From positions 262,501 to 326,500 of the forward strand of contig NC_015318.1 in NCBI RefSeq assembly GCF_000194135.1: DNA of 64,000 nt. The letters run 5' to 3'. The notes under the pieces were generated by a model. The model was not told the DNA's origin, did not search any database, and was given only the letters and a program-made list of their open reading frames with translations. The translations under genes and the position numbers were made by a program. This DNA is from Hippea maritima DSM 10411 (GTDB lineage: Bacteria; Campylobacterota_A; Desulfurellia; Desulfurellales; Hippeaceae). Positions 1 through 64,000 of this stretch are shown here, in pieces; the first letter of the stretch is position 1; every line of letters starts with the position of its first letter.

Positions 1-1523
1 AGCTCTTTGAATTTTTTAACAGCTGCAAGTAGGGCGTTTGGTACATTTTTGCCCTCTTTTTTGAGTTTTTGTATGGTTTTTAATATGGGTTCTTGTTTTT
101 TCTTTTCTGACTCCAACCTATCTCTTACAGCAAGAAATTTCTTTTCTTGGCTTTTTAATATGGTTTTGGCATACTTTTCCTTTATTAGAAGCTCTTTGTA
201 TTTTTCCTTTATCCAAGGAAGTTCTAATGGTTTGATGGAAATTATATTGTCTCCCCCATCCACTTTATTTATTAAAACACTTTCAGATGATGTTGTTATA
301 CACGAGGACATCATTACATCGTTTATTTGGACCTTGGGTGCGAATATCTTTGTTGCTACAGCTTTATTTATACTTACTTTATTTGTAGCTGTTAGTTTTG
401 CATGTTCTGATAGGTCTATTTCTATGTCTTCGGCCTCCACAGTCCCTCTACATATAGCTATTGTTGCTTTTTTTGCTTTTATAAATGCTTCTTGATGAAC
501 ACTCCCTTTTATCTCTACTTCTTCTGCCTCTATTGTAGCTTTTGGACCTACATCACCATTAACTACTACTTTTTTTCCCTTTACTTTCATGCCTGCAGCT
601 ATAGTATCCTCGACCCCATCACTCAAACCGCGGCCTATTTCAAGTTCTACATCACCTTCTGCAGTTAGATTTCCCGTTGTTTTTATGTCGACTTTATCTA
701 TAGCTACCGAAGTGTCTATCTCGTATATGCCATTTCTGAATACAATTACACCTTCTTTGTTTGAGAGTATTTTAATTACCCTTCCTTCTTCTATTTTTTT
801 AATCGAATCAGGTGAGAATTTTACTTCATCTAAATCATCTATCATTACACCTACATCTTGCACTAAAATATTACCCAATACGTCGTAGCCTTCTTCTCCT
901 TGAGTGGGTTTAAAAAACTCAAGCAGCAATTGTCCTTTTTTTACAGGCACCAAAAAGTTTTTGTTTTTATAATCTATTTTGCCATTTTTATATATTGTTC
1001 CGGCTGCTTTGTATCTATCAAAATGGAATACGAGTTTGCTATTTTCACCTCTAACAGGTTTTTTGCCCTCGGCTATAAGTATCTTGAATGGTTTAAATGT
1101 TGGAGAGAGCCTTTTTTTTATTTCTTTGGCTATAGCAGGTAAGATTTTTGTTTTTATACCGTAAATAATACCGTCTTTTGCAAGTTTCTTTTTTATTGTG
1201 TCTATTATTTTTTCCTCATTAATATCAATCAAAGGTGAATTTAGTTTTAATGTATCAACGTAAATGAAGGCCTTCATGGGATGTTTTCCTGGCTCTGTTT
1301 CTATTGAGAGTATGTTATCAAGTTTATCTTTATTTCTTTCTTCATTTATAAATATTTTTATTTTATATATTTTCTTTAAATTGCCTAAGTTATCCTTTTC
1401 TTCTCTCTCTTCTAAGATATCAAAGTCTAAAAATTTTTTTGGAAAACCTAATGTTGTGGCAGCCTCTTCTATGCTTTCTTCTATATTGTCAGTTTCTTTT
1501 TCAATGACCTGAAAATCCTCCAT
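1..1523 (-). CDS. fapA: FapA/DUF342 family protein, 3' end outside window
   Basis: The minus strand is open from an ATG at 1523-1521 to the window edge, giving about 507 residues without a stop. The protein starts MEDFQVIEKETD and carries the features of the FapA/DUF342 family (flagellar assembly protein A in Vibrio): glycine-rich repeats such as GDVGPKATI and ITTSSESVLINK around residues 300-430, expected to form a beta-helix, and then a charged, probably coiled-coil stretch rich in K and E. An AGGCAGG ribosome site lies upstream of the ATG. The C-terminus is cut off. It diverges from tRNA-Leu and has a sigma54-like site upstream, which fits a flagellar or surface-polymer role. The family assignment is good; the exact role is inferred. 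Confidence 0.8.
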   Translation of the reverse strand, partial: MEDFQVIEKETDNIEESIEEAATTLGFPKKFLDFDILEEREEKDNLGNLKKIYKIKIFINEERNKDKLDNILSIETEPGKHPMKAFIYVDTLKLNSPLIDINEEKIIDTIKKKLAKDGIIYGIKTKILPAIAKEIKKRLSPTFKPFKILIAEGKKPVRGENSKLVFHFDRYKAAGTIYKNGKIDYKNKNFLVPVKKGQLLLEFFKPTQGEEGYDVLGNILVQDVGVMIDDLDEVKFSPDSIKKIEEGRVIKILSNKEGVIVFRNGIYEIDTSVAIDKVDIKTTGNLTAEGDVELEIGRGLSDGVEDTIAAGMKVKGKKVVVNGDVGPKATIEAEEVEIKGSVHQEAFIKAKKATIAICRGTVEAEDIEIDLSEHAKLTATNKVSINKAVATKIFAPKVQINDVMMSSCITTSSESVLINKVDGGDNIISIKPLELPWIKEKYKELLIKEKYAKTILKSQEKKFLAVRDRLESEKKKQEPILKTIQKLKKEGKNVPNALLAAVKKFKE

Positions 1524-1562
1524 TCTTTTACCTGCCTTTCTTATATGGTCTTGAGTTATCTA

Positions 1563-1580
1563 TAGCAAAAAACTGTCCGT
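1563..1580 (-). promoter_or_regulatory. Sigma54-like promoter (GG-N10-GC) of the FapA gene
   Basis: Read on the minus strand, GG (1578-1577), exactly ten bases and GC (1566-1565) match the -24/-12 skeleton of sigma54 promoters, including the TT before GC and the T after it. The CACG after GG is not conserved (ACAG). It lies about 42 bases upstream of the start codon, a normal leader length. A second such site precedes flgH. Proposed from sequence only. Confidence 0.5.
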
Positions 1581-1596
1581 TTTATCAAGTAAAATA

Positions 1597-1624
1597 TTGA
1601 CACGAATCAATAAATATATATAAT
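1597..1624 (+). promoter_or_regulatory. Sigma70 promoter of tRNA-Leu
   Basis: TTGACA at 1597-1602 and TATAAT at 1619-1624 with a 16-base spacer: both hexamers match consensus exactly. The -10 ends 13 bases before the mature tRNA, so the expected start is about 1631. The downstream Wzz-like gene has no other visible promoter and may be read from here. Confidence 0.85.
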
Positions 1625-1637
1625 CGCTTTTTGTTAA

Positions 1638-1724
1638 GCCGGGGTGGTGAAACTGGTAGACGCGCTGGACTCAAAATCCAGTGGGGGCGACCCCGTGCGG
1701 GTTCGAGTCCCGCCCCCGGCACCA
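1638..1724 (+). tRNA. tRNA-Leu (anticodon CAA)
   Basis: An 87-base class II tRNA. The acceptor stem GCCGGGG pairs with CCCCGGC, the anticodon loop CTCAAAA gives anticodon CAA, there is a long GC-rich variable arm, and the T arm has GGTTCGAGTCC. The CCA end is encoded (1722-1724). It decodes UUG. Confidence 0.97.
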
Positions 1725-1745
1725 TAGAATAGCTTCAGGTGGGTA

Positions 1746-2723
1746 ATGGAGAAAAATCAACATTATAATACAGAATATAAGCCGTATATAGAAGAAGATG
1801 AAATAGATTTAAGAGAGCTATTTGCTGTTTTAAAAAGAAGAAAGTGGATTGTTTTTATTGCCGCAGGCTTAGTATTTGTTGCAGCTTTGATATATGCGTT
1901 TACTTCAACACCATGGTATGAGGCAAAAGCAACAATAGAGATAGGGTATAATACTGTATCTACGAATTCCAGGCCAACTAAAGTGTATTTTGATGATACT
2001 GAGAGTCTAAAGCATTATATTGATGTTAGATATGATACAGCTGGTAAATTTAGAAAAAAGGGTATTAAAAGTTATCTGAAAGAGGTTGAAGTACCGAGAA
2101 AGGCTCAGGGTTTTATTACATTGAAAACTTACGGGCTTAGTAGTGGTTTGGCCGTTGATGAATTAAAAAAAGTACTTAATGATGTTATGTCTAAGGAAAA
2201 TGTGCTTTATAATAATGTTAAATCAACGATTTCTAAGGAGTTGCTATTAAAAAAAGAACAGTATAAGTCTGTTGAAAATAGATTGAATGATTTGATTAGG
2301 CAACTAAACAATGTAGAGAAGACGATTAATCTTAAAAATAAGGTGCTAGAGGGCTTGAAAAAGGGGTCAAAAGCTTTTTATAAACAGACAAAGATATATA
2401 TGTTGTTGAGTTTGCAAGAGAATATAATTCAGAATGAAATATTCAGTTTGGTTATTAAAGAAGAATCTATTAAAAATGAGATAAACAGAATTAAAACGGT
2501 GACTTTACCATCTATCAATTATAGCATAATAAGCCTCCAATCCCGCTTAGAACCTCCGTATCTTGTTATGACCAGGGTTGTTGGCGGCATAAAAACCCAT
2601 GATTATCCTTTGAAGCCAAAGAAAAAATTAATCCTAGTTGTGGCTCTTGTTACAGGTCTCATCCTGGGTGTTTTTCTGGCATTCTTTGTTGAATATATTA
2701 AATCACCAGCGGGTGAAATTTAA
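1746..2723 (+). CDS. Wzz/chain-length determinant family protein
   Basis: A 325-residue inner membrane protein with the Wzz layout: a short cytoplasmic N-terminus ending in DLRELFAVLKRRKW, a first membrane segment at about 34-52, a periplasmic region of about 240 residues with coiled-coil stretches (around 155-260), and a second membrane segment at about 294-315 after a Pro-Leu-Lys-Pro stretch. Wzz proteins set the length of O-antigen or exopolysaccharide chains. No Walker motif or tyrosine-kinase tail is present, so it is the short Wzz type. An AGGTGGG ribosome site lies 2 to 8 bases before the ATG. It stands alone directly after tRNA-Leu, with no polysaccharide genes beside it here, so the polymer cannot be named. 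Confidence 0.8.
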   Translation: MEKNQHYNTEYKPYIEEDEIDLRELFAVLKRRKWIVFIAAGLVFVAALIYAFTSTPWYEAKATIEIGYNTVSTNSRPTKVYFDDTESLKHYIDVRYDTAGKFRKKGIKSYLKEVEVPRKAQGFITLKTYGLSSGLAVDELKKVLNDVMSKENVLYNNVKSTISKELLLKKEQYKSVENRLNDLIRQLNNVEKTINLKNKVLEGLKKGSKAFYKQTKIYMLLSLQENIIQNEIFSLVIKEESIKNEINRIKTVTLPSINYSIISLQSRLEPPYLVMTRVVGGIKTHDYPLKPKKKLILVVALVTGLILGVFLAFFVEYIKSPAGEI

Positions 2724-2967
2724 CTGTTTACACCTTTTAGAGAGCTTACCATTCTATATTTTTCACTTTTTCTGTGTAGTTGCTGGAATGTTTTGTTTGC
2801 CTGTGAAAATAGGATTTGATTTTGCTTTATAACTATTGCCCTTTGCTGAAAATCTTGATTTTGGAAGCGACTTGTTTGAAATAACAGTAAACATTATTTT
2901 GTTTTTATATATTTAACATATTAATTCACCATTAGTTTGCATTATATATCTTTGTTAAATAAAAAGA

Positions 2968-2996
2968 TTGACACGACTTTACTTTATAGGTAAAAT
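2968..2996 (+). promoter_or_regulatory. Sigma70 promoter in the 2724-3128 gap
   Basis: TTGACA (2968-2973), a 17-base spacer and TAAAAT (2991-2996), predicted start about 3003. It lies in a 400-base gap without a convincing gene and is followed by the hairpin at 3018-3056. It probably drives the lipoprotein gene at 3129, or a small RNA. In the rest of the gap (2724-2960) I see nothing definite. Confidence 0.7.
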
Positions 2997-3017
2997 GCAT
3001 CTACAGTATAAATAAGG

Positions 3018-3056
3018 AAGGCTACCACTCTTCTTAAAGAGATGGTTTATGGCCTT
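3018..3056 (+). ncRNA. Leader hairpin or possible small RNA
   Basis: AAGGC (3018-3022) pairs with GCCTT (3052-3056), ACCA with TGGT and CTCTT with AAGAG, closing a four-base loop, with a small internal loop and one bulged A. That is about 14 base pairs starting some 15 bases after the predicted transcription start. A run of seven T follows at 3067-3073, ten bases past the stem, too far for a standard terminator. I recognise no known riboswitch motif. It may be a structured 5' leader of the lipoprotein gene or a short RNA. Confidence 0.4.
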
Positions 3057-3128
3057 AATTGTTTAATTTTTTTATTTCCCGTCTTTTTAACATTTTTCTT
3101 GACTTAAAAAGCATTGAAAGAGTAAATT

Positions 3129-3671
3129 TTGAATATGAAGCGATTTATTTTATTTGTGGCTGTTATACTTTTTTTGAATGGATGTATCAATACAAAGCCA
3201 TTTAGGGTTGGTGATAATGTTGATGCTATCTGGCAGATAAAGAATTTAGATGAAACAAAAGAAAAGTTTTCAACTTTGGCTAAGTCTATGTGTTTGTATG
3301 TAAATAATTCAAAAGTAGCTATAGTCGATTTTATTGACGATAATTCTCATTATATTGATTCGAACGGCAAATATTTATCCTTTCTTTTGACTGAAGATCT
3401 TAACAAGTTGTGTAAGACAACGGCTTATTATGAGGGTTTACCTTTATGGTTTGATTATAAGAAACTGAAGCTTAGCAAGTATCCTGAAAAGTATGAATTT
3501 GCCATTGTGGGCGATTATCTCTACAGCGACCATTGTTATTCTGTTTTTGTAAGGTTAATAGATCTAAAAGAAGGTGTTTTGCTTAAAGACTTCGATTTTT
3601 CCATAGGTAGAAAGGGTGTTGATTTTTCCGTTGAGCCTTTAAGCATACCCAATGATGTAGAATTTCCATGA
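3129..3671 (+). CDS. Outer-membrane-type lipoprotein, unknown function
   Basis: About 180 residues with a lipoprotein signal: a basic start, a hydrophobic core and a lipobox LNGC (Cys at about 19). The mature part has alternating strands, with a segment KVAIVDFIDD followed by a helix ending near LNKLC, faintly like the FlgO/CsgG type of surface lipoprotein, but I cannot assign a family. The start is either TTG at 3129 (GAAAGAG 7 bases upstream) or ATG at 3135. The stop overlaps the next small gene (ATGA). The promoter at 2968 and the hairpin at 3018 lie upstream. Confidence 0.65.
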   Translation: MNMKRFILFVAVILFLNGCINTKPFRVGDNVDAIWQIKNLDETKEKFSTLAKSMCLYVNNSKVAIVDFIDDNSHYIDSNGKYLSFLLTEDLNKLCKTTAYYEGLPLWFDYKKLKLSKYPEKYEFAIVGDYLYSDHCYSVFVRLIDLKEGVLLKDFDFSIGRKGVDFSVEPLSIPNDVEFP

Positions 3672-3898
3672 CTAACTATTTTTTGTCTTTTTTGCTTAAC
3701 TTAGCATATGCTGCAAGTGTTATAAGAGAGGGGTATAAACCCCATGTAAGTATTATAGATAGGATAGTTTTAGGTATTTTTACATTTGGTTTGGTTTTTG
3801 CTGTATTATTTGTCAGGCATAAGGTTTCTAAGGAACTAAAAAAGAGGGGTATAAAGGGTGAGCCTTTTAAAAGAAGAAAGAAAGCTGACAAAAGATAG
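3668..3898 (+). CDS. Small membrane protein, unknown
   Basis: A 76-residue protein with a hydrophobic N-terminal stretch (about 5-18), a clear membrane helix at about 32-50 (VLGIFTFGLVFAVLFV) and a strongly basic tail (KRRKKADKR). Its ATG overlaps the stop of the lipoprotein gene, and its 3' end overlaps the next gene by 41 bases, so all three are probably co-transcribed and translationally coupled. No family is recognised. It is retained because of the coupling and the sensible topology. Confidence 0.6.
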   Translation: MTNYFLSFLLNLAYAASVIREGYKPHVSIIDRIVLGIFTFGLVFAVLFVRHKVSKELKKRGIKGEPFKRRKKADKR

Positions 3899-5912
3899 GT
3901 TTCTAAAAACCGCACTGGATAGACTCAGGCATAACTATTTCAGCAAAAGGGAGAAGATCGAGTCTTTGTATGATTTGCAGCAGAAAAGGGATGCTGTAAG
4001 GTCTATAAAAGAGGAAAACATAGACAACCTTTATAACAATTTAGCCGATTTTATGATTAAAATAAAAGAGAATGCAACAGGGTTTAACATAGCTAAAACC
4101 AAAGATGATGCGTTAAGTATTATAAATGAGATATTAACCAAAGAGGGTGTAAAGGATATTGTCAAATCAAAATCTTTAACCACAGAGGAGATAGATCTAA
4201 ACAGGTATTTAGAGGATAATGGTTTCAATGTAGTAGAGACAGACCTCGGTGAATGGCTTGTTCAGATAAACAACGAGCCACCAACCCATATGACGGCACC
4301 TGCTATTCATATGTCAAAAGAGAGGGTAAATGAGTTATTGAAGGAAAAGTTCAATGAGAATCTTCCTCTGGATGCCAAATCTATGGTGGATTTCTGTAAA
4401 TTAAAGATAAGGGAGGGGTTCGGTAAGGCTCAATGCGGTATAATAGGTGCAAATGTTGCATCCATAGAGAGTGGCGCGTTTTTCATTTTGAGTAATGAGG
4501 GTAATATACAAAATGTTATAAGACAGGATCTGGTTATCTGTATTATCGGTATAGATAAGATTGTAAGAACCGATAAAGATGCCTTTGAAATACTTGATCT
4601 ATTGCCTAAATCCGCCACAGCCCAGATCACAACGAGCTTCATAGATATCCTAAAGAAACCCTTTGGTAAGTTCTATGTTATACTGCTGGATAATGGCAGG
4701 CTTAAGCTCTCGTATGATAAGCAGTTTAAGGAGATCTTGTATTGTATCCATTGTGGTGCATGCCAGAACGCCTGCCCTGTTTATACAACGGTGAGCGGCA
4801 AGTTATTTAGAGGTAACTCTTACGCTGGGCCTGTAGGTGTACTGTTATCTTTTGCTGCCTCTGATACCCCAAATATTCGAGAAGTTGCCAATATGTGCAT
4901 TGGTTGTATGGCTTGCGATGAGATATGCTCATCAAGAATTAACATTCAAGAGCTTATCCTTTCGATTAAGGCAAAATACACAAAAGGTACACCCGGTATA
5001 AAGGGTTTGATTATAAAACATATAGAAAACGACTATAGAATTATGCGTTTTGGTGCGTACATATCCCATTTTCTTTTTAAAAATCGGTTGAAAACGCGCA
5101 TTAAGGCCATAGATAACTCTCTTGGATTAAATTTTAGGGCCTTGCCCGGGGTTAAACCTTCATTTGATGTAAGTTTGAAGTCAAAGAGGTCTAAAATTTG
5201 TTTATTTGCTGGATGCTCTGTGAATTTTTTCTATCCAGAAATAGGTCAGGATGCCATCGATGTCGCGAATAAACTGGGTGTTGAGTTATCTTTGGTTAAA
5301 CAGAAAGCTTGTTGTGGTGCGCCGGCATGGTATAATGGAGAGGAAAGTTCAGCTCAAAAGGCTATTGCAATAAATACAGAGTATCTACTTTCTCTTGATT
5401 GCGATAAGATTCTATTTTTGGACCCTCACTGTGCCCATATGGTAAAAAGGGATTATGTTTTACTTAATAAAAGTAAAGAAGCCTTCGAATTATCAAATAA
5501 GGTTGAATGTGCTTCGTCGTTTTTTATTAAGGAAATAGAAAGATTTAAGATTAAACCAAAAAGATTGGGGAGTTTTTTAGGTTATCATCACCCATGTCAT
5601 CTAAAAAGGGGATTAGGTGTTTCAGATGTACTTGAAGAATTTTTAATAGAAAACGAGCCAAATTTTATTGGGATTAGAGATAATGATAGATGTTGCGGTT
5701 TTGCTGGAAGCTATTCAATGATGCATCCGTTTATATCAGAGAGTCTGTTAAAAGAAAAAATGAACTCTATTGTCCAGGCAAATATTCAGACACTTGTAAC
5801 TGCTTGCCCCGGTTGTATTATGCAAATTTCAGGTGGATTTAAAAATATTGGGAAACATATAGAGATATTGCATTTTGTTAGCTATTTGAATAAAATACTT
5901 ATAAAAATTTAA
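3858..5912 (+). CDS. Fused LutB/LutA-type iron-sulfur oxidoreductase
   Basis: A 684-residue fusion. Residues about 50-290 resemble the LUD domain of LutB/LldF. Two 4Fe-4S ferredoxin motifs follow (Cys 296/299/302/306 and 347/350/353/357), then two CCG domains as in LutA/GlpC (CCGAPAWYNGE near 425; CCGFAGSYSMMH and CPGC near the end). LutABC oxidises L-lactate to pyruvate in bacteria; related proteins pass electrons from other hydroxy acids. Here the A and B subunits are one chain and no LutC or lactate permease is adjacent, so the substrate is uncertain. The start is GTG 3858 with AGAGGGG upstream, inside the preceding gene. A separate protein with a ferredoxin/CCG layout alone (GlpC, HdrD-like) would lack the LUD part. 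Confidence 0.8.
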   Translation: MSLLKEERKLTKDRFLKTALDRLRHNYFSKREKIESLYDLQQKRDAVRSIKEENIDNLYNNLADFMIKIKENATGFNIAKTKDDALSIINEILTKEGVKDIVKSKSLTTEEIDLNRYLEDNGFNVVETDLGEWLVQINNEPPTHMTAPAIHMSKERVNELLKEKFNENLPLDAKSMVDFCKLKIREGFGKAQCGIIGANVASIESGAFFILSNEGNIQNVIRQDLVICIIGIDKIVRTDKDAFEILDLLPKSATAQITTSFIDILKKPFGKFYVILLDNGRLKLSYDKQFKEILYCIHCGACQNACPVYTTVSGKLFRGNSYAGPVGVLLSFAASDTPNIREVANMCIGCMACDEICSSRINIQELILSIKAKYTKGTPGIKGLIIKHIENDYRIMRFGAYISHFLFKNRLKTRIKAIDNSLGLNFRALPGVKPSFDVSLKSKRSKICLFAGCSVNFFYPEIGQDAIDVANKLGVELSLVKQKACCGAPAWYNGEESSAQKAIAINTEYLLSLDCDKILFLDPHCAHMVKRDYVLLNKSKEAFELSNKVECASSFFIKEIERFKIKPKRLGSFLGYHHPCHLKRGLGVSDVLEEFLIENEPNFIGIRDNDRCCGFAGSYSMMHPFISESLLKEKMNSIVQANIQTLVTACPGCIMQISGGFKNIGKHIEILHFVSYLNKILIKI

Positions 5913-5923
5913 GGAGGCTAAGC

Positions 5924-7162
5924 GTGTTTGAATATAAAAATAACGAGCTATACGCAGAAGGTGTGAGGGTTAAGAATATAGTGGACAACGTTGGAAGCCC
6001 TGTTTATGTATACTCAAAGGGTCACTTTAAGGCTCAGTTTGAAAAGTTCAATAAAGCGTTTTCAAGAGAGCATGTAATAGCGTTTGCTATTAAGTCAAAC
6101 AGCAATCTTGCTGTAATAAAAACATTTGCCTCACTTGGGGCTGGCGCTGATATAGTTTCTAAAGGCGAATTGTTCAGGGCAATAAAGGCTGGTGTTGATA
6201 CATCGAAGATTGTCTTTAGCGGTGTTGCAAAAAGGGATGATGAGATAGAATATGCACTTGAAAACGATATTATGATGATAAATGTTGAATCAGAGGATGA
6301 ACTTTACAATGTTAACAGAGTTGCTGAGAAGCTTAATAAAAAGGCAAGAATTGCATTTAGAGTAAACCCTGATGTAGATCCAAAAACCCATCCTTACATA
6401 TCAACAGGCTTGAAGAAAAATAAATTTGGCGTTCCATATGAGGAGGCATATGATCTGTATTTGAAAGCCAAGGAGCTTAAAAATATAGATGTCTACGGAA
6501 TTCAATTCCACATAGGCAGCCAACTACTCGATACAACTCCTATATACGATGCTTCCGTAAGGGTAGCCGACCTTATGAGAAGGCTCACTGATAAAGGTGT
6601 AGAATTTAGAGTGGTAGATGTAGGTGGGGGTGTAGGTATCGTTTACGATGAAAAAACCGACAAAGAGCCAGATGTCAACCTTTATGCCAGGCAAATTGAA
6701 GAAGCTTTTAGAGATTTTGATGTAAAGCTTGTGCTTGAGCCCGGCAGGTTTCTGGTGGGTAATGGTGGTATACTTGTAAGTAAGGTAATTTATCATAAGA
6801 CAAATGGTCAAAAGAACTTTTTAATCATTGATGCTGGTATGAACGATTTATTGAGGCCATCCTTGTATAAGGCTTATCATAAAATAGCGCCAATGAAAAA
6901 AACTGGTTCAAAAGCAATCAAATGCGACATAGTTGGACCTATATGTGAGACGGGCGATTTCTTTGCAAGGGATTATGAAATAGAGGATGTGCCTAATGGT
7001 AACTTTATAGTGGTTTTCAGTGCTGGAGCTTACGGTTTTACGATGGCGAGCAACTACAATTCTCGCCCTAGACCAGCTGAGGTTTTGGTTAGTGGTGATA
7101 GCTATAGGGTTGTTAGGGAACGTGAAAGTTTGGAGGATCTAATTAAAGGAGAAATTTTATGA
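5924..7162 (+). CDS. lysA: Diaminopimelate decarboxylase
   Basis: 412 residues. It makes L-lysine by decarboxylating meso-diaminopimelate with PLP. The Schiff-base lysine is in AFAIKSNSN (Lys57). Further family motifs are HIGSQ, the glycine-rich phosphate loop DVGGGVG, EPGRF and GPICETGDF. It starts at GTG with a strong AAGGAGG site 5 bases upstream. It leads the block lysA-dapF-dapA-dapB and overlaps dapF by 4 bases. No lysine riboswitch is visible; the 11-base gap behind the Lut-type gene suggests read-through from upstream. Confidence 0.97.
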   Translation: MFEYKNNELYAEGVRVKNIVDNVGSPVYVYSKGHFKAQFEKFNKAFSREHVIAFAIKSNSNLAVIKTFASLGAGADIVSKGELFRAIKAGVDTSKIVFSGVAKRDDEIEYALENDIMMINVESEDELYNVNRVAEKLNKKARIAFRVNPDVDPKTHPYISTGLKKNKFGVPYEEAYDLYLKAKELKNIDVYGIQFHIGSQLLDTTPIYDASVRVADLMRRLTDKGVEFRVVDVGGGVGIVYDEKTDKEPDVNLYARQIEEAFRDFDVKLVLEPGRFLVGNGGILVSKVIYHKTNGQKNFLIIDAGMNDLLRPSLYKAYHKIAPMKKTGSKAIKCDIVGPICETGDFFARDYEIEDVPNGNFIVVFSAGAYGFTMASNYNSRPRPAEVLVSGDSYRVVRERESLEDLIKGEIL

Positions 7163-7992
7163 AAAAGATACCGTTTTTTAAGATGAATGGTAGCGGTAAT
7201 GACTTTATAATCATCAACAATCGCCGTAATATAGTTGAGGAGATGGTAGATATACCTATACATGAGTTTGTTAGGCGCGTTTGCGAAAGAAAACTTTCGG
7301 TTGGAGCAGATGGCTTGATTCTTATAGAGAAAGATAATGAGTACGATTTTAGATGGCGTTTTTTCAATAGCGATGGTAGTGAGGCTGAGATGTGTGGAAA
7401 TGGCTCAAGGTGCGCTGCAAGGTTTGCTTATCTAAACAATATAGCTCCATTGAGCATGAAGTTTCTGACCTTGGCCGGAGTGATAGAGGCTCAGATTACC
7501 GGTTTGAATACGGTTAGGGTTCAACTGACACAGCCAAAGGATTACAAGGAGAACATAGAGTTAGATGGTGTAGATATGCCGCTTTCTTTTATAAATACGG
7601 GAGTACCACATGCAGTGTACTTTGTTAGCAGTGTGGATGTTGTTGACGTTAAAACTATAGGTGAAAAGACCAGATATCATGAGTATTTTGCACCGGAAGG
7701 TACCAATGTTAATTTTGTTGAGGTTGTTAATTCGCATACCTTAAGAATAAGGACTTATGAACGCGGTGTTGAAGATGAAACTTTAGCATGCGGTACAGGG
7801 GCTACAGCTTCTGCCTTGATAGCTATTTTGAAAGGTAAATGTGAGACACCTGTTGAGGTTATTACCAAAAGCGGTAATAGATTAAAGATTTATGCATATA
7901 TTGAGAATTCAGAAGTGAAAAGGGTCTATCTTGAGGGAGATGCACTATTAACGTATATAGGTACCATGCTTGATGAGGCGTGGAACTATTAA
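7159..7992 (+). CDS. dapF: Diaminopimelate epimerase
   Basis: 277 residues, normal length. It interconverts LL- and meso-diaminopimelate, supplying LysA and peptidoglycan synthesis. Both catalytic cysteines of this cofactor-free racemase are present: Cys79 in MCGNGSR and Cys211 in ACGTGA. The N-terminus FFKMNGSGNDF is typical. The ATG overlaps the lysA stop (ATGA), with AAAGGAG upstream. Confidence 0.97.
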   Translation: MKKIPFFKMNGSGNDFIIINNRRNIVEEMVDIPIHEFVRRVCERKLSVGADGLILIEKDNEYDFRWRFFNSDGSEAEMCGNGSRCAARFAYLNNIAPLSMKFLTLAGVIEAQITGLNTVRVQLTQPKDYKENIELDGVDMPLSFINTGVPHAVYFVSSVDVVDVKTIGEKTRYHEYFAPEGTNVNFVEVVNSHTLRIRTYERGVEDETLACGTGATASALIAILKGKCETPVEVITKSGNRLKIYAYIENSEVKRVYLEGDALLTYIGTMLDEAWNY

Positions 7993-8008
7993 AAGGAGGG
8001 GAGGTCGT

Positions 8009-8887
8009 ATGTTTGAGTTGAAAGGGGCAATGACGGCGATTGTTACACCTTTCAAGGATGGAAAATTGGATGAAGAAGCATTTAGAAAACTTATAAAAAG
8101 GCAGATTGAAGGTGGCATAGATTGTCTTGTGCCTTGTGGAACAACGGGTGAGGCTGCAACGATGGATTTAGATGAATATGAAAGGACAATAGGGATTGCC
8201 GTTGATGAATGCAAAGGCAAGATCCCAGTTTTGGCAGGTGCTGGTACAAATAACACCAAGAAGGTTATAGAGTTTGCGAAGATTGCTATAAGCGCTGGGG
8301 CTGATGCTATTTTATCTGTTGCCCCATATTACAATAAGCCCACGCAGGAAGGGTTGTATCTCCATTATGAAACAATAGCCGAGGCTATCGGTGTGCCTTT
8401 GGTTCTTTACAATGTTCCGGGAAGGACATCGGTAAATATACTGCCTCAGACGGTTATAAGATTGTCCGAAATAGATAACATAGTTGGCATAAAAGAGGCA
8501 AGCGGTTCTTTGAATCAAGTCTCTGAAATTATAGAGGGCGCAAAGGATGGTTTCAGCGTAATTAGTGGTGATGACTTCTTAACGCTTCCTATGATGTCTA
8601 TCGGTGGAACGGGCGTAATCTCTGTTAGTGCAAATGTGGTGCCTGAGCTTGTAGCAAGGCAGTACGATGCTTTTGTTGAGGGTAATTTTGATGAGGCAAG
8701 ACAGCTTCACCATAAGCTCTATAAACTCCATAAAGCTATGTTTATTGAAACCAACCCTATACCTGTAAAAACATCTTTAGCTTTGATGGGTTTGGTTGAA
8801 GAGGAATTTAAGCTGCCTTTATGTAAAATGTCTGATGCTAACAAAGAAAAATTAAAGGTTACATTAAAAGATATGGGTTTGATTTAA
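8009..8887 (+). CDS. dapA: 4-hydroxy-tetrahydrodipicolinate synthase
   Basis: 292 residues from the ATG at 8009, which has an AAAGGAGGGGAGG ribosome site; an in-frame start at 7970 would lie inside dapF and add residues foreign to the family. It condenses pyruvate with aspartate semialdehyde, the first committed step to diaminopimelate. The (beta/alpha)8 fold motifs are clear: PCGTTGEA, Tyr134 in LYNVPGRT, and the Schiff-base lysine 162 in GIKEASG. Confidence 0.97.
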   Translation: MFELKGAMTAIVTPFKDGKLDEEAFRKLIKRQIEGGIDCLVPCGTTGEAATMDLDEYERTIGIAVDECKGKIPVLAGAGTNNTKKVIEFAKIAISAGADAILSVAPYYNKPTQEGLYLHYETIAEAIGVPLVLYNVPGRTSVNILPQTVIRLSEIDNIVGIKEASGSLNQVSEIIEGAKDGFSVISGDDFLTLPMMSIGGTGVISVSANVVPELVARQYDAFVEGNFDEARQLHHKLYKLHKAMFIETNPIPVKTSLALMGLVEEEFKLPLCKMSDANKEKLKVTLKDMGLI

Positions 8888-8897
8888 AGGGGGGGGT

Positions 8898-9701
8898 ATG
8901 ATTAGAACTATAGTTTGTGGCGCTTCTGGAAAGATGGGTAGAAGGATTTGCGCCTTGGTAGGGGAAGATAAAGACCTTACATTGGTAGGCGCTGTTGAGG
9001 CTAAGGGTTCTTCTGCTATAGGGCAGGATGCTGGAGTTTTGGCTACGGGTGTAGCAAATGGTATTGCTGTTAAGGACGATTTGGCCAAGGTGATAGAGGA
9101 AGGTGAAGTTGTTATAGACTTCACGGCTCCAGATGCAACTCTACATCATGTAAGGATTGCATCAGACCATAAGAAACCTATAGTTATAGGAACAACAGGA
9201 TTACATAAAGATCAGATAAAAGAGATCGAAAAACTTTCTGTAATAATTCCTATAGTTCTTGCTCCAAATATGAGTTTAGGTGTTAATATATTATTTAAAT
9301 TGGTTGAGGAGGTAGCAAGGACACTAAAAGATGATTACGATATAGAGATAGTGGAGATGCACCATAGATTTAAAGCCGATGCTCCAAGTGGCACTGCTTT
9401 AAAGTTGGCTGAATTTGCAGCCAAGGGAATTGGAGAAGATTTGGAAAATATAGCAATCTATGGAAGAAAAGGGTTGGTCGGTCAGAGAAATTCAAAAGAG
9501 ATAGGCATAATGAGTTTGCGCGGCGGTGATGTTGTGGGGGATCATACTGTTATATTTGCCGGTTTGGGAGAGAGAGTGGAATTAACCCATAAAGCCTCAT
9601 CGAGGGATACCTTTGCAAGGGGTGCTTTAAGGGCTGCAAAATGGGTTGTTGATAAGGTTCCAGGCCTTTATTCTATGCAGGATGTGTTGGGTTTAAAATA
9701 A
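8898..9701 (+). CDS. dapB: 4-hydroxy-tetrahydrodipicolinate reductase
   Basis: 267 residues. It reduces the DapA product with NAD(P)H. The N-terminal dinucleotide fold is [11 protein letters not shown], and the catalytic region reads [14 protein letters not shown] with the expected His pair and Lys. A G-rich ribosome site lies 1-8 bases before the ATG. It closes the lysine block. With dapA, dapB, dapF and lysA together, the step from tetrahydrodipicolinate to LL-DAP must be encoded elsewhere (DapL or the succinylase/acetylase genes are absent here). Confidence 0.97.
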
Positions 9702-9702
9702 G

Positions 9703-11043
9703 ATGTGCGGAATAGTTGGTGTTTTTAACAAAGAGGAGGCAGCCAATTATGTGTATTTAGGGCTCCATGCTCTTCAGCATAGAGGACAAGAGGCTGCCGG
9801 CATTATTTCTACAGATGGAGAATCTTTTTATGTTCATAAGGGTAGAGGGCTTGTAAATGAGATATTCAACAAGAAGGGTATCATCTCATCCCTTAAAGGT
9901 AGGCTTGCCATAGGTCACAATAGATATTCCACATTTGGGGATGAGTCCTTGGCTAATGTTCAGCCTCTTTATGCTCACTTTGATTTAGGCAATATAGCTA
10001 TAGCCCATAACGGGAATTTAGTTAATGCTTTGGGGATAAAAAGACACCTTGTAAGTGAGGGTGCTATTTTCAATTCAAATTCAGATACAGAGGTCATAAT
10101 ACACCTTATAGCCCGTAGCAAAAAAACAAGTTTTTTCGAGCGCTTGGTTGAGGCTTTGTCTATTATCAAAGGCGCTTTTAGTTTAATAATAATGCGAGAA
10201 GATGAGGTATATGCAGTTAGAGACCCGTGGGGCTTTAGGCCTCTATCTATAGGAAAGTTGGATGATGCTGTTGTATTTGCATCAGAGACCTGCGCTTTTG
10301 ACTTAATAGGGGCTGAGTTTATCAGAGATGTTGAACCAGGTGAGGTTGTAATCGCAAATAGAGACGGTGTGCACTCTTACAAGCCATTTAAGAATAGATC
10401 TGAGCATAAATGTGTTTTTGAGTATATATATTTTGCTCGCCCTGATTCATTTTTGTGGGATAGGCATGTCTATTCTATAAGAAAAAAAATGGGAGAGGTA
10501 TTGGCGGCTGAATCACCTGTTGATGCGGATATAGTTATACCCACACCGGATTCTGGTGTGCCTGCAGCTTTGGGTTTTGCAAAGGCAAGTGGTTTGCAGT
10601 TTGATTTTGGCCTTATAAGAAATCACTATGTAGGTAGAACCTTTATTGAACCATCACAATCAATAAGAAACTTTGGTGTTAGATTAAAACTCAATACGGC
10701 TAAGGATGTTCTGGATGGTAAAAGGGTTGTTGTTGTAGATGATTCTATTGTCAGAGGAACAACAAGTAGGCGTATTGTCAAAATGATAAGGAGTGCTGGC
10801 GCTAAAGAGGTTCATTTGAGGATAGCATCTCCTCCTGTAATGTCTCCTTGTTTTTACGGTATAGATACCCCAACAAAAAAAGAACTTATCGCATCATCAC
10901 ACACTATAGAGGAGATAAGAAAATATTCTACAGCTGAGTCTGTAGCATATCTTTCTTTGGAAGGACTGAAGAGTATTGTCGGCGAGAATGGTTATTGTTT
11001 TGCCTGTTTTAACGGAGATTATCCTATAGAATTTGAAAAGTAA
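9703..11043 (+). CDS. purF: Amidophosphoribosyltransferase
   Basis: 446 residues; first committed step of purine synthesis (PRPP plus glutamine to phosphoribosylamine). Class II glutamine amidotransferase domain with the nucleophile Cys2 exposed after Met removal (MCGIVGVF), so there is no propeptide as in Bacillus. The PRPP loop is [14 protein letters not shown]. Four cysteines at the Bacillus-type positions (HKC, SPC and CFAC near the C-terminus) suggest a structural 4Fe-4S cluster. It starts 1 base after the dapB stop, so it probably shares the transcript. Confidence 0.96.
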
Positions 11044-13262
11044 TGCGGATAAGTCCTAAATCTTTGGACCTGCTAAAAAAAGCGGGTCCCTCTTCTCTTT
11101 TTAAAGTAAGGTTTAATTCTGAAATTATAGAAATAATATCTAATGCAAATAGCCCAAGTGGCGATCTTTTGATGGTTTGTGAGGATAGATTTGAGGCTGT
11201 AAAGTTTGTTGCGACCCATTCTTTATCTGTTGGGTGGTTTTTTTGGTTTAATCCTCTTGATTCAAGTTTAGAGGCTATCGCAAAACCAAAAATCGACATT
11301 GATGGAATATTTGAAAGTTTATTTTCAAGAGATGGTTTTGAAGAGAGAAAGGAACAGAAACAAATTGCAAAAATTATTTTTGATAGTTTAAAAAAATCTA
11401 AAAATGCCATTATTGAAGCTCCAACCGGCACGGGGAAGAGCCTTGCTTATTTAGTTGCCTGCGTTATTTTTTCAAAACAAAAAGGGGAAAGGGTTGTTAT
11501 TTCAACAAATACCATAAATTTACAGCATCAGCTTGTAGAGCGTGATATACCACTTCTTCAGGAGATTGTTGAATTTAGAGCTGTGCTCGCTTTGGGGAGG
11601 TCTAATTACATTTGCAAAAGAAGGGTTGAGGATATTCTAACTAAAGGGAATGTTTTTTTATTTGAAAACGATTTATATAAGAAGATAAAAGAATTTTTAT
11701 TGAATACTAAAACCGGGTTGAAATCTGAGTTTTTCTCTATTTATGAAAATGTTCCTGAGGATGTATGGAGAAATGTCGAGAGCTCAACTTTGTTGTGTGC
11801 TCATTCAAAGTGTCCTTACTATAAAAACTCTTGTTTTTTCTACAAAGCCAGGGCAGAACTTGAGAAGGCAGATGTAATTGTTGCTAATCATCATTTGGTT
11901 TTATCAGATTCTATTTTGGAGAGTGCAAGAATTTTGCCCGACGCCTACGCTGTTATCTTTGATGAGGCGCACAATATAGAAAGGAACGCTACTAACTATT
12001 ATACTATTAGCGTGAGCTCTGATGATATTTTACGCAGTATTGATGCATTGTATACAAAAAGAAAAAGTAAGGCATATGGTTTACTATCTAATGTTGAGGG
12101 TTACAAAAACCTCAAAGAGCTTTTGGTTAACTTCAGGGTTGAACTTGAGTCTACTTTTGATGGCCTTATTCAACAATTTGTAGCTGAACAGCTAAATATA
12201 GATGATAGCAATATAAAACTTATCTATAAACCGGTTAGCAAAATTTTGGAGTTGCTGAATAGCATTATTTTAAACCTTAAAGGCTTTTTGGATGAAAATA
12301 AAGATAAAGATTTTGTTGATATAAGGGGTGTGACTTCTTTTTTGTCTGGATGTGCTGATAATTTAGGCACTTTTCTTAAACTGAATGATGGTTTTGTCTG
12401 TTGGATAAAACGCTTTAAAAAGACAATGCATTTCAATATCACCCCTTTAGATGTTAGGAGTGCTTTAAAAGGGCATCTATACGATAAACTGGCCAGTGTG
12501 ATATTTATATCTGCTACGCTTTCTGTAGGCGGGGAGTTGGAGTTTTTTAAAAGGAGTGTTGGTGTCGACAATGCAGTTGAATTTATAGCTGAAAGCAATT
12601 TTGATTACGATAAGCTTGCAAGGCTTTTGGTTGTTGAGGATGTAAAAGAGCCTACACAAAAGGGATTTGATGAGGATGCTGCAGATGTTATCCTGTCAAT
12701 TGCGGAGTCATTGAAAAATACAAATAAAGGCGTTTTGGTGCTTTTTACATCCTATGCAATGTTGAGCAGTATTTATAAAAGGGTTTATACTGAATTAAAG
12801 CAAAAGGGTTTTAATACGTTTAGGCAGGGAGAACTTGATAATTTTGAGCTTTTGATTAGATTTAAAAAAGGAAAAGGGTTTTTATTTGCTACGAGTAGTT
12901 TTTGGGAGGGTATAGACGTAAAGGGTGAGCAGTTGAGCGTTGTTGTTATGGTGAGATTACCGTTTGAGGTGCCAACAACTCCTATAGAAAAAACTAGATA
13001 CGAACTTCTAAAAAAACAGGGATATAACGCATTTTTAGAATATGCCCTTCCAAAAGCTGTGCTTAAGTTTAAACAAGGGTTGGGTAGACTCATAAGGAAA
13101 GCCGATGATTATGGGGTTATGGTTGTGTTGGATAGTAGATTAATAAACAAATCCTACGGTCGTATATTTTTAAATAGCGTTTCTTATATAAAAAGTAAGA
13201 GGGTTAGAAAAAATGAGATTAAAGACTTTATCAGCGATTTTTTTGCTAATTTTGCTTTATAG
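11043..13262 (+). CDS. DinG/XPD-type ATP-dependent DNA helicase
   Basis: 739 residues, superfamily 2 Rad3/XPD group. Walker A APTGTGKSLAYL (about 127), four cysteines at about 250-265 (CAHSKCPYYKNSC plus a preceding Cys) for a 4Fe-4S cluster, and the DEAH box in FDEAHNIERN. The C-terminal helicase motifs include SSFWEGIDVKGE and GLGRLIRK. DinG resolves R-loops and D-loops; the bacterial family also holds YoaA. The start overlaps the purF stop by one base. No exonuclease domain is attached. Confidence 0.9.
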   Translation: MRISPKSLDLLKKAGPSSLFKVRFNSEIIEIISNANSPSGDLLMVCEDRFEAVKFVATHSLSVGWFFWFNPLDSSLEAIAKPKIDIDGIFESLFSRDGFEERKEQKQIAKIIFDSLKKSKNAIIEAPTGTGKSLAYLVACVIFSKQKGERVVISTNTINLQHQLVERDIPLLQEIVEFRAVLALGRSNYICKRRVEDILTKGNVFLFENDLYKKIKEFLLNTKTGLKSEFFSIYENVPEDVWRNVESSTLLCAHSKCPYYKNSCFFYKARAELEKADVIVANHHLVLSDSILESARILPDAYAVIFDEAHNIERNATNYYTISVSSDDILRSIDALYTKRKSKAYGLLSNVEGYKNLKELLVNFRVELESTFDGLIQQFVAEQLNIDDSNIKLIYKPVSKILELLNSIILNLKGFLDENKDKDFVDIRGVTSFLSGCADNLGTFLKLNDGFVCWIKRFKKTMHFNITPLDVRSALKGHLYDKLASVIFISATLSVGGELEFFKRSVGVDNAVEFIAESNFDYDKLARLLVVEDVKEPTQKGFDEDAADVILSIAESLKNTNKGVLVLFTSYAMLSSIYKRVYTELKQKGFNTFRQGELDNFELLIRFKKGKGFLFATSSFWEGIDVKGEQLSVVVMVRLPFEVPTTPIEKTRYELLKKQGYNAFLEYALPKAVLKFKQGLGRLIRKADDYGVMVVLDSRLINKSYGRIFLNSVSYIKSKRVRKNEIKDFISDFFANFAL

Positions 13263-13695
13263 TTGCACCACATTTAAACCGCTAACCTATAAAAGTAAAA
13301 CATTAAACGGTACATTCGATGCAAATTATGAAGGAAAAACGTTTGAAGGTTTTTTTAGTCTTTCTGATGGTAATCTAAGAATGGATATAATAAATACGCT
13401 TGGGTTTTCAGTCTACGGGCTTTACGTTAAGAACAGTGATGTGTTTGTTGTTGATTATAGAGACAATAAGCGATATAAGAATTTGAAATTCTCTGGTTTT
13501 GACTTGAATGGCTATAAAGGTACAATTGTTTATATAACGCAGAATTTTTTTAAGTTATGCTCAAAGAAAAACAAGGATGTTGTATTATTAAAATGCTCAA
13601 AGGTCGGTAGTGGATATGTACCTGAGGATTTTGTATTAAAGTATAAGAGAAAGAGATTAAGGATTAGGCTTAGAAAATTAAGATTGAAGGAGTGA
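13213..13695 (+). CDS. LolB-like outer membrane lipoprotein
   Basis: 160 residues. A signal peptide ends in a lipobox LYSC at about 18. The mature part is short and strand-rich, with the stretch GKTFEGFFSLSDGNLRMDI and then NTLGFSVYGLYV, the pattern of LolB/DUF4292 lipoproteins (half beta-barrel binding lipid or lipoproteins). It overlaps the 3' end of the helicase gene by 50 bases. The tail is very basic (KRKRLRIRLRKLRLK). LolB-like is a fold-level suggestion; the sequence is divergent and the specific function unproven. Confidence 0.55.
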   Translation: MRLKTLSAIFLLILLYSCTTFKPLTYKSKTLNGTFDANYEGKTFEGFFSLSDGNLRMDIINTLGFSVYGLYVKNSDVFVVDYRDNKRYKNLKFSGFDLNGYKGTIVYITQNFFKLCSKKNKDVVLLKCSKVGSGYVPEDFVLKYKRKRLRIRLRKLRLKE

Positions 13696-13698
13696 GGT

Positions 13699-13941
13699 AT
13701 GAATCTTTTGAGTATTGCCTTTTTGGTTTTTCTTCTAAACCTTCCGTTTGGTTATATGAGGGCAGCATCAGAGAAATACTCAAAAAAGTGGTTTATATAT
13801 ATCCATGCCCCCATACCCTTTGTTGTAGCTCTAAGACTACTAAGCGGGCTAGGCTTTGAGCTTTACACATTTCCCGTAATGATTTTTGCCTTTTTCCTTG
13901 GCCAGTTTGTAGGAGGATTTCTCAGAAGAGTGAGGGTATGA
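13699..13941 (+). CDS. Small membrane protein, unknown
   Basis: 80 residues with three hydrophobic segments (about 3-18, 35-50 and 57-74), basic at the end (LRRVRV). The ATG follows a GGAG site 3 bases after the lipoprotein gene, and its end overlaps the ClC gene (ATGA), so it is translationally coupled to the transporter. I do not recognise a family. Confidence 0.7.
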   Translation: MNLLSIAFLVFLLNLPFGYMRAASEKYSKKWFIYIHAPIPFVVALRLLSGLGFELYTFPVMIFAFFLGQFVGGFLRRVRV

Positions 13942-15638
13942 AGGGCTTCTTTAAGCTTTTTGTTTTACCCTTCTTCGTTGGGGCTATAGGTGGGTTTTCT
14001 GCTCTCTTTATGAGGGAGCTTATAAGATATTCCTCTAAATTAGCTGTAGCAATTGATTTTTTCAATCAGGATAGCAGGTTTTATCTTGTGATTATCCCTA
14101 TTTTATTTATCATTTCCGCATTTACTATAAAAAATTTTCTTAATAATCCAACTAATCCAACAATAGATTCGGTTGCACGTTCCATTGTCTTAAAGAAGGG
14201 TAGATTAGACTATAAAAAAGGTATAGCAACTGTGGTACTGTCTGCCATTAATATAGGATTTGGTGTGCCTGTTGGAAGGGAAGGTCCCATAGCCAAGCTC
14301 GGCGGTTCACTTTCATCACTGTTTTTAAAAGGTATGAGATTTGAAAATTTCAATGTACCTCTTCTTGTTAGTTGTGGTGTTTCATCAGCCTTAGCTGCCA
14401 CATTTAACGCTCCTATAGCTGCCGTTATTTTTGGTTTAGAGATTATTCTTGGTAGATTGAGTTTTAATGTTATAATTCCGCTCACAATTTCTTCTGCTGT
14501 TGGTGTGGTTATATCGCGCTATTTTTTGGGAAACTATCCTGCATTTGTTGTGCCACAGCTTTCATACAATTATAAATTGCTATTTCTTATACCTTTATTT
14601 GCATTTCTTTTTGCAGTTGTGGTCTATGTGTTTGAATATGTTTTTGAGTCATCTGTTAACTTTTTTACCAAATTAAACCTTACTTTTTATTCAAAGGCAT
14701 TAATTGGCGGTTTGATTGTTGGAGTCCTTTTATGGCTTTGGCCTGATGCAGCTTCATTGGGCTATAAACAAGTAAGCTATTTATTTTCTTTGAAGTATAG
14801 TTATGCCGATGCACTTATGTTGAGTTTGGTTAAGATGGTGGCTTTAGCCATTACGTTTGCAAGTGGAATGTTTGGTGGCATATTTGCGCCGTCTATCTTC
14901 GGTGGCGCGTTTTTTGGCTATGCTTTAGGAGGGGTAATACATAATTTTTTTCCGTTTGTTAATCCACTTGACGTTGCATTGATTGGCACGGCTTCTATAT
15001 CCGCCAGCATATCTTCTGCTCCGTTTAGGTCCACTCTTATCGTAGCTGAGCTTGCGCAAAACTACCATATGATATTGCCTTTAATGATTTCGTCGGTCAT
15101 GACGGTTTATTTCTCTCATATATTGCAGGATAAGATCAACTTTAGTCGCTCAGCCATGCAAAAAGGTTTTGATTTAATGAATGAGAAATACAGAAACGAG
15201 CTCATAAAGGTTAAAGTAGTAAACTTTATAGATCCTTCAATAATGAGCTTAAAAAGAGAGCAATTTATTAAGGATATCGTATTTGAACTTATGAATAGCA
15301 GTTCAAGCTATTTCTCTGTTGTAGAAGATGATAGGCTTGTAGGTGTTTTATCTTTTAGAGATGTTAGGCTTGTAGGGGAATTTGAAAATGATAAGGTGAA
15401 GGTTAAGGATATAATGACACCAAATCCGAACTACTTGACCTTGGACTCAAGCGGATTGGATGTATTTGAGCTTTTGTCACATATAGATGTCGATTATATA
15501 CCTATAGTAGAAAATGATGAGAGTTTGAGGTATATGGGCATGCTGGATGTTAATGCATTTTTGAAATTTGTTTCTTTTCTGTATTTTAAAGAAAACCTCT
15601 TTAGAAAGGAAGAGGTCTTGAAAAGGGAAGGAAAATAG
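13938..15638 (+). CDS. ClC family chloride channel/antiporter with CBS domains
   Basis: 566 residues. About ten or more membrane helices (about 1-400) followed by a cytoplasmic CBS pair (about 425-550, with DIMTPNPNYLTLD). The conserved GREGP at about 113-117 holds the external gating glutamate, and GGIFAPS is the GxFxP anion-binding motif. The first selectivity motif (GSGIP or GHGVP) is replaced by NPTNPT, and the residue equivalent to the internal proton glutamate appears to be Ile (GLEII). This suggests altered selectivity or channel-like behaviour, but the alignment is by eye. Confidence 0.88.
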   Translation: MKGFFKLFVLPFFVGAIGGFSALFMRELIRYSSKLAVAIDFFNQDSRFYLVIIPILFIISAFTIKNFLNNPTNPTIDSVARSIVLKKGRLDYKKGIATVVLSAINIGFGVPVGREGPIAKLGGSLSSLFLKGMRFENFNVPLLVSCGVSSALAATFNAPIAAVIFGLEIILGRLSFNVIIPLTISSAVGVVISRYFLGNYPAFVVPQLSYNYKLLFLIPLFAFLFAVVVYVFEYVFESSVNFFTKLNLTFYSKALIGGLIVGVLLWLWPDAASLGYKQVSYLFSLKYSYADALMLSLVKMVALAITFASGMFGGIFAPSIFGGAFFGYALGGVIHNFFPFVNPLDVALIGTASISASISSAPFRSTLIVAELAQNYHMILPLMISSVMTVYFSHILQDKINFSRSAMQKGFDLMNEKYRNELIKVKVVNFIDPSIMSLKREQFIKDIVFELMNSSSSYFSVVEDDRLVGVLSFRDVRLVGEFENDKVKVKDIMTPNPNYLTLDSSGLDVFELLSHIDVDYIPIVENDESLRYMGMLDVNAFLKFVSFLYFKENLFRKEEVLKREGK

Positions 15639-15644
15639 TATAAT
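15618..15644 (+). promoter_or_regulatory. Promoter of rarA inside the end of the ClC gene
   Basis: TTGAAA (15618-15623), a 15-base spacer and a perfect TATAAT (15639-15644). The predicted start near 15651 gives a leader of about 26 bases before the rarA ATG. The spacer is short; reading CTTGAA as -35 makes it 16. Confidence 0.55.
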
Positions 15645-15676
15645 GTTAAGCCAAATGAGTAAACTGGTGATACCAA

Positions 15677-16789
15677 ATGGGTGAGGGCGATTGTGGCAGT
15701 TTTGATGAGCTTGTAGGACAACCCCATCTATTTGGAAGGGGTAAGCCCCTTTATTTGTTCTATCATAGTGATGATAAGCCACCCTCGCTTGTTTTATTTG
15801 GACCTCCAGGTGTCGGAAAAACCACCTATGCTAAACTCTTGGCCAAAAAGCATAGGCTTGACTTTTTCTATCTAAATGCAACCGATTGTCCTACAAAAAC
15901 ACTCAAGGATACGCTAAAAAAAGGCTCAAAAGAAGCTCCAATTCTTGTGGTTATAGATGAGATACATAGATTTGATAAGAAACAGCAGGATGTTTTATTG
16001 CCTTTTTTGGAAGATGGAAGCGTTGTTATGGTAGGTACTTCCACATTTAATCCTTATTTTAGACTAACAAAGGCTTTACGCTCGAGGTGTTTTGTATATG
16101 AGTTTAAGCGGCTGAATGAGTCGGATTTAAAGAGACTTGCAAAAAGGTTTATAGAAATAGATGAACATTTGTTGGATAAGCTTGTTTTGCATGCCTCTGG
16201 TGATGCAAGAAAACTAATAAATATGATTAAGATCTTAAAACAGCAGAACGATATTGATGGGAATAGCATAGAATCCTTATTTAGTTTGAATTTGGGATAT
16301 TCCAATGAGACCGAAAGATATGACCTTGTATCTGCGTTCATAAAAAGTATGCGAGGAAGTGATGTAGATGCCGCTTTGTATTATCTGGCAAGATTGCTAG
16401 AGGCAGGTGAAGATGTTGAGTTTATTGCAAGGCGCATGTGCATATTTGCCAGTGAGGATATAGGTTTAGCAGACAGCCATGCGGTGGTTTTGGCTAATGC
16501 TGTTTTGCAGATTGTAAAAGAGATAGGCATGCCTGAGGCCAGGATTCCACTTGCACATTGTTGTGTTTATTTAAGTAAAGCTAAAAAGTCAAACTCCTGT
16601 TACATTGCTATAAATAAGGCTGTAAAGGATATAAAAGAGGGAAATATAATGGATATTCCAAAACATTTACAGGTTAAAGGTAGAAGTCTTTATCTTTACC
16701 CCCATAATTTTAAGGGGGGTAAGGTTGACCAAATATACACACAAAAACCTGTAAAATATTTCACATCGAAGGAGAATGATTTAATTTGA
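15677..16789 (+). CDS. rarA: RarA/MgsA replication-associated AAA+ ATPase
   Basis: 370 residues. The clamp-loader-like AAA+ protein acts at stalled replication forks. Walker A is GPPGVGKTTYAK, Walker B VVIDEIHRFDKKQQD, and the C-terminal tetramer domain ends near LYLYPHNFKGG. It is shorter than the roughly 430-450 residues usual for the family: the N-terminal segment before DELVGQPHLFG is only 9 residues, and the stretch normally containing MRPK is missing. An in-frame stop at 15668 blocks any upstream start, and the ribosome site is weak (GGTG). Either a genuinely short form or an early frameshift. Confidence 0.85.
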   Translation: MGEGDCGSFDELVGQPHLFGRGKPLYLFYHSDDKPPSLVLFGPPGVGKTTYAKLLAKKHRLDFFYLNATDCPTKTLKDTLKKGSKEAPILVVIDEIHRFDKKQQDVLLPFLEDGSVVMVGTSTFNPYFRLTKALRSRCFVYEFKRLNESDLKRLAKRFIEIDEHLLDKLVLHASGDARKLINMIKILKQQNDIDGNSIESLFSLNLGYSNETERYDLVSAFIKSMRGSDVDAALYYLARLLEAGEDVEFIARRMCIFASEDIGLADSHAVVLANAVLQIVKEIGMPEARIPLAHCCVYLSKAKKSNSCYIAINKAVKDIKEGNIMDIPKHLQVKGRSLYLYPHNFKGGKVDQIYTQKPVKYFTSKENDLI

Positions 16790-17709
16790 AAGTAGAAAAT
16801 ATAGGTGAGTTTGGTTTAATTGATAGAATAAAGGCGTTTTCTAACTCTAAAGGTCATGCTTTGGGTATAGGGGATGATTGCGCCATTATACCTCAAGGCG
16901 AAAGGGAAATCCTCGTTTCTGTGGATGCTCTTGTTGAAGGTGTTCATTTTTTTAAGAATGCGGAACCGTTTTTGTTGGGCAGAAAATCATTGGCTGTTAA
17001 TATAAGTGATATAGCTGCCATGGCAGGTGAGCCTAAGTGGGCTTTTTTGAGTTTATCATTAAAAAGTGGCACAGAGTTAAGTTGGGTAGATGATTTTTTA
17101 AAGGGTTTTATAAGTATGGCAGATGAATTTGGAGTTGAACTTTTAGGGGGAGATACAACAAAAGCAAAAGAAACTGTAATTGGTGTAACCATAATAGGTG
17201 AGAATCCGATAGGTGCATCTGTGAAAAGAGGTACAGCCAGAGCTGGTGATTTGGTATGTGTGAGTGGGAAAATAGGCTGTTCGTATGCTGGTCTTAAGGC
17301 TTTAGAACTTAACCTTAAAGGCTACCAAAACTTTATAGAAGCACATATAAATCCGACACCGAGGGTTAATGAAGCCTTAAGTATTAGAGAATTTGCAACC
17401 GCAATGATAGATGTCAGTGATGGATTTATTCAAGACTGTAATCACATATGTAAACAGAGTGGGGTTGGCATGAAAATTTGGTGGGATAGTATACCTTTTT
17501 GTGATGCAGATTTTATAACAAAAGAACAGATGCTATGCGGTGGCGAGGATTATCAGATAGCTGCCTGCATAGATAGAAGGTTTAAAGACAAGATTGAAAA
17601 AAACCCATATTTTACGATAGTTGGTGAGGTTGTTGAAGGAAAAGAAGTTGTTATCGTTAAGGATAGTGACGTGATAGAAATTAAAAAGTGTGGTTATGAG
17701 CATTTTTAG
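16786..17709 (+). CDS. thiL: Thiamine-monophosphate kinase
   Basis: 307 residues. It phosphorylates thiamine monophosphate to thiamine diphosphate, the last step of vitamin B1 synthesis. AIR-synthase/PurM fold with GIGDDCA near the start, DISDIAAM-type ligand loop (NISDIAAMAG), GGDTTK and IDVSDGF; these Asp-rich loops bind Mg2+ and ATP. TTG start with AAGGAG upstream, overlapping the rarA stop by 4 bases. No other thiamine gene or TPP riboswitch is in the window. Confidence 0.95.
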   Translation: MKVENIGEFGLIDRIKAFSNSKGHALGIGDDCAIIPQGEREILVSVDALVEGVHFFKNAEPFLLGRKSLAVNISDIAAMAGEPKWAFLSLSLKSGTELSWVDDFLKGFISMADEFGVELLGGDTTKAKETVIGVTIIGENPIGASVKRGTARAGDLVCVSGKIGCSYAGLKALELNLKGYQNFIEAHINPTPRVNEALSIREFATAMIDVSDGFIQDCNHICKQSGVGMKIWWDSIPFCDADFITKEQMLCGGEDYQIAACIDRRFKDKIEKNPYFTIVGEVVEGKEVVIVKDSDVIEIKKCGYEHF

Positions 17710-17721
17710 GAGAGATAAGGC

Positions 17722-18987
17722 ATGAGTGTAAATTTGGAAGGTTTTCTGATAGTTGTTTCTTTAATTGCCAGTGCGTTTTTCTCGTCTTCTGAGACTGCTT
17801 TGACATCTTTAAGCCCACTCAAAGTGTCTCAAATTGTTCAAGGAGGCGGTAAAAACGCGAAATACTTTTCTTTATGGTTAAACCATCCGAACAAAATGTT
17901 AAATACAATTCTTATTGGTAACAATGTAGTTAATATATTTGCTTCTGTTTTGGCAGGTGATTTGGCTATGAAATTATCCGGATCCTCTCAACTTGCCGCA
18001 ACTACTGCAATTATGACTGTTTTAATACTATTTTTCGGTGAGATAACACCAAAAACCTTTGCAAAGCACAATGCGGAGAGATTTGCTGAAGTTTCTATAA
18101 AGATTTTGGCTTTTTTGTACTATCTGTTCTATCCATTTACATATCTTATCAATATATTTGCAACGGGTGTAATAAAGGTTGTAGGTGGTGAAGTGGGTAA
18201 AGAAAAGCCTTTGATAACTGAAGAAGAGCTTGAATTTATGATAAATGTTAGTGAGAAAGAGGGGATCCTGGAAAATCAAACACGCGAGATGATGCACAAT
18301 ATTATAGATATAAAGGAGATCTCAGTAAAAGAGATAATGGTTCCGAGAACTGAGATGGTTTGTGTGGATGTGGAGAGTTCTATAGATACGCTACTAAACT
18401 TGATTGAGGAGTATGAGTATTCGCGTATTCCTGCATATGATGGAACATTGGATAACATAGTGGGTATAGTTTACATTAAAGATTTAATTAAAAAGGCAAA
18501 AGAGAAGGATATCCACTCAATAAGTATTAAAGAGGTATTAAGGGGCGCTATGTTTGTGCCTGAAACCAAACACATATACGATTTGTTTAAGGAGTTTCAG
18601 GCCAAACATATACATGTTGCAATTGTGATTGATGAATATGGTGGTGTTGCAGGCCTTGTGACTATGGAGGATATATTAGAGGAAATTGTGGGAGATATAA
18701 GGGATGAGTATGATGAAAGGGAAGAGGATGAATTTGTAAAATTGGATAGCGGGGTATATATTGTTGATGCAGGAATGGATCTTGACGATTTCTGCGAAAA
18801 ATTGAATATAAACAAGGAAAGCTACATGGAGGAGTATGAAACTGTAGCGGGGCTTGTTTATGATTTAGCTGACAGGATTCCCAATGAGGGTGATGAATTT
18901 GAGCTGGAAGGCAAGTACAAGATAAAGGTGTTAAAGATTAGTGGTAAAAAAATAGAAAAGGTAGAGGTGAGAAGAATTGAAAAATAA
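17722..18987 (+). CDS. HlyC/CorC family protein (DUF21-CBS-CorC_HlyC)
   Basis: 421 residues. N-terminal DUF21 membrane domain with three to four helices (FFSSSETALTSL near 20; FGEITPKTFAKH near 110), then a CBS pair (VKEIMVPRTEM at about 200 to EEIVGDIRDEYD at about 330) and a C-terminal CorC/HlyC domain. The family acts in Mg2+/Co2+ homeostasis (CorC, MpfA, the CNNM relatives); the old hemolysin name is not informative. It overlaps rpe by 11 bases. Confidence 0.9.
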   Translation: MSVNLEGFLIVVSLIASAFFSSSETALTSLSPLKVSQIVQGGGKNAKYFSLWLNHPNKMLNTILIGNNVVNIFASVLAGDLAMKLSGSSQLAATTAIMTVLILFFGEITPKTFAKHNAERFAEVSIKILAFLYYLFYPFTYLINIFATGVIKVVGGEVGKEKPLITEEELEFMINVSEKEGILENQTREMMHNIIDIKEISVKEIMVPRTEMVCVDVESSIDTLLNLIEEYEYSRIPAYDGTLDNIVGIVYIKDLIKKAKEKDIHSISIKEVLRGAMFVPETKHIYDLFKEFQAKHIHVAIVIDEYGGVAGLVTMEDILEEIVGDIRDEYDEREEDEFVKLDSGVYIVDAGMDLDDFCEKLNINKESYMEEYETVAGLVYDLADRIPNEGDEFELEGKYKIKVLKISGKKIEKVEVRRIEK

Positions 18988-19636
18988 TAAACTTATAGCA
19001 CCATCGCTTTTATCGTGCGATTTTACACATTTAGCTGATGAAATTATGGCTGTTGAGAATGCCGGATGCGATATGCTGCATTTAGATATAATGGATGGCC
19101 ATTTTGTTCCCAATATGACCTTCGGGCCGTTTATTGTTTCTCAAATTAAAAGGGTGTCTAAAGTTCCTCTGGATGTACATCTGATGATAGAGGCACCGGA
19201 TATGTGGCTTGAAAGATATGTTGAGGCGGGTGCTGATTATCTGTGCGTGCATCAGGAATCTGTGGTGCATTTGAATAGGGTTGTAAATAGAATTACTGAA
19301 CTTGGAGCAAAACCTGCTGTGGCATTGAATCCAGCTACGCCCCCTCAGGTGCTTGAGTATGTGCTTGAGTTTGTGGATATGGTGCTTGTTATGAGCGTTA
19401 ACCCCGGTTTTGGTGGTCAGAAATACATATCAAACATAATAAAGAAAGTGGAATGGCTAGCCAGATTTAGAGAGGAGAACGGACTTAATTTTCTCATTGA
19501 GGTTGATGGTGGCATAAACAGGACGAATATTGGCATGCTTTCAAAAAAGGGTGTTGATGTGTTTGTGGCTGGTAGTGCTATATTTTCAAGCGATGATTAC
19601 AAAAAAACGATAGAAGAGTTTAGGGAGCTTTTATGA
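18977..19636 (+). CDS. rpe: Ribulose-phosphate 3-epimerase
   Basis: 219 residues. It interconverts ribulose-5-P and xylulose-5-P. Metal and catalytic motifs: APSLLSCDF, HLDIMDGHFVPN, DVHLMI, MSVNPGFGGQ and VDGGIN. It starts at TTG inside the preceding gene, with GAGGTGAGAAG upstream. The last 4 bases overlap the next start. Confidence 0.97.
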   Translation: MKNNKLIAPSLLSCDFTHLADEIMAVENAGCDMLHLDIMDGHFVPNMTFGPFIVSQIKRVSKVPLDVHLMIEAPDMWLERYVEAGADYLCVHQESVVHLNRVVNRITELGAKPAVALNPATPPQVLEYVLEFVDMVLVMSVNPGFGGQKYISNIIKKVEWLARFREENGLNFLIEVDGGINRTNIGMLSKKGVDVFVAGSAIFSSDDYKKTIEEFRELL

Positions 19637-20586
19637 TAAGTGTTGTTGTACCTGTTTATAACGAAAAGGAAAATGTAGGGCTTTTGTATGAAAAAATAAA
19701 GGATGTAATGATAAAAAACGGTTATGATCATGAGATAATTTTTGTGGATGATGGCTCAAATGATGGAACATTTGAGGAACTTAAAAAGATAACTGATAAA
19801 GATAAACAGTTTAAGGTTATACGTTTCAGAAGAAATTTTGGCCAGACAGCTGCAATGGCTGCTGGATTTGATTACGCTCATGGCGAGATTATTGTAAGTA
19901 TGGATGGGGATCTTCAAAACGATCCGGAGGATATACCAAAACTTATAGAAAAGCTTGATAAGGGTTATGATGTTGTAAGCGGTTGGAGAAAGAATAGACA
20001 GGATGAGCCTAAAAGGGTTTTTCTTTCAAAAGTTGCTAACAAACTCATAAGTAAGATAACAAAGGTAGAGCTTCATGATTACGGGTGCTCTTTGAAAGCC
20101 TACAGATCTTGTGTTGCCAAAAATTTGCATATGTACGGGGAGATGCACAGGTTTATTCCGGCTTTAGCAAATATCTACGGTGCAAGCATAACTGAGGTTG
20201 AGGTTAATCATCACCCCAGAAAGTTTGGCAGAAGTAAATATAACCTCTCTCGGACCTTCAGAGTCATTGTTGATTTAATACTGGTTTATTTTATGCAGAA
20301 ATTTATGACACGCCCTATACATTTTTTCGGAATTGCCGGTTTTTTCATGTTCTTTTTGGGTTTTCTAATAGATGGATATTTGGCTGTTCAAAAGATATTC
20401 TTTGGTGTTTCTTTAAGTAATAGGCCTTTACTGCTTTTGGGCGTTTTACTCATATTGACAGGTATAAATCTGGTAGGCATAGGGATAATAAGCGAAATAT
20501 TGACTCGAATATACTACGAAAGCCAAAACAAAAAGATATATAACATAAGAACAATTCTGAATGACGATAACGAAAAATCCGCTTAA
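19633..20586 (+). CDS. Family 2 glycosyltransferase, GtrB/DPM1-like
   Basis: 317 residues. GT-A domain at 1-220 with VVPVYNEKEN, FVDDGSNDGT and the metal-binding SMDGDLQNDPED, then two membrane helices near 235-260 and 270-300. This layout belongs to polyprenyl-phosphate glycosyltransferases (GtrB, ArnC, DPM1 types), which load a sugar onto undecaprenyl phosphate at the cytoplasmic face. The sugar cannot be read from the sequence. The ATG overlaps the rpe stop. Confidence 0.9.
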   Translation: MISVVVPVYNEKENVGLLYEKIKDVMIKNGYDHEIIFVDDGSNDGTFEELKKITDKDKQFKVIRFRRNFGQTAAMAAGFDYAHGEIIVSMDGDLQNDPEDIPKLIEKLDKGYDVVSGWRKNRQDEPKRVFLSKVANKLISKITKVELHDYGCSLKAYRSCVAKNLHMYGEMHRFIPALANIYGASITEVEVNHHPRKFGRSKYNLSRTFRVIVDLILVYFMQKFMTRPIHFFGIAGFFMFFLGFLIDGYLAVQKIFFGVSLSNRPLLLLGVLLILTGINLVGIGIISEILTRIYYESQNKKIYNIRTILNDDNEKSA

Positions 20587-21883
20587 GGCTATAGTTTTAG
20601 GTTTTTTTGCTGTTATAGTATTGGGGTGCGTGCTTCTTTTACTTCCGTTTTCCTCAAAAAACGGTACATCTTTGGTTGATGCACTGTTTACTTCAACTTC
20701 GGCGGTATGTGTGACAGGTCTTATAACACTGCCTATGAGTCATTTTACCCTTTTTGGCCAAATTGTGATCTTGGCACTTATTCAAGTTGGTGGTTTTGGA
20801 TATATGAGTATGACTTCCTTTGTCATGATAGCCTTTAAAAGGAAGCTCACTTATAAGGATAAACTTTTGTTAAAAGAGGCGTTAAATTATCCAGAGATGC
20901 ATTCAATAACTTCTTTTTTTAAGAGGATAATGTTTTTTGGTATTTTTTGTGAGCTTGTTGGGGCTATTATCTTAATGTTTGCTTTTGCGCCTAAAATGGG
21001 GCTTGAAAAGGGGCTTTATTATGCCGTTTTTCATTCAATAAGCGCCTTCAATAATGCCGGTTTTTCTCTTTTTGCCGACTCGTTGGTGGGTTATAAATAC
21101 AATGTAGTGGTTAATTTTACTATCATGTCTTTGATTGTTTTGGGTGGTATTGGGTTTATCGTGATTGATGAACTGTTTCTGTATAAAAAGGGCAAGATAA
21201 GCTATTTGTCCTTGCATACAAAGGCTGTCTTGAGTTTTACTGCAGCTTTGATAATAGGTGGTGCATTATTGATATTTTTGCTTGAAAGAAATGGTATATT
21301 AGCACACCACAGTTTTTTAAAAGATGCGCTTGTTAGTTTCTTTCAGAGTATAACCACAAGAACTGCAGGTTTTAATACTATAGATTTAAGTTATATGCAC
21401 AACTCTACCATCTTTCTGTTTGTTATTCTGATGTTTATTGGTGCATCACCAGGCGGTACAGGTGGCGGAATTAAAACAACTACGGCATTTGTGGTTTTGA
21501 AGGCTATCTATTCATATATCAGGGGAGAGAAAGACGTGAATGCCTTCAAAAGAAGAGTTTCGGATGAGGTGGTGTATAAGTCGTTTGTTGTATTATCACT
21601 TTCATTTATAGTTGTTTCTCTTTCGTCTTTTATTCTTAGCGATATAGAAAATGTGAATTTCTTAAAGGTTTTGTTTGAATCGGTTTCGGCTATCTCTACG
21701 GTTGGGTTGTCCATAGGCAATACCAATGTAAGCTTATCCGGCTCTTTTGATGATTTGGGTAAATTGATTATAATTGTGTTGATGTTTGTAGGAAGGGTGG
21801 GGTTGTTTAGTTTTTCTGTTGCCCTCTTTAGAAGAAAGTCAACCAAACACTACAGGTTGGCAGAGGGGAGAATTTTTGTATGA
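20561..21883 (+). CDS. ktrB: TrkH/KtrB family potassium uptake protein
   Basis: 440 residues, the length of KtrB-type subunits. Four pore loops each carry the selectivity glycine: TSAVCVTGL, SAFNNAGFS, TTRTAGFNT and SAISTVGLS. A flexible intramembrane loop is seen at GGTGGGIKTTT, the gate region of the family. It works as a dimer with the RCK ring encoded next (4-base overlap). It overlaps the glycosyltransferase gene by 26 bases. Confidence 0.93.
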   Translation: MTITKNPLKAIVLGFFAVIVLGCVLLLLPFSSKNGTSLVDALFTSTSAVCVTGLITLPMSHFTLFGQIVILALIQVGGFGYMSMTSFVMIAFKRKLTYKDKLLLKEALNYPEMHSITSFFKRIMFFGIFCELVGAIILMFAFAPKMGLEKGLYYAVFHSISAFNNAGFSLFADSLVGYKYNVVVNFTIMSLIVLGGIGFIVIDELFLYKKGKISYLSLHTKAVLSFTAALIIGGALLIFLLERNGILAHHSFLKDALVSFFQSITTRTAGFNTIDLSYMHNSTIFLFVILMFIGASPGGTGGGIKTTTAFVVLKAIYSYIRGEKDVNAFKRRVSDEVVYKSFVVLSLSFIVVSLSSFILSDIENVNFLKVLFESVSAISTVGLSIGNTNVSLSGSFDDLGKLIIIVLMFVGRVGLFSFSVALFRRKSTKHYRLAEGRIFV

Positions 21884-22527
21884 GTGAGTTGTTTTGTATT
21901 ATAGGTTTAGGTAGATTTGGTCGAAGTGTAGCAGAAAGGCTTTACGAACTAGGGAAAGAGCTTATATGCATAGATAACGATGAGGAAAAAGTAAAAGATA
22001 TGGCTCAAAAGATAGATAATGTTTATCAGGCAGATTGTACGGATGAGGTAGCTCTAAAGCAGATAGGCGTAAATAATGCAACTACGGTTGTTGTTTCCGT
22101 TGGCAATAACATAGAGACAAGCGTTCTGGCCGTTGCTATATTGCACGGTTTTGGTATTGAGGATATATATGCAAAGGCCACAAGCCCTCTGCACGGTAGG
22201 GTTTTGGCAAAGGTGGGTGCCAGAAGGGTTATATTTCCGGAGAAGGAAAAAGGAGTTGATTTGGCGAACCACTTAGCTGGCCTTGATGTGATTGAGGCTT
22301 TGGATTCAACGGGCAGATATTTATTAGCAAAGATAAAAGCTCCAGAGATGTTTTTTAACAAAAGCATCATAGAGCTTGATGTTAGAAAAAAATTTGGTCT
22401 AAATATAATAGGTATAGAGAGGGAGAAGCGGGTTAACATAAACCCCTTACCAAACGATATAATACTAAAAAACGATATATTGATCGTTGTTGCTAAAAAA
22501 GAAGATATAGAGAGGTTGAAGGAATAA
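21880..22527 (+). CDS. ktrA: TrkA/KtrA family RCK regulatory subunit
   Basis: 215 residues: one RCK N-terminal nucleotide-binding fold (IIGLGRFGRSVAERL, acidic end at CIDNDEEKV) and one RCK C domain. It forms the cytosolic ring that gates the adjacent potassium transporter in response to ATP/ADP or NAD(H). A single RCK unit fits KtrA rather than the doubled TrkA of enterobacteria. Confidence 0.93.
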   Translation: MSELFCIIGLGRFGRSVAERLYELGKELICIDNDEEKVKDMAQKIDNVYQADCTDEVALKQIGVNNATTVVVSVGNNIETSVLAVAILHGFGIEDIYAKATSPLHGRVLAKVGARRVIFPEKEKGVDLANHLAGLDVIEALDSTGRYLLAKIKAPEMFFNKSIIELDVRKKFGLNIIGIEREKRVNINPLPNDIILKNDILIVVAKKEDIERLKE

Positions 22528-23582
22528 TGGAATTTGGATTAAAATGGTTGGCTTTTGAGATAACTCCACGCTGTAATCTCAATTGTATTCATTGTAGAAC
22601 ATCTGCATCGATGAATTTAGAAGATAGATTAAGCTTTGAGGATATAACAAACATCATAGAGGAGATATCAGAACAGTTTAAGCCCGTTGTTGTTTTAACC
22701 GGCGGTGAGCCACTCCTAAGGGAGGATGTATTTGATATAGCCGATTTTATACATTCAAAAGGTATGAGAGTGGGACTTGCAACAAACGGGACGCTGATTG
22801 ATGAAGGTTTGGCTTTAAAGATTAAAAAACACATAGATATAGTGTCTTTGAGTTTGGATGGTTCAACCGCTGAAGTGCATGATGATTTTAGGAAGGTTAA
22901 AGGAGCCTTCGATGCCACAGTTAGGGCTGCAAATATCTTAAGGGAAACGAGTGTTGAATTTATAATCAATTCATCATTTACTAAGCGCAATCAAAGTGAC
23001 ATAGAAAATACATACAGGTTAGCTAAATTTTTGGGTGCAAAGGCCTGGTATATGTTTATGATAGTACCCACAGGCAGGGCGGAAGAGATAAGAGAGGAAC
23101 TAATAGACAAGGAGAATTATAAAGAAATATTAAAATGGCATTTTCAAATGGAATTGAATGAAAAGGATATATTGGTAAGGCCCACCTGTGCACCTGAGTA
23201 CTATGCGCTTGTGGATATTGAAAGCAAAAGTAAGGGGATCGGTTTTAAAAGAAGGACGCTTAAATTTTCAACCGGTGGTGCAAAGGGTTGTGTTGCAGGC
23301 CAGTTAATAGCTTTTATAGGTTTTGATGGCAGGGTTAAACCGTGTAGCTATTTTTTGAGGGATGCGGGTAATGTGTTGGAAGATGGGTTTCTGAATATCT
23401 GGTACAACTCCGATATTTTCAAGAAGTTAAGGGATTTCTCATCATATAATAAAAAATGTGCAAGCTGCAGGTATATAAATGTATGCGGTGGTTGTAGGGC
23501 GCGAGCCGATGCCTATTTTGGTGATTATTTGGCTATAGACCCTTACTGTTTTGTGGAGGGTGGTGTTTATGAAGGTGAATGA
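22527..23582 (+). CDS. Radical SAM/SPASM enzyme
   Basis: 351 residues. The radical SAM cluster motif is CNLNCIHC at 16-23, followed by VLTGGEPLLR. The C-terminal SPASM-like part holds KGCVAGQ, KPCSYF, CASCRYINVCGGCRA and a last Cys near YCF, enough to bind one or two auxiliary 4Fe-4S clusters. The layout resembles AhbC/AhbD/NirJ heme-modifying enzymes and PqqE-type peptide-modifying enzymes. No heme gene or small peptide gene is adjacent, so the substrate is open. It overlaps the last base of ktrA. Confidence 0.85.
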   Translation: MEFGLKWLAFEITPRCNLNCIHCRTSASMNLEDRLSFEDITNIIEEISEQFKPVVVLTGGEPLLREDVFDIADFIHSKGMRVGLATNGTLIDEGLALKIKKHIDIVSLSLDGSTAEVHDDFRKVKGAFDATVRAANILRETSVEFIINSSFTKRNQSDIENTYRLAKFLGAKAWYMFMIVPTGRAEEIREELIDKENYKEILKWHFQMELNEKDILVRPTCAPEYYALVDIESKSKGIGFKRRTLKFSTGGAKGCVAGQLIAFIGFDGRVKPCSYFLRDAGNVLEDGFLNIWYNSDIFKKLRDFSSYNKKCASCRYINVCGGCRARADAYFGDYLAIDPYCFVEGGVYEGE

Positions 23583-24402
23583 TTTTGGAATACTTGAAGA
23601 AAGGATAAAAAACGCAGAGAGTTGCCTGTTTTTAACCAGTGCCGGTATGAGTGCAGATAGTGGCATACCTACATTCAGGGATAAAGAAGGTTATTGGCGT
23701 AACTTTCCCGTTTTTAAAAGATTAGGGCTTAATGCCATAGATCTTGCAAACCCGTACAGTTTTGAGGTTAGGCCTCAATATGCTTGGGCATTTTATGAGT
23801 GGCGCAGGCGCAACGCACACCAGAATAAACCCCACCTGGGATATCATATAATAAATAGACTAATAAAAGAGGTATTCAAAAAATCCTTTGTCCATACGAC
23901 AAATACGGATGGTTATCATATTATTTCAGGGCTTGAGGAATCGCTTGTGTATGAGGTTCATGGTTCTATGTGGCGACTTCAATGCATGAGGGGTTATTCA
24001 TGTGAATACAAGGTGAAAGAAAATAGGGATGTGCCTCTGTGCGATTTAGACTATGAAACCATGATAGCGTCCAACCTACCTAAATGCCCACACTGTGGAG
24101 AGCTTTTGCGACCCAACATATTGATGTTTGGTGATTGGGGCTATGTGGAGAACGAATATCAGATAAGAAATTACAATACTTTTGTTGATGATGTGGGTGT
24201 TCCGGATTTGATATTTCTTATAGGCTCTTCTTCAGCCGTACCAACAAACGATTATCTGGCTATTAGGTTTCAGTCCAAAGGTTCTTTTGTAATCACAATT
24301 AACCCTGATCTTTCATCAACAGCCGTATGCAAACCTGATCTGTTCATTCAAAAGAAGGCAAAGGAGTCGTTTGAGATAATTCAAAGAATGATATTTGGAT
24401 AA
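23569..24402 (+). CDS. Sir2 family NAD-dependent deacylase
   Basis: 277 residues from the ATG at 23569 (GGAGGG upstream; an in-frame TTG at 23551 is less likely). NAD-binding motif SAGMSADSGIPTFRD, the catalytic His in EVHGSMW, a CPHC zinc pair near LRPNILMFGD and a more distant pair around CMRGYSC. The usual TQNID box reads TTNTDGYH, and GE after the zinc site reads GDWGY, so this is a divergent sirtuin. It overlaps the radical SAM gene by 14 bases. The targets (protein or small molecule) are unknown. Confidence 0.85.
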   Translation: MKVNDFGILEERIKNAESCLFLTSAGMSADSGIPTFRDKEGYWRNFPVFKRLGLNAIDLANPYSFEVRPQYAWAFYEWRRRNAHQNKPHLGYHIINRLIKEVFKKSFVHTTNTDGYHIISGLEESLVYEVHGSMWRLQCMRGYSCEYKVKENRDVPLCDLDYETMIASNLPKCPHCGELLRPNILMFGDWGYVENEYQIRNYNTFVDDVGVPDLIFLIGSSSAVPTNDYLAIRFQSKGSFVITINPDLSSTAVCKPDLFIQKKAKESFEIIQRMIFG

Positions 24403-24415
24403 ACTGACGGTTTTA

Positions 24416-24955
24416 TTAAATTATAGTTCTGTTTCTGCCGCTTTGCTTTGCGAGGTACATCTTTTTGTCTGAGTTATTAACGAGTTCTTCAAATGTTTCC
24501 GGGCAGTCCTCCATTGAGGATGCACCTATGCTGACCGTGCACCTTATTTCCATTCCGTCTACAAAAATTGGTGTTGCGGCGATGTGGTTTCTTATCCTTT
24601 CAGCCAATATGAAGGCGCTTTCCTTTGTTGTGTTCGGCAGGATGATGACGAACTCTTCACCGCCGTAGCGAATGGGTATATCCGATGATCTTATGTGGTT
24701 TTTTATCTCATGGGCCACGTGTTTTAACACCAGATCGCCGAGCTTGTGTCCGTATTTGTCGTTTATGTTTTTAAAGTGGTCTATGTCTATCATCAAAACG
24801 GATAGCGGGTGAGAGTAACGTTTTGTTTTCTTAAACTCTATTTCAGCTAATAGGTTCATGTACCGCCTGTTGAATAGACCTGTTAGGGGGTCCCTTACTG
24901 CTTCTTCGTGCAGTTGGATAATCTTATTTTTTTGTGCAATATTCCTTTCTTTCAG
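24416..24955 (-). CDS. GGDEF diguanylate cyclase domain, out of frame with the ODP sensor
   Basis: The open frame runs from 24955 down to 24416 and encodes a complete GGDEF domain: DPLTGLFNRRY (Asp codon at 24892-24890), MIDIDHFKNINDKYGH, the active-site RYGGEEF and VSIGAS. No RxxD inhibitory site is obvious. The first ATG (24859) lies after the first conserved motif, and no ATG, GTG or TTG precedes it in this frame, so independent translation would give a truncated domain. A +1 shift (or loss of one A in the A7 run at 24933-24927) joins it to the ODP sensor gene upstream. It would make c-di-GMP. Confidence 0.8.
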   Translation of the reverse strand: MKERNIAQKNKIIQLHEEAVRDPLTGLFNRRYMNLLAEIEFKKTKRYSHPLSVLMIDIDHFKNINDKYGHKLGDLVLKHVAHEIKNHIRSSDIPIRYGGEEFVIILPNTTKESAFILAERIRNHIAATPIFVDGMEIRCTVSIGASSMEDCPETFEELVNNSDKKMYLAKQSGRNRTII

Positions 24956-26156
24956 TTAAGATTGCCATTGAGATTGGTATTTCAAATTTAGATAGTATTT
25001 CCAAGTCCTTATAAACGTTAAAATCATCGGGATTGAAGATTATGAAGCATACGCCGTAAAACCTTCCATCTTTGTCTTTTATGGGGAATGTGTACGACGG
25101 ATCTTCTATACCAAAAATCGTATGGAGCTGTGAGGGTTTAAAGAATATGGCGCCGTTTTTTATGTAGCTTGAGGCTTCTATCATTTGTTTTAATTTATTT
25201 TCATCTTTTAGAGATGCGATTGCCGTTTTCTTTGAGCTTAGCTCTAAAATCCCTGTTTCCTCAATATCCATAACAAATGCTTTAATAGAGTCGATGTTGT
25301 AAAACTGTCTTAGGTTATCTAAGAATTTATCTATTATTTTGTAGAAGCGCTCTTGGTATGCTATGATTTGTATTATCTCTTCTAAGACGTCGTTCAATTT
25401 GGATAATTTAATGACATCCCGTGTATTTGTGAATTTTCCAAATAGACCACATTCCAGTTTTTTCATTTTCTCTATAATTGGCTTTATGAACTCTTTTTTT
25501 ATAATGGAACCGTGCTGAGGTGCAATTAGTTCTATATCGAATTTTTCTATATTCGATAAACCGTTTCTCAGTATTGAATTGCTTGGCATGTAGTGCTCAT
25601 GGAACGGCTTAAGTTTTTCAAAGTAATCTTCGGAGTTTTTTGCAAATAGTTCAAATTCTGGCGTGAATCCGCCAAATATGTCGCTTGAAAATAGAACCTT
25701 TGTTTCGGTGTCGTATGTACAGATGGCTCCGGGGAAATGCATGTAGGGGGTAAAGATGAACTTCAAAAGCCTATCTCCCGCCTTTAGCTTCCATCCATTT
25801 TCCTCTACTTCGTATAGCTTTGCATCCCAATCACAATGCTTGAGCAAAGCCCATGCGCGCCAATGCGTTATAATGTATCTTTCTGCTTTGCCTGTATCTT
25901 TTATCAGTTGGTCTATGCAGCCGATTATATCAGGGTCTTGGTGGTGGCAAATTAGGTATTTGATATCCTTTAGTTTTACGAGCTGTTCGATCTTTTTCTT
26001 TGTAATATCGTATGTTATGCGCGAACCGGGGTCTATCAGAATAGATTCATCCCCGTTTCTGATCAAATATACATGGCATTGAAATTGATCTTGTGGTATA
26101 ACAGCGCCAACCCAGAAGATCCCTTCTGCTATCTCTACAGGTTCGTTAAGATTCAT
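24924..26156 (-). CDS. ODP (oxygen-binding diiron, metallo-beta-lactamase-like) sensor protein
   Basis: 410 residues. The N-terminal 240 residues are a flavodiiron-type MBL domain with iron ligands visible: HHQDPD (in place of HxExDH), His in YMHFPGA, Asp in FSSDIFG and His in APQHGSI. There is no flavodoxin domain; residues about 250-400 look like a helical linker plus a GAF-like fold. Such ODP domains bind oxygen in chemoreceptors and other signalling proteins. The reading frame stops right after an A7 run, and a GGDEF domain continues in another frame, so the intact protein is probably an O2-responsive diguanylate cyclase. It is the distal part of the rplU operon. Confidence 0.8.
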   Translation of the reverse strand: MNLNEPVEIAEGIFWVGAVIPQDQFQCHVYLIRNGDESILIDPGSRITYDITKKKIEQLVKLKDIKYLICHHQDPDIIGCIDQLIKDTGKAERYIITHWRAWALLKHCDWDAKLYEVEENGWKLKAGDRLLKFIFTPYMHFPGAICTYDTETKVLFSSDIFGGFTPEFELFAKNSEDYFEKLKPFHEHYMPSNSILRNGLSNIEKFDIELIAPQHGSIIKKEFIKPIIEKMKKLECGLFGKFTNTRDVIKLSKLNDVLEEIIQIIAYQERFYKIIDKFLDNLRQFYNIDSIKAFVMDIEETGILELSSKKTAIASLKDENKLKQMIEASSYIKNGAIFFKPSQLHTIFGIEDPSYTFPIKDKDGRFYGVCFIIFNPDDFNVYKDLEILSKFEIPISMAILTERKEYCTKK

Positions 26157-26466
26157 CTTCCCTTCTTTTTTCCGTTTCTCTCCAGAGTGAGTCTAAGTCG
26201 TATTCTTTTCTTTTTTGTTCCGTAAACAGATGTATAACAACATCAAAACAATCTATCAGCGTCCATCCGCCATCTGCCGTTTCCTCAATATGATGGATGT
26301 CGATGCCGGATTTTTTTATCTCGTCAAATATCGCATAAACCTGCTTATTTGAACTTACCGTGCCTATAATGAAGAAATCAAATAGAGCCGACTTCATCCT
26401 TAGATCATAAACCGTTATATCCTCTACCTTTTTATCTTCCAAAATCTTCAGTAATTTTTCCTTCAC
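26146..26466 (-). CDS. rsfS: Ribosomal silencing factor RsfS
   Basis: 106 residues, Iojap/DUF143 family. It binds uL14 on the 50S subunit and blocks subunit joining under starvation. Typical features are DITVYDLR, FFIIGTVSS and ADGGWTLIDCFDVVIHLF. It starts at GTG, overlaps the nadD stop, and overlaps the ODP gene by 11 bases. nadD-rsfS is a widely kept pair. Confidence 0.95.
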   Translation of the reverse strand: MKEKLLKILEDKKVEDITVYDLRMKSALFDFFIIGTVSSNKQVYAIFDEIKKSGIDIHHIEETADGGWTLIDCFDVVIHLFTEQKRKEYDLDSLWRETEKRREDES

Positions 26467-27092
26467 CTGTACAACCCCTTTTCTTTAATGAATTTTTCAA
26501 CTTTCTCCGGCAGTAAATACCTGATACACTCACCCTGTTTGATCTTATTTCTTATTATACTTGATGATACATCAAAAGCAGGTGGCGTGTAAATGTAAAC
26601 CGTGTTTTTTTCAGCCTTATACTCACCCTTTTTCTCCACCCTTTTGAAATCCACTATATCGGAGTATTTTTCAAGTATCGCACTTGTGTTATATTCAGGT
26701 CTCTTTATCAGTATGAATGTTATCGCCCCAACAAGCTCTTTGTGGTTTTTCCAGCTATCCAGCTGATAAAAGGCATCTGTTCCTACGATGAAAAACAACT
26801 CGTCATTTAAATGGTCTTTTCTAAACTCATAAACGGTTTCTATGGTATAATTAACATCCTTTTTGTCTATTTCAAGCCTTGAGACCTCAAAAAAATCCAT
26901 ACCCTCTGTGGCCAGTTTTACCATTTGGTATCTCTGCTGGGGCGTTGTTTGTTCAACCCTCTTATGCGGCGGGTTGCCAGCAGGCATAAACACCACCTTA
27001 TTCAGAAGGAAGGTTTCATAAACGCTTATAGCACCCCTTAGGTGCCCTATGTGTATCGGATTGAAAGAGCCGCCAAATATAGCTATTCTCAC
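26463..27092 (-). CDS. nadD: Nicotinate-nucleotide adenylyltransferase
   Basis: 209 residues. It transfers AMP to nicotinate mononucleotide in NAD synthesis. Nucleotidyltransferase motif GGSFNPIHIGHLRGA at 7-21, PAGNPPHK, and the C-terminal ISSSxIR-type motif (VSSSIIRNKI). It overlaps proA by 4 bases. Confidence 0.96.
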   Translation of the reverse strand: MRIAIFGGSFNPIHIGHLRGAISVYETFLLNKVVFMPAGNPPHKRVEQTTPQQRYQMVKLATEGMDFFEVSRLEIDKKDVNYTIETVYEFRKDHLNDELFFIVGTDAFYQLDSWKNHKELVGAITFILIKRPEYNTSAILEKYSDIVDFKRVEKKGEYKAEKNTVYIYTPPAFDVSSSIIRNKIKQGECIRYLLPEKVEKFIKEKGLYR

Positions 27093-28345
27093 TCTCTTAT
27101 CTGTCCATTTCCCCTGATTTTGTATTTGTATGTTGTTAGCTCATCAAGACCTACAGGCCCTCTTGCATGCAGTTTATTGGTGCTTATGCCTATCTCTGCC
27201 CCAAATCCAAACACGCCACCATCTGTGAAGCGTGTCGATGCGTTTACATAAACACAAGCAGCGTCAACCTCATCTAAGAAGCGTTCGGCGTTTGTGTGGT
27301 TTTCTGTTATTATGGTTTCGGAATGGTGTGAACCGTATCTGTTTATATGCTCTATTGCCTCGTCTATGCTATCCACGATCTTTATTGAGAGTATCAAGTC
27401 TAAATACTCTGTATGCCAGTCATCTTCTTCTGCTAACTTTATATCTGGCAGTATCTTCAATGTTTCACTGCATCCTCTTAGCTCAACACCCGCACTATCC
27501 ATCAACTCCTTAAATTTAACCAAAAACTCTTGCGCTATGTTTTTATGAACCAGAAGTGTCTCCAAGGCGTTGCAAACGCCCGGTCTTTGCACCTTGGCGT
27601 TGTATGTTATAGAAAGTGCCTTCTCTAAATCTGCAGATTCATCAACATAACCGTGGCATAAACCCTTATCGTGTTTTATCACAGGCATTGTGGCATTTTC
27701 GCTGACAAATCTGATCAATCCCTCGCCGCCCCTTGGCACAATAGCATCGATGTATTTATCCAACTTAAGCATGTATAACACTGCGTCTCTGTCTGTTTCA
27801 TCTATGAAGTTTACAACATTTTCGTTGATGTTGTGGCTTGATAAAGCCTCTTTTATTAGCCCCACCAATAGCCTGTTTGAGTTTATCGCCTCCTTACCAC
27901 CTTTTAGTATAGCACCGTTTGATGATTTTAAGCACAGAATGGAGGCATCAACCGTTACATTGGGTCTTGATTCATAGATTATGCCAAGACACCCTATCGG
28001 GACTTTAACCCGTTCTATGTTTAACCCGTTTTCAAGTCTCCACCCATCGATTACCTTACCCACAGGGCTTTTTAGCTTTATAACGGTTTCAACAGCCTCT
28101 ATCATGCCATCGATCCTTTTGTCGTTTAAAAGCAATCTGTCGATGAGAGAGGCTTTCAAGTTTATCTTTTTGGCGTTTTTTATGTCTATTTCGTTGATTT
28201 CTTTTATCTTGTGTCTGTTTTTGTCTATTAGTTCTGCAAGTTTCTCCAATGCGGCGTTTATCCTATCCTCTGTGAGTTTTGCCAGGCTCTGGCTTGCTGT
28301 TTTTGTGTTATGGGCGAGTTGCTCTATCCTTTCTTTTAATGACAT
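27089..28345 (-). CDS. proA: Gamma-glutamyl phosphate reductase
   Basis: 418 residues, aldehyde dehydrogenase fold; second step of proline synthesis. Catalytic Cys in RPGVCNALET, with IYESRPNVT, GGKEAINSN and VNASTRFTDG typical of ProA. The start lies 3 bases after the proB stop. Confidence 0.97.
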   Translation of the reverse strand: MSLKERIEQLAHNTKTASQSLAKLTEDRINAALEKLAELIDKNRHKIKEINEIDIKNAKKINLKASLIDRLLLNDKRIDGMIEAVETVIKLKSPVGKVIDGWRLENGLNIERVKVPIGCLGIIYESRPNVTVDASILCLKSSNGAILKGGKEAINSNRLLVGLIKEALSSHNINENVVNFIDETDRDAVLYMLKLDKYIDAIVPRGGEGLIRFVSENATMPVIKHDKGLCHGYVDESADLEKALSITYNAKVQRPGVCNALETLLVHKNIAQEFLVKFKELMDSAGVELRGCSETLKILPDIKLAEEDDWHTEYLDLILSIKIVDSIDEAIEHINRYGSHHSETIITENHTNAERFLDEVDAACVYVNASTRFTDGGVFGFGAEIGISTNKLHARGPVGLDELTTYKYKIRGNGQIRE

Positions 28346-28348
28346 TCT

Positions 28349-30417
<2,069 letters not shown>

Positions 30418-30666
30418 TTACGGATAAACGCTGACAAACTTTTTACCAAGCTTTTCTTCGAATTTCACTGTACCTGCAACTAAAGCAAAAAGTGTATCGT
30501 CCTTACCTTTGCCTGTATTTTTACCAGGGTGCCACTTGGTTCCCCTCTGGCGAACCAGTATTTCACCAGCTTTTACCATCTGCCCATCAGCTCTTTTTAC
30601 GCCTAAGCGTTTACCTATACTATCCCTTCCGTTTTTGGTGCTTCCAAGACCTTTCTTGTGAGCCAT
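30418..30666 (-). CDS. rpmA: 50S ribosomal protein L27
   Basis: 82 residues; [16 protein letters not shown] is the typical N-terminus near the peptidyl-transferase centre, with no cleaved leader as in Firmicutes. [10 protein letters not shown] is conserved. It lies 11 bases after rplU with a GGGGG-rich ribosome site. Confidence 0.98.
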
Positions 30667-30677
30667 TTATATTCCCC

Positions 30678-30977
30678 CTATGATACTATCTTTGTGATTT
30701 TTACCTCTGTGAAATACTGCCTATGCCCCTTTTTTCTTTTATATCCTTTTCTTCTTTTGAATTTAAACACTATAACCTTTTTAGCTTTTGCTGTTCTTAT
30801 AACCTTGGCTTCTACTTTTGCATTTTCAACATAAGGAGCACCAACCTTATCTCCAACCATCAAAACCTTGTCAAAGGATATCTCGCTTTTGTCCTCTACT
30901 GGTAGTTTTTCTACCTTGATGATGTCTCCCTCTTTTACTATGTATTGCTTTCCACCGGTCTCTATAACTGCAAACAT
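30678..30977 (-). CDS. rplU: 50S ribosomal protein L21
   Basis: 99 residues from the ATG at 30977 ([12 protein letters not shown]), with AAGGGGTG upstream. A GTG nine bases earlier is rejected because the family begins at this Met. The end has [10 protein letters not shown] as expected. First gene of the minus-strand operon that runs to the GGDEF domain. Confidence 0.98.
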
Positions 30978-31016
30978 CGCTAACACCCCTTCTTTCCCTT
31001 CAAATTTAGCCTTAAG

Positions 31017-31045
31017 CTAATACAAAATTTACCATCTTTTGTCAA
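31017..31045 (-). promoter_or_regulatory. Sigma70 promoter of the rplU operon
   Basis: On the minus strand TTGACA (31045-31040), 17 bases, then TATTAG (31022-31017). A small inverted repeat TTAGC/GCTAA overlaps the -10 and start point and could fold at the very 5' end of the RNA. The leader to the rplU ATG is about 33 bases. Confidence 0.7.
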
Positions 31046-31049
31046 ATTT

Positions 31050-31592
31050 TTAGTGCTTGTGCATCAAATAAAGAGCTAAAGATAGTGCGAGGATACACAA
31101 AGCAAAGTAAAGCATGTGCATGGGGCTGTCAAAGTGCATATGAAGCATTCTTTTAAAGAAGCTGACAATTAGCACCATGACAACGACTTTGCCTATTTTA
31201 TCCTTTAGTTCATCTAAAGAGTGAATTGACAAAATTCTCTTTCCTACTTTGGTATCTTCTGCATCATCTATGTCACTTACGAATAACTCATAAAGTCCAA
31301 ACGAAAAGATCAGCATAACAACGGCTATTAGGTATAGATCCACTGCACCTATTACCTGACTTATTAGTCTACTGTGAAACTCTTCCTCTTCTGTGTAATG
31401 GCCAGCAAAAAAACCAATTGTATCCTTTGCTGTGTGCCATATGTCAAAGCTTGCCGCGATGAACATTATGAAGGCACCGATCATACCAAATATTACAGCT
31501 GTTACAACTATGAGCCTGCTCTTCCACAGCAGCCTTTCAAAGACTATTTCCAATTTGCTTCTTTTGTCCATCGGTGATAATTTAACATACAT
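31050..31592 (-). CDS. YqhA/UPF0114 family membrane protein
   Basis: About 180 residues with four membrane helices (about 28-50, 82-105, 130-150, 160-177). The stretch VDLYLIAVVMLIFSFGLYELFVSDID and SLDELKDKIGKVVVMVL in sequence order fit the YqhA (UPF0114) family, whose function is not known. The start is either ATG 31592 or the Met eight codons in; neither has a clear ribosome site. It is transcribed towards rplU. Confidence 0.75.
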   Translation of the reverse strand: MYVKLSPMDKRSKLEIVFERLLWKSRLIVVTAVIFGMIGAFIMFIAASFDIWHTAKDTIGFFAGHYTEEEEFHSRLISQVIGAVDLYLIAVVMLIFSFGLYELFVSDIDDAEDTKVGKRILSIHSLDELKDKIGKVVVMVLIVSFFKRMLHMHFDSPMHMLYFALCILALSLALYLMHKH

Positions 31593-31630
31593 GTTGGTCT
31601 TGTGTCTATTTTTTAAACGAGGAGGGGTGT

Positions 31631-32065
31631 ATGGAAAGAATCAGGGAGACAGATAAGAGACTGTTTGGGGAGTATGCAGTTTTGTATGCGGGGTTTTCCA
31701 AGCAGGAAAGACAAAGGCTTATAGAGTTTTCTCGCTCCCATTCCAAGAACCTTAAGGTTTTGTTTTCCTGTTTGGGTGATACAGATAGGGTTGTTGAGGA
31801 TATATTTAGGGGTGATGATGGCAGGTGTTTGGATGAAAATACGGATTATCCAAAAACTGTCATAATGAGCGGTTTTTCAGAAAAAGAGCTGCTTGAGTTT
31901 TTAAAGAAATTCAAGGGTTTGGATATACCTGTTCAGCTTGTGGCTGTATTGACCGAAACATCCAAAGATTGGCTGTTTAAGGATTTGATAGAGGAGTTAA
32001 AAAAAGAATCGGAGGAGATAAGAAAAAGAAAGGCTCAGTCCAACCATAAAAATCAAAGCTCTTGA
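31631..32065 (+). CDS. DUF3783 family protein
   Basis: 144 residues. The central part (VIMSGFSEKELLEFL, then VAVLTETSKDWLFKDLIEEL at about 75-125) matches the DUF3783 pattern; the N-terminal part is a divergent repeat of the same idea (VLYAGFSKQERQRLI). The basic C-terminal tail is probably disordered. Strong AGGAGGGG ribosome site. Function unknown. Its stop overlaps the tRNA-Val promoter. Confidence 0.7.
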   Translation: MERIRETDKRLFGEYAVLYAGFSKQERQRLIEFSRSHSKNLKVLFSCLGDTDRVVEDIFRGDDGRCLDENTDYPKTVIMSGFSEKELLEFLKKFKGLDIPVQLVAVLTETSKDWLFKDLIEELKKESEEIRKRKAQSNHKNQSS

Positions 32066-32090
32066 CAAAATATTGTTAAAATGATAACAA
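32062..32090 (+). promoter_or_regulatory. Promoter of tRNA-Val
   Basis: TTGACA (32062-32067), 17 bases, TAACAA (32085-32090). The -35 is perfect and overlaps the stop of the DUF3783 gene; the -10 is weak. The predicted start is about 12 bases before the mature tRNA. Confidence 0.55.
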
Positions 32091-32108
32091 CTTTTCGCAA
32101 CTTTATGT

Positions 32109-32183
32109 GGGCGCATAGCTCAGGGGGAGAGCGCTTGCTTGACGCGCAAGAGGTCAGTGGTTCGAAACCACTTGCGCCCACCA
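32109..32183 (+). tRNA. tRNA-Val (anticodon GAC)
   Basis: 75 bases. Acceptor GGGCGCA pairs with TGCGCCC, D stem GCTC/GAGC, anticodon stem CTTGC/GCAAG with loop TTGACGC (anticodon GAC), T arm AGTGG-TTCGAAA-CCACT, CCA encoded. Only 22 bases separate it from thrS, so it is probably processed from a common transcript. Confidence 0.97.
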
Positions 32184-32205
32184 TTTTTATTTTGAGGAAG
32201 AAAAA

Positions 32206-34068
32206 GTGGAATTAAAAAAAGGCACAAATCTATTAGAGTATGTTAAGAAGAATAAGCTAAAGGATATTATTGCTGCTAAGATAGAGGGTAAGGTTGTTGA
32301 TTTGGATACAACGCTTGATAGCGATAAGAATATTGAGTTTATAACAATCAACTCCAAAGAAGGTCTTGAGATATTGAGGCATTCTGCAGCCCACATCATG
32401 GCTCAGGCTGTTCAGCATGTGTTCGGAGAAGCCAAGTTTGCCATAGGTCCTGCTATTGAGAACGGATTTTATTACGATATGGATGTGGGCAGGACTATAA
32501 CCGATGATGACCTTAAAAAGATAGAAAAAGAGATGAAAAAGATTGTGGGAGCGAATTATAAGTTCTCCCGCAAGGAGCTTCCAAAAGAGGAAGCTGTAAA
32601 GATATTCCAGGACAAAGGCGATGAATACAAGGTTGAGATACTTAAAGATCTGGATGAGGATGTTGTAAGTCTTTATACGCAGGGTGATTTTACAGATCTT
32701 TGTAGGGGTCCTCATATACCATCGACAGGGTATCTGAAACACTTTAAACTCTTAAATGTGGCTGGGGCCTATTTTAAGGGTGATGAAGCCAGGCCTATGC
32801 TGCAGCGCATCTATGGTGCTGCTTTTGCAACGAAGGAGGAGTTGGACAGGTATCTTAAGTTTCTTGAGGAGGTCAAAAAGAGGGATCATAGAAAGTTAGG
32901 CAAACAGTTAGACCTTTTCAGCATAAACGACGAGGTTGGTCCTGGACTTATTATCTGGCATCCCAAGGGTGCTATGCTCAGATATTTAATTGAGGAGTTT
33001 GAAAGAAAAGAGCACCTAAAGAGGGGTTATGAGTTTGTAAAAGGCCCTGAGATCTTAAGAACCCAGCTGTGGAAAAGAAGCGGGCATTTTGATCATTATA
33101 GGGAAAATATGTATTTTACCGAAATAGATGACCAGAGTTTTGGCATAAAGCCTATGAACTGCCTGGGTCATATACAGGTTTATAAATCCAAAAAGAGGAG
33201 CTACAGGGAATTGCCCAAGCGCTATTTTGAGTTGGGCGTGGTGCATAGACATGAAAAAAGCGGTGTTTTACATGGTTTGTTAAGGGTAAGGGAGTTTACT
33301 CAGGATGATGCCCATATATTCTGCAGACCAGACCAGCTGAATGATGAGATAATAGGCGTTCTGAATTTTGTTCAAGATGTTATGGATATATTTGGTTTTG
33401 AATATGAGCTTGAGATTTCAACAAGGCCTGAAAACTCAATAGGAACAGACCAACAGTGGGAGTTGGCAACTAACGCCCTTATAAATGCACTGAAAAATAC
33501 AGGTAGGGAATACGATATAAATGAAGGAGATGGGGCTTTTTATGGGCCTAAGATAGATGTAAAGCTTAAGGATGCGCTTGGCAGAAAGTGGCAGTGTGCT
33601 ACGATTCAGTGTGATTTTACGCTTCCTGAGCGCTTTGATCTGACTTATGTGGATGAGGATGGCAAGGAGAAGCAACCTGTAATGGTTCACAGGGTTATAT
33701 TGGGCTCAATAGAGCGATTCATTGCTATTCTAATAGAGAACTATGAAGGCGATTTTCCTGTTTGGATAGCGCCTGTTCAGGTTAGAGTTTTGCCTGTTTC
33801 TGAAAAACATGAAGCCTATGCTAAGGATGTATATCAAACGCTTAAGGATAGAGGTATAAGGGTTGAAATTGAAGAAAGAAATGAAACGCTTGGTAAGAAG
33901 ATTAGATTTGCAGAAACCGACAAAGTGCCCTATGTTGTTGTAGTAGGTGATAAAGAGATTGAAGATAAGACTATTTCTGTTAGAAAGAGAAAAGAAGGCG
34001 ATCTGGGCTGTATGAATATAGATGGATTCATTGAAAGATTACAAAAAGAAATAGATAGCAGGAGGTGA
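32206..34068 (+). CDS. thrS: Threonyl-tRNA synthetase
   Basis: 620 residues. TGS domain (1-60), editing domain with HSAAHIMAQ and CRGPH, catalytic class II core, and C-terminal anticodon domain. Zinc ligands appear present: Cys in MNCLGH, His in the LHGLLRVR region and His in MVHRVILGS. The near-universal MNCPGH reads MNCLGH. Start GTG with GAGGAAG. Its stop TGA is embedded in the infC ribosome site. Confidence 0.96.
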
Positions 34069-34075
34069 TGCCATA
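34060..34075 (+). promoter_or_regulatory. infC ribosome site with AUA start and two-codon overlapping frame
   Basis: AGGAGGTGAT (34060-34069), GCC, then ATA (34073-34075), which is the first codon of the IF-3 frame at ideal spacing (7 bases after GGAGG). The thrS stop TGA is 34066-34068. An ATG at 34068-34070 opens the frame ATG-CCA-TAA, whose stop overlaps the ATA. IF-3 is known to discriminate against non-canonical starts and so to repress its own gene (AUU in E. coli). Confidence 0.8.
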
Positions 34076-34600
34076 AGAGGCGATTTTAGAAAGAAGGAAC
34101 TTCCACCTATTAATGAGAATATTAAAGCTGATAAGGTTAGGCTTATAACCGAAACAGGCGAGCAGGTGGGCGTTGTTCCTTTAAGTGAGGCTTTAAGAAG
34201 GGCTGAGAATGCTGGATTGGATCTTGTTGTTGTGAGTCCCAACAGCAATCCAATTGTTTGCCGCATAATGGATTACGGCAAGTACAACTATGAGAAGCAA
34301 AAAAAGCAGCAGAAGAGTAAGAAATCTCAAAAGACTATTAAGGTTAAGGAGCTTAAGCTAAGGCCAAGGATAGCTGATAACGACTATCAGACCAAATTGA
34401 AAATGGCCAAAAGCTTTTTAGAGGATAAGAATAAGGTTAAATTTAACATTTTCTTGCGTGGCAGAGAGATGGATAAAAGGGAACTTGTTGAAGAGTTAAT
34501 AGAAAGACTTAAATTGGATTTAGTTGAAGTTGGCAATATCGAGGGTAAACCTGATTATCAAGGCAGGAGAATAACCGTTTCTTTTGTGCCAAATAAATAG
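34073..34600 (+). CDS. infC: Translation initiation factor IF-3 (AUA start)
   Basis: 175 residues from ATA 34073. The frame continues IRGDFRKKELPPINENIKA, a complete IF-3 N-terminus; the first conventional codon (GTG 34166) would remove 31 conserved residues. N domain to about residue 80, basic linker KKQQKSKKSQK, C domain (KELKLRPRI, FLRGREM). IF-3 keeps the 30S subunit free and checks the start codon. Order thrS-infC-rpmI-rplT is classic. Confidence 0.93.
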   Translation: MRGDFRKKELPPINENIKADKVRLITETGEQVGVVPLSEALRRAENAGLDLVVVSPNSNPIVCRIMDYGKYNYEKQKKQQKSKKSQKTIKVKELKLRPRIADNDYQTKLKMAKSFLEDKNKVKFNIFLRGREMDKRELVEELIERLKLDLVEVGNIEGKPDYQGRRITVSFVPNK

Positions 34601-34609
34601 GAGGAAGAG

Positions 34610-34807
34610 ATGAAGCTTAAAACAAGAAGAGCTGCGGCGAAGAGATTTTCTAAAACTGCAAACGGTCATTTTAAACATGCAAGGGCAGGCAAAAGCCATC
34701 TCTTGTTTGATAAAACCAGGAAAAGAAAAAGAAATCTAAAAAGGCCTAACTGCATAAAATCAGGTCAGGTTAAACACAACCTCAAAGAGTTGATGCCTTG
34801 GGGATAA
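34610..34807 (+). CDS. rpmI: 50S ribosomal protein L35
   Basis: 65 residues, basic; MKLKTRRAAAKRFSKTANG and HLLFDKTRKRKR are the family hallmarks. AGGAGGAAG lies just before the ATG, 9 bases after infC. Confidence 0.98.
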   Translation: MKLKTRRAAAKRFSKTANGHFKHARAGKSHLLFDKTRKRKRNLKRPNCIKSGQVKHNLKELMPWG

Positions 34808-34820
34808 AGGGAGGTAAAAG

Positions 34821-35168
34821 TTGAGAGTAAAAACAGGATTCAAGAGAAGAAGAAGACATAAAAAGATTTTAAAGCTCGCTAAGGGTTATTATCAGAGGAG
34901 ACACTCGACCTATAAGAACGCAGAGGAGAGCGTAAGAAGGGCACTTGCTTATGCTTATAGGGATAGAAAGGTAAGAAAAAGGGAGTTTAGAAAACTCTGG
35001 ATTACAAGAATAAATGCGGCTGTTAGAGAATACGGCTTGAGTTATAGTAAGTTTATGCACCTGTTAAAGGAGAAAAACATAGACTTAAACAGGAAGGTTT
35101 TAAGTCAAATGGCTATCTATGAACCGGAAGCTTTCAAAAACCTCATAGAGAGTGTTAAGGCTTCTTAA
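34821..35168 (+). CDS. rplT: 50S ribosomal protein L20
   Basis: 115 residues; TTG start after GGGAGG. The basic N-terminus (FKRRRRHKKILKLAKGYY) and LWITRINAA are typical. L20 represses its own operon in several bacteria; no pseudoknot could be verified by eye here. Followed by a strong terminator. Confidence 0.98.
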   Translation: MRVKTGFKRRRRHKKILKLAKGYYQRRHSTYKNAEESVRRALAYAYRDRKVRKREFRKLWITRINAAVREYGLSYSKFMHLLKEKNIDLNRKVLSQMAIYEPEAFKNLIESVKAS

Positions 35169-35184
35169 AAAAGAACCAAAGTGA

Positions 35185-35213
35185 TTACCATAATGCGAAA
35201 AAGTGCTTATAAT
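35185..35213 (+). promoter_or_regulatory. Possible pheS promoter nested in the rplT terminator
   Basis: TTACCA (35185-35190; 4 of 6 matches), 17 bases, TATAAT (35208-35213; perfect). The predicted start near 35220 gives a leader of about 32 bases to the pheS ATG that begins with the T-rich 3' arm of the hairpin, so the new RNA would not form the terminator. Confidence 0.5.
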
Positions 35214-35235
35214 AAGCATTTTTTCGCATTTTTTA
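35192..35235 (+). terminator. Intrinsic terminator after rplT, with TATAAT in the apex
   Basis: AATGCGAAAAAGTGCTTA (35192-35209) pairs with its near-perfect complement ending at 35230 (one G-T pair), followed by TTTTTAATTTT. The apex reads TATAAT (35208-35213), and TTACCA lies exactly 17 bases upstream (35185-35190), so the same DNA could be a promoter for pheS. Confidence 0.85.
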
Positions 35236-35251
35236 ATTTTAAGGGGTGCTT

Positions 35252-36277
35252 ATGGAACAGCTCAAAAAGGAGTTTGAACAGCTATTAAAGGATGTGGAAA
35301 ATCAGGAACAGCTAAAACAACTAAAAGCCCAGTTTTTAGGCAAAAAGGGTAAGATAACGGCTTTTTTTAAGCAGCTAAAAGGTTTATCCGAGGAAGAGAA
35401 AAAAGAATTTGGCAAAAAAATAAATGAACTTAAGGAGTTTTGCGAAAGGCTTTTGGAGGATAAGTCTAAGGAGCTATTTGAAAGGGCAAAGCAAGAATCC
35501 CTAAAGAAAGAGGCTGTAGACATAACACTTCCTGCAAGGGGGGCAAACTTCGGTGCAATTCATCCTATAACAAAGACCATAATGGAGATTGAAGATATAT
35601 TTAAGAGCCTTGGATTTGGTGTTGAAAGCGGTCCTGAGGTGGAGCTTGATTTGTTCAACTTTGAGATGCTTAATATACCCAAGGAACACCCGGCAAGGGA
35701 TATGCAAGATACTTTCTATATAGATGACAACGTTGTTTTAAGAACACACACATCACCTACTCAGATTAGGGTGATGAAAAGGCAAAAACCTCCAGTTATG
35801 TTTATCTCGCCGGGTAGGGTCTATAGGCGAGATTCTGATTTGACCCATTCTCCTATGTTTCACCAGATTGAGGGTTTGCTTGTTGATAAAAATGTGAGAT
35901 TTTCAGATTTAAAGGGTGTTCTGAGTGAATTCTTAAGGATGTTCTTCGGTGATGTTCCTGTTAGGTTTAGGCCAAGTTATTTCCCCTTTACTGAGCCATC
36001 AGCTGAGGTTGATATAGGATGTATTATTTGTAAAGGTAAAGGGTGCAGGGTCTGTTCTCATACTGGATACCTTGAGGTTTTAGGATGCGGCATGGTTCAT
36101 CCCAATGTGCTTAAAAACTGCGGATACGATCCGGATGAATATGTAGGTTTTGCTTTTGGTTTGGGTATTGAGCGTTTTGCAATGCTTAAATATGGAATTG
36201 ATAATATAAAACTATTCTTTGAAAATGATTTGAGATTTCTGGAGCAATTCTCGTATTCAAAAGGTAGGCTATTATGA
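35252..36277 (+). CDS. pheS: Phenylalanyl-tRNA synthetase alpha subunit
   Basis: 341 residues from ATG 35252 (AAGGGG 5 bases upstream; a GTG at 35246 overlaps that site). N-terminal coiled coil (1-85), class II motif 2 region FRPSYFPFTEPSAEVD, and GLGIERFAML as motif 3. Forms an alpha2beta2 enzyme with PheT, overlapping it by 4 bases. Confidence 0.97.
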   Translation: MEQLKKEFEQLLKDVENQEQLKQLKAQFLGKKGKITAFFKQLKGLSEEEKKEFGKKINELKEFCERLLEDKSKELFERAKQESLKKEAVDITLPARGANFGAIHPITKTIMEIEDIFKSLGFGVESGPEVELDLFNFEMLNIPKEHPARDMQDTFYIDDNVVLRTHTSPTQIRVMKRQKPPVMFISPGRVYRRDSDLTHSPMFHQIEGLLVDKNVRFSDLKGVLSEFLRMFFGDVPVRFRPSYFPFTEPSAEVDIGCIICKGKGCRVCSHTGYLEVLGCGMVHPNVLKNCGYDPDEYVGFAFGLGIERFAMLKYGIDNIKLFFENDLRFLEQFSYSKGRLL

Positions 36278-38637
36278 GGATTTCTTATAGGTGGCTGAAG
36301 GAATTTGTTGATATAGATGTAAGCCCAAGGGAGCTTGCAGATAGGCTGACAATGGCCGGACTTGAGGTTGATAGTATAGATAGAATAGAGACATTTGGCA
36401 GCGTTGTAGGAGAGATTGTTGATGTAAGCTATACAGAAAAGCTTGCACTGTGCAAAGTGGATGTTGGCATAAAAACAATAAATGTAGCCACTGCTGATAA
36501 AAGCGTTGAGGTTGGTGAGAAGTTTGGTGTGGTTTTAGCTGGCTCTAATGTGGGTGATAAAAGAATAGAAAGAAGGTCGTTTGGCGATTTTGTTTCTGAG
36601 GGTATGTTTCTATCCGCAGAAGAACTTGGCCTTGAGGAATCATCCAGCAAGCTTTTTAGATTGGATAGAACCTTTGAAAACGGTAAGAAACTCTCTGACC
36701 TGGATGAGTTTGATGATAGCATCATTGAGATAGAGCTTACACCAAATAGGGCTGATGCCTTGAGTATGTTGGGTGTTGCCAGGGATGTTGCAGCCATTTT
36801 TAAAAAACGGGTCAGGTTTCCTGATGCTGAATTTATCACAATTGATAAAGAAATAGATGAGTTTATAGATGTTAAGATAGAGGATTATAAAAACTGCCCC
36901 AGATATACCCTTGCTTTGGCCGATGTTGAGGTAAAACCTGCACCGTTTTTCATGAGGATGAGGCTTTTGAAGTGCGGGGTTAGATCCATAAACAATATAG
37001 TTGATATTACAAACTATGTTCTTTTAGGGCTCGGCCAGCCCATGCATGCCTTTGATTTTAGTAAATTGAACGGCAATATTGTTGTTAGGCCAGCTAATAA
37101 GGGTGAGGGTATATTGGCTTTGGATGGCAAGGAGTATGAGCTTAAAGATGATATGCTTGTTATAGCTGACCAAAAGGGGCCTGTAGCTATAGCTGGTGTT
37201 ATGGGTGGTGAACTTTCAAGTGTTTCTGATACTACCAAAACCATAGCCCTTGAGAGTGCATTCTTTAATCCAGTAAGTGTTAGACTTACAGCAAGAAGAT
37301 TGAAATTCCATACAGAATCCTCTCATAGGTTTGAAAGGGGGGTTGACCCTAATCTAGCTTTGGATGCGAGCAAGTATGCCCTTGATTTGCTCTCAAGATA
37401 TGCAAATGCAAAGGTATACAGGGGGTTCATAGATAGAAAAGAAGGAGAGTTTAAGAATAAAAGAATAAGCGTTAGCTTTGATGGTGTAAATAAACTTCTT
37501 GGCAGCAACTATTCATCAGATGAGATTGTAGATGTCTTGGTTGGTTTAAGCTTTGGTGTTGAGCAGACAAAAGAAGGCGTCGTTGAGGTTGATGTTCCTA
37601 CCTACAGGTTTGATATAGAGGGGCAGGCTGATATAGCCGAAGAGGTTGCCAGAATTAAGGGTTATAATTCAATAACTGATACCATGCCTGTGGTTAATGT
37701 ATACTTCAAACCTAAGGATAGGGTGGAGTTCTATGCCAATGAGTCTGTGAAAACATTGGCTGATATGGGTCTATTTGAGACAAAGAACTATTCCTTTGTG
37801 CATGATGAGAGGCTTAAGTTGTTTGATGGCAATGAGAATAGCTTTGTGTACCTCAAAAACCCATTAATAGATACCCAGAATGTTATGAGGACAAATCTGG
37901 CTGTTTCGCTTCTTGATGTGTTGGCGTTTAACATAAGCAAAGGTGCAAAAAGTGTTCCTGTTTTTGAGATAGGAAGGAGCTTCTTTAAGGATGGCGATTT
38001 CTGTAAGGAGTATATAAATGTTGGTTTTCTTCTGTGGGGATTGAGTCAATTCAGTATATATCAAAAGGGTAGAGTATTTGATTTCTATGATGCTAAGGCT
38101 GTTTGTGAGGCTGTAGCAGGGATCGTTGGTGTATCTTTTGACTATGAGAGGTCAAACAGGATGTTCCTGCATCCCGGCAGATCAGCAGAGCTTGTTGTGG
38201 ATGGTAAAAGCTTAGGATATGTGGGTGAGCTGCACCCTGATCTCTATACTGCTTATGAGTTGAAGTTCGACAAAAAGGTGCGTGTTTTGATTGGTGAGAT
38301 AAACCTAAGTAGGCTTGCTGAGATGAATGTGGGACATTTAATGTATGAGGGATTGCCAAAGCTGCCCACCGTTTGGAGGGATTTGGCTATAGTTGTTGAT
38401 AGGGCTATAAGGTGGTCTGATATAGAAAGAGAGGTTAAAAACATCGAGGGTGTATATAGGGTGGCTCTATTTGATATTTATGACAAGCTTGAGGATGAAA
38501 CCAAGGTAAGCTTGACTTTTAGGGTGGTTTTGAGAAATGATGAGAAGACATTTACCGAGGATGAAATAGAAAAGATAATGGGTAATGTTTATGCCAGATT
38601 AAAGGATAAATTCAATGCAAAGCTCAGGGGGGAATGA
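36274..38637 (+). CDS. pheT: Phenylalanyl-tRNA synthetase beta subunit
   Basis: 787 residues, full length: an N-terminal tRNA-binding/EMAP-like part, the B3/B4 editing domain (NIVDITNYVLLGLGQP), B5, the catalytic-like core, and the C-terminal anticodon domain (LPKLPTVWRDLAIVVD). Overlaps both pheS and ileS by 4 bases. Confidence 0.97.
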   Translation: MRISYRWLKEFVDIDVSPRELADRLTMAGLEVDSIDRIETFGSVVGEIVDVSYTEKLALCKVDVGIKTINVATADKSVEVGEKFGVVLAGSNVGDKRIERRSFGDFVSEGMFLSAEELGLEESSSKLFRLDRTFENGKKLSDLDEFDDSIIEIELTPNRADALSMLGVARDVAAIFKKRVRFPDAEFITIDKEIDEFIDVKIEDYKNCPRYTLALADVEVKPAPFFMRMRLLKCGVRSINNIVDITNYVLLGLGQPMHAFDFSKLNGNIVVRPANKGEGILALDGKEYELKDDMLVIADQKGPVAIAGVMGGELSSVSDTTKTIALESAFFNPVSVRLTARRLKFHTESSHRFERGVDPNLALDASKYALDLLSRYANAKVYRGFIDRKEGEFKNKRISVSFDGVNKLLGSNYSSDEIVDVLVGLSFGVEQTKEGVVEVDVPTYRFDIEGQADIAEEVARIKGYNSITDTMPVVNVYFKPKDRVEFYANESVKTLADMGLFETKNYSFVHDERLKLFDGNENSFVYLKNPLIDTQNVMRTNLAVSLLDVLAFNISKGAKSVPVFEIGRSFFKDGDFCKEYINVGFLLWGLSQFSIYQKGRVFDFYDAKAVCEAVAGIVGVSFDYERSNRMFLHPGRSAELVVDGKSLGYVGELHPDLYTAYELKFDKKVRVLIGEINLSRLAEMNVGHLMYEGLPKLPTVWRDLAIVVDRAIRWSDIEREVKNIEGVYRVALFDIYDKLEDETKVSLTFRVVLRNDEKTFTEDEIEKIMGNVYARLKDKFNAKLRGE

Positions 38638-41429
38638 TGGACTATAAAGATACGCTACTGTTGCCTAAAACAGATTTTCCTATGAAGGCCAATCTTATTC
38701 AAAAAGAGCCTGTTATGCTTAAAAAGTGGGATGAAATGGACATCTATCACAAGATTTTGGAGGATAGAAAATCCAGGCCGTCGTTTATTCTCCATGATGG
38801 ACCCCCTTATGCAAACGGACATATACACATGGGGCACGTTTTAAATAAGGTGCTTAAGGATATAGTTGTTAAGTCAAAGACGATGATGGGATATTACTCC
38901 CCTTATGTGCCAGGATGGGATTGCCACGGTTTACCAATTGAACACAATATAGAAAAGGAGATCGGCAAGAACAAGAAAAACTCTATGCCCAAGTCAGAAT
39001 TCAGGAGGATGTGCAGGGATTATGCCAAAAAGTATATAGACATTCAGAGGGAGGAGTTCAAGCGTTTAGGTGTATTTGGCGATTGGGATAATCCCTATCT
39101 GACGATGGATTTCAAATACGAGGCAGATACCCTCAGAGAGTTGGGTAAGTTCGTTGAAAAGGGGCTGGTTTATAAGGAGAAAAAACCGGTTTATTGGTGT
39201 TATTCCTGTAAAACCGCTTTGGCTTTGGCAGAGGTAGAATATCAGGACGATGAGAGTGAATCCATCTATGTTAGGTTTGGCTTTATAAGCGATTTGGGTA
39301 GTGAGGACAAAAGATTTTTGGGTAAGGCCGTAAGTGCAATCATCTGGACAACTACGCCATGGACTTTACCTGCCAACTTAGCCGTTGCGGTTAACCCAAA
39401 TTTTGATTATGCATTTGTTCAGATAACCCCAAGGCATGTATACTTGGTTGCTGCTGATTTAGTAAAGGGTTTGATGGAGAAGTTTGAGATAAAAGAATAT
39501 GAGATAATAAAGACCGTCAAGGGAGCAGAGCTTGAGGATTACATATTGGCCCATCCGTTTTACGATAGGGAGTCAAGGATTATACTTGGCGACCATGTTA
39601 CTTTGGATGCTGGAACAGGGCTAGTTCATACAGCACCAGGTCATGGTGATGAAGACTATGTTATAGGAAAGAAATATCATTTGCCTATATATTCACCCGT
39701 TGATGATGACGGTAGGTTTTTGCCTGAGGTTGAATATTTTGCCGGCATGCATGTGCTTGAAGCGAATCCCAAGATAATAGAGTTGCTTAAGCAGAAGGAG
39801 ATGTTGGTTAAACAGGAAAAGATAACACACTCCTATCCCCACTGTTGGAGATGTAAAAACCCTATAATCTTCCGTTCAACGGAACAGTGGTTTATCTCTA
39901 TAGACAACCCCAAGGGTGAGCTGAGAAAGAAGGCTTTAGAGGCTATAGATAAAACCAAATGGATTCCATCATGGGGTAGAAATAGGATATACTCTATGAT
40001 GGAAACCCGCCCCGATTGGTGTATATCACGACAGAGGGCTTGGGGTGTGCCTATAGCGCTGTTTAAATGCAAGAAGTGTGGTAGGGTTCAATACGATAAG
40101 TCTTTGATAGATAGGGTTGCAGATGAGATAGAAAAATACGGTGCTGATGTTTGGTTTGAGAAGGATGCTGACTATTTTCTGCCTGAGGGTTATACATGCC
40201 AATGTGGAAGCAGCGAGTTTGAGAAAGAGAACGATATATTAGATGTCTGGTTTGATTCAGGCGTTTCCCATGCTGCTGTTTTGGAAAGAAGAGAGGAATT
40301 AAGCTGGCCTGCAAGTATGTATCTTGAGGGAAGCGACCAGCATAGGGGTTGGTTTCACTCATCGTTGCTTGAGAGTGTTGGAACAAGGGATAGGGCTCCC
40401 TATGATGAGGTTTTAACGCACGGCTTTGTTGTTGACTCCAAGGGCAGGAAAATGAGTAAGTCTTTGGGTAATGTTATACAGCCTGAAAAAATTATAAAGA
40501 AATACGGGGCTGAGCTTTTGAGGCTTTGGGCCTCTGCAACCGATTATAGGGAGGATGTAAGGCTCTCGGATGAGATAATGAGGAGGCTGGTTGATAATTA
40601 CAGAAAGATTAGAAACACAATTAGATTTTTACTTGGAAACCTAAACGATTTCGATGAATCAAAGGCACTCAAATACGATGAGCTTGAAGAGATAGATAAA
40701 TGGGTATTGGCAGAGACTGAACATTTAAAGGAAAAGCTGCTAAAGGCCTATGAAGATTACGAGTATCATGTGATTTACAGGAATATGGCCAATTATTGCA
40801 TATTGGTTCTTTCCAATTTTTATTTAGACGTACTGAAGGATAGGCTTTACTGTGAAGCTAAGGATTCAAAGAAGAGGCTGTCTGCCCAAACGGCTATGGA
40901 CGAGATATTGAAGGTTATTGTTTTCTATATGGCTCCGATACTCTCCTTTACCGCAGAGGAGGCATACTCCTATATGAACGGTGCAAAACCGTCTGTTCAT
41001 ATGGAGGAATTTGTAAAGCCAAACGATGCCTATAGAAATGAGGCTCTTATAGAGAAGTGGAGTAATTTGAGAAAGTTAAAGGCAGCAACAGATAAAGCTT
41101 TGGAGCTTGCAAGGAGTGAAAAGCTTATAGGTAATTCCTTAGAAGCTAAGGTTGTTGTTGACATAAAATCGGACAAAATGAGAGAGGTTATAGAGGGTTT
41201 CTCTAAGGATGATCTGGCCGATATTTGCATAGTTTCGCAGTTTGACTTTGGTAGCCTTGACGAATATCTAAAGAAGTATTATGATGATGAGGCTGGTATT
41301 GATGTATATGTTGTAAAAGCCGAAGGTGAGAAGTGTGATAGATGTTGGAAGTATAGCCCTACGGTTGGAGATAATCCTGCGGGTGAGAAAGTATGTGCAA
41401 GGTGTTACGGGGTTGTTAGACGGGGTTAG
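38634..41429 (+). CDS. ileS: Isoleucyl-tRNA synthetase
   Basis: 931 residues, class I. HIGH motif as GHIHMGH, editing domain with TTPWTLPANLA, KMSKS in GRKMSKSLGN, and a C-terminal zinc finger CDRCWKY...CARCYG. ATG-ATG start; the first overlaps the pheT stop. The Cys-type zinc finger is that of the bacterial, mupirocin-sensitive class. Confidence 0.97.
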   Translation: MMDYKDTLLLPKTDFPMKANLIQKEPVMLKKWDEMDIYHKILEDRKSRPSFILHDGPPYANGHIHMGHVLNKVLKDIVVKSKTMMGYYSPYVPGWDCHGLPIEHNIEKEIGKNKKNSMPKSEFRRMCRDYAKKYIDIQREEFKRLGVFGDWDNPYLTMDFKYEADTLRELGKFVEKGLVYKEKKPVYWCYSCKTALALAEVEYQDDESESIYVRFGFISDLGSEDKRFLGKAVSAIIWTTTPWTLPANLAVAVNPNFDYAFVQITPRHVYLVAADLVKGLMEKFEIKEYEIIKTVKGAELEDYILAHPFYDRESRIILGDHVTLDAGTGLVHTAPGHGDEDYVIGKKYHLPIYSPVDDDGRFLPEVEYFAGMHVLEANPKIIELLKQKEMLVKQEKITHSYPHCWRCKNPIIFRSTEQWFISIDNPKGELRKKALEAIDKTKWIPSWGRNRIYSMMETRPDWCISRQRAWGVPIALFKCKKCGRVQYDKSLIDRVADEIEKYGADVWFEKDADYFLPEGYTCQCGSSEFEKENDILDVWFDSGVSHAAVLERREELSWPASMYLEGSDQHRGWFHSSLLESVGTRDRAPYDEVLTHGFVVDSKGRKMSKSLGNVIQPEKIIKKYGAELLRLWASATDYREDVRLSDEIMRRLVDNYRKIRNTIRFLLGNLNDFDESKALKYDELEEIDKWVLAETEHLKEKLLKAYEDYEYHVIYRNMANYCILVLSNFYLDVLKDRLYCEAKDSKKRLSAQTAMDEILKVIVFYMAPILSFTAEEAYSYMNGAKPSVHMEEFVKPNDAYRNEALIEKWSNLRKLKAATDKALELARSEKLIGNSLEAKVVVDIKSDKMREVIEGFSKDDLADICIVSQFDFGSLDEYLKKYYDDEAGIDVYVVKAEGEKCDRCWKYSPTVGDNPAGEKVCARCYGVVRRG

Positions 41430-41432
41430 GTT

Positions 41433-42044
41433 ATGAACCTTAGCTTGAAAGAAGGCGAGTTTTTGGTTAGGCTTGCGCGTGAGGCCATAGAATATTTTTT
41501 CAAGAATAAGGAAATTATGCCACTACCAGAGGAGTATCCCGAAATTTTCAACCAAAAAAGGGGTGTTTTTGTTACGCTCAATAGTTATCCTAATCAGCAG
41601 TTGCGCGGGTGTATAGGATATCCGCTTGCCTATGAACCTCTAATAAAGGGTGTAATTTCATCTGCCCTTAGTGCTGCTTTTGCTGATCCAAGATTTGAGC
41701 CGTTGAATACGGTTGAGCTGGATAAAGTTACCGTTGAGGTTACAGTGCTTTCGCCCATGATTCAGTTGGATGCTTCAAGGCCTTATACTGAACAAATAAA
41801 AGTTGGCAGAGATGGGCTTTATGTTGTATGCGGAGCTTCAAGCGGCCTTTTGTTGCCTCAAGTTCCAGTTGAGTGGGGATGGGATGAGGAGGCATTCTTG
41901 GCCAATGTCTGTCACAAAGCGGGTTTGCCTTATACATGCTATAAAGATTCATCTTGCACATTTTATCGTTTTACTGGTCAGATATTCGAAGAGGAGACCC
42001 CAAACGGAAGGGTAATTGAGAAAAAAATTGAGGAGGTTTTGTAA
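41433..42044 (+). CDS. AMMECR1 domain protein (AmmeMemoRadiSam protein A)
   Basis: 203 residues covering one AMMECR1 domain; the signature LRGCIGYP is at about 52-59, and SALSAAFADPRF and VEVTVLSP follow. In many bacteria it is fused or linked to a Memo-like dioxygenase (protein B) and a radical SAM enzyme; neither is next to it here. The biochemical role is not established. Coupled to the next gene (stop/start overlap of one base). Confidence 0.88.
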   Translation: MNLSLKEGEFLVRLAREAIEYFFKNKEIMPLPEEYPEIFNQKRGVFVTLNSYPNQQLRGCIGYPLAYEPLIKGVISSALSAAFADPRFEPLNTVELDKVTVEVTVLSPMIQLDASRPYTEQIKVGRDGLYVVCGASSGLLLPQVPVEWGWDEEAFLANVCHKAGLPYTCYKDSSCTFYRFTGQIFEEETPNGRVIEKKIEEVL

Positions 42045-42601
42045 TGGAAAACATTCTTAAGGTTTACAAAGAAAAGTTGGCTAATGAAATAGCTAAAAAA
42101 AAGGCCGAAGTAAAAACTGCTATTGATATCAATGCAGCACTGGATAAGGTTAGAGATGAGCTTTCAAATAGCGGAAGAAATCTTCTTTCTATGTTGTTTA
42201 CGGAACTTAAAGGTTATATTGAAAAGAATAAACCTGAGTTTATCCAGAATAATAAAGACAAGTGGGAAAATATGCTTGAGAGGGCTAAGGCTTTGACTGA
42301 GTATGGTCTCTATGTGGCACCTGTGGATCTTTTAAAGGATAAAGAGAATTTAGCGCCTGTTTATGTTGGTGTAGGTGCTTTTGCTGCTACAACATTGACA
42401 AGTAAACTTTTGACAAAAAAATTTAGACCCATAACAGCTGCCTTAGCATCTGTAATAGGTGGTGCAGCTTATTATATTTTGTATGGCAAAGACGAAAGCA
42501 AAGAAAGAGAGTTGCTTTCTCAGTACATAGATGATGCCAACGATTGGATAAAGACAGCATTGGATAACATGTACAAGATTTTCAAGGATGCACTTGCATA
42601 A
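42044..42601 (+). CDS. Unknown protein with hairpin membrane segment
   Basis: 185 residues. Helical, charged N-terminal part (about 1-105), then two hydrophobic stretches (about 106-120 and 130-147, the latter rich in Ala and Gly: AALASVIGGAAYYIL), then a charged helical tail. No family recognised. The ATG overlaps the AMMECR1 stop and the 3' end overlaps the following lipoprotein gene by 14 bases, so it belongs to a coupled set. Confidence 0.7.
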   Translation: MENILKVYKEKLANEIAKKKAEVKTAIDINAALDKVRDELSNSGRNLLSMLFTELKGYIEKNKPEFIQNNKDKWENMLERAKALTEYGLYVAPVDLLKDKENLAPVYVGVGAFAATTLTSKLLTKKFRPITAALASVIGGAAYYILYGKDESKERELLSQYIDDANDWIKTALDNMYKIFKDALA

Positions 42602-43034
42602 GCTAATAATCGTTCTGTTGATCTTTTTAATCGCGGGGTGTGAGGGGCAGAATGTCAAATATCCTGCCCCTTCTGCATCTTATCAAACTCCACAAAAGGC
42701 TTATGTTAAGCCCAAAATAAAAGACAGGCCTCATAAACTTAAAAAGGTAAAAAATTATGGTATATGTTATGCTGTTAAAGATATATCAATTGGAAGGTTG
42801 AATAGGGCTGAGATTAGATTAAAGTCTCTTGAAAACTCGAATCTTACAAACAAGGAATATGCTCAGGTCTATTCTCTTTTGTCTTTAGTCCGTTTCAGGA
42901 AGCATTTGGGTTATAAAGACTATGCCGAAATAGCATATGCTTACAATGAAAAGAATAAGCTTGCAAGATATATGCTAAAAAGAAAACCTTTGTTTGAGAT
43001 GGCCCTAAAGATTGCAAAGGATTGGTGCAGATGA
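42588..43034 (+). CDS. Small lipoprotein, unknown
   Basis: 148 residues. Signal with lipobox LIAGC (Cys at about 18), a proline/lysine-rich spacer (about 25-55), then a helical domain that looks like a TPR pair (RLNRAEIRLKSLENSNLTN; EYAQVYSLLSLVRFRK). Probably anchors in the outer membrane; function unknown. The start is inside the previous gene. Confidence 0.7.
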   Translation: MHLHKLIIVLLIFLIAGCEGQNVKYPAPSASYQTPQKAYVKPKIKDRPHKLKKVKNYGICYAVKDISIGRLNRAEIRLKSLENSNLTNKEYAQVYSLLSLVRFRKHLGYKDYAEIAYAYNEKNKLARYMLKRKPLFEMALKIAKDWCR

Positions 43035-43330
43035 TAACTAAAGACGTCATTCTTGATAAATTAAAAGAGATATATGAGCCGTGTGCTCCTATAATTGATA
43101 TTGTCAGAATGGGTATGATCGAAGATATTGAGATAGAGGATAATAACGTTAAGGTTTTTTTGATTTTAACAACGCCCAACTGCCCTGCGAAATTTAAAAT
43201 GATAAAGACTGTAGAAGGTAAATTGAGAGAAATGGACGGTATAGGTAATGTTGAGGTTATTGTGTTGGACAAAAAGTGGAGCCCAGATAAGCTAAGCGAG
43301 GAAGATAAGAGGCGCTTAGGCTTTATTTAA
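43031..43330 (+). CDS. DUF59/MIP18 family iron-sulfur assembly-type protein
   Basis: 99 residues from the ATG at 43031 (overlaps the lipoprotein stop as ATGA). The MIP18/DUF59 pattern is kept: a helix, then VRMGMIEDIEI, and LTTPNCPAKFKM with the conserved Cys. Family members (SufT, PaaD) assist iron-sulfur cluster loading. Its last 15 bases overlap the convergent Gate-domain gene. Confidence 0.8.
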   Translation: MITKDVILDKLKEIYEPCAPIIDIVRMGMIEDIEIEDNNVKVFLILTTPNCPAKFKMIKTVEGKLREMDGIGNVEVIVLDKKWSPDKLSEEDKRRLGFI

Positions 43331-43768
43331 TCTATCCTTGAAGTATAGATAAAATAAATATGTCATAGTTGTTGCTATGATAAGTCGTGTTATTAGTATG
43401 TAAAATCCGTTGCCGCCGATAACCACAAAGACGAGCGTATCTTCTATAACGGCATGGCACATGGATAGATAAACTGCACTTAAAAGTATATCTATCTTTG
43501 TTAGTTTTCCCTTATCACTCTGGGAAAGCAATATACCGGAGCCATAGGTAATTCCCAAAAATATACCAGTTAACATTGATATGCTTGCTTGCTTTGAGAA
43601 CCCTAGAGGTTTTAGAAGTATATAGAGTGCATCAAGTATTTTGTTGAATATCTTGCTGTTTTCTAAAAATTCATAAGCTACCATAAGCGGAACTATTATA
43701 AGTATAAGTTTTACTGATAATTTGATACTACCGATAACGGCATGGCTTATAACATCAACCATATACAA
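43316..43768 (-). CDS. Nucleoside-recognition (Gate) domain membrane protein, SpmB-like
   Basis: 150 residues, about four membrane helices, with ILLKPLGFSKQASISMLTG and GITYGSGILLSQS typical of the Gate domain found in nucleoside transporters, FeoB and SpmA/SpmB. It pairs with the next gene (14-base overlap), reproducing the SpmA/SpmB two-gene arrangement in a non-sporulating-type genome. Substrate unknown. Confidence 0.8.
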   Translation of the reverse strand: MYMVDVISHAVIGSIKLSVKLILIIVPLMVAYEFLENSKIFNKILDALYILLKPLGFSKQASISMLTGIFLGITYGSGILLSQSDKGKLTKIDILLSAVYLSMCHAVIEDTLVFVVIGGNGFYILITRLIIATTMTYLFYLYFKDRLNKA

Positions 43769-44189
43769 CCCTGAAAAAGGTGTTTAAAACAAGACCTGCT
43801 ATTATTGAAACTATAACCCTGAGCGTTATTGTGAAAACAGCGTTTGTCCCTGTTTTGTGTAGTACTGCTCCCTCAATGACAAGATTATGGGATATTCCTG
43901 TCATAAGCCCTACTATTGTAACCTGTTGCCATGTTGGGTGCAAAGGTACAAGGGCTGCAATGGCTGCGTATAGGTTGACAAGATAGCCGCTTATTATGGC
44001 TACAGCCATTTTACCTGTTAGCCCTAATGGCTTCATTAAAGGTGCAAATGCTTTGCCCAATATGTTTGCTACTGGCGTATGGCTTAAAATATCCGTTGCT
44101 ATGTAGAATGGGATTATTACTTTTATAAGCTTTAATGATACATTTAGTCCGTTTTTTATGCCGTTTTTTAAGTTATTCTGAATTGACAT
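43755..44189 (-). CDS. Nucleoside-recognition (Gate) domain membrane protein, SpmA-like
   Basis: 144 residues, about four helices; FAPLMKPLGLTGKMAVA and GISHNLVIEGAVL fit the same family. Its start lies within the end of the mechanosensitive channel gene (17-base overlap), so the three are likely one operon. Confidence 0.8.
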   Translation of the reverse strand: MSIQNNLKNGIKNGLNVSLKLIKVIIPFYIATDILSHTPVANILGKAFAPLMKPLGLTGKMAVAIISGYLVNLYAAIAALVPLHPTWQQVTIVGLMTGISHNLVIEGAVLHKTGTNAVFTITLRVIVSIIAGLVLNTFFRVVYG

Positions 44190-45267
44190 TTTTTTCTATA
44201 TAAACAGACATAGATGGAAATGCAAATTCTATGCCCAAATCCTCCATTATTTCCATTATTTTTAGGTTTACATCTTCCCTTATAGATAGATAATCACCCC
44301 AGATAGCCGTTGTGGTGAAGCAGTAAATGAAAATATTTAACGAGCTATCAGCAAACTCAGTGAAATAAACCATGAGCGTAGCCTCTTTTGATATGTAGGG
44401 GTGATTTTCTAACATCTCCCTAATTTGATTTACAGCTTCTTTTACCTTTTCTTTTGGAGTTGAATATGTTATGCCAATCTTGTATGAGATACGCCTGATA
44501 TTTCTGCGTGAGAAGTTTTCTATAGCTGTATTGGCTATAACTGAGTTTGGAAGTGATATCAACGATTTTTCAAATGTTCTAATACGGGTGCTTCTGAAAC
44601 CTATATCCTCTATGATGCCCTCAACATCACCCACTTTCACCCAATCTCCGATCTTAAAAGGCCTATCAAGGATTATTGTTAACCCTCCGAACATGTTGGC
44701 CAGTGTGTCCTTAGCAGCCAAAGCTACGGCCAAGCCTCCTATACCTAATCCTGTGATGATTGCCCCAATGTTATATCCCCATTCTTGTACTATTAGTATA
44801 AATGCCACAACTATGACAGATACCTTTATAAATCTATTAAAGAAAGGAACAAAGCTTAAGCCGATCTCGTAATTTTTTTTCCTAAAAAAGCTCTCCATAC
44901 TTTTTGACAGTATATTCTCAGCTCTATAAACTGCCCAGGAGATGAATAATATGACAAATGAGATGAGTATTTTTGTTGCGATAAGGTTGTAGTATACTCC
45001 AAGGTTTAGAATAAGAAAGGCTATATAGAAACAGAAAACAGTTAAAAGGGATAAGGTAGGTGATTCGATTATTGTTATAATTTCATCGTCTATATTTGTT
45101 TTCGTCCTTTTTGCTATGCGTTTTAGGCTTGAAAAGAGTATTTTCGCCGCTATTTTCTTAAACAATAGTAGTATAAATAAAACAAATAAAGCAGCAAGGA
45201 GATTTTTTAATTGAATGCTCATGAATGTTTTGTTTAAAAGGTCATTAAACTTTTCCCATCCATTCAT
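44173..45267 (-). CDS. MscS family mechanosensitive channel
   Basis: 364 residues. Three to four N-terminal membrane helices, then the pore helix (GLGIGGLAVALAAKDTLANMFGG, abbreviated here as Gly/Ala-rich) followed by the MscS beta domain (DRPFKIGDWVKVGDVEG, IEDIGFRSTRIR) and the C-terminal alpha/beta domain. It releases solutes on hypo-osmotic shock. Confidence 0.93.
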   Translation of the reverse strand: MNGWEKFNDLLNKTFMSIQLKNLLAALFVLFILLLFKKIAAKILFSSLKRIAKRTKTNIDDEIITIIESPTLSLLTVFCFYIAFLILNLGVYYNLIATKILISFVILFISWAVYRAENILSKSMESFFRKKNYEIGLSFVPFFNRFIKVSVIVVAFILIVQEWGYNIGAIITGLGIGGLAVALAAKDTLANMFGGLTIILDRPFKIGDWVKVGDVEGIIEDIGFRSTRIRTFEKSLISLPNSVIANTAIENFSRRNIRRISYKIGITYSTPKEKVKEAVNQIREMLENHPYISKEATLMVYFTEFADSSLNIFIYCFTTTAIWGDYLSIREDVNLKIMEIMEDLGIEFAFPSMSVYIEKNVNSE

Positions 45268-45274
45268 ATCCAGC

Positions 45275-45303
45275 TTTTTATTATTATTTTAACGATTAGT
45301 CAA
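45275..45303 (-). promoter_or_regulatory. Possible promoter of the MscS gene
   Basis: On the minus strand TTGACT (45303-45298), 17 bases, TAAAAA (45280-45275). It sits in the 42-base gap after flgL. No hairpin terminator for flgL is visible. Confidence 0.4.
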
Positions 45304-45309
45304 GCTTTG

Positions 45310-48012
45310 TTATCGCAGATAGTCAAACAGGCTTTGAGATGTGAGTTTTGAACCAACCTCTAATGTTGCCTGCATTACTATTTGATTACGTTTGAATTCC
45401 GAGAATACATCGGCTACGTTGGCATCTTCAAGCTTTGATATAGTTTTTGTATTGGATAGTTTTATGTAGGATATTCTCTCGTTTGCAAGTTTAAATCTGT
45501 TTACCCTTGCACCAACGATTGAGCGTGAGGAGAGCACCTGATCCAATGAGTCTTTTACCTTACCTAAAGCCTGCTCGACCATATTTGTAAGTTTAAATGA
45601 GAAAGTATCGCCATTTTGCAGTATTAAAGGGACTCCAGATGGTGCTGGTGGTAGAAGATTTATTTTTACGCCTGCCACCCCGTTTACCTCACCTTCAAAA
45701 TTACCACCCATTTGTGCATCTTTTGTTTGTATTACTATGTCTTTTAGGTTGTTTATCAGGTTTGTTGCTACATCAGAAGCAGAACTAAAACCTGTAGATT
45801 CTCTTGAAAATATGATTGTTCCGTCTATCTGGCTTAAATCTTCTGTTTTTGAAAAATCTATCTTTTTATCTGGGTCTGATGGCACCTTCGTTTGTATGTA
45901 ATATGTAAAATTGCTGCTTGAGATCTTTTTAACCTTTAAACCTACAACGGCAACAGTTTTTCCTTCTTCATCTGTTATCTGGAACATGCCTATAGTTTTT
46001 GATTGACCATCACTTAAACTAGATGCTATATCCTCTATCTGATTTTCGCTGATGGCTTGGTAATTTGTTGTGGATGTATTTGCAACCTTTGCTACTTTAA
46101 CCGTCCATGTGTCATTTTTATCACCCAAATATTTTCCACTCATGACGGGTGTAAATGTGGAAATATCTTGCCAACTCGAAGGTTTTCCTATTTGATTCTT
46201 TGAATATGGATTTTTCAATGCATAACTTGCATCATCCAATGTTCTAAATGTGTCTACACCCCTGCCTAATGTTTTTATATCAAAAACACCGAAAATATTT
46301 GCTTTATCGCTTCCTGAGCTATCTTGAAGGTTAAAAGATATATTAAATTTGCTATCCGATGGTCTTTTATCTATTAATTCAATCCTTCCGTCTTCAACCT
46401 TGGCCTCTATATCTTTAAATCCTCCACTTCCACCTTTGGATGTCTCTGTAAAACTGCTAAATATGGGTATTTTGGATGTGGATGTATATGCGTATACTTT
46501 CAGACTGCTATCTCCCGGGGTGTTGTCTTCTATTTCTATTCTGCCGTGGTTTATTGAAACTGATGCATTGAAATTTGAGGTTATAATAGATGCTATACTG
46601 GCCATGGTTGTTGTACTTGTTAATGATACAGTGGTTGATACTAAGGTTCCGTTATGATTAAAGCCTTTCAAAGTTAAGGTTGAGCCTATAGCGTTTTGTA
46701 TATTGGTGTCGTTTATGCTTGCAAGCTGCGTTGAGCCTGTTATTGAATCACCGTTGAGAGTATTGAACGGCTTGTTCGTTTTTAAAACCTCTGTTGAATC
46801 AAGCCCTTGTATGAAACTTAAAAGTCCCTTTATATCCGATGAACTTGCAATGGAATATGTGCCTTTAACCAAATTTCCGTTGTGATCCGTGCCTTCTATG
46901 TTTATTACATCACCTACCTGAAGTTTATATCCAGAACCTGACGATGCCTGTTGTATAGCCTCCGCAAGCTCTGGGGATAGATCCAGATTTATGAGTTTAG
47001 AGGATTCTGTCATGGGGTCTTGGGTAGATGCATCTATTAGTTGGTTATCGTTTTCCAGTGTTTGATTTGTTGGTTTGTAGATGTCTTTGGCGGTGATGTT
47101 TATGGGACTTGTTAGTTTGTCTGAGTATTCTATGTTTCTTTTGCCATCATCACCTTTGTAAATGTTTACCCCACCGCTTTTATAGTTTAAACTTAATGAT
47201 GCACTTATGGAGCTCAGGTCTGTATTAGCAGAATTTAACTCTATCTTTATCTTCAATCCTCTTCCTGTATTTATCCACTCACCGTTTTTTATTTTATCCT
47301 CTATAGCTGGGTCTTTCAGGTCTAAGTAATTGGAGAGCTTATTGCCTCCTACGTCTGATTCATCTGATGAATCATCATCTATAGAGATTATGTTTGATGC
47401 AGATGAATCATCATCTTTGTATAAAGAGAGTTTTCCTGATTCTATCTTTATCTGGTAGTTTCCACTATCTAACTGGTTAATATCTGAAAAATTTTCATCG
47501 GCTGCAATTTTAATATCTTTTATAGTTGTATCTTTTGTTATGTTTATAGTTGTTGCTTCATTTTGTATGGTTTGAATAGGCTTTGTATCTGTTTTTGTAC
47601 CTGAAAATAGGTATTTTCCCTGGAATATGGTGTTTGCAGAGTCTATTAGTTCATCTTTTATTGAGTCTAAGTTTTCAGCTATCGCTGTCCTGCTTGCTAA
47701 GTCGTTGTTTAGGCTATTTGCGCCATCGACAAGTAGAGTTCCGGCTTTATGTAGTAAATCATCTGCATTTGATAGAGCTGTATCTTCTGCGTCAAGATAG
47801 GCGTTTGCCGAATTTATATTTGTTACATATTGATCAAATCTCATATTTATATCTTTTAAAGATAAAACCTTAGAGAGCGATATGGGGTCGCTTGCTAAAT
47901 CCAGAAGGCGTTTGCCACTTGCCATTTTTTCGTTGTTTATATAAGTTTTTTCATTTATTTTGTTTATGTTGTATAGGAAGTTATTGAATAATATATTATC
48001 GGTAATCCTCAT
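45310..48012 (-). CDS. flgL: Flagellar hook-filament junction protein FlgL (very long)
   Basis: 900 residues against about 300 in enterobacteria. The ends are classic: N-terminal FNNFLYNINKINEKTYINNE with ASGKRLLDLASDP, and a C-terminal helix with ANVADVFSEFKRNQIVMQATL. Between them, about 600 residues of Ser/Thr/Asp/Gly-rich repeats form extra surface domains, as in Campylobacter FlgL. Secreted by the flagellar export system, no signal peptide. Last gene of the flgMNKL run. Confidence 0.92.
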   Translation of the reverse strand: MRITDNILFNNFLYNINKINEKTYINNEKMASGKRLLDLASDPISLSKVLSLKDINMRFDQYVTNINSANAYLDAEDTALSNADDLLHKAGTLLVDGANSLNNDLASRTAIAENLDSIKDELIDSANTIFQGKYLFSGTKTDTKPIQTIQNEATTINITKDTTIKDIKIAADENFSDINQLDSGNYQIKIESGKLSLYKDDDSSASNIISIDDDSSDESDVGGNKLSNYLDLKDPAIEDKIKNGEWINTGRGLKIKIELNSANTDLSSISASLSLNYKSGGVNIYKGDDGKRNIEYSDKLTSPINITAKDIYKPTNQTLENDNQLIDASTQDPMTESSKLINLDLSPELAEAIQQASSGSGYKLQVGDVINIEGTDHNGNLVKGTYSIASSSDIKGLLSFIQGLDSTEVLKTNKPFNTLNGDSITGSTQLASINDTNIQNAIGSTLTLKGFNHNGTLVSTTVSLTSTTTMASIASIITSNFNASVSINHGRIEIEDNTPGDSSLKVYAYTSTSKIPIFSSFTETSKGGSGGFKDIEAKVEDGRIELIDKRPSDSKFNISFNLQDSSGSDKANIFGVFDIKTLGRGVDTFRTLDDASYALKNPYSKNQIGKPSSWQDISTFTPVMSGKYLGDKNDTWTVKVAKVANTSTTNYQAISENQIEDIASSLSDGQSKTIGMFQITDEEGKTVAVVGLKVKKISSSNFTYYIQTKVPSDPDKKIDFSKTEDLSQIDGTIIFSRESTGFSSASDVATNLINNLKDIVIQTKDAQMGGNFEGEVNGVAGVKINLLPPAPSGVPLILQNGDTFSFKLTNMVEQALGKVKDSLDQVLSSRSIVGARVNRFKLANERISYIKLSNTKTISKLEDANVADVFSEFKRNQIVMQATLEVGSKLTSQSLFDYLR

Positions 48013-48015
48013 ATT

Positions 48016-49758
48016 TTACCTCACCATATTTATGAGGGTTTGGGTCATATCGTCCACTACAGATATGAATTTTGCATTAGCCTGGTATGCCCTCTGGAAT
48101 TTTATTAAATTAGCAGCTTCCTCATCCAAAGACACACCTTCTAAAGATTGTTGGGTTGTCTTTAATTGTTGGTAGACGGCCTCTTTGGCTTTGTAAATCT
48201 CATCAAATCTCTGTTTCGTTGAGCCTATACTACCTAAAAATGCGTTGTAGTATTCATCTATGGTTTGTGTATTGTTTACCATAACCTTGTTTAGCTGAAC
48301 TTGGGCTATAGTCTGCGCATTTGAACTATCGCCCGGGTTTAACGTCTTTCCTGCTGCTATTTTGCTGGGGTCGTTTTGAACAATTCTGTTTACATCTATG
48401 TCCGATGAGTTGTGACCGGTAAAGAAGGTGTTTATACCGGTAGCTGCAAGAAGGTTTGACGAATCGTAGGTGAATGCAAATTTATAGTTACCTATTGCCT
48501 TTATTTGAACCTTTCCTGCAGGCGATATGCTCATTTGGGCATATCCTTGCATTATGTTGTTAAAGCGTTCTATTAAAGAATGTTCATCTGATGGGTCTTG
48601 TGCTTGCAAATGGTCATCTTCGTTTACTGGTATTGTAAATACACCAACCTCATTGTTGTTCTCGTCAATAACCTTAAGCTTAAATGAGCCTGTTTTTACG
48701 GCAATATCCAGCCCCGTGGCATTGGGTATGCTCAATGCTGCATTGGGGTCTGCAGCGTATATGCCTTCAATTTGTGAGTAGGGCGTTAATCCTGCACCAC
48801 TTGAATGTATTTTGTTGATCTCCTGTATAAGTGTCTTTGCTATCTCATCAATGTTGTTTTTGTACTCAGATATGATTTTATCCCGCAGATTAAGTATTGC
48901 ACCTAAAGATCCGTTTTTTATCCTTGATGTTATATCAACCTTTGCATTAGAAGGCTCAACAAAATACACTCTATAGTATTCAGAACCATTGAGCTTCTCT
49001 GCTGTTAATTCGTTGTAATCTTTTCCTGAAACCAAAGGCATACCACCAAGTAGCACGGTCATTTCTGGCTTTGTCTGGTTGTTATATGATCCCTCCAATA
49101 TCGTCACATCGGCAATGCTTGAGAGCTTTTCTAAAAGCACACTTCTTTGGTCTCTTAAGGTATTTGCATGGTCTTTATCTCCAAGTTCAGCCTTTTTTAT
49201 TTCATAGTTGAGTTGTGCTATTCTTTTGGAAAGTGAGTTTATCTCTGTTACTGTTGAGCTTACCTGGTCGTCTAAGTTTGTTTTAATTTGATTTAGTGAT
49301 GCGTTTGCATCCTTTATGGCTTTTGATAGTGTTAAGCCCTTTTCTATAACCTGCTGCCTGGCTGTCTCTAAGTCTGGATTAAGACTCAAAGCATGCCACG
49401 CGTTAAAAAATTGATCCATTGCTCCTTTTAATCCAACTCCGTTTTCTTCATTAAATATACTTTGAATTTCATCCATGGATGAGTTGAGTTTGTTGTAATA
49501 GCTCATTTCTTGGTTTGATGCTCTTACCCTTCTGTCTATAAGCTCATCTCTTGTGCTTATTATTTGGTCTATTTTTGCACCTGTTCCAAAGACGCCGGCA
49601 TAAGAATACATGGGCATGGAGGGGAGAATGTCAACCCTTTCACGCGAGTAGCCCGGGGTGTTTACATTTGCAACGTTGTTTCCCGTTGTATTTATGGCCG
49701 CTTTATTTACAAATATGCCACTTACGCCAATATTAAGCGCATCAAAAATTGTAGGCAT
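48016..49758 (-). CDS. flgK: Flagellar hook-associated protein 1 FlgK
   Basis: 580 residues. N-terminal rod/hook motif LNIGVSGIFVNKAAINTTG and NVANVNTPGYSR; C-terminal VSLDEEAANLIKFQRAYQAN and a coiled-coil end. Joins hook and filament with FlgL. GGGTG site before the ATG; 3 bases separate it from flgL. Confidence 0.96.
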   Translation of the reverse strand: MPTIFDALNIGVSGIFVNKAAINTTGNNVANVNTPGYSRERVDILPSMPMYSYAGVFGTGAKIDQIISTRDELIDRRVRASNQEMSYYNKLNSSMDEIQSIFNEENGVGLKGAMDQFFNAWHALSLNPDLETARQQVIEKGLTLSKAIKDANASLNQIKTNLDDQVSSTVTEINSLSKRIAQLNYEIKKAELGDKDHANTLRDQRSVLLEKLSSIADVTILEGSYNNQTKPEMTVLLGGMPLVSGKDYNELTAEKLNGSEYYRVYFVEPSNAKVDITSRIKNGSLGAILNLRDKIISEYKNNIDEIAKTLIQEINKIHSSGAGLTPYSQIEGIYAADPNAALSIPNATGLDIAVKTGSFKLKVIDENNNEVGVFTIPVNEDDHLQAQDPSDEHSLIERFNNIMQGYAQMSISPAGKVQIKAIGNYKFAFTYDSSNLLAATGINTFFTGHNSSDIDVNRIVQNDPSKIAAGKTLNPGDSSNAQTIAQVQLNKVMVNNTQTIDEYYNAFLGSIGSTKQRFDEIYKAKEAVYQQLKTTQQSLEGVSLDEEAANLIKFQRAYQANAKFISVVDDMTQTLINMVR

Positions 49759-50223
49759 CTACACCCTCAAGTTCATTAATTGTGTGTTTATGTTTTTCTG
49801 AGCTTGTTTGTTGTAATTTTCACCGCTCAAAAGTCCACCGTAGAGGTTTAGGAGGCTTCCAAAGAAGCTTAAGTGTTCGGTTGCTATCATCCTATTTATT
49901 TCACTTTTTATTTTAAACTCCTTGAGCTTTTCTTGTAGCTTTCCATTTAATACCCTAAGGTCATCTACATCTATGTCTCTGCTTGCAAAGAATAAGAATT
50001 CGTTGATTGTTTCAAAACCAAATTTATCTAAAAACTCCTTGAGCTTTTTTTGTGTTTTGGCTATTTCATTGAAAAATACCTGTTTTTTACTTGTTATATC
50101 TTCAAGCCCGTCGGCATCTATATTTACAAGACATTTTCTCTCCTCTTGAACTATTTTAAGTAGCTCATCGTAAAAATCTATGAATTTATTGAGGATGTCT
50201 TTTAAATAGTTTATGTTATTCAC
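49759..50223 (-). CDS. flgN: FlgN-type flagellar export chaperone
   Basis: 154 residues from a GTG at 50223 preceded by AAGGAGTGGAAGG, overlapping the end of flgM by 8 bases (an in-frame TTG at 50241 would sit on that ribosome site). Almost wholly helical, with DFYDELLKIVQEERKCLVNIDADGL as the FlgN pattern in part. FlgN binds FlgK and FlgL before export, which fits its place before flgK. Confidence 0.85.
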   Translation of the reverse strand: MNNINYLKDILNKFIDFYDELLKIVQEERKCLVNIDADGLEDITSKKQVFFNEIAKTQKKLKEFLDKFGFETINEFLFFASRDIDVDDLRVLNGKLQEKLKEFKIKSEINRMIATEHLSFFGSLLNLYGGLLSGENYNKQAQKNINTQLMNLRV

Positions 50224-50515
50224 CCTTCCACTCCTTAACAATGGAGTTTGCTATGGCTTCTATATTGGGTTTGTATGAACCATTTTCTAATTTAGCTTTT
50301 ACCTCTTCAAGTCTTTGGGCTTTAGATTCTTCATCACCTTTTAACTGGGCAAGTAGCTTTGCTTGGGGTGATATTTCAACCTTATCTATGTCCTCGTTTT
50401 TAGATGTTTTTGGCGTATCCTGTGTTTGAGTGCTTGCCTTTTCGCTTTTATTGGTTTTGTTTTGTTGCTTGACGTATTTATCAACTATCCCGTTTAGGTA
50501 GGTATCAATTTTCAT
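50216..50515 (-). CDS. flgM: Anti-sigma28 factor FlgM
   Basis: 99 residues, disordered N-terminal half, then the sigma28-binding part: DKVEISPQAKLLAQL, RLEEVKAKLENGSY and IANSIVKEW. It holds FliA inactive until exported through the completed hook. Directly behind a sigma28 promoter, closing a feedback loop. Confidence 0.93.
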   Translation of the reverse strand: MKIDTYLNGIVDKYVKQQNKTNKSEKASTQTQDTPKTSKNEDIDKVEISPQAKLLAQLKGDEESKAQRLEEVKAKLENGSYKPNIEAIANSIVKEWKGE

Positions 50516-50545
50516 GCTCCACCTCCATGCCTTTTCTTACCTACG

Positions 50546-50572
50546 AAATCGGCCGTTTTCCGCAAAACTTTA
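50546..50572 (-). promoter_or_regulatory. Sigma28 (FliA) promoter of flgM-flgN-flgK-flgL
   Basis: On the minus strand TAAAGTTT (50572-50565), exactly 11 bases, GCCGATTT (50553-50546), against the consensus TAAAGTTT-N11-GCCGATAA: 14 of 16 specified bases match in register. It starts in the flgJ stop codon and lies 31 bases before the flgM ATG. Confidence 0.9.
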
Positions 50573-51337
50573 GTATTTTTCGTCTGCATAGGCAAGCACC
50601 TTTTTGATATAGTTTTGGGTTTCTTTAAATGGAGGTATGCCACCGTACTTTTTAACATTACCCGGTCCTGCATTGTAGGCAGCCAAAGCTTTTTTGTAGT
50701 CTTTGAACTCTTTTATGAGTTTTGATATGTATCGGGCACCGCCCAATATATTTTCCCTGATGTCCCAGATATTTTTGACTCCCATTTCTATAGCTGTCTG
50801 CGGCATAAGCTGCATAAGCCCTATAGCTCCGGCTTTTGATACGGCAGAAGGATTAAATCCGGATTCGGCTTTTATTATGCCGTATAGTAACTTTTTAGGT
50901 ACATGAAATCTCTTTGAGGCATCGTTTATTGCCTTTTGTATTATCTCTGCCTTTTCGTCTATTTTTATAAACTTATCTTTATTTAGTGGTTTAAATTCAA
51001 TTTGTGTTTTTAAATTTATTGGTTTGTTTTCCGTTTTTTCTATATGGGTTTTGTAGTTTACATAATCCTTTAGTATATCAAATAGAGTTTTTGCTATTCC
51101 GAAGGGTGAGTTTTGAGACATCTTCTGACTCAGTGCATTGATATACATAGATTTGTATATAGAGTTTGCAGCATCGTTTTTTACTATTGGGTCTTCTGGA
51201 ACTGTTTTTTCCATAGCCGAAAGTAGTTTTGATATAAACAATGACTCAAACTGCCTGCAAGCCTCTTTGAGTTTGTATATGTTTCCTATATCAATTGTTT
51301 TGCTCTTTAATGCATCTAAGCTACCTATCTGCATCAT
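50570..51337 (-). CDS. flgJ: FlgJ-type rod-binding domain fused to SLT lytic transglycosylase
   Basis: 255 residues. Residues about 20-100 form a rod-binding domain (ACRQFESLFISKLLSAM, LFDILKDY). Residues about 140-255 are a family 1 lytic transglycosylase: catalytic Glu in IIKAESGFNP, SKAGAIGLMQLMPQTA, and AYNAGPGNV. It opens peptidoglycan for the rod. In gamma-proteobacterial FlgJ the second domain is a glucosaminidase instead. No signal peptide is visible, so export via the flagellar system is likely. Overlaps flgI by one base. Confidence 0.9.
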   Translation of the reverse strand: MMQIGSLDALKSKTIDIGNIYKLKEACRQFESLFISKLLSAMEKTVPEDPIVKNDAANSIYKSMYINALSQKMSQNSPFGIAKTLFDILKDYVNYKTHIEKTENKPINLKTQIEFKPLNKDKFIKIDEKAEIIQKAINDASKRFHVPKKLLYGIIKAESGFNPSAVSKAGAIGLMQLMPQTAIEMGVKNIWDIRENILGGARYISKLIKEFKDYKKALAAYNAGPGNVKKYGGIPPFKETQNYIKKVLAYADEKY

Positions 51338-52443
51338 TACATCATCTCCAATTTAGCATTTAAAGCGCCTGCTGCTTTTATGGCTTGGAAGATGGCCATC
51401 ATATCGCGAGGTGTTGCACCTGCTTTGTTTAATGCTTGAATAAGTTCAGAAACCGTGGCGCCCTTAGAAAAAGTTAAAAATTTACCTTTACCTTCGTTTA
51501 CCGATACCTGTTTATTTGTGACTGTAGTTGTTTTGCCCTTGGCCAATGGATTAGGTTGGCTTACCTCTTTCGTGCTTGTTACGGTTATGGTTAGATTACC
51601 ATGAGATATGCTTATTGGCTCTATCGTTACGTCTCCACCTACCACCACTGTGCCGGTTTTCTCATCTAATACCACTCTGGGTTCTGTTATCTGATCTACA
51701 GAAAGTTGATTTATTTGTGATATTAGTTCAACTACGGCGCCTCTGTAGAGGGGCGGAACTATAACCTTGATGCTTCCACCGTCTGAGGGAAAGGCCATCT
51801 GTCTGCGATAAAACTTGTTTATAGTGTTTGCTATTCTCGTTGCCATCTCAAAGCTTGGCTGATTTAAGGCCAAAATAAAACTCTGTTTTGAGTTTATATC
51901 CACATTAACTTGATTCTCTACTATTGCCCCATTCGGTATTCTACCAACGGTTGGATGATTTTTTCTAACCTTTGTTCCTCCACCCATTCCTGCGTTGTAG
52001 CCCCCTATGGAAATGGGGCCTTGGGCTACAGCATAAACATTACCATCTGGACCTTTTAGCGGAGTCATTATAAGTGTTCCGCCTTGAAGACTCTTTGCAT
52101 CACCTATGGATGAAACAGTTACATCTATCCTTTCTCCCTGCTTTGCAAATGGAGGAAGTTGCGCTGTTACCATTACCGCGGCTATGTTTTTTGTTTGAAG
52201 ACTTCCTATCTCTGACTGTGATAGCGTTACACCAAATCTCTTTAGTGCATTTACTATGGATTGTATAGTGAATTTTGAGCTTGTACCATCTCCTGTGCCT
52301 GCCAAACCAACTACAATTCCGTATCCCACAAGTTGATTGTACCTTACGCCTACAACGCTTGTTAAATCCCTTATTTTTACATCAAATGCAAATGTGTTTA
52401 TAGATAAAAACAAGATAAATAAAACCGTTAAAACCTTTCTCAT
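51337..52443 (-). CDS. flgI: Flagellar P-ring protein FlgI
   Basis: 368 residues. Cleavable signal peptide (about 1-19, ending NTFAF), then VKIRDLTSVVGVRYNQLVGYG, GTGDGTSS and SLQGGTLIMTPLKGPDG, all conserved in FlgI. Periplasmic ring around the rod. Confidence 0.97.
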   Translation of the reverse strand: MRKVLTVLFILFLSINTFAFDVKIRDLTSVVGVRYNQLVGYGIVVGLAGTGDGTSSKFTIQSIVNALKRFGVTLSQSEIGSLQTKNIAAVMVTAQLPPFAKQGERIDVTVSSIGDAKSLQGGTLIMTPLKGPDGNVYAVAQGPISIGGYNAGMGGGTKVRKNHPTVGRIPNGAIVENQVNVDINSKQSFILALNQPSFEMATRIANTINKFYRRQMAFPSDGGSIKVIVPPLYRGAVVELISQINQLSVDQITEPRVVLDEKTGTVVVGGDVTIEPISISHGNLTITVTSTKEVSQPNPLAKGKTTTVTNKQVSVNEGKGKFLTFSKGATVSELIQALNKAGATPRDMMAIFQAIKAAGALNAKLEMM

Positions 52444-52455
52444 AATCTCACCCCA

Positions 52456-53151
52456 TTAAAACGGCCTTAAGAGATTCCATAGTTTTGTTAGCCATCCTTC
52501 GTTTCTTGTTGAGCTTACTATACCCTTGCCGTTGTAAAATATTTTAGCATCTGAGATATAGTTAGAGTCTATTGTGTTGTCTGAAGTTATCTGGTATTCA
52601 TCAATTATGCCAGTTAGTATTATTGTATTTTCATCGCCATTTGTATAGACCTGTTTTTCTCCTCTGATGAAAAGTTTGTGATTAGGTAGTACTTTAACAA
52701 CCCTTGCGGTAATGGTTGCTGTTAGTTCATTGTTGACTTTATTTTCTCCACTGCCGTTAAAGGATGAGCTTGAGCTTGTATCCATCATATTGGATGCACC
52801 TGCTACAGCATTTAATCTTTGAAGTATTTTACCTTGCATGCCAAGTAGGGTTGATAAACCGCTTTGAGATGATGTTGCCCTGCTTGTTTTTGTAGAGGAT
52901 GAATTTACACTTTGTGCTTGTTCTTTTACTATTATTGTTACTATATCGCCTACTTGCCTTGCTTTTATGTCTGAAAACATGTTGTCTGCTGTGTTATTCC
53001 ATAATGAGCCTTCATTATGGGTTATATTTGGCTTTAGTGATGGCTGCTCTTTTACATATTCTGGCATTTCTGTGTACTTTCTTTCAACATTTGAGGTTGT
53101 GCATCCGCTCAATAGGACAACTACTGCGATGCCTGCAATTAACCTCTTCAT
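52456..53151 (-). CDS. flgH: Flagellar L-ring protein FlgH
   Basis: 231 residues. Lipobox LLSGC (Cys about 17). GSLWNNTADNMFSDIKARQVGDIVTI (in parts) and NHKLFIRGEKQVYTNGDE are FlgH hallmarks. Outer-membrane ring. CAGGAGGG ribosome site. First gene of flgH-flgI-flgJ behind a sigma54-like site. Confidence 0.96.
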   Translation of the reverse strand: MKRLIAGIAVVVLLSGCTTSNVERKYTEMPEYVKEQPSLKPNITHNEGSLWNNTADNMFSDIKARQVGDIVTIIVKEQAQSVNSSSTKTSRATSSQSGLSTLLGMQGKILQRLNAVAGASNMMDTSSSSSFNGSGENKVNNELTATITARVVKVLPNHKLFIRGEKQVYTNGDENTIILTGIIDEYQITSDNTIDSNYISDAKIFYNGKGIVSSTRNEGWLTKLWNLLRPF

Positions 53152-53185
53152 TTGTTCCCTCCTGAACCCTTTCTGTGTGTTAATT

Positions 53186-53203
53186 TAGCAAAATCTATTC
53201 CTA
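53186..53203 (-). promoter_or_regulatory. Sigma54-like promoter of flgHIJ
   Basis: On the minus strand GG (53201-53200), ten bases, GC (53189-53188), with TT before GC and T after it. The rest of the -24 box (AATA for CACG) is poor. Distance to the flgH start is 37 bases. It overlaps the end of the tRNA nucleotidyltransferase gene. Confidence 0.45.
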
Positions 53204-54601
53204 AACGAGGTGTTTTAGGAGTTTCCCTGCTTCTTCTTTGGTGTTTATTGCTTTGGCTATCTGGAGTTTTTTTATTTCGAATAGGATGTGTTTTAGCTTG
53301 GATTTTTCTAATGAGGGGTAAAGTGTTAGTATTTCTTTTGCTTCTATAAGCGGTTTTGTTTTAAATTTCGGTTGTATATGCTTGTAAAAATAGTCTGCCA
53401 TCTCTTGTAGAAACATTATATAAACATCCCTTTTTGATGCGCTTATTTTACCCTTTGCAAGTGTATCAGCTAAAGCAAAGAATAACAGGTCTATGCCGTA
53501 TTCTTTGTATCTTAAGAAAAAATCAACCTTTTGAAGTTCTGTGAGCTCAGAATTACTCCAGGCTTGATATAGGTATGCTGGTTTTATGTGGTTTTTTATA
53601 AAAAAGCGGGTTAGTTTTATGATTTTTTTGCCGAATGAGTAAGCTTTTGCATATTTCTCAAATAACTCATAGCTTTGCTCCGCATGCAGAGGAAACTGGA
53701 TTTTACCTTCAGGGGTTACGACCTTACAAAACGGCTTAGCTGCATCATGGAATAAAGCGGCAAGTTTTAGGGAGCAAAATAACCTTTCTTTCTCTGTTGT
53801 TAGATGAGGCAGGTATTTTTTATGGGCTTTACCAAGTATTCTTGCAAGCCTATTGTAAGCCCATTCTATATAGTTGTAAACGCTTAAGGAATGTGTTTTC
53901 ACGTCAAATAGGTGGTAGTTGCTCTGAATGCAGCCGTTTGTGAATGATAGATCTTCGAACAGCGTGTCTATTATGCCGACTTTATCCATAATTAAAAGAT
54001 AGGTGAAAGTTTCATTTAGGTTAAAGAACAGCTTTAACTCCTGTGTTATTCTCTCTTTAGAGACCCTATTTAAAAGCTCTACATGTTTTCTAAAAAGCAG
54101 GATTGTTCTGGGGTCTATATCGAATCTGAAAAGTGCAGCAAGCCTGAATCCTCTTAATATTCTCAGGGGGTCTTCTTTTATAGAATTTGGGCTGTTTGCC
54201 TTTATTATGCCCTTTCTTAGGTCTTCTTTTGCCCCTAACGGATCTATTAGGGTGTTTGAGTTTAGATCAAAAGCTATGGAGTTTATGGTAAAATCTCTAA
54301 ATTTTAAATCTTCTTGTATATTTTTTCCTCTTGGTGCTGAAAAATCCAACGTTTTTATTTTACAAAAAACTCTGTAAGTTAAAAGTTTCTTGTTATATTT
54401 TACGGTTTTGCATCCAAACAGGTGAGCTACAGCTTTTGCCAGCCCCTCAATATCTCCAAAAACGACAAAATCGTAATCGTTCGTTTGCCGCTTAAGTAAT
54501 GCATCTCTTATTGCTCCCCCGACTAAATATATTTCTGTATTGAGTTTCTTTGCTATGGCTGCAATCTCTGTTAGGTATATATCCTCTATTATATGTTTCA
54601 T
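53201..54601 (-). CDS. cca: CCA-adding/poly(A)-polymerase-type tRNA nucleotidyltransferase
   Basis: 466 residues from ATG 54601. Class II nucleotidyltransferase head: IYLVGGAIRDALL, the metal Asp pair in NDYDFVVFG, FRDFTINSIAFD, and DPLRILRGFRLAA. A C-terminal HD domain includes LFHDAAKP. Both tRNA genes in this window already encode CCA, so repair is its likely job. TATAAT lies only five bases before the ATG (54611-54606), which would give a leaderless message. Confidence 0.9.
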   Translation of the reverse strand: MKHIIEDIYLTEIAAIAKKLNTEIYLVGGAIRDALLKRQTNDYDFVVFGDIEGLAKAVAHLFGCKTVKYNKKLLTYRVFCKIKTLDFSAPRGKNIQEDLKFRDFTINSIAFDLNSNTLIDPLGAKEDLRKGIIKANSPNSIKEDPLRILRGFRLAALFRFDIDPRTILLFRKHVELLNRVSKERITQELKLFFNLNETFTYLLIMDKVGIIDTLFEDLSFTNGCIQSNYHLFDVKTHSLSVYNYIEWAYNRLARILGKAHKKYLPHLTTEKERLFCSLKLAALFHDAAKPFCKVVTPEGKIQFPLHAEQSYELFEKYAKAYSFGKKIIKLTRFFIKNHIKPAYLYQAWSNSELTELQKVDFFLRYKEYGIDLLFFALADTLAKGKISASKRDVYIMFLQEMADYFYKHIQPKFKTKPLIEAKEILTLYPSLEKSKLKHILFEIKKLQIAKAINTKEEAGKLLKHLV

Positions 54602-54647
54602 ACTGCGATTATACACAAAAATATTAAAAAATAAATAATTTTTTAAG

Positions 54648-55385
54648 TTATTCTTTCTGTGAGAAACCCCTAATTAAATCTAGTGGTATGGGGAGTATTG
54701 TAGTTGTATTGTTTTTTGCTGATATTTCATTTAGGGTTTGTAGATAGCGCAGCTGTAATGCTTGCGGATATTCTGATATAATCTGAGCGGCTTCCCTGAG
54801 TTTTTTTGCTGCCTGATACTCACCTTCTGCTGAGATAACTTTGGCCCTTCTGTCTCTTTCTGCCTCAGCCTGTCTTGCCATAGCTCGCTGCATGTCTTGG
54901 GGTAGGTCTATCTGCTTTAGTTCAACCAATGTTACCTTAACCCCCCAGCTATCCGAATGTTTGTCTAAAATTTCTTGAATTTCCGTGTTTATCTTTTCTC
55001 TTTCAGATAAAAGTTTATCGAGTTCAGCCTGACCGCAAATGCTCCTTAGGGTAGTTTGGGATAGCTGCTCAATGGCATAGAAATAGTTGTTTACCTGAAT
55101 AACGCTTTTCACTGGATCTACAACTTTAAAGTAAACAACGGCACTGATTTTTATTGTTACATTGTCTTTGGTTATAACATCTTGAGGTTGAATCTCCACG
55201 GTCATGAGTCTAAGATTTACCTTTGTCATGGAATCTATTATAGGCCATAAGAAGAATATACCTGGACCTTTTGCTCCAATAACTCTTCCTAATCTAAATA
55301 TTACAGCCCTTTCGTATTCTTTTATGACTCTAATAGATGTAAGTAATACGGCTACCACTATTGCTACTAAGACAAAGAAAAACAT
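54648..55385 (-). CDS. Slipin/stomatin-type SPFH (band 7) protein
   Basis: 245 residues. One N-terminal membrane helix (1-17), then [13 protein letters not shown], the SPFH domain, and a coiled-coil [21 protein letters not shown] (in part) with [17 protein letters not shown] at the end. Forms membrane scaffolds, generally with NfeD, which is encoded immediately upstream. Confidence 0.95.
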
Positions 55386-55387
55386 TA

Positions 55388-55828
55388 CTAACTCCTTTTT
55401 ACTGTTAATTTTAAAGAATTTTGAAATACTACCTTAATTTTTTCACCTTTTTTTATGTGTTGATTTGATGTTGCACGCCATATTTCGCCATTGATTTCTA
55501 TTTGACCTTCATTGTGGGGGGTTATTTCTTTTATGCAGAGCCCCTCTTTGCCTATCATAGCGTTTTCACCTATTATGGGTTTCTTTTTATATGCCTTATA
55601 TGCCAGAATAACAGCAATTATGCTTATCGTGGATAGAACTATAAATGATGGTATTGTTATATCCAAAAATAGCTTTGGAATTTGCACATCCATTATAAAA
55701 AGTAGGATCATGCTAAATATGAATGCGGTTATTCCACTAAATGCAAAAATACCTCCACTGTTGATTATGAGTTCTATTATTACAAGCACAAAAGAAAATA
55801 CTATAAGGAATTCAATAAATAGACGCAT
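55388..55828 (-). CDS. NfeD-like membrane protein (short form)
   Basis: 146 residues from ATG 55828 ([11 protein letters not shown]). Four hydrophobic segments, then a C-terminal OB fold ([17 protein letters not shown] and [10 protein letters not shown]). It lacks the ClpP-like protease domain of long NfeD. The frame is open further upstream, but that part overlaps ttuB and ttuA and is rejected. It pairs with the slipin. Confidence 0.85.
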
Positions 55829-55889
55829 CAATTTAAATCTATATAATTTATCTTGAAAATGCAATATTTTATGTTTTAATAGAGGGGCT

Positions 55890-56087
55890 ATGGTTAAGGT
55901 TAGGGTAGAAGGAACGGATAGGTTTGAACTGTTTGAGACACCTATAAGTGTCGGGAAAATTTTAAAGAAACTCGATTTTTTGCCTTTTGAGGTACTTGTC
56001 ATCAATAAAAATAGACTGCTTACAAGGGATATTGTTTTAAGAGATGACGAAGAGATTATATTAAGGGTGGTGTATTCCAAAGGATGA
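55890..56087 (+). CDS. ttuB: TtuB-like ubiquitin-fold sulfur carrier
   Basis: 65 residues, MoaD/ThiS/TtuB fold: VRVEGTDRFELF, SVGKILKKLDF and VINKNRLLTRDIVLRDDEEI. Carries sulfur as a C-terminal thiocarboxylate for TtuA. The tail reads VVYSKG, with a single final Gly instead of the usual Gly-Gly. GAGGGG site; the stop overlaps ttuA (ATGA). Assignment rests mostly on fold and neighbour. Confidence 0.8.
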   Translation: MVKVRVEGTDRFELFETPISVGKILKKLDFLPFEVLVINKNRLLTRDIVLRDDEEIILRVVYSKG

Positions 56088-56968
56088 AGTGTATAAGATG
56101 CAAGAAAGAGGCTGAGGTTGAACTAAAAAGCCATAATGCTGCTTTTTGTAGGGATTGCTTTTTGCTTTTTTTCTATAACCAACTCAATAAAGCTGTAAAG
56201 CAATTTAAGATGTTTGATAAAGAAGATAAGATTCTTATTGCCGTATCGGGCGGAAAAGACAGTATGTCTCTATGGTCGGCTTTGCTTGAGCTTGGCTATA
56301 ATACTACAGCTTTGTTTGTTGATTTAGGGATAGGGGGGTTTAGTGAGCTTGCAAGGAGTAAAGTTGAGGCTTTTTCTGATAGGTTTGATGCCCCTCTTAG
56401 GGTGGTTGAGCTAAAAAAAGAGGGTATTCCTATACCAGAAGTGGTTAAAAAAATAAAAAGGCCTGCATGTGCTGTTTGTGGCAGAATTAAGCGTTATTAT
56501 TTTAATACCGAAGGCTTAAAAGGTGGGTTTGATGTGCTTGCTACCGGACATAACTTGGACGATGAAACATCAAGACTGTTTTCCAATGTTTTACATTGGA
56601 AAATGGAGTATTTAGAGGATCAATCCCCTGTATTGCCTTCTGAGGAAGGTTTATTAAAAAAAGTGAAGCCATTTTTTAGATTAACGGAGTTTGAAATAGC
56701 AGCTTATGCATTTTTTAAAAATATAGATTATTTGACCAGCGGCTGTCCCTTCAGCAAGGGTGCAACATTTTCTACATACAAAAGGCATTTAAATAGGATA
56801 GAGTATGATTCACCTGCAACAAAAATTGACTTTTATCAAGGGTTTTTGAAAAATTTAAGACCACTCTTAAACAAGAAAAACAAAGAGGAGCTCACTCGTT
56901 GCAGGGTTTGTGGGTATCCTACATTTGGTGAGGTTTGTTTTGTTTGTAGACTTAAGGGTCTGGCTTAG
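56084..56968 (+). CDS. ttuA: tRNA U54 2-sulfurtransferase TtuA
   Basis: 294 residues, TtcA/TtuA (CTU1) family. N-terminal zinc finger CIRC...CRDC, PP-loop AVSGGKDSMSL at about 54, cluster cysteines in ACAVCGR and SGCPFSKG for the catalytic 4Fe-4S, and a C-terminal zinc finger CRVCG...CFVC. In Thermus it makes 5-methyl-2-thiouridine at position 54 of tRNA, which stabilises tRNA in heat. The double zinc fingers separate it from TtcA. Confidence 0.92.
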   Translation: MKCIRCKKEAEVELKSHNAAFCRDCFLLFFYNQLNKAVKQFKMFDKEDKILIAVSGGKDSMSLWSALLELGYNTTALFVDLGIGGFSELARSKVEAFSDRFDAPLRVVELKKEGIPIPEVVKKIKRPACAVCGRIKRYYFNTEGLKGGFDVLATGHNLDDETSRLFSNVLHWKMEYLEDQSPVLPSEEGLLKKVKPFFRLTEFEIAAYAFFKNIDYLTSGCPFSKGATFSTYKRHLNRIEYDSPATKIDFYQGFLKNLRPLLNKKNKEELTRCRVCGYPTFGEVCFVCRLKGLA

Positions 56969-58884
56969 TGTTTTACTATAGGGTTTTATTTCCTTTGGCT
57001 ATAGATAGAGGTTTTGTGTACAAAAGCGATAGGCATATAGAGTTAGGCAGCAGGGTTTTGGTTGATTTTAAAGGTAGGCAAAGAATTGGAATTGTTTGGT
57101 CAGATAGCGAAAAACCAGACTACAATGCAAAACCTATATTGGATGTACCAGACGACAAGCCTGTAATAACTAAAGAACTTTTAAATACGCTCAAGTTTTT
57201 TTCATTCTATTTTTTAAGCAAAGAGGGGCTATTTCTAAAAAGTGCCCTTCCTAAAAAGCTTTTTGGAGTCAAAAACGGCATAGATTTAGAAGTAGAAAAC
57301 TCTAACCCTGTTTTTAACAAGCGGCCTTTTGAGTTATCCAAAGAGCAAAAAAACATAATTCAGAGCATAAAACTAAACGAATTTTCGGTAAACCTCATAT
57401 TTGGAGTTACTGGAAGTGGGAAGACGGAAGTTTATTTAAGCTTAATTGAGGAGGTTTTAAAAAACGGCAAAAAATCCGTTGTACTTGTGCCTGAAATTGC
57501 CTTAACCCCTCAATATATAGAGGTCTTTTCCTTTAGGTTTTCTCATGAGTTTTTAAGTATAATTCACTCAAGGCTTACGCCAAAACAGAAATTCGACAAT
57601 TGGCTTGCTTTCAATAAAGGTTTAAAACCTATTTTGATAGGTACTCGTTCTGCAATCTTTTCGAATTTTACAGATGTTGGTTTGGTTGTGGTGGATGAAG
57701 AAAATGATGAGTCGTATAAACAGGATAGCCAGCCGCTTTATAATGCCAAGGATATAGCAATATACAGGGCAAAACAGATAGGAATACCGGTGATTTTGAG
57801 CTCTGCCACTCCTTTGCTTGAGGACTACTACAAGGCCAAGACAGGTAAGTTTAGGCTATTTGAGATGAAAAAACGAGTAGGAAAAACAAAACTTCCCGAT
57901 GTTGAGTTTGTAAGACTTGAATCGGGTGAAATATTTGCTCAAGATACACTTGATGCTATTGAGAACACCCTTAAAAACAACAAGACGGTTGCGGTTCTTA
58001 TAAATAGAAGAGGCTTTTCTAACTACCTGGTCTGCGGTGATTGCGGCTATGTTTTCTTATGTCCCAATTGTAGCGTATCTTTAAAATTTCACAAAAGTGA
58101 GAATACACTCAAATGCCATTGGTGTGACAGCTCTTTTGAAGTATTTGATAAATGTCCCAAATGCGGATCCCCAAATGTTCTTCAGAGGGGCGTAGGTTCT
58201 CAAATGGTGGAGGAGGTTCTAAGTTTAAAATTCCCAGATTCTAAAATTGAAAGGTTTGATAGGGATTCAACCTCAAGAAAGGGCGCATTTGAGAGGATAG
58301 TGAATGATTTAAGGGCTGGCAAGATAGATATACTTATAGGCACGCAGATGTTGTCTAAGGGGCATGATATATCACAGATAGGGCTTGTCGTTGTAGTTGA
58401 TTTTGAGTCTCTTTTTGTGATGCCTGATTTTAGGGCTGAAGAGAGAGCAGTTTCTCTGATTATGCAAACGGCAGGGAGAAGCGGAAGAAAGGAGCCGGGA
58501 AGGGTTATCATTCAACTTTCTTCTGAAGATAATCCGTTTGTTGAGTTTATAAAAAGACACGATTTTAAAGGTTTTGCAGAAGAAGAATTGAAACTTAGAG
58601 AGGCATTGAGTTATCCACCATTTAAAAGGATTATAAGGGTTATCTCTGAATCTACAAGTAAGGAAAAGTCATATGAGCTTATAAATTTCGCCAAAGATAA
58701 ATTAAGCAAAAGACTTAATCTATTAGGCCCATCAAAATGTCCTATATTTAAATTGAGAAACAAATATAGATATCATATAATTATAAAAAGTTTATCTATT
58801 GTAAACGATATATCTTTCATAAAGGAGCAGCTTTATTCAAAAGAGGGTCTCTATTTTGATGTTGACCCTATTAGCTTTTTTTAA
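56968..58884 (+). CDS. priA: Primosomal helicase PriA
   Basis: 638 residues. N-terminal DNA-binding domain, Walker A GVTGSGKTEVY (about 146), Walker B VVVDEENDESYKQD where DEEH is usual, zinc-binding cysteines CGDCGY, CPNC, CHWC and CPKC, and the C-terminal motifs GTQMLSKGHD and QTAGRSGR. Restarts collapsed replication forks. GTG start overlapping the ttuA stop by one base. Confidence 0.95.
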   Translation: MFYYRVLFPLAIDRGFVYKSDRHIELGSRVLVDFKGRQRIGIVWSDSEKPDYNAKPILDVPDDKPVITKELLNTLKFFSFYFLSKEGLFLKSALPKKLFGVKNGIDLEVENSNPVFNKRPFELSKEQKNIIQSIKLNEFSVNLIFGVTGSGKTEVYLSLIEEVLKNGKKSVVLVPEIALTPQYIEVFSFRFSHEFLSIIHSRLTPKQKFDNWLAFNKGLKPILIGTRSAIFSNFTDVGLVVVDEENDESYKQDSQPLYNAKDIAIYRAKQIGIPVILSSATPLLEDYYKAKTGKFRLFEMKKRVGKTKLPDVEFVRLESGEIFAQDTLDAIENTLKNNKTVAVLINRRGFSNYLVCGDCGYVFLCPNCSVSLKFHKSENTLKCHWCDSSFEVFDKCPKCGSPNVLQRGVGSQMVEEVLSLKFPDSKIERFDRDSTSRKGAFERIVNDLRAGKIDILIGTQMLSKGHDISQIGLVVVVDFESLFVMPDFRAEERAVSLIMQTAGRSGRKEPGRVIIQLSSEDNPFVEFIKRHDFKGFAEEELKLREALSYPPFKRIIRVISESTSKEKSYELINFAKDKLSKRLNLLGPSKCPIFKLRNKYRYHIIIKSLSIVNDISFIKEQLYSKEGLYFDVDPISFF

Positions 58885-58890
58885 TATAAT
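58862..58890 (+). promoter_or_regulatory. Promoter of rpsU
   Basis: TTGACC (58862-58867), 17 bases, TATAAT (58885-58890). Embedded in the last codons of priA; the expected start is near 58897, about 30 bases before the rpsU start. Confidence 0.75.
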
Positions 58891-58926
58891 TAAATAAGAT
58901 AAAGAAAAGAAAGCGGGGTGATTTGA

Positions 58927-59127
58927 TTGCCAGGCGTTATTGTTAGAGAAGATGAGAACTTCGAGGAAGCTTTAAAGAGATTCAAGAAACAGTGTGAAAG
59001 GGCTGGTATACTCTCAGAGATTAAAAAGAGGGAGAGATACGAAAAGCCCAGTGAGAGAAGAAAGAAGAAAGCTTTGGCCGCAAGGAAAAAGCTCCTTAAA
59101 CGCCTCAAAATGATGAAAAGGAGGTAG
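58927..59127 (+). CDS. rpsU: 30S ribosomal protein S21
   Basis: 66 residues, TTG start after GGGGTG. Pattern [20 protein letters not shown], then [16 protein letters not shown]21 helps mRNA binding at the 30S platform. Its stop lies within the stem of the following terminator. Confidence 0.95.
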
Positions 59128-59149
59128 CAAGCGCTACCTCTTCTTTTTT
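59121..59149 (+). terminator. Intrinsic terminator after rpsU
   Basis: GAGGTAGC (59121-59128), loop of four, GCTACCTC (59133-59140), then TTCTTTTTT. A perfect 8-base-pair GC-containing stem. It includes the rpsU stop and ends 7 bases before the rqcH start. Confidence 0.9.
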
Positions 59150-59156
59150 ATTCTTC

Positions 59157-60752
59157 ATGAATCACTACTTATTCAAATACGCCATAGAGTTATCCAAGAA
59201 GATATTCATAAATAAAAGGCTAAAACAGATAGATTTCCACCCTTTAGGTATTTTTAGCATATCTTTTTTTGATGAGAAACATAGGCTTTTCTTTAGCCTA
59301 TTGCCTCAAAATAGTTTTTTAATGCCATTTGATAGAGTTTTAGGAGAAACTGTAAAGGATGAACTGAACTTCTTTGTATCTTTAAGGAAGAGACTCAAGG
59401 GTTTAAAGCTTGTGAATATTGAGCAGAACTATTCAGAGAGGGTTGCTTATTTTATTTTTGAGGACAAAAGGGGGTTAATGGTTTCTAAGTTTAAGCTTGT
59501 CTTTGAAATTATGGGGCGAAACAGTAATTTAGTTTTACTTAATGGAAATGATATGGTATTACAGGCATACAAGTATTTGGATAACTCCCGACAATTACTT
59601 TCAAAAAAGCCTTATTCTCCGCCGGTTTCAGATATGCCAGATGTTTTGAGGGATGATATAAAAAAGCTCTTGCTTAGATTTAAACACTCTGAGGATATAC
59701 TTGGATTTCCTCTGAATTTAAGAAGAATGATAAAGAATGATAATGAGTTTTTAGCTTTTATAAGAACTGTTAGGGAAGCATTTGATAAAGGTGAGTTTGA
59801 GCTTTATCTGTATCCAAAAAATGAGGTTTACCCTTTTTATTTGCCATACGCTATAAGAAAGCTGGATGTTAGCTTTCTGTATGAGCTTTTTGTTATTAGA
59901 CCTCAAAGGATACGATTTGAGAACTTAAAATCAAACTTAAAAAAGGTATTTACAAGAAGGTTGGGTTCGTTAAACAGAAGACTTAAGAAGGTTGAAGATG
60001 AGCTAAAGAGGGCGGAGAATTACGAGAAGTATAGAATTTATGCTGAAAACCTGTTTGCAAAACCAAATTTGGATGTAGGGTATAGGAACTTTATTGAGCT
60101 TGAGGATTTATATACAAAAAAACCTTTAAAGATTCCGCTAAACCCCAATCTAAATCTATTTGATAATGCCCAGAATTACTACAAAAAATATAAAAAAGCG
60201 AAACATAGTGTTTCCATAGTTAAAGATAGGCTTAAAGAAACCCTTATGGAGATAGATTTTTTAAATCAGCTCATCTTTGATTTAGAAAACGCTACCACAA
60301 TGGATGATTTTGAGGATGTGAAAGAGATAGCATCAAAGGAGGGTGTAGTAAAGCTCTACACTAAAGGCAGGAAAAAAACAAAAAAGGATTATTTGCCCTA
60401 TGAGCATATAAATATTGATGGTTATGATGTGTATATAGGCAAGAACGCCAGAGGCAATGATATTGTTAGCCTGAAGCTTGCCTCCAAAGATGATTTGTGG
60501 TTTCATGCAAAGAACATAGCTTCGGCGCATTTAATATTAAAGACGCCGTCAAAGTTGCAAGATATAGACGATGATGTTAAAATGAAAATTGCACGGATTG
60601 TTGCTTGTAGGAGTAAAGCGAAAAAATCAGAGATGGTGGATGTAGATTATACACTTGCAAAATACGTGAGAAAGCCTAAGCATGCAAAAATGGGAATGGT
60701 AATTTATACAAATTTCAAAACAATAAGGGTAAAGAAGGATGAATGTAGTTGA
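59157..60752 (+). CDS. rqcH: RqcH/NFACT family ribosome quality control protein
   Basis: 531 residues. NFACT-N domain (FEIMGRNSNLVLLN), central coiled coil (about 260-380), and NFACT-R domain (YIGKNARGNDIVSLK, DLWFHAKNIASAH). Bacterial RqcH recruits tRNA-Ala to stalled 50S subunits and adds Ala tails. The usual ELMGRHSN is EIMGRNSN, and the position near the conserved Asp-Arg reads SERVAY. Its ATG has no ribosome site and follows the rpsU terminator by 7 bases. Confidence 0.9.
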   Translation: MNHYLFKYAIELSKKIFINKRLKQIDFHPLGIFSISFFDEKHRLFFSLLPQNSFLMPFDRVLGETVKDELNFFVSLRKRLKGLKLVNIEQNYSERVAYFIFEDKRGLMVSKFKLVFEIMGRNSNLVLLNGNDMVLQAYKYLDNSRQLLSKKPYSPPVSDMPDVLRDDIKKLLLRFKHSEDILGFPLNLRRMIKNDNEFLAFIRTVREAFDKGEFELYLYPKNEVYPFYLPYAIRKLDVSFLYELFVIRPQRIRFENLKSNLKKVFTRRLGSLNRRLKKVEDELKRAENYEKYRIYAENLFAKPNLDVGYRNFIELEDLYTKKPLKIPLNPNLNLFDNAQNYYKKYKKAKHSVSIVKDRLKETLMEIDFLNQLIFDLENATTMDDFEDVKEIASKEGVVKLYTKGRKKTKKDYLPYEHINIDGYDVYIGKNARGNDIVSLKLASKDDLWFHAKNIASAHLILKTPSKLQDIDDDVKMKIARIVACRSKAKKSEMVDVDYTLAKYVRKPKHAKMGMVIYTNFKTIRVKKDECS

Positions 60753-61257
60753 TATAGCATTAGGTCTTTTTATACTTGTCTTGGCTGTTAGAGGTCTTAT
60801 AAGAGGGCTTATAAAAGAGGTTTTTGGTTTAGCAGCTCTGTTTGGCGGTGTTTTTGGTGCTCATGTGTTCGGTAGAGGTTTTGGCAGCTATATAGTTCAT
60901 ACAATTTCGGTATCACCCGTTGTTGCCTACGGCTTTGCATTTTTCTCTGTTTTTTTATTTATTTATCTAATTTTGATATTCTTGGGCTATATACTTTCTT
61001 CTATGGCAAAGAAGATAGAGCTTGGTGGTCTTGATATGTTTTTTGGTTTTGTATTTGGTGCGTTTAAAGGATTGCTTATAATAGCAGTTGTTGCATTTGT
61101 TTTAGATACCTTTCCTTCTTTTAGGGAATTATCAATACAAATGAAGAGGGGTTCGTATATTTATGCATTTGTTGATAAGAGGTTGGATAATATTGAGATG
61201 GTTAGACTCATAAATAGACTTAAAAATCAGAAAATTATCAAGAAGTCAGGGGGCTAA
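60739..61257 (+). CDS. CvpA family membrane protein
   Basis: 172 residues, four membrane helices (about 1-20, 28-45, 60-85, 100-120). VVDIALGLFILVLAVRGLIRG and GGLDMFFGFVFGAFKGLLI (in part) are CvpA-like. Linked in other bacteria to colicin V export and envelope maintenance. Overlaps rqcH by 14 bases. Confidence 0.9.
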   Translation: MNVVDIALGLFILVLAVRGLIRGLIKEVFGLAALFGGVFGAHVFGRGFGSYIVHTISVSPVVAYGFAFFSVFLFIYLILIFLGYILSSMAKKIELGGLDMFFGFVFGAFKGLLIIAVVAFVLDTFPSFRELSIQMKRGSYIYAFVDKRLDNIEMVRLINRLKNQKIIKKSGG

Positions 61258-61259
61258 AA

Positions 61260-62630
61260 ATGAGAAAGGGTAGGGTTTTAGCATTCTTACTCCTAATTAT
61301 AGCTATTGTTTATGGTATATATCAATATACGCCTTTGATTAGAGGAAATGGGATATCCATTGTAGTTGATAGCCCGAAAGCCTATTATTCACCCAATAAA
61401 GAGATATCAATACATGTAAATGACAGATACGCCGGTATAAAATCTATAAAAGTTAAAATAATCTCTTTGAATACAGATGTTGTGCTTTTTGAGAAGAGGT
61501 TTTCAGATCCTTTTGTTAGGAGTTTTAACCTAAATTTTAAAGCTAACAAAGTTGTTCCAGAAGGGAAGGCTACATTCGTTGTAGAGATTGAAGATTACAG
61601 TAAGTCTAACTATTTAAATGGATTTACAAAGCGTATTTCTTTTCCTGTTGTGGTTGATTCAACGCCGCCTAAAGTAATACTCTTAAGCGGCACTGGCAGG
61701 ATAAGTGTAGGTGGAACGGCTTTGGCTGTTTTCTATGTGAATGATGTAAATCTGTCGAATATATATCTTGGTGTTAGGCACGATGGTGTATTGGATAAAT
61801 TCAAAGCCTACAGAGCCGATAAAGTATTCTCAAATCCCCATGTATATATGAGTTTTTTTACCTACAGACTTTCAAAGGTTAAGGATTATTCAACGGATAT
61901 ATACGCTACAGATAAGGCGGGCAATATATCAGTTGTGCATATACCAGTATATTACAATTCAAAGCCCATAAGAAAAAGCAAGATTAAAATAACAGATGGC
62001 TTTATAAAAACAAAAGTTTGGACTATACTCCAGAGGGAGGGCTTATCCAAAAAAGAAACGTTGCTTGGAGATTTCCTATTAGTTAACGATGTTGTTAGAG
62101 CTAAGAACGCAGCAAAAATAAAACAGATTTGCTCTTCTTCTCAATCCAAATTTCTATGGAAGGGTAGGTTTGAGCAGCTTAAAGATTCGAAGGTCACTGC
62201 TACATTTAACGATAAAAGGCTCTATTATTACAATGGTAAACTTGTAGATGTTAAATATCATAAAGGATACGATTTAGCAAGCATAAGGAATGCAAGGGTT
62301 AACGCAGCCAATTCCGGCAGGGTTGTGTTTGAAGGGTATTTAGGTGTCTATGGTAACGCCATGCTTATAGATCACGGTTTTGGTGTATTTAGCCTATATG
62401 GGCATTTGCAAACATTCCTTGTTAAAGAGGGTTCTTATGTGAGGAAAGGGCAATATGTGGCTATTACAGATACTACTGGTTTGGCGGGTGGAGATCATCT
62501 TCATTTTGATATAGTTGTAGATGGCTACTACGTTAATCCTATTGAGTGGTGGGATAGGAATTGGATAAAAACCCACATTTATAAAGTTATAGATGAATCC
62601 AGAACACGCCTGTCTTTAATAAATCAATAG
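61260..62630 (+). CDS. M23 family (LytM-type) metallopeptidase
   Basis: 456 residues. One N-terminal membrane anchor (about 7-24), a long beta-rich periplasmic region (about 30-330), then the peptidase domain: zinc His and Asp in HKGYDLA, GHL, and HLHF near 415. Cleaves or regulates peptidoglycan cross-links; active-site residues appear intact. Starts 2 bases after cvpA. Confidence 0.92.
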   Translation: MRKGRVLAFLLLIIAIVYGIYQYTPLIRGNGISIVVDSPKAYYSPNKEISIHVNDRYAGIKSIKVKIISLNTDVVLFEKRFSDPFVRSFNLNFKANKVVPEGKATFVVEIEDYSKSNYLNGFTKRISFPVVVDSTPPKVILLSGTGRISVGGTALAVFYVNDVNLSNIYLGVRHDGVLDKFKAYRADKVFSNPHVYMSFFTYRLSKVKDYSTDIYATDKAGNISVVHIPVYYNSKPIRKSKIKITDGFIKTKVWTILQREGLSKKETLLGDFLLVNDVVRAKNAAKIKQICSSSQSKFLWKGRFEQLKDSKVTATFNDKRLYYYNGKLVDVKYHKGYDLASIRNARVNAANSGRVVFEGYLGVYGNAMLIDHGFGVFSLYGHLQTFLVKEGSYVRKGQYVAITDTTGLAGGDHLHFDIVVDGYYVNPIEWWDRNWIKTHIYKVIDESRTRLSLINQ

Positions 62631-62637
62631 TAACGAC

Positions 62638-63966
62638 GTGTTCAAGAGGGTAGATCCTACCAAAGAACCGCTTCTTAGAAGTATAGTTTTTCTATCTATA
62701 CCTATGATGTTGGAGATGGCGGCTCAGAATCTCTTCAATCTTGTAGATACTTATTTTGTTTCAAGGATTTCATATTTGGCTATAGGAGCCTTGGTTAGCT
62801 CAAGTATAATTATGATGGTTTTATATTCAATTTCTATAGGTATATCTACAGCTTGCGGCATATTTGTGTCCTATTTTTGGGGGGCGAAAAAATTTAGTAG
62901 GGCTTATTTTTTTTATTCTAACACATTTAGTTTTATTGTTGCTCTGTCTATTATTTTGATAGCTATTTTTTATGCTTTTTTAAGTAGGATTATTTCTTTG
63001 GTTGGGCTTGAAGGCATGGTATATTCTTATGCCTATCAATATTTGTCCATAGCTGTTCTGGGTCTTGGGTTTAATTTTTTGTTTAGTTTGAATAACTCTT
63101 CATTGCGCTCTATTTCTATGCCCTCTTTGGCTTTAACAGTAATGGTTCTGGCTAATAGTTTGAATGCTGCTTTGGATCCGCTTTTTATTTTTTATCTCAA
63201 AATGGGTATAAAGGGTGCCGCTCTTTCTACTGTTGTTTCAATTTTTATTGGGTTAATTTTTCAATATTATCTACTTTTTTCTAAAGGGTTTTATATAGCG
63301 TTTAGAATTAGATTAAGGGTTATAAAAAAAATTATAAAAAAAGGTGTTTATGCTAGTTTGCATCTATTTTTCAGAATAATAAGCATGCTTGTCTTGATAA
63401 AAATAATAGGCTCAATATCCCAGATTGCAATATCCGGTTATTCTGTTGTTATAAGGGTTTATCAGGTTTTACTATTTCTGGTTTTTGGGTTAGCAAATGC
63501 ATCCTTTGTGGTTGTTGGACAGAATTTTGGCGCAAAAAATATAGAAAGAATCAAAAAGGCTCCTTGGTATGCAATAACATTTGCCCTTGTGTTTGTAGGG
63601 ATTTTAAACGTTGTTCTTTATTTGAATGGGGATTTTTTGCTGTCTTTGTTTGTTAAAGATTCAACGGTTTTTGCCATTTGTAAAGATGTTTTGTTTTTTT
63701 ATTTTATAAGTTATCCGTTTGTTATAGCTTCAACTATAGCATCTCGTTCTTCCATGGCATTGCACGATACAAAAAGGCCGAGTATGGTAAATTTATTCAA
63801 TTTATGGTTTTTCCTTATTCCGCTTGCTTATGTTTTGTCTAGATTTTATTCTGTACATGGGATATGGATGGCTATTGCTATATCAAATTTCACAGCTTTT
63901 GTTGCAAATACAATTTTGCTAAAGTTAAATATAAAAAGGGCAATCTATGAGATTTCTAAGAGCTAA
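62638..63966 (+). CDS. MATE family multidrug/cation antiporter
   Basis: 442 residues, twelve expected membrane helices in two halves. PMMLEMAAQNLFNLVDTYFV and AAQNLFNLVDT are the typical first helix; GAALSTVVS and VVGQNFGAKN mark the repeats. Exports drugs or metabolites by Na+ or H+ exchange. GTG start without a good ribosome site, so probably coupled to the M23 gene. Confidence 0.9.
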   Translation: MFKRVDPTKEPLLRSIVFLSIPMMLEMAAQNLFNLVDTYFVSRISYLAIGALVSSSIIMMVLYSISIGISTACGIFVSYFWGAKKFSRAYFFYSNTFSFIVALSIILIAIFYAFLSRIISLVGLEGMVYSYAYQYLSIAVLGLGFNFLFSLNNSSLRSISMPSLALTVMVLANSLNAALDPLFIFYLKMGIKGAALSTVVSIFIGLIFQYYLLFSKGFYIAFRIRLRVIKKIIKKGVYASLHLFFRIISMLVLIKIIGSISQIAISGYSVVIRVYQVLLFLVFGLANASFVVVGQNFGAKNIERIKKAPWYAITFALVFVGILNVVLYLNGDFLLSLFVKDSTVFAICKDVLFFYFISYPFVIASTIASRSSMALHDTKRPSMVNLFNLWFFLIPLAYVLSRFYSVHGIWMAIAISNFTAFVANTILLKLNIKRAIYEISKS

Positions 63967-64000
63967 ATATTTATTTGACGGGCTTAACCTTAAAGAAAAT
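63947..64000 (+). CDS. Start of a further gene, possibly an amidohydrolase
   Basis: ATG at 63947, inside the end of the MATE gene, opens a frame to the window edge: MRFLRAKYLFDGLNLKEN. This resembles the N-terminus of MtaD/aminofutalosine-deaminase-type amidohydrolases, but 18 residues do not allow a firm call. Confidence 0.4.
   Translation, partial: MRFLRAKYLFDGLNLKEN

Follow-up and report, generated by a model that had tools for sequence, protein, structure and literature searches.

The putative ODP-GAF-GGDEF sensor gene in the genome sequence of Hippea maritima DSM 10411 is most probably broken by a private one-base insertion in an A7 run

Hippea maritima DSM 10411 is an anaerobic thermophilic sulphur reducer (PMC3156395). 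In a 64,000-nucleotide stretch of its genome (hereafter the window; positions 262501-326500 of the single 1,694,430-base contig), we found one gene at 24416-26156 on the minus strand with an ODP domain (PF19583), a GAF-like domain, and a GGDEF domain, whose reading frame is broken at an A7 run (24933-24927). Every relative has the gene whole, and we therefore hold with high confidence that the break is a private insertion of one A in the homopolymer run, representing either a fresh mutation or a residual sequence error, rather than an evolved switch. The consequence is a correction of the annotation: the locus is best described as a single ODP-GAF-GGDEF gene rather than as a switch or a pair of genes, and as a frameshift it means little beyond that.

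The 5′ part (24924-26156, minus strand) encodes 410 aa, comprising the ODP domain (MBL-fold di-iron; residues ~25-216), the GAF-like domain, and the first part of a linker helix. On the minus strand it ends with TGC ACA AAA AAA TAA (...EYC T K K *), in which the A7 run (24927-24933; T7 on the plus strand) is followed directly by the TAA stop (24924-24926). The 3′ part (24416-24922, minus strand) lies in the +1 frame and contains the linker helix and a complete GGDEF domain with RxxD-x5-GGEEF; this frame is free of stops through KIIQLHEEAVRDPLTGLFNRRY and GGEEF until it terminates at 24416. The first ATG, GTG, or TTG codon in it is the ATG at 24859, which is located 3′ of the DPLTGLFNRRY motif. 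A preliminary description made from the sequence had reported the end of the ODP frame at the A7 run and TAA, the open +1 frame, and the lack of a standard start codon before the first GGDEF motif, all of which are confirmed here. It had also stated that the loss of one A or the gain of two would fuse the frames, and the arithmetic agrees: A6 or A9 joins both frames into a product of 579 or 580 aa, A7 or A10 leads to a stop at once (410 or 411 aa), and A5, A8, or A11 leads to a stop about ten codons further (~420 aa). Another A7 run within this gene (25494-25500, minus strand) is in frame and harmless, and serves as an internal control. The gene is the last in a minus-strand run of obg-proB-proA-nadD-rsfS (the names obg, proB, proA, and nadD were assigned from their sequences) and faces a Sir2-type gene. 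The rsfS gene (26146-26466, minus strand) is immediately upstream and overlaps it by 11 bases. The order of the neighboring genes is the same in relatives.

The relatives identified by similarity are Hippea and other Desulfurellales. All 10 full-length relatives of the family have a single open frame, with uninterrupted stretches of 585-612 aa, and an eleventh, partial copy shows no break at the junction; both the A7 run and the frame shift are absent in these 11 relatives. In the DNA alignment with them, a single extra base is present in the window sequence only, exactly within the A7 run, where the nearest relatives have TGCAC-AAGCAAT or TGCAC-AAATAAT with at most three consecutive A's. The preliminary description had proposed a comparison with relatives to see whether the homologues are one frame and whether the A7 run is kept; the former is the case and the latter is not. 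It had also named a second place for an extra base, GAAAGAAAGG. Although the +1 reading ERNIAQKNKIIQ at this site seemed plausible at first, the relatives align across it without a gap, the sole gap being at the A7 run, and read ERKEYCT(S/N)NRIIQ instead; thus, the break is at the A7 run and not at GAAAGAAAGG. No other frame change was found by comparison with the relatives' open reading frames over 29 kb of the window, and no independent copy of the same species was present among the genomes searched. Beyond the family, Mariprofundus, two purple sulphur bacteria (Allochromatium and Rhabdochromatium), an Acidobacteriota MAG, and a further complete genome have ODP-x-GGDEF genes that are single open reading frames (L013, L038, L039, L040, L041, and L043). 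Because the relatives all have one frame and the extra base occurs in the window alone, sequence comparison indicates an ancestral fused gene that is split only in the H. maritima genome. These ODP-GGDEF relatives represent a widespread type of sensor-cyclase through which anaerobes and microaerophiles would link c-di-GMP to O2 (or NO or Fe).

According to Pfam, the ODP domain is complete (E 2.1e-63; profile positions 1-194 of 194), and so is the GGDEF domain (E 2.5e-42; positions 1-161), which has both GGEEF and RxxD but is out of frame with the start codon because of the break. The ODP part matches two solved oxygen-binding di-iron proteins, PDB 6qrq and 6qnm. In the alignment with 6qrq (E 1.3e-26), HQDPD, the H before G, the D of SSDI, and APQHG are all kept, in agreement with the earlier remark that the iron ligands are intact; we take the metal-binding role of these positions from flavodiiron proteins. 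The middle domain was not called in the Pfam search, but is GAF-like by fold, as had been proposed. The model of the full-length protein is poor (pLDDT 59), whereas the middle domain alone could be modelled usefully (AlphaFold mean pLDDT 72), with best Foldseek matches to GAF domains (E ~5e-4). Membership in the ODP family suggests a putative role of the 5′ part in sensing O2 or NO, and the motifs of the GGDEF part predict diguanylate cyclase activity. The ODP oxygen/iron sensors of the Treponema type (6qrq and 6qnm; Muok et al., 2019, cited in PMC7319448) have the same MBL-fold domain, and their metal-site positions are kept here; the Treponema-type ODP works with a chemoreceptor, whereas the ODP here is joined through a GAF-like domain to GGDEF. 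Fusions of ODPs to signalling domains are already described. The present case is a private frameshift of an ordinary kind, and the sensor protein it affects belongs to a type that is interesting but already known.

The preliminary description held that both halves look under selection, and this was supported by comparison with the nearest relative, L002. The GGDEF half has 72.2 synonymous and 16.8 non-synonymous differences, corresponding to a dN/dS of ~0.02, and the 5′ half has a similar ratio (~0.02); dS is near saturation in this comparison, such that the ratios are rough. The GGDEF half is under strong purifying selection. Its GGDEF HMM score of 169.2 bits, compared with 170.3 in an intact relative, shows no decay. 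For amino-acid changes, the GGDEF half has 7 on the window branch and 1 on the L002 branch, and the 5′ half has 11 and 9, respectively; the 7 versus 1 changes hint at a slight relaxation of the GGDEF half, but the contrast between halves is not significant (Fisher P 0.19). If selection on the GGDEF half had been absent over just a few per cent of its long branch, more changes would be expected. Given purifying selection and the absence of HMM decay, the break either arose very recently, does not exist in the actual DNA, or is bypassed. Rescue of the fusion in the cell would likewise leave the GGDEF half under unrelaxed selection, which counts against a frameshift or an error as the explanation.

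Errors of 454 sequencing concentrate in homopolymers. The H. maritima genome was sequenced to 30-fold with 454 and 1,213-fold with Illumina and polished, with a stated error rate of less than 1 in 100,000 and 46 reported pseudogenes (PMC3156395). This rate is compatible with up to ~17 errors genome-wide. In the GeneTack survey, singletons of this kind are interpreted as either sequencing errors or recent indels, and for validated ones the authors expect errors over true indels (PMC3711429). Our case resembles those singletons in that the break occurs in one genome, is validated by protein similarity, and has a homopolymer at the site, with no notable difference. Because of the deep Illumina polishing, we slightly favor a genuine fresh mutation in the sequenced strain, which is somewhat better than an even bet, and regard a residual sequence error as the less probable yet quite substantial possibility. 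Should the sequence be correct, replication slippage would have added one A to the run very recently, and the insertion would truncate the protein ahead of GGDEF, leaving a 410-aa sensor without its cyclase. Truncation would presumably abolish the function and remove one c-di-GMP input from a genome with ~22 GGDEF matches. If the consensus is wrong, the gene would simply be intact.

Among the three readings in the preliminary description, a fresh frameshift or a sequence error has stood up, with the extra A private, the relatives in one frame, and the GGDEF domain undecayed, while a transcriptional slippage switch has not. In such a switch, some mRNAs would carry A6 (or A9) and yield a fused O2-tuned cyclase. 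This reading is permitted by the frame arithmetic and by the selection that persists on the GGDEF half, and there are precedents: homopolymer frameshifts are rescued by slippage in Blochmannia and Buchnera (PMC3017870), and Thermus dnaX uses a 9-A run (PMC1088944). These systems are similar to ours in having an indel or stop beside an A-run and a conserved downstream frame, but their runs either are conserved or have about nine or more bases, whereas the run here is seven long and private, in a genome with many coding A7 runs. That none of the relatives has the run speaks against a function shaped by evolution. Slippage by RNA polymerase on A/T runs in E. coli and Buchnera proceeds overwhelmingly by insertion, mostly of one base, with deletions being rarer (PMC5574713); since the A8 frame is dead here, slippage would usually yield a dead-end product. 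No stimulatory structure was found at the junction, and the gene tolerates its other A7 run, both of which count against the switch. We consider such a switch very unlikely, and equally so a small output of O2-sensing diguanylate cyclase in H. maritima whose level is set by slippage, with a free ODP-GAF sensor as the main product.

The treatment of homopolymers in this genome also bears on that reading. The window contains 71 A/T runs of at least seven, and A7 is ordinary here. We counted coding runs in 264 kb, consisting of the window and ten sampled 20-kb stretches (L072-L081), and compared them with codon-preserving shuffles. Coding A7 runs are not avoided (133 observed vs 119 in shuffles), A8 runs are barely avoided, and runs of A9 or longer are strongly avoided (3 vs ~18). 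Avoidance of A/T runs starts at nine in many genomes (PMC1088944). Judged indirectly from this avoidance, A7 would not be long enough to be slippery in H. maritima. For coding T-runs in the same 264 kb, those of at least eight are likewise strongly avoided (7 observed vs ~23 in shuffles) and those of seven are not. The relatives have the same pattern of avoidance of coding A/T runs.

Other ways of bringing the two frames together, or of using them separately, appear even less probable. Reversible A6/A7 phase variation in the DNA draws on the fact that homopolymer indels are in principle reversible; however, a run of seven is on the short side for a contingency locus, such runs are common in the window, and the A7 run is not kept in relatives, which makes this reading highly improbable. 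At the lowest end we place both ribosomal frameshifting and reinitiation. A7 runs favor -1 ribosomal shifts in known cases, but a -1 shift here runs into a stop, and the fusion would require a +1 or -2 shift at AAA AAA TAA. The slippery-looking run with a stop codon directly 3′ and a purine-rich AAGAAAGGAA-like stretch upstream are in favor of such a shift, whereas after a +1 shift the last Lys codon would re-pair on AAU, and two foldings of the junction revealed no stimulatory or recoding structure and nothing unusual downstream (z -0.4 and -1.1). Programmed recoding is expected to have its site and direction conserved among homologues, and neither is conserved in the 11 relatives. Alternatively, the locus could be a two-gene operon in which the GGDEF part is translated separately by reinitiation near the TAA. 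Candidate non-standard starts are the ATT at 24940, with AAAGGAA upstream (duplex -5.9 kcal/mol), and the CTG at 24913. There is no ATG, GTG, or TTG 5′ of the first conserved motif, the ribosome-binding energy of the CTG is ordinary (-2.4; random median -2.2), that of the ATT is within the random range (5% quantile -7.9), and the arrangement would have arisen in this strain only.

Outside the window, a second gas-sensor cyclase gene has a break of another kind. This protoglobin (PF11563)-GGDEF gene (G000:C1:380620-381603, minus strand; L057 ~594-1604) contains one in-frame TAG (ATTCTTAAATAGATTGCG) shortly 5′ of RWGGDEF. The break is likely real because homopolymer errors do not produce base substitutions. 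No full-length counterpart was found in the 20 relatives searched. Two of the 22 GGDEF matches in the genome are thus broken, and this does not represent significant clustering given the reported pseudogene rate (P ~0.11). If the A7 mutation is real, two gas-sensor cyclases would be broken in the cultured type strain, which may reflect loss in the laboratory.
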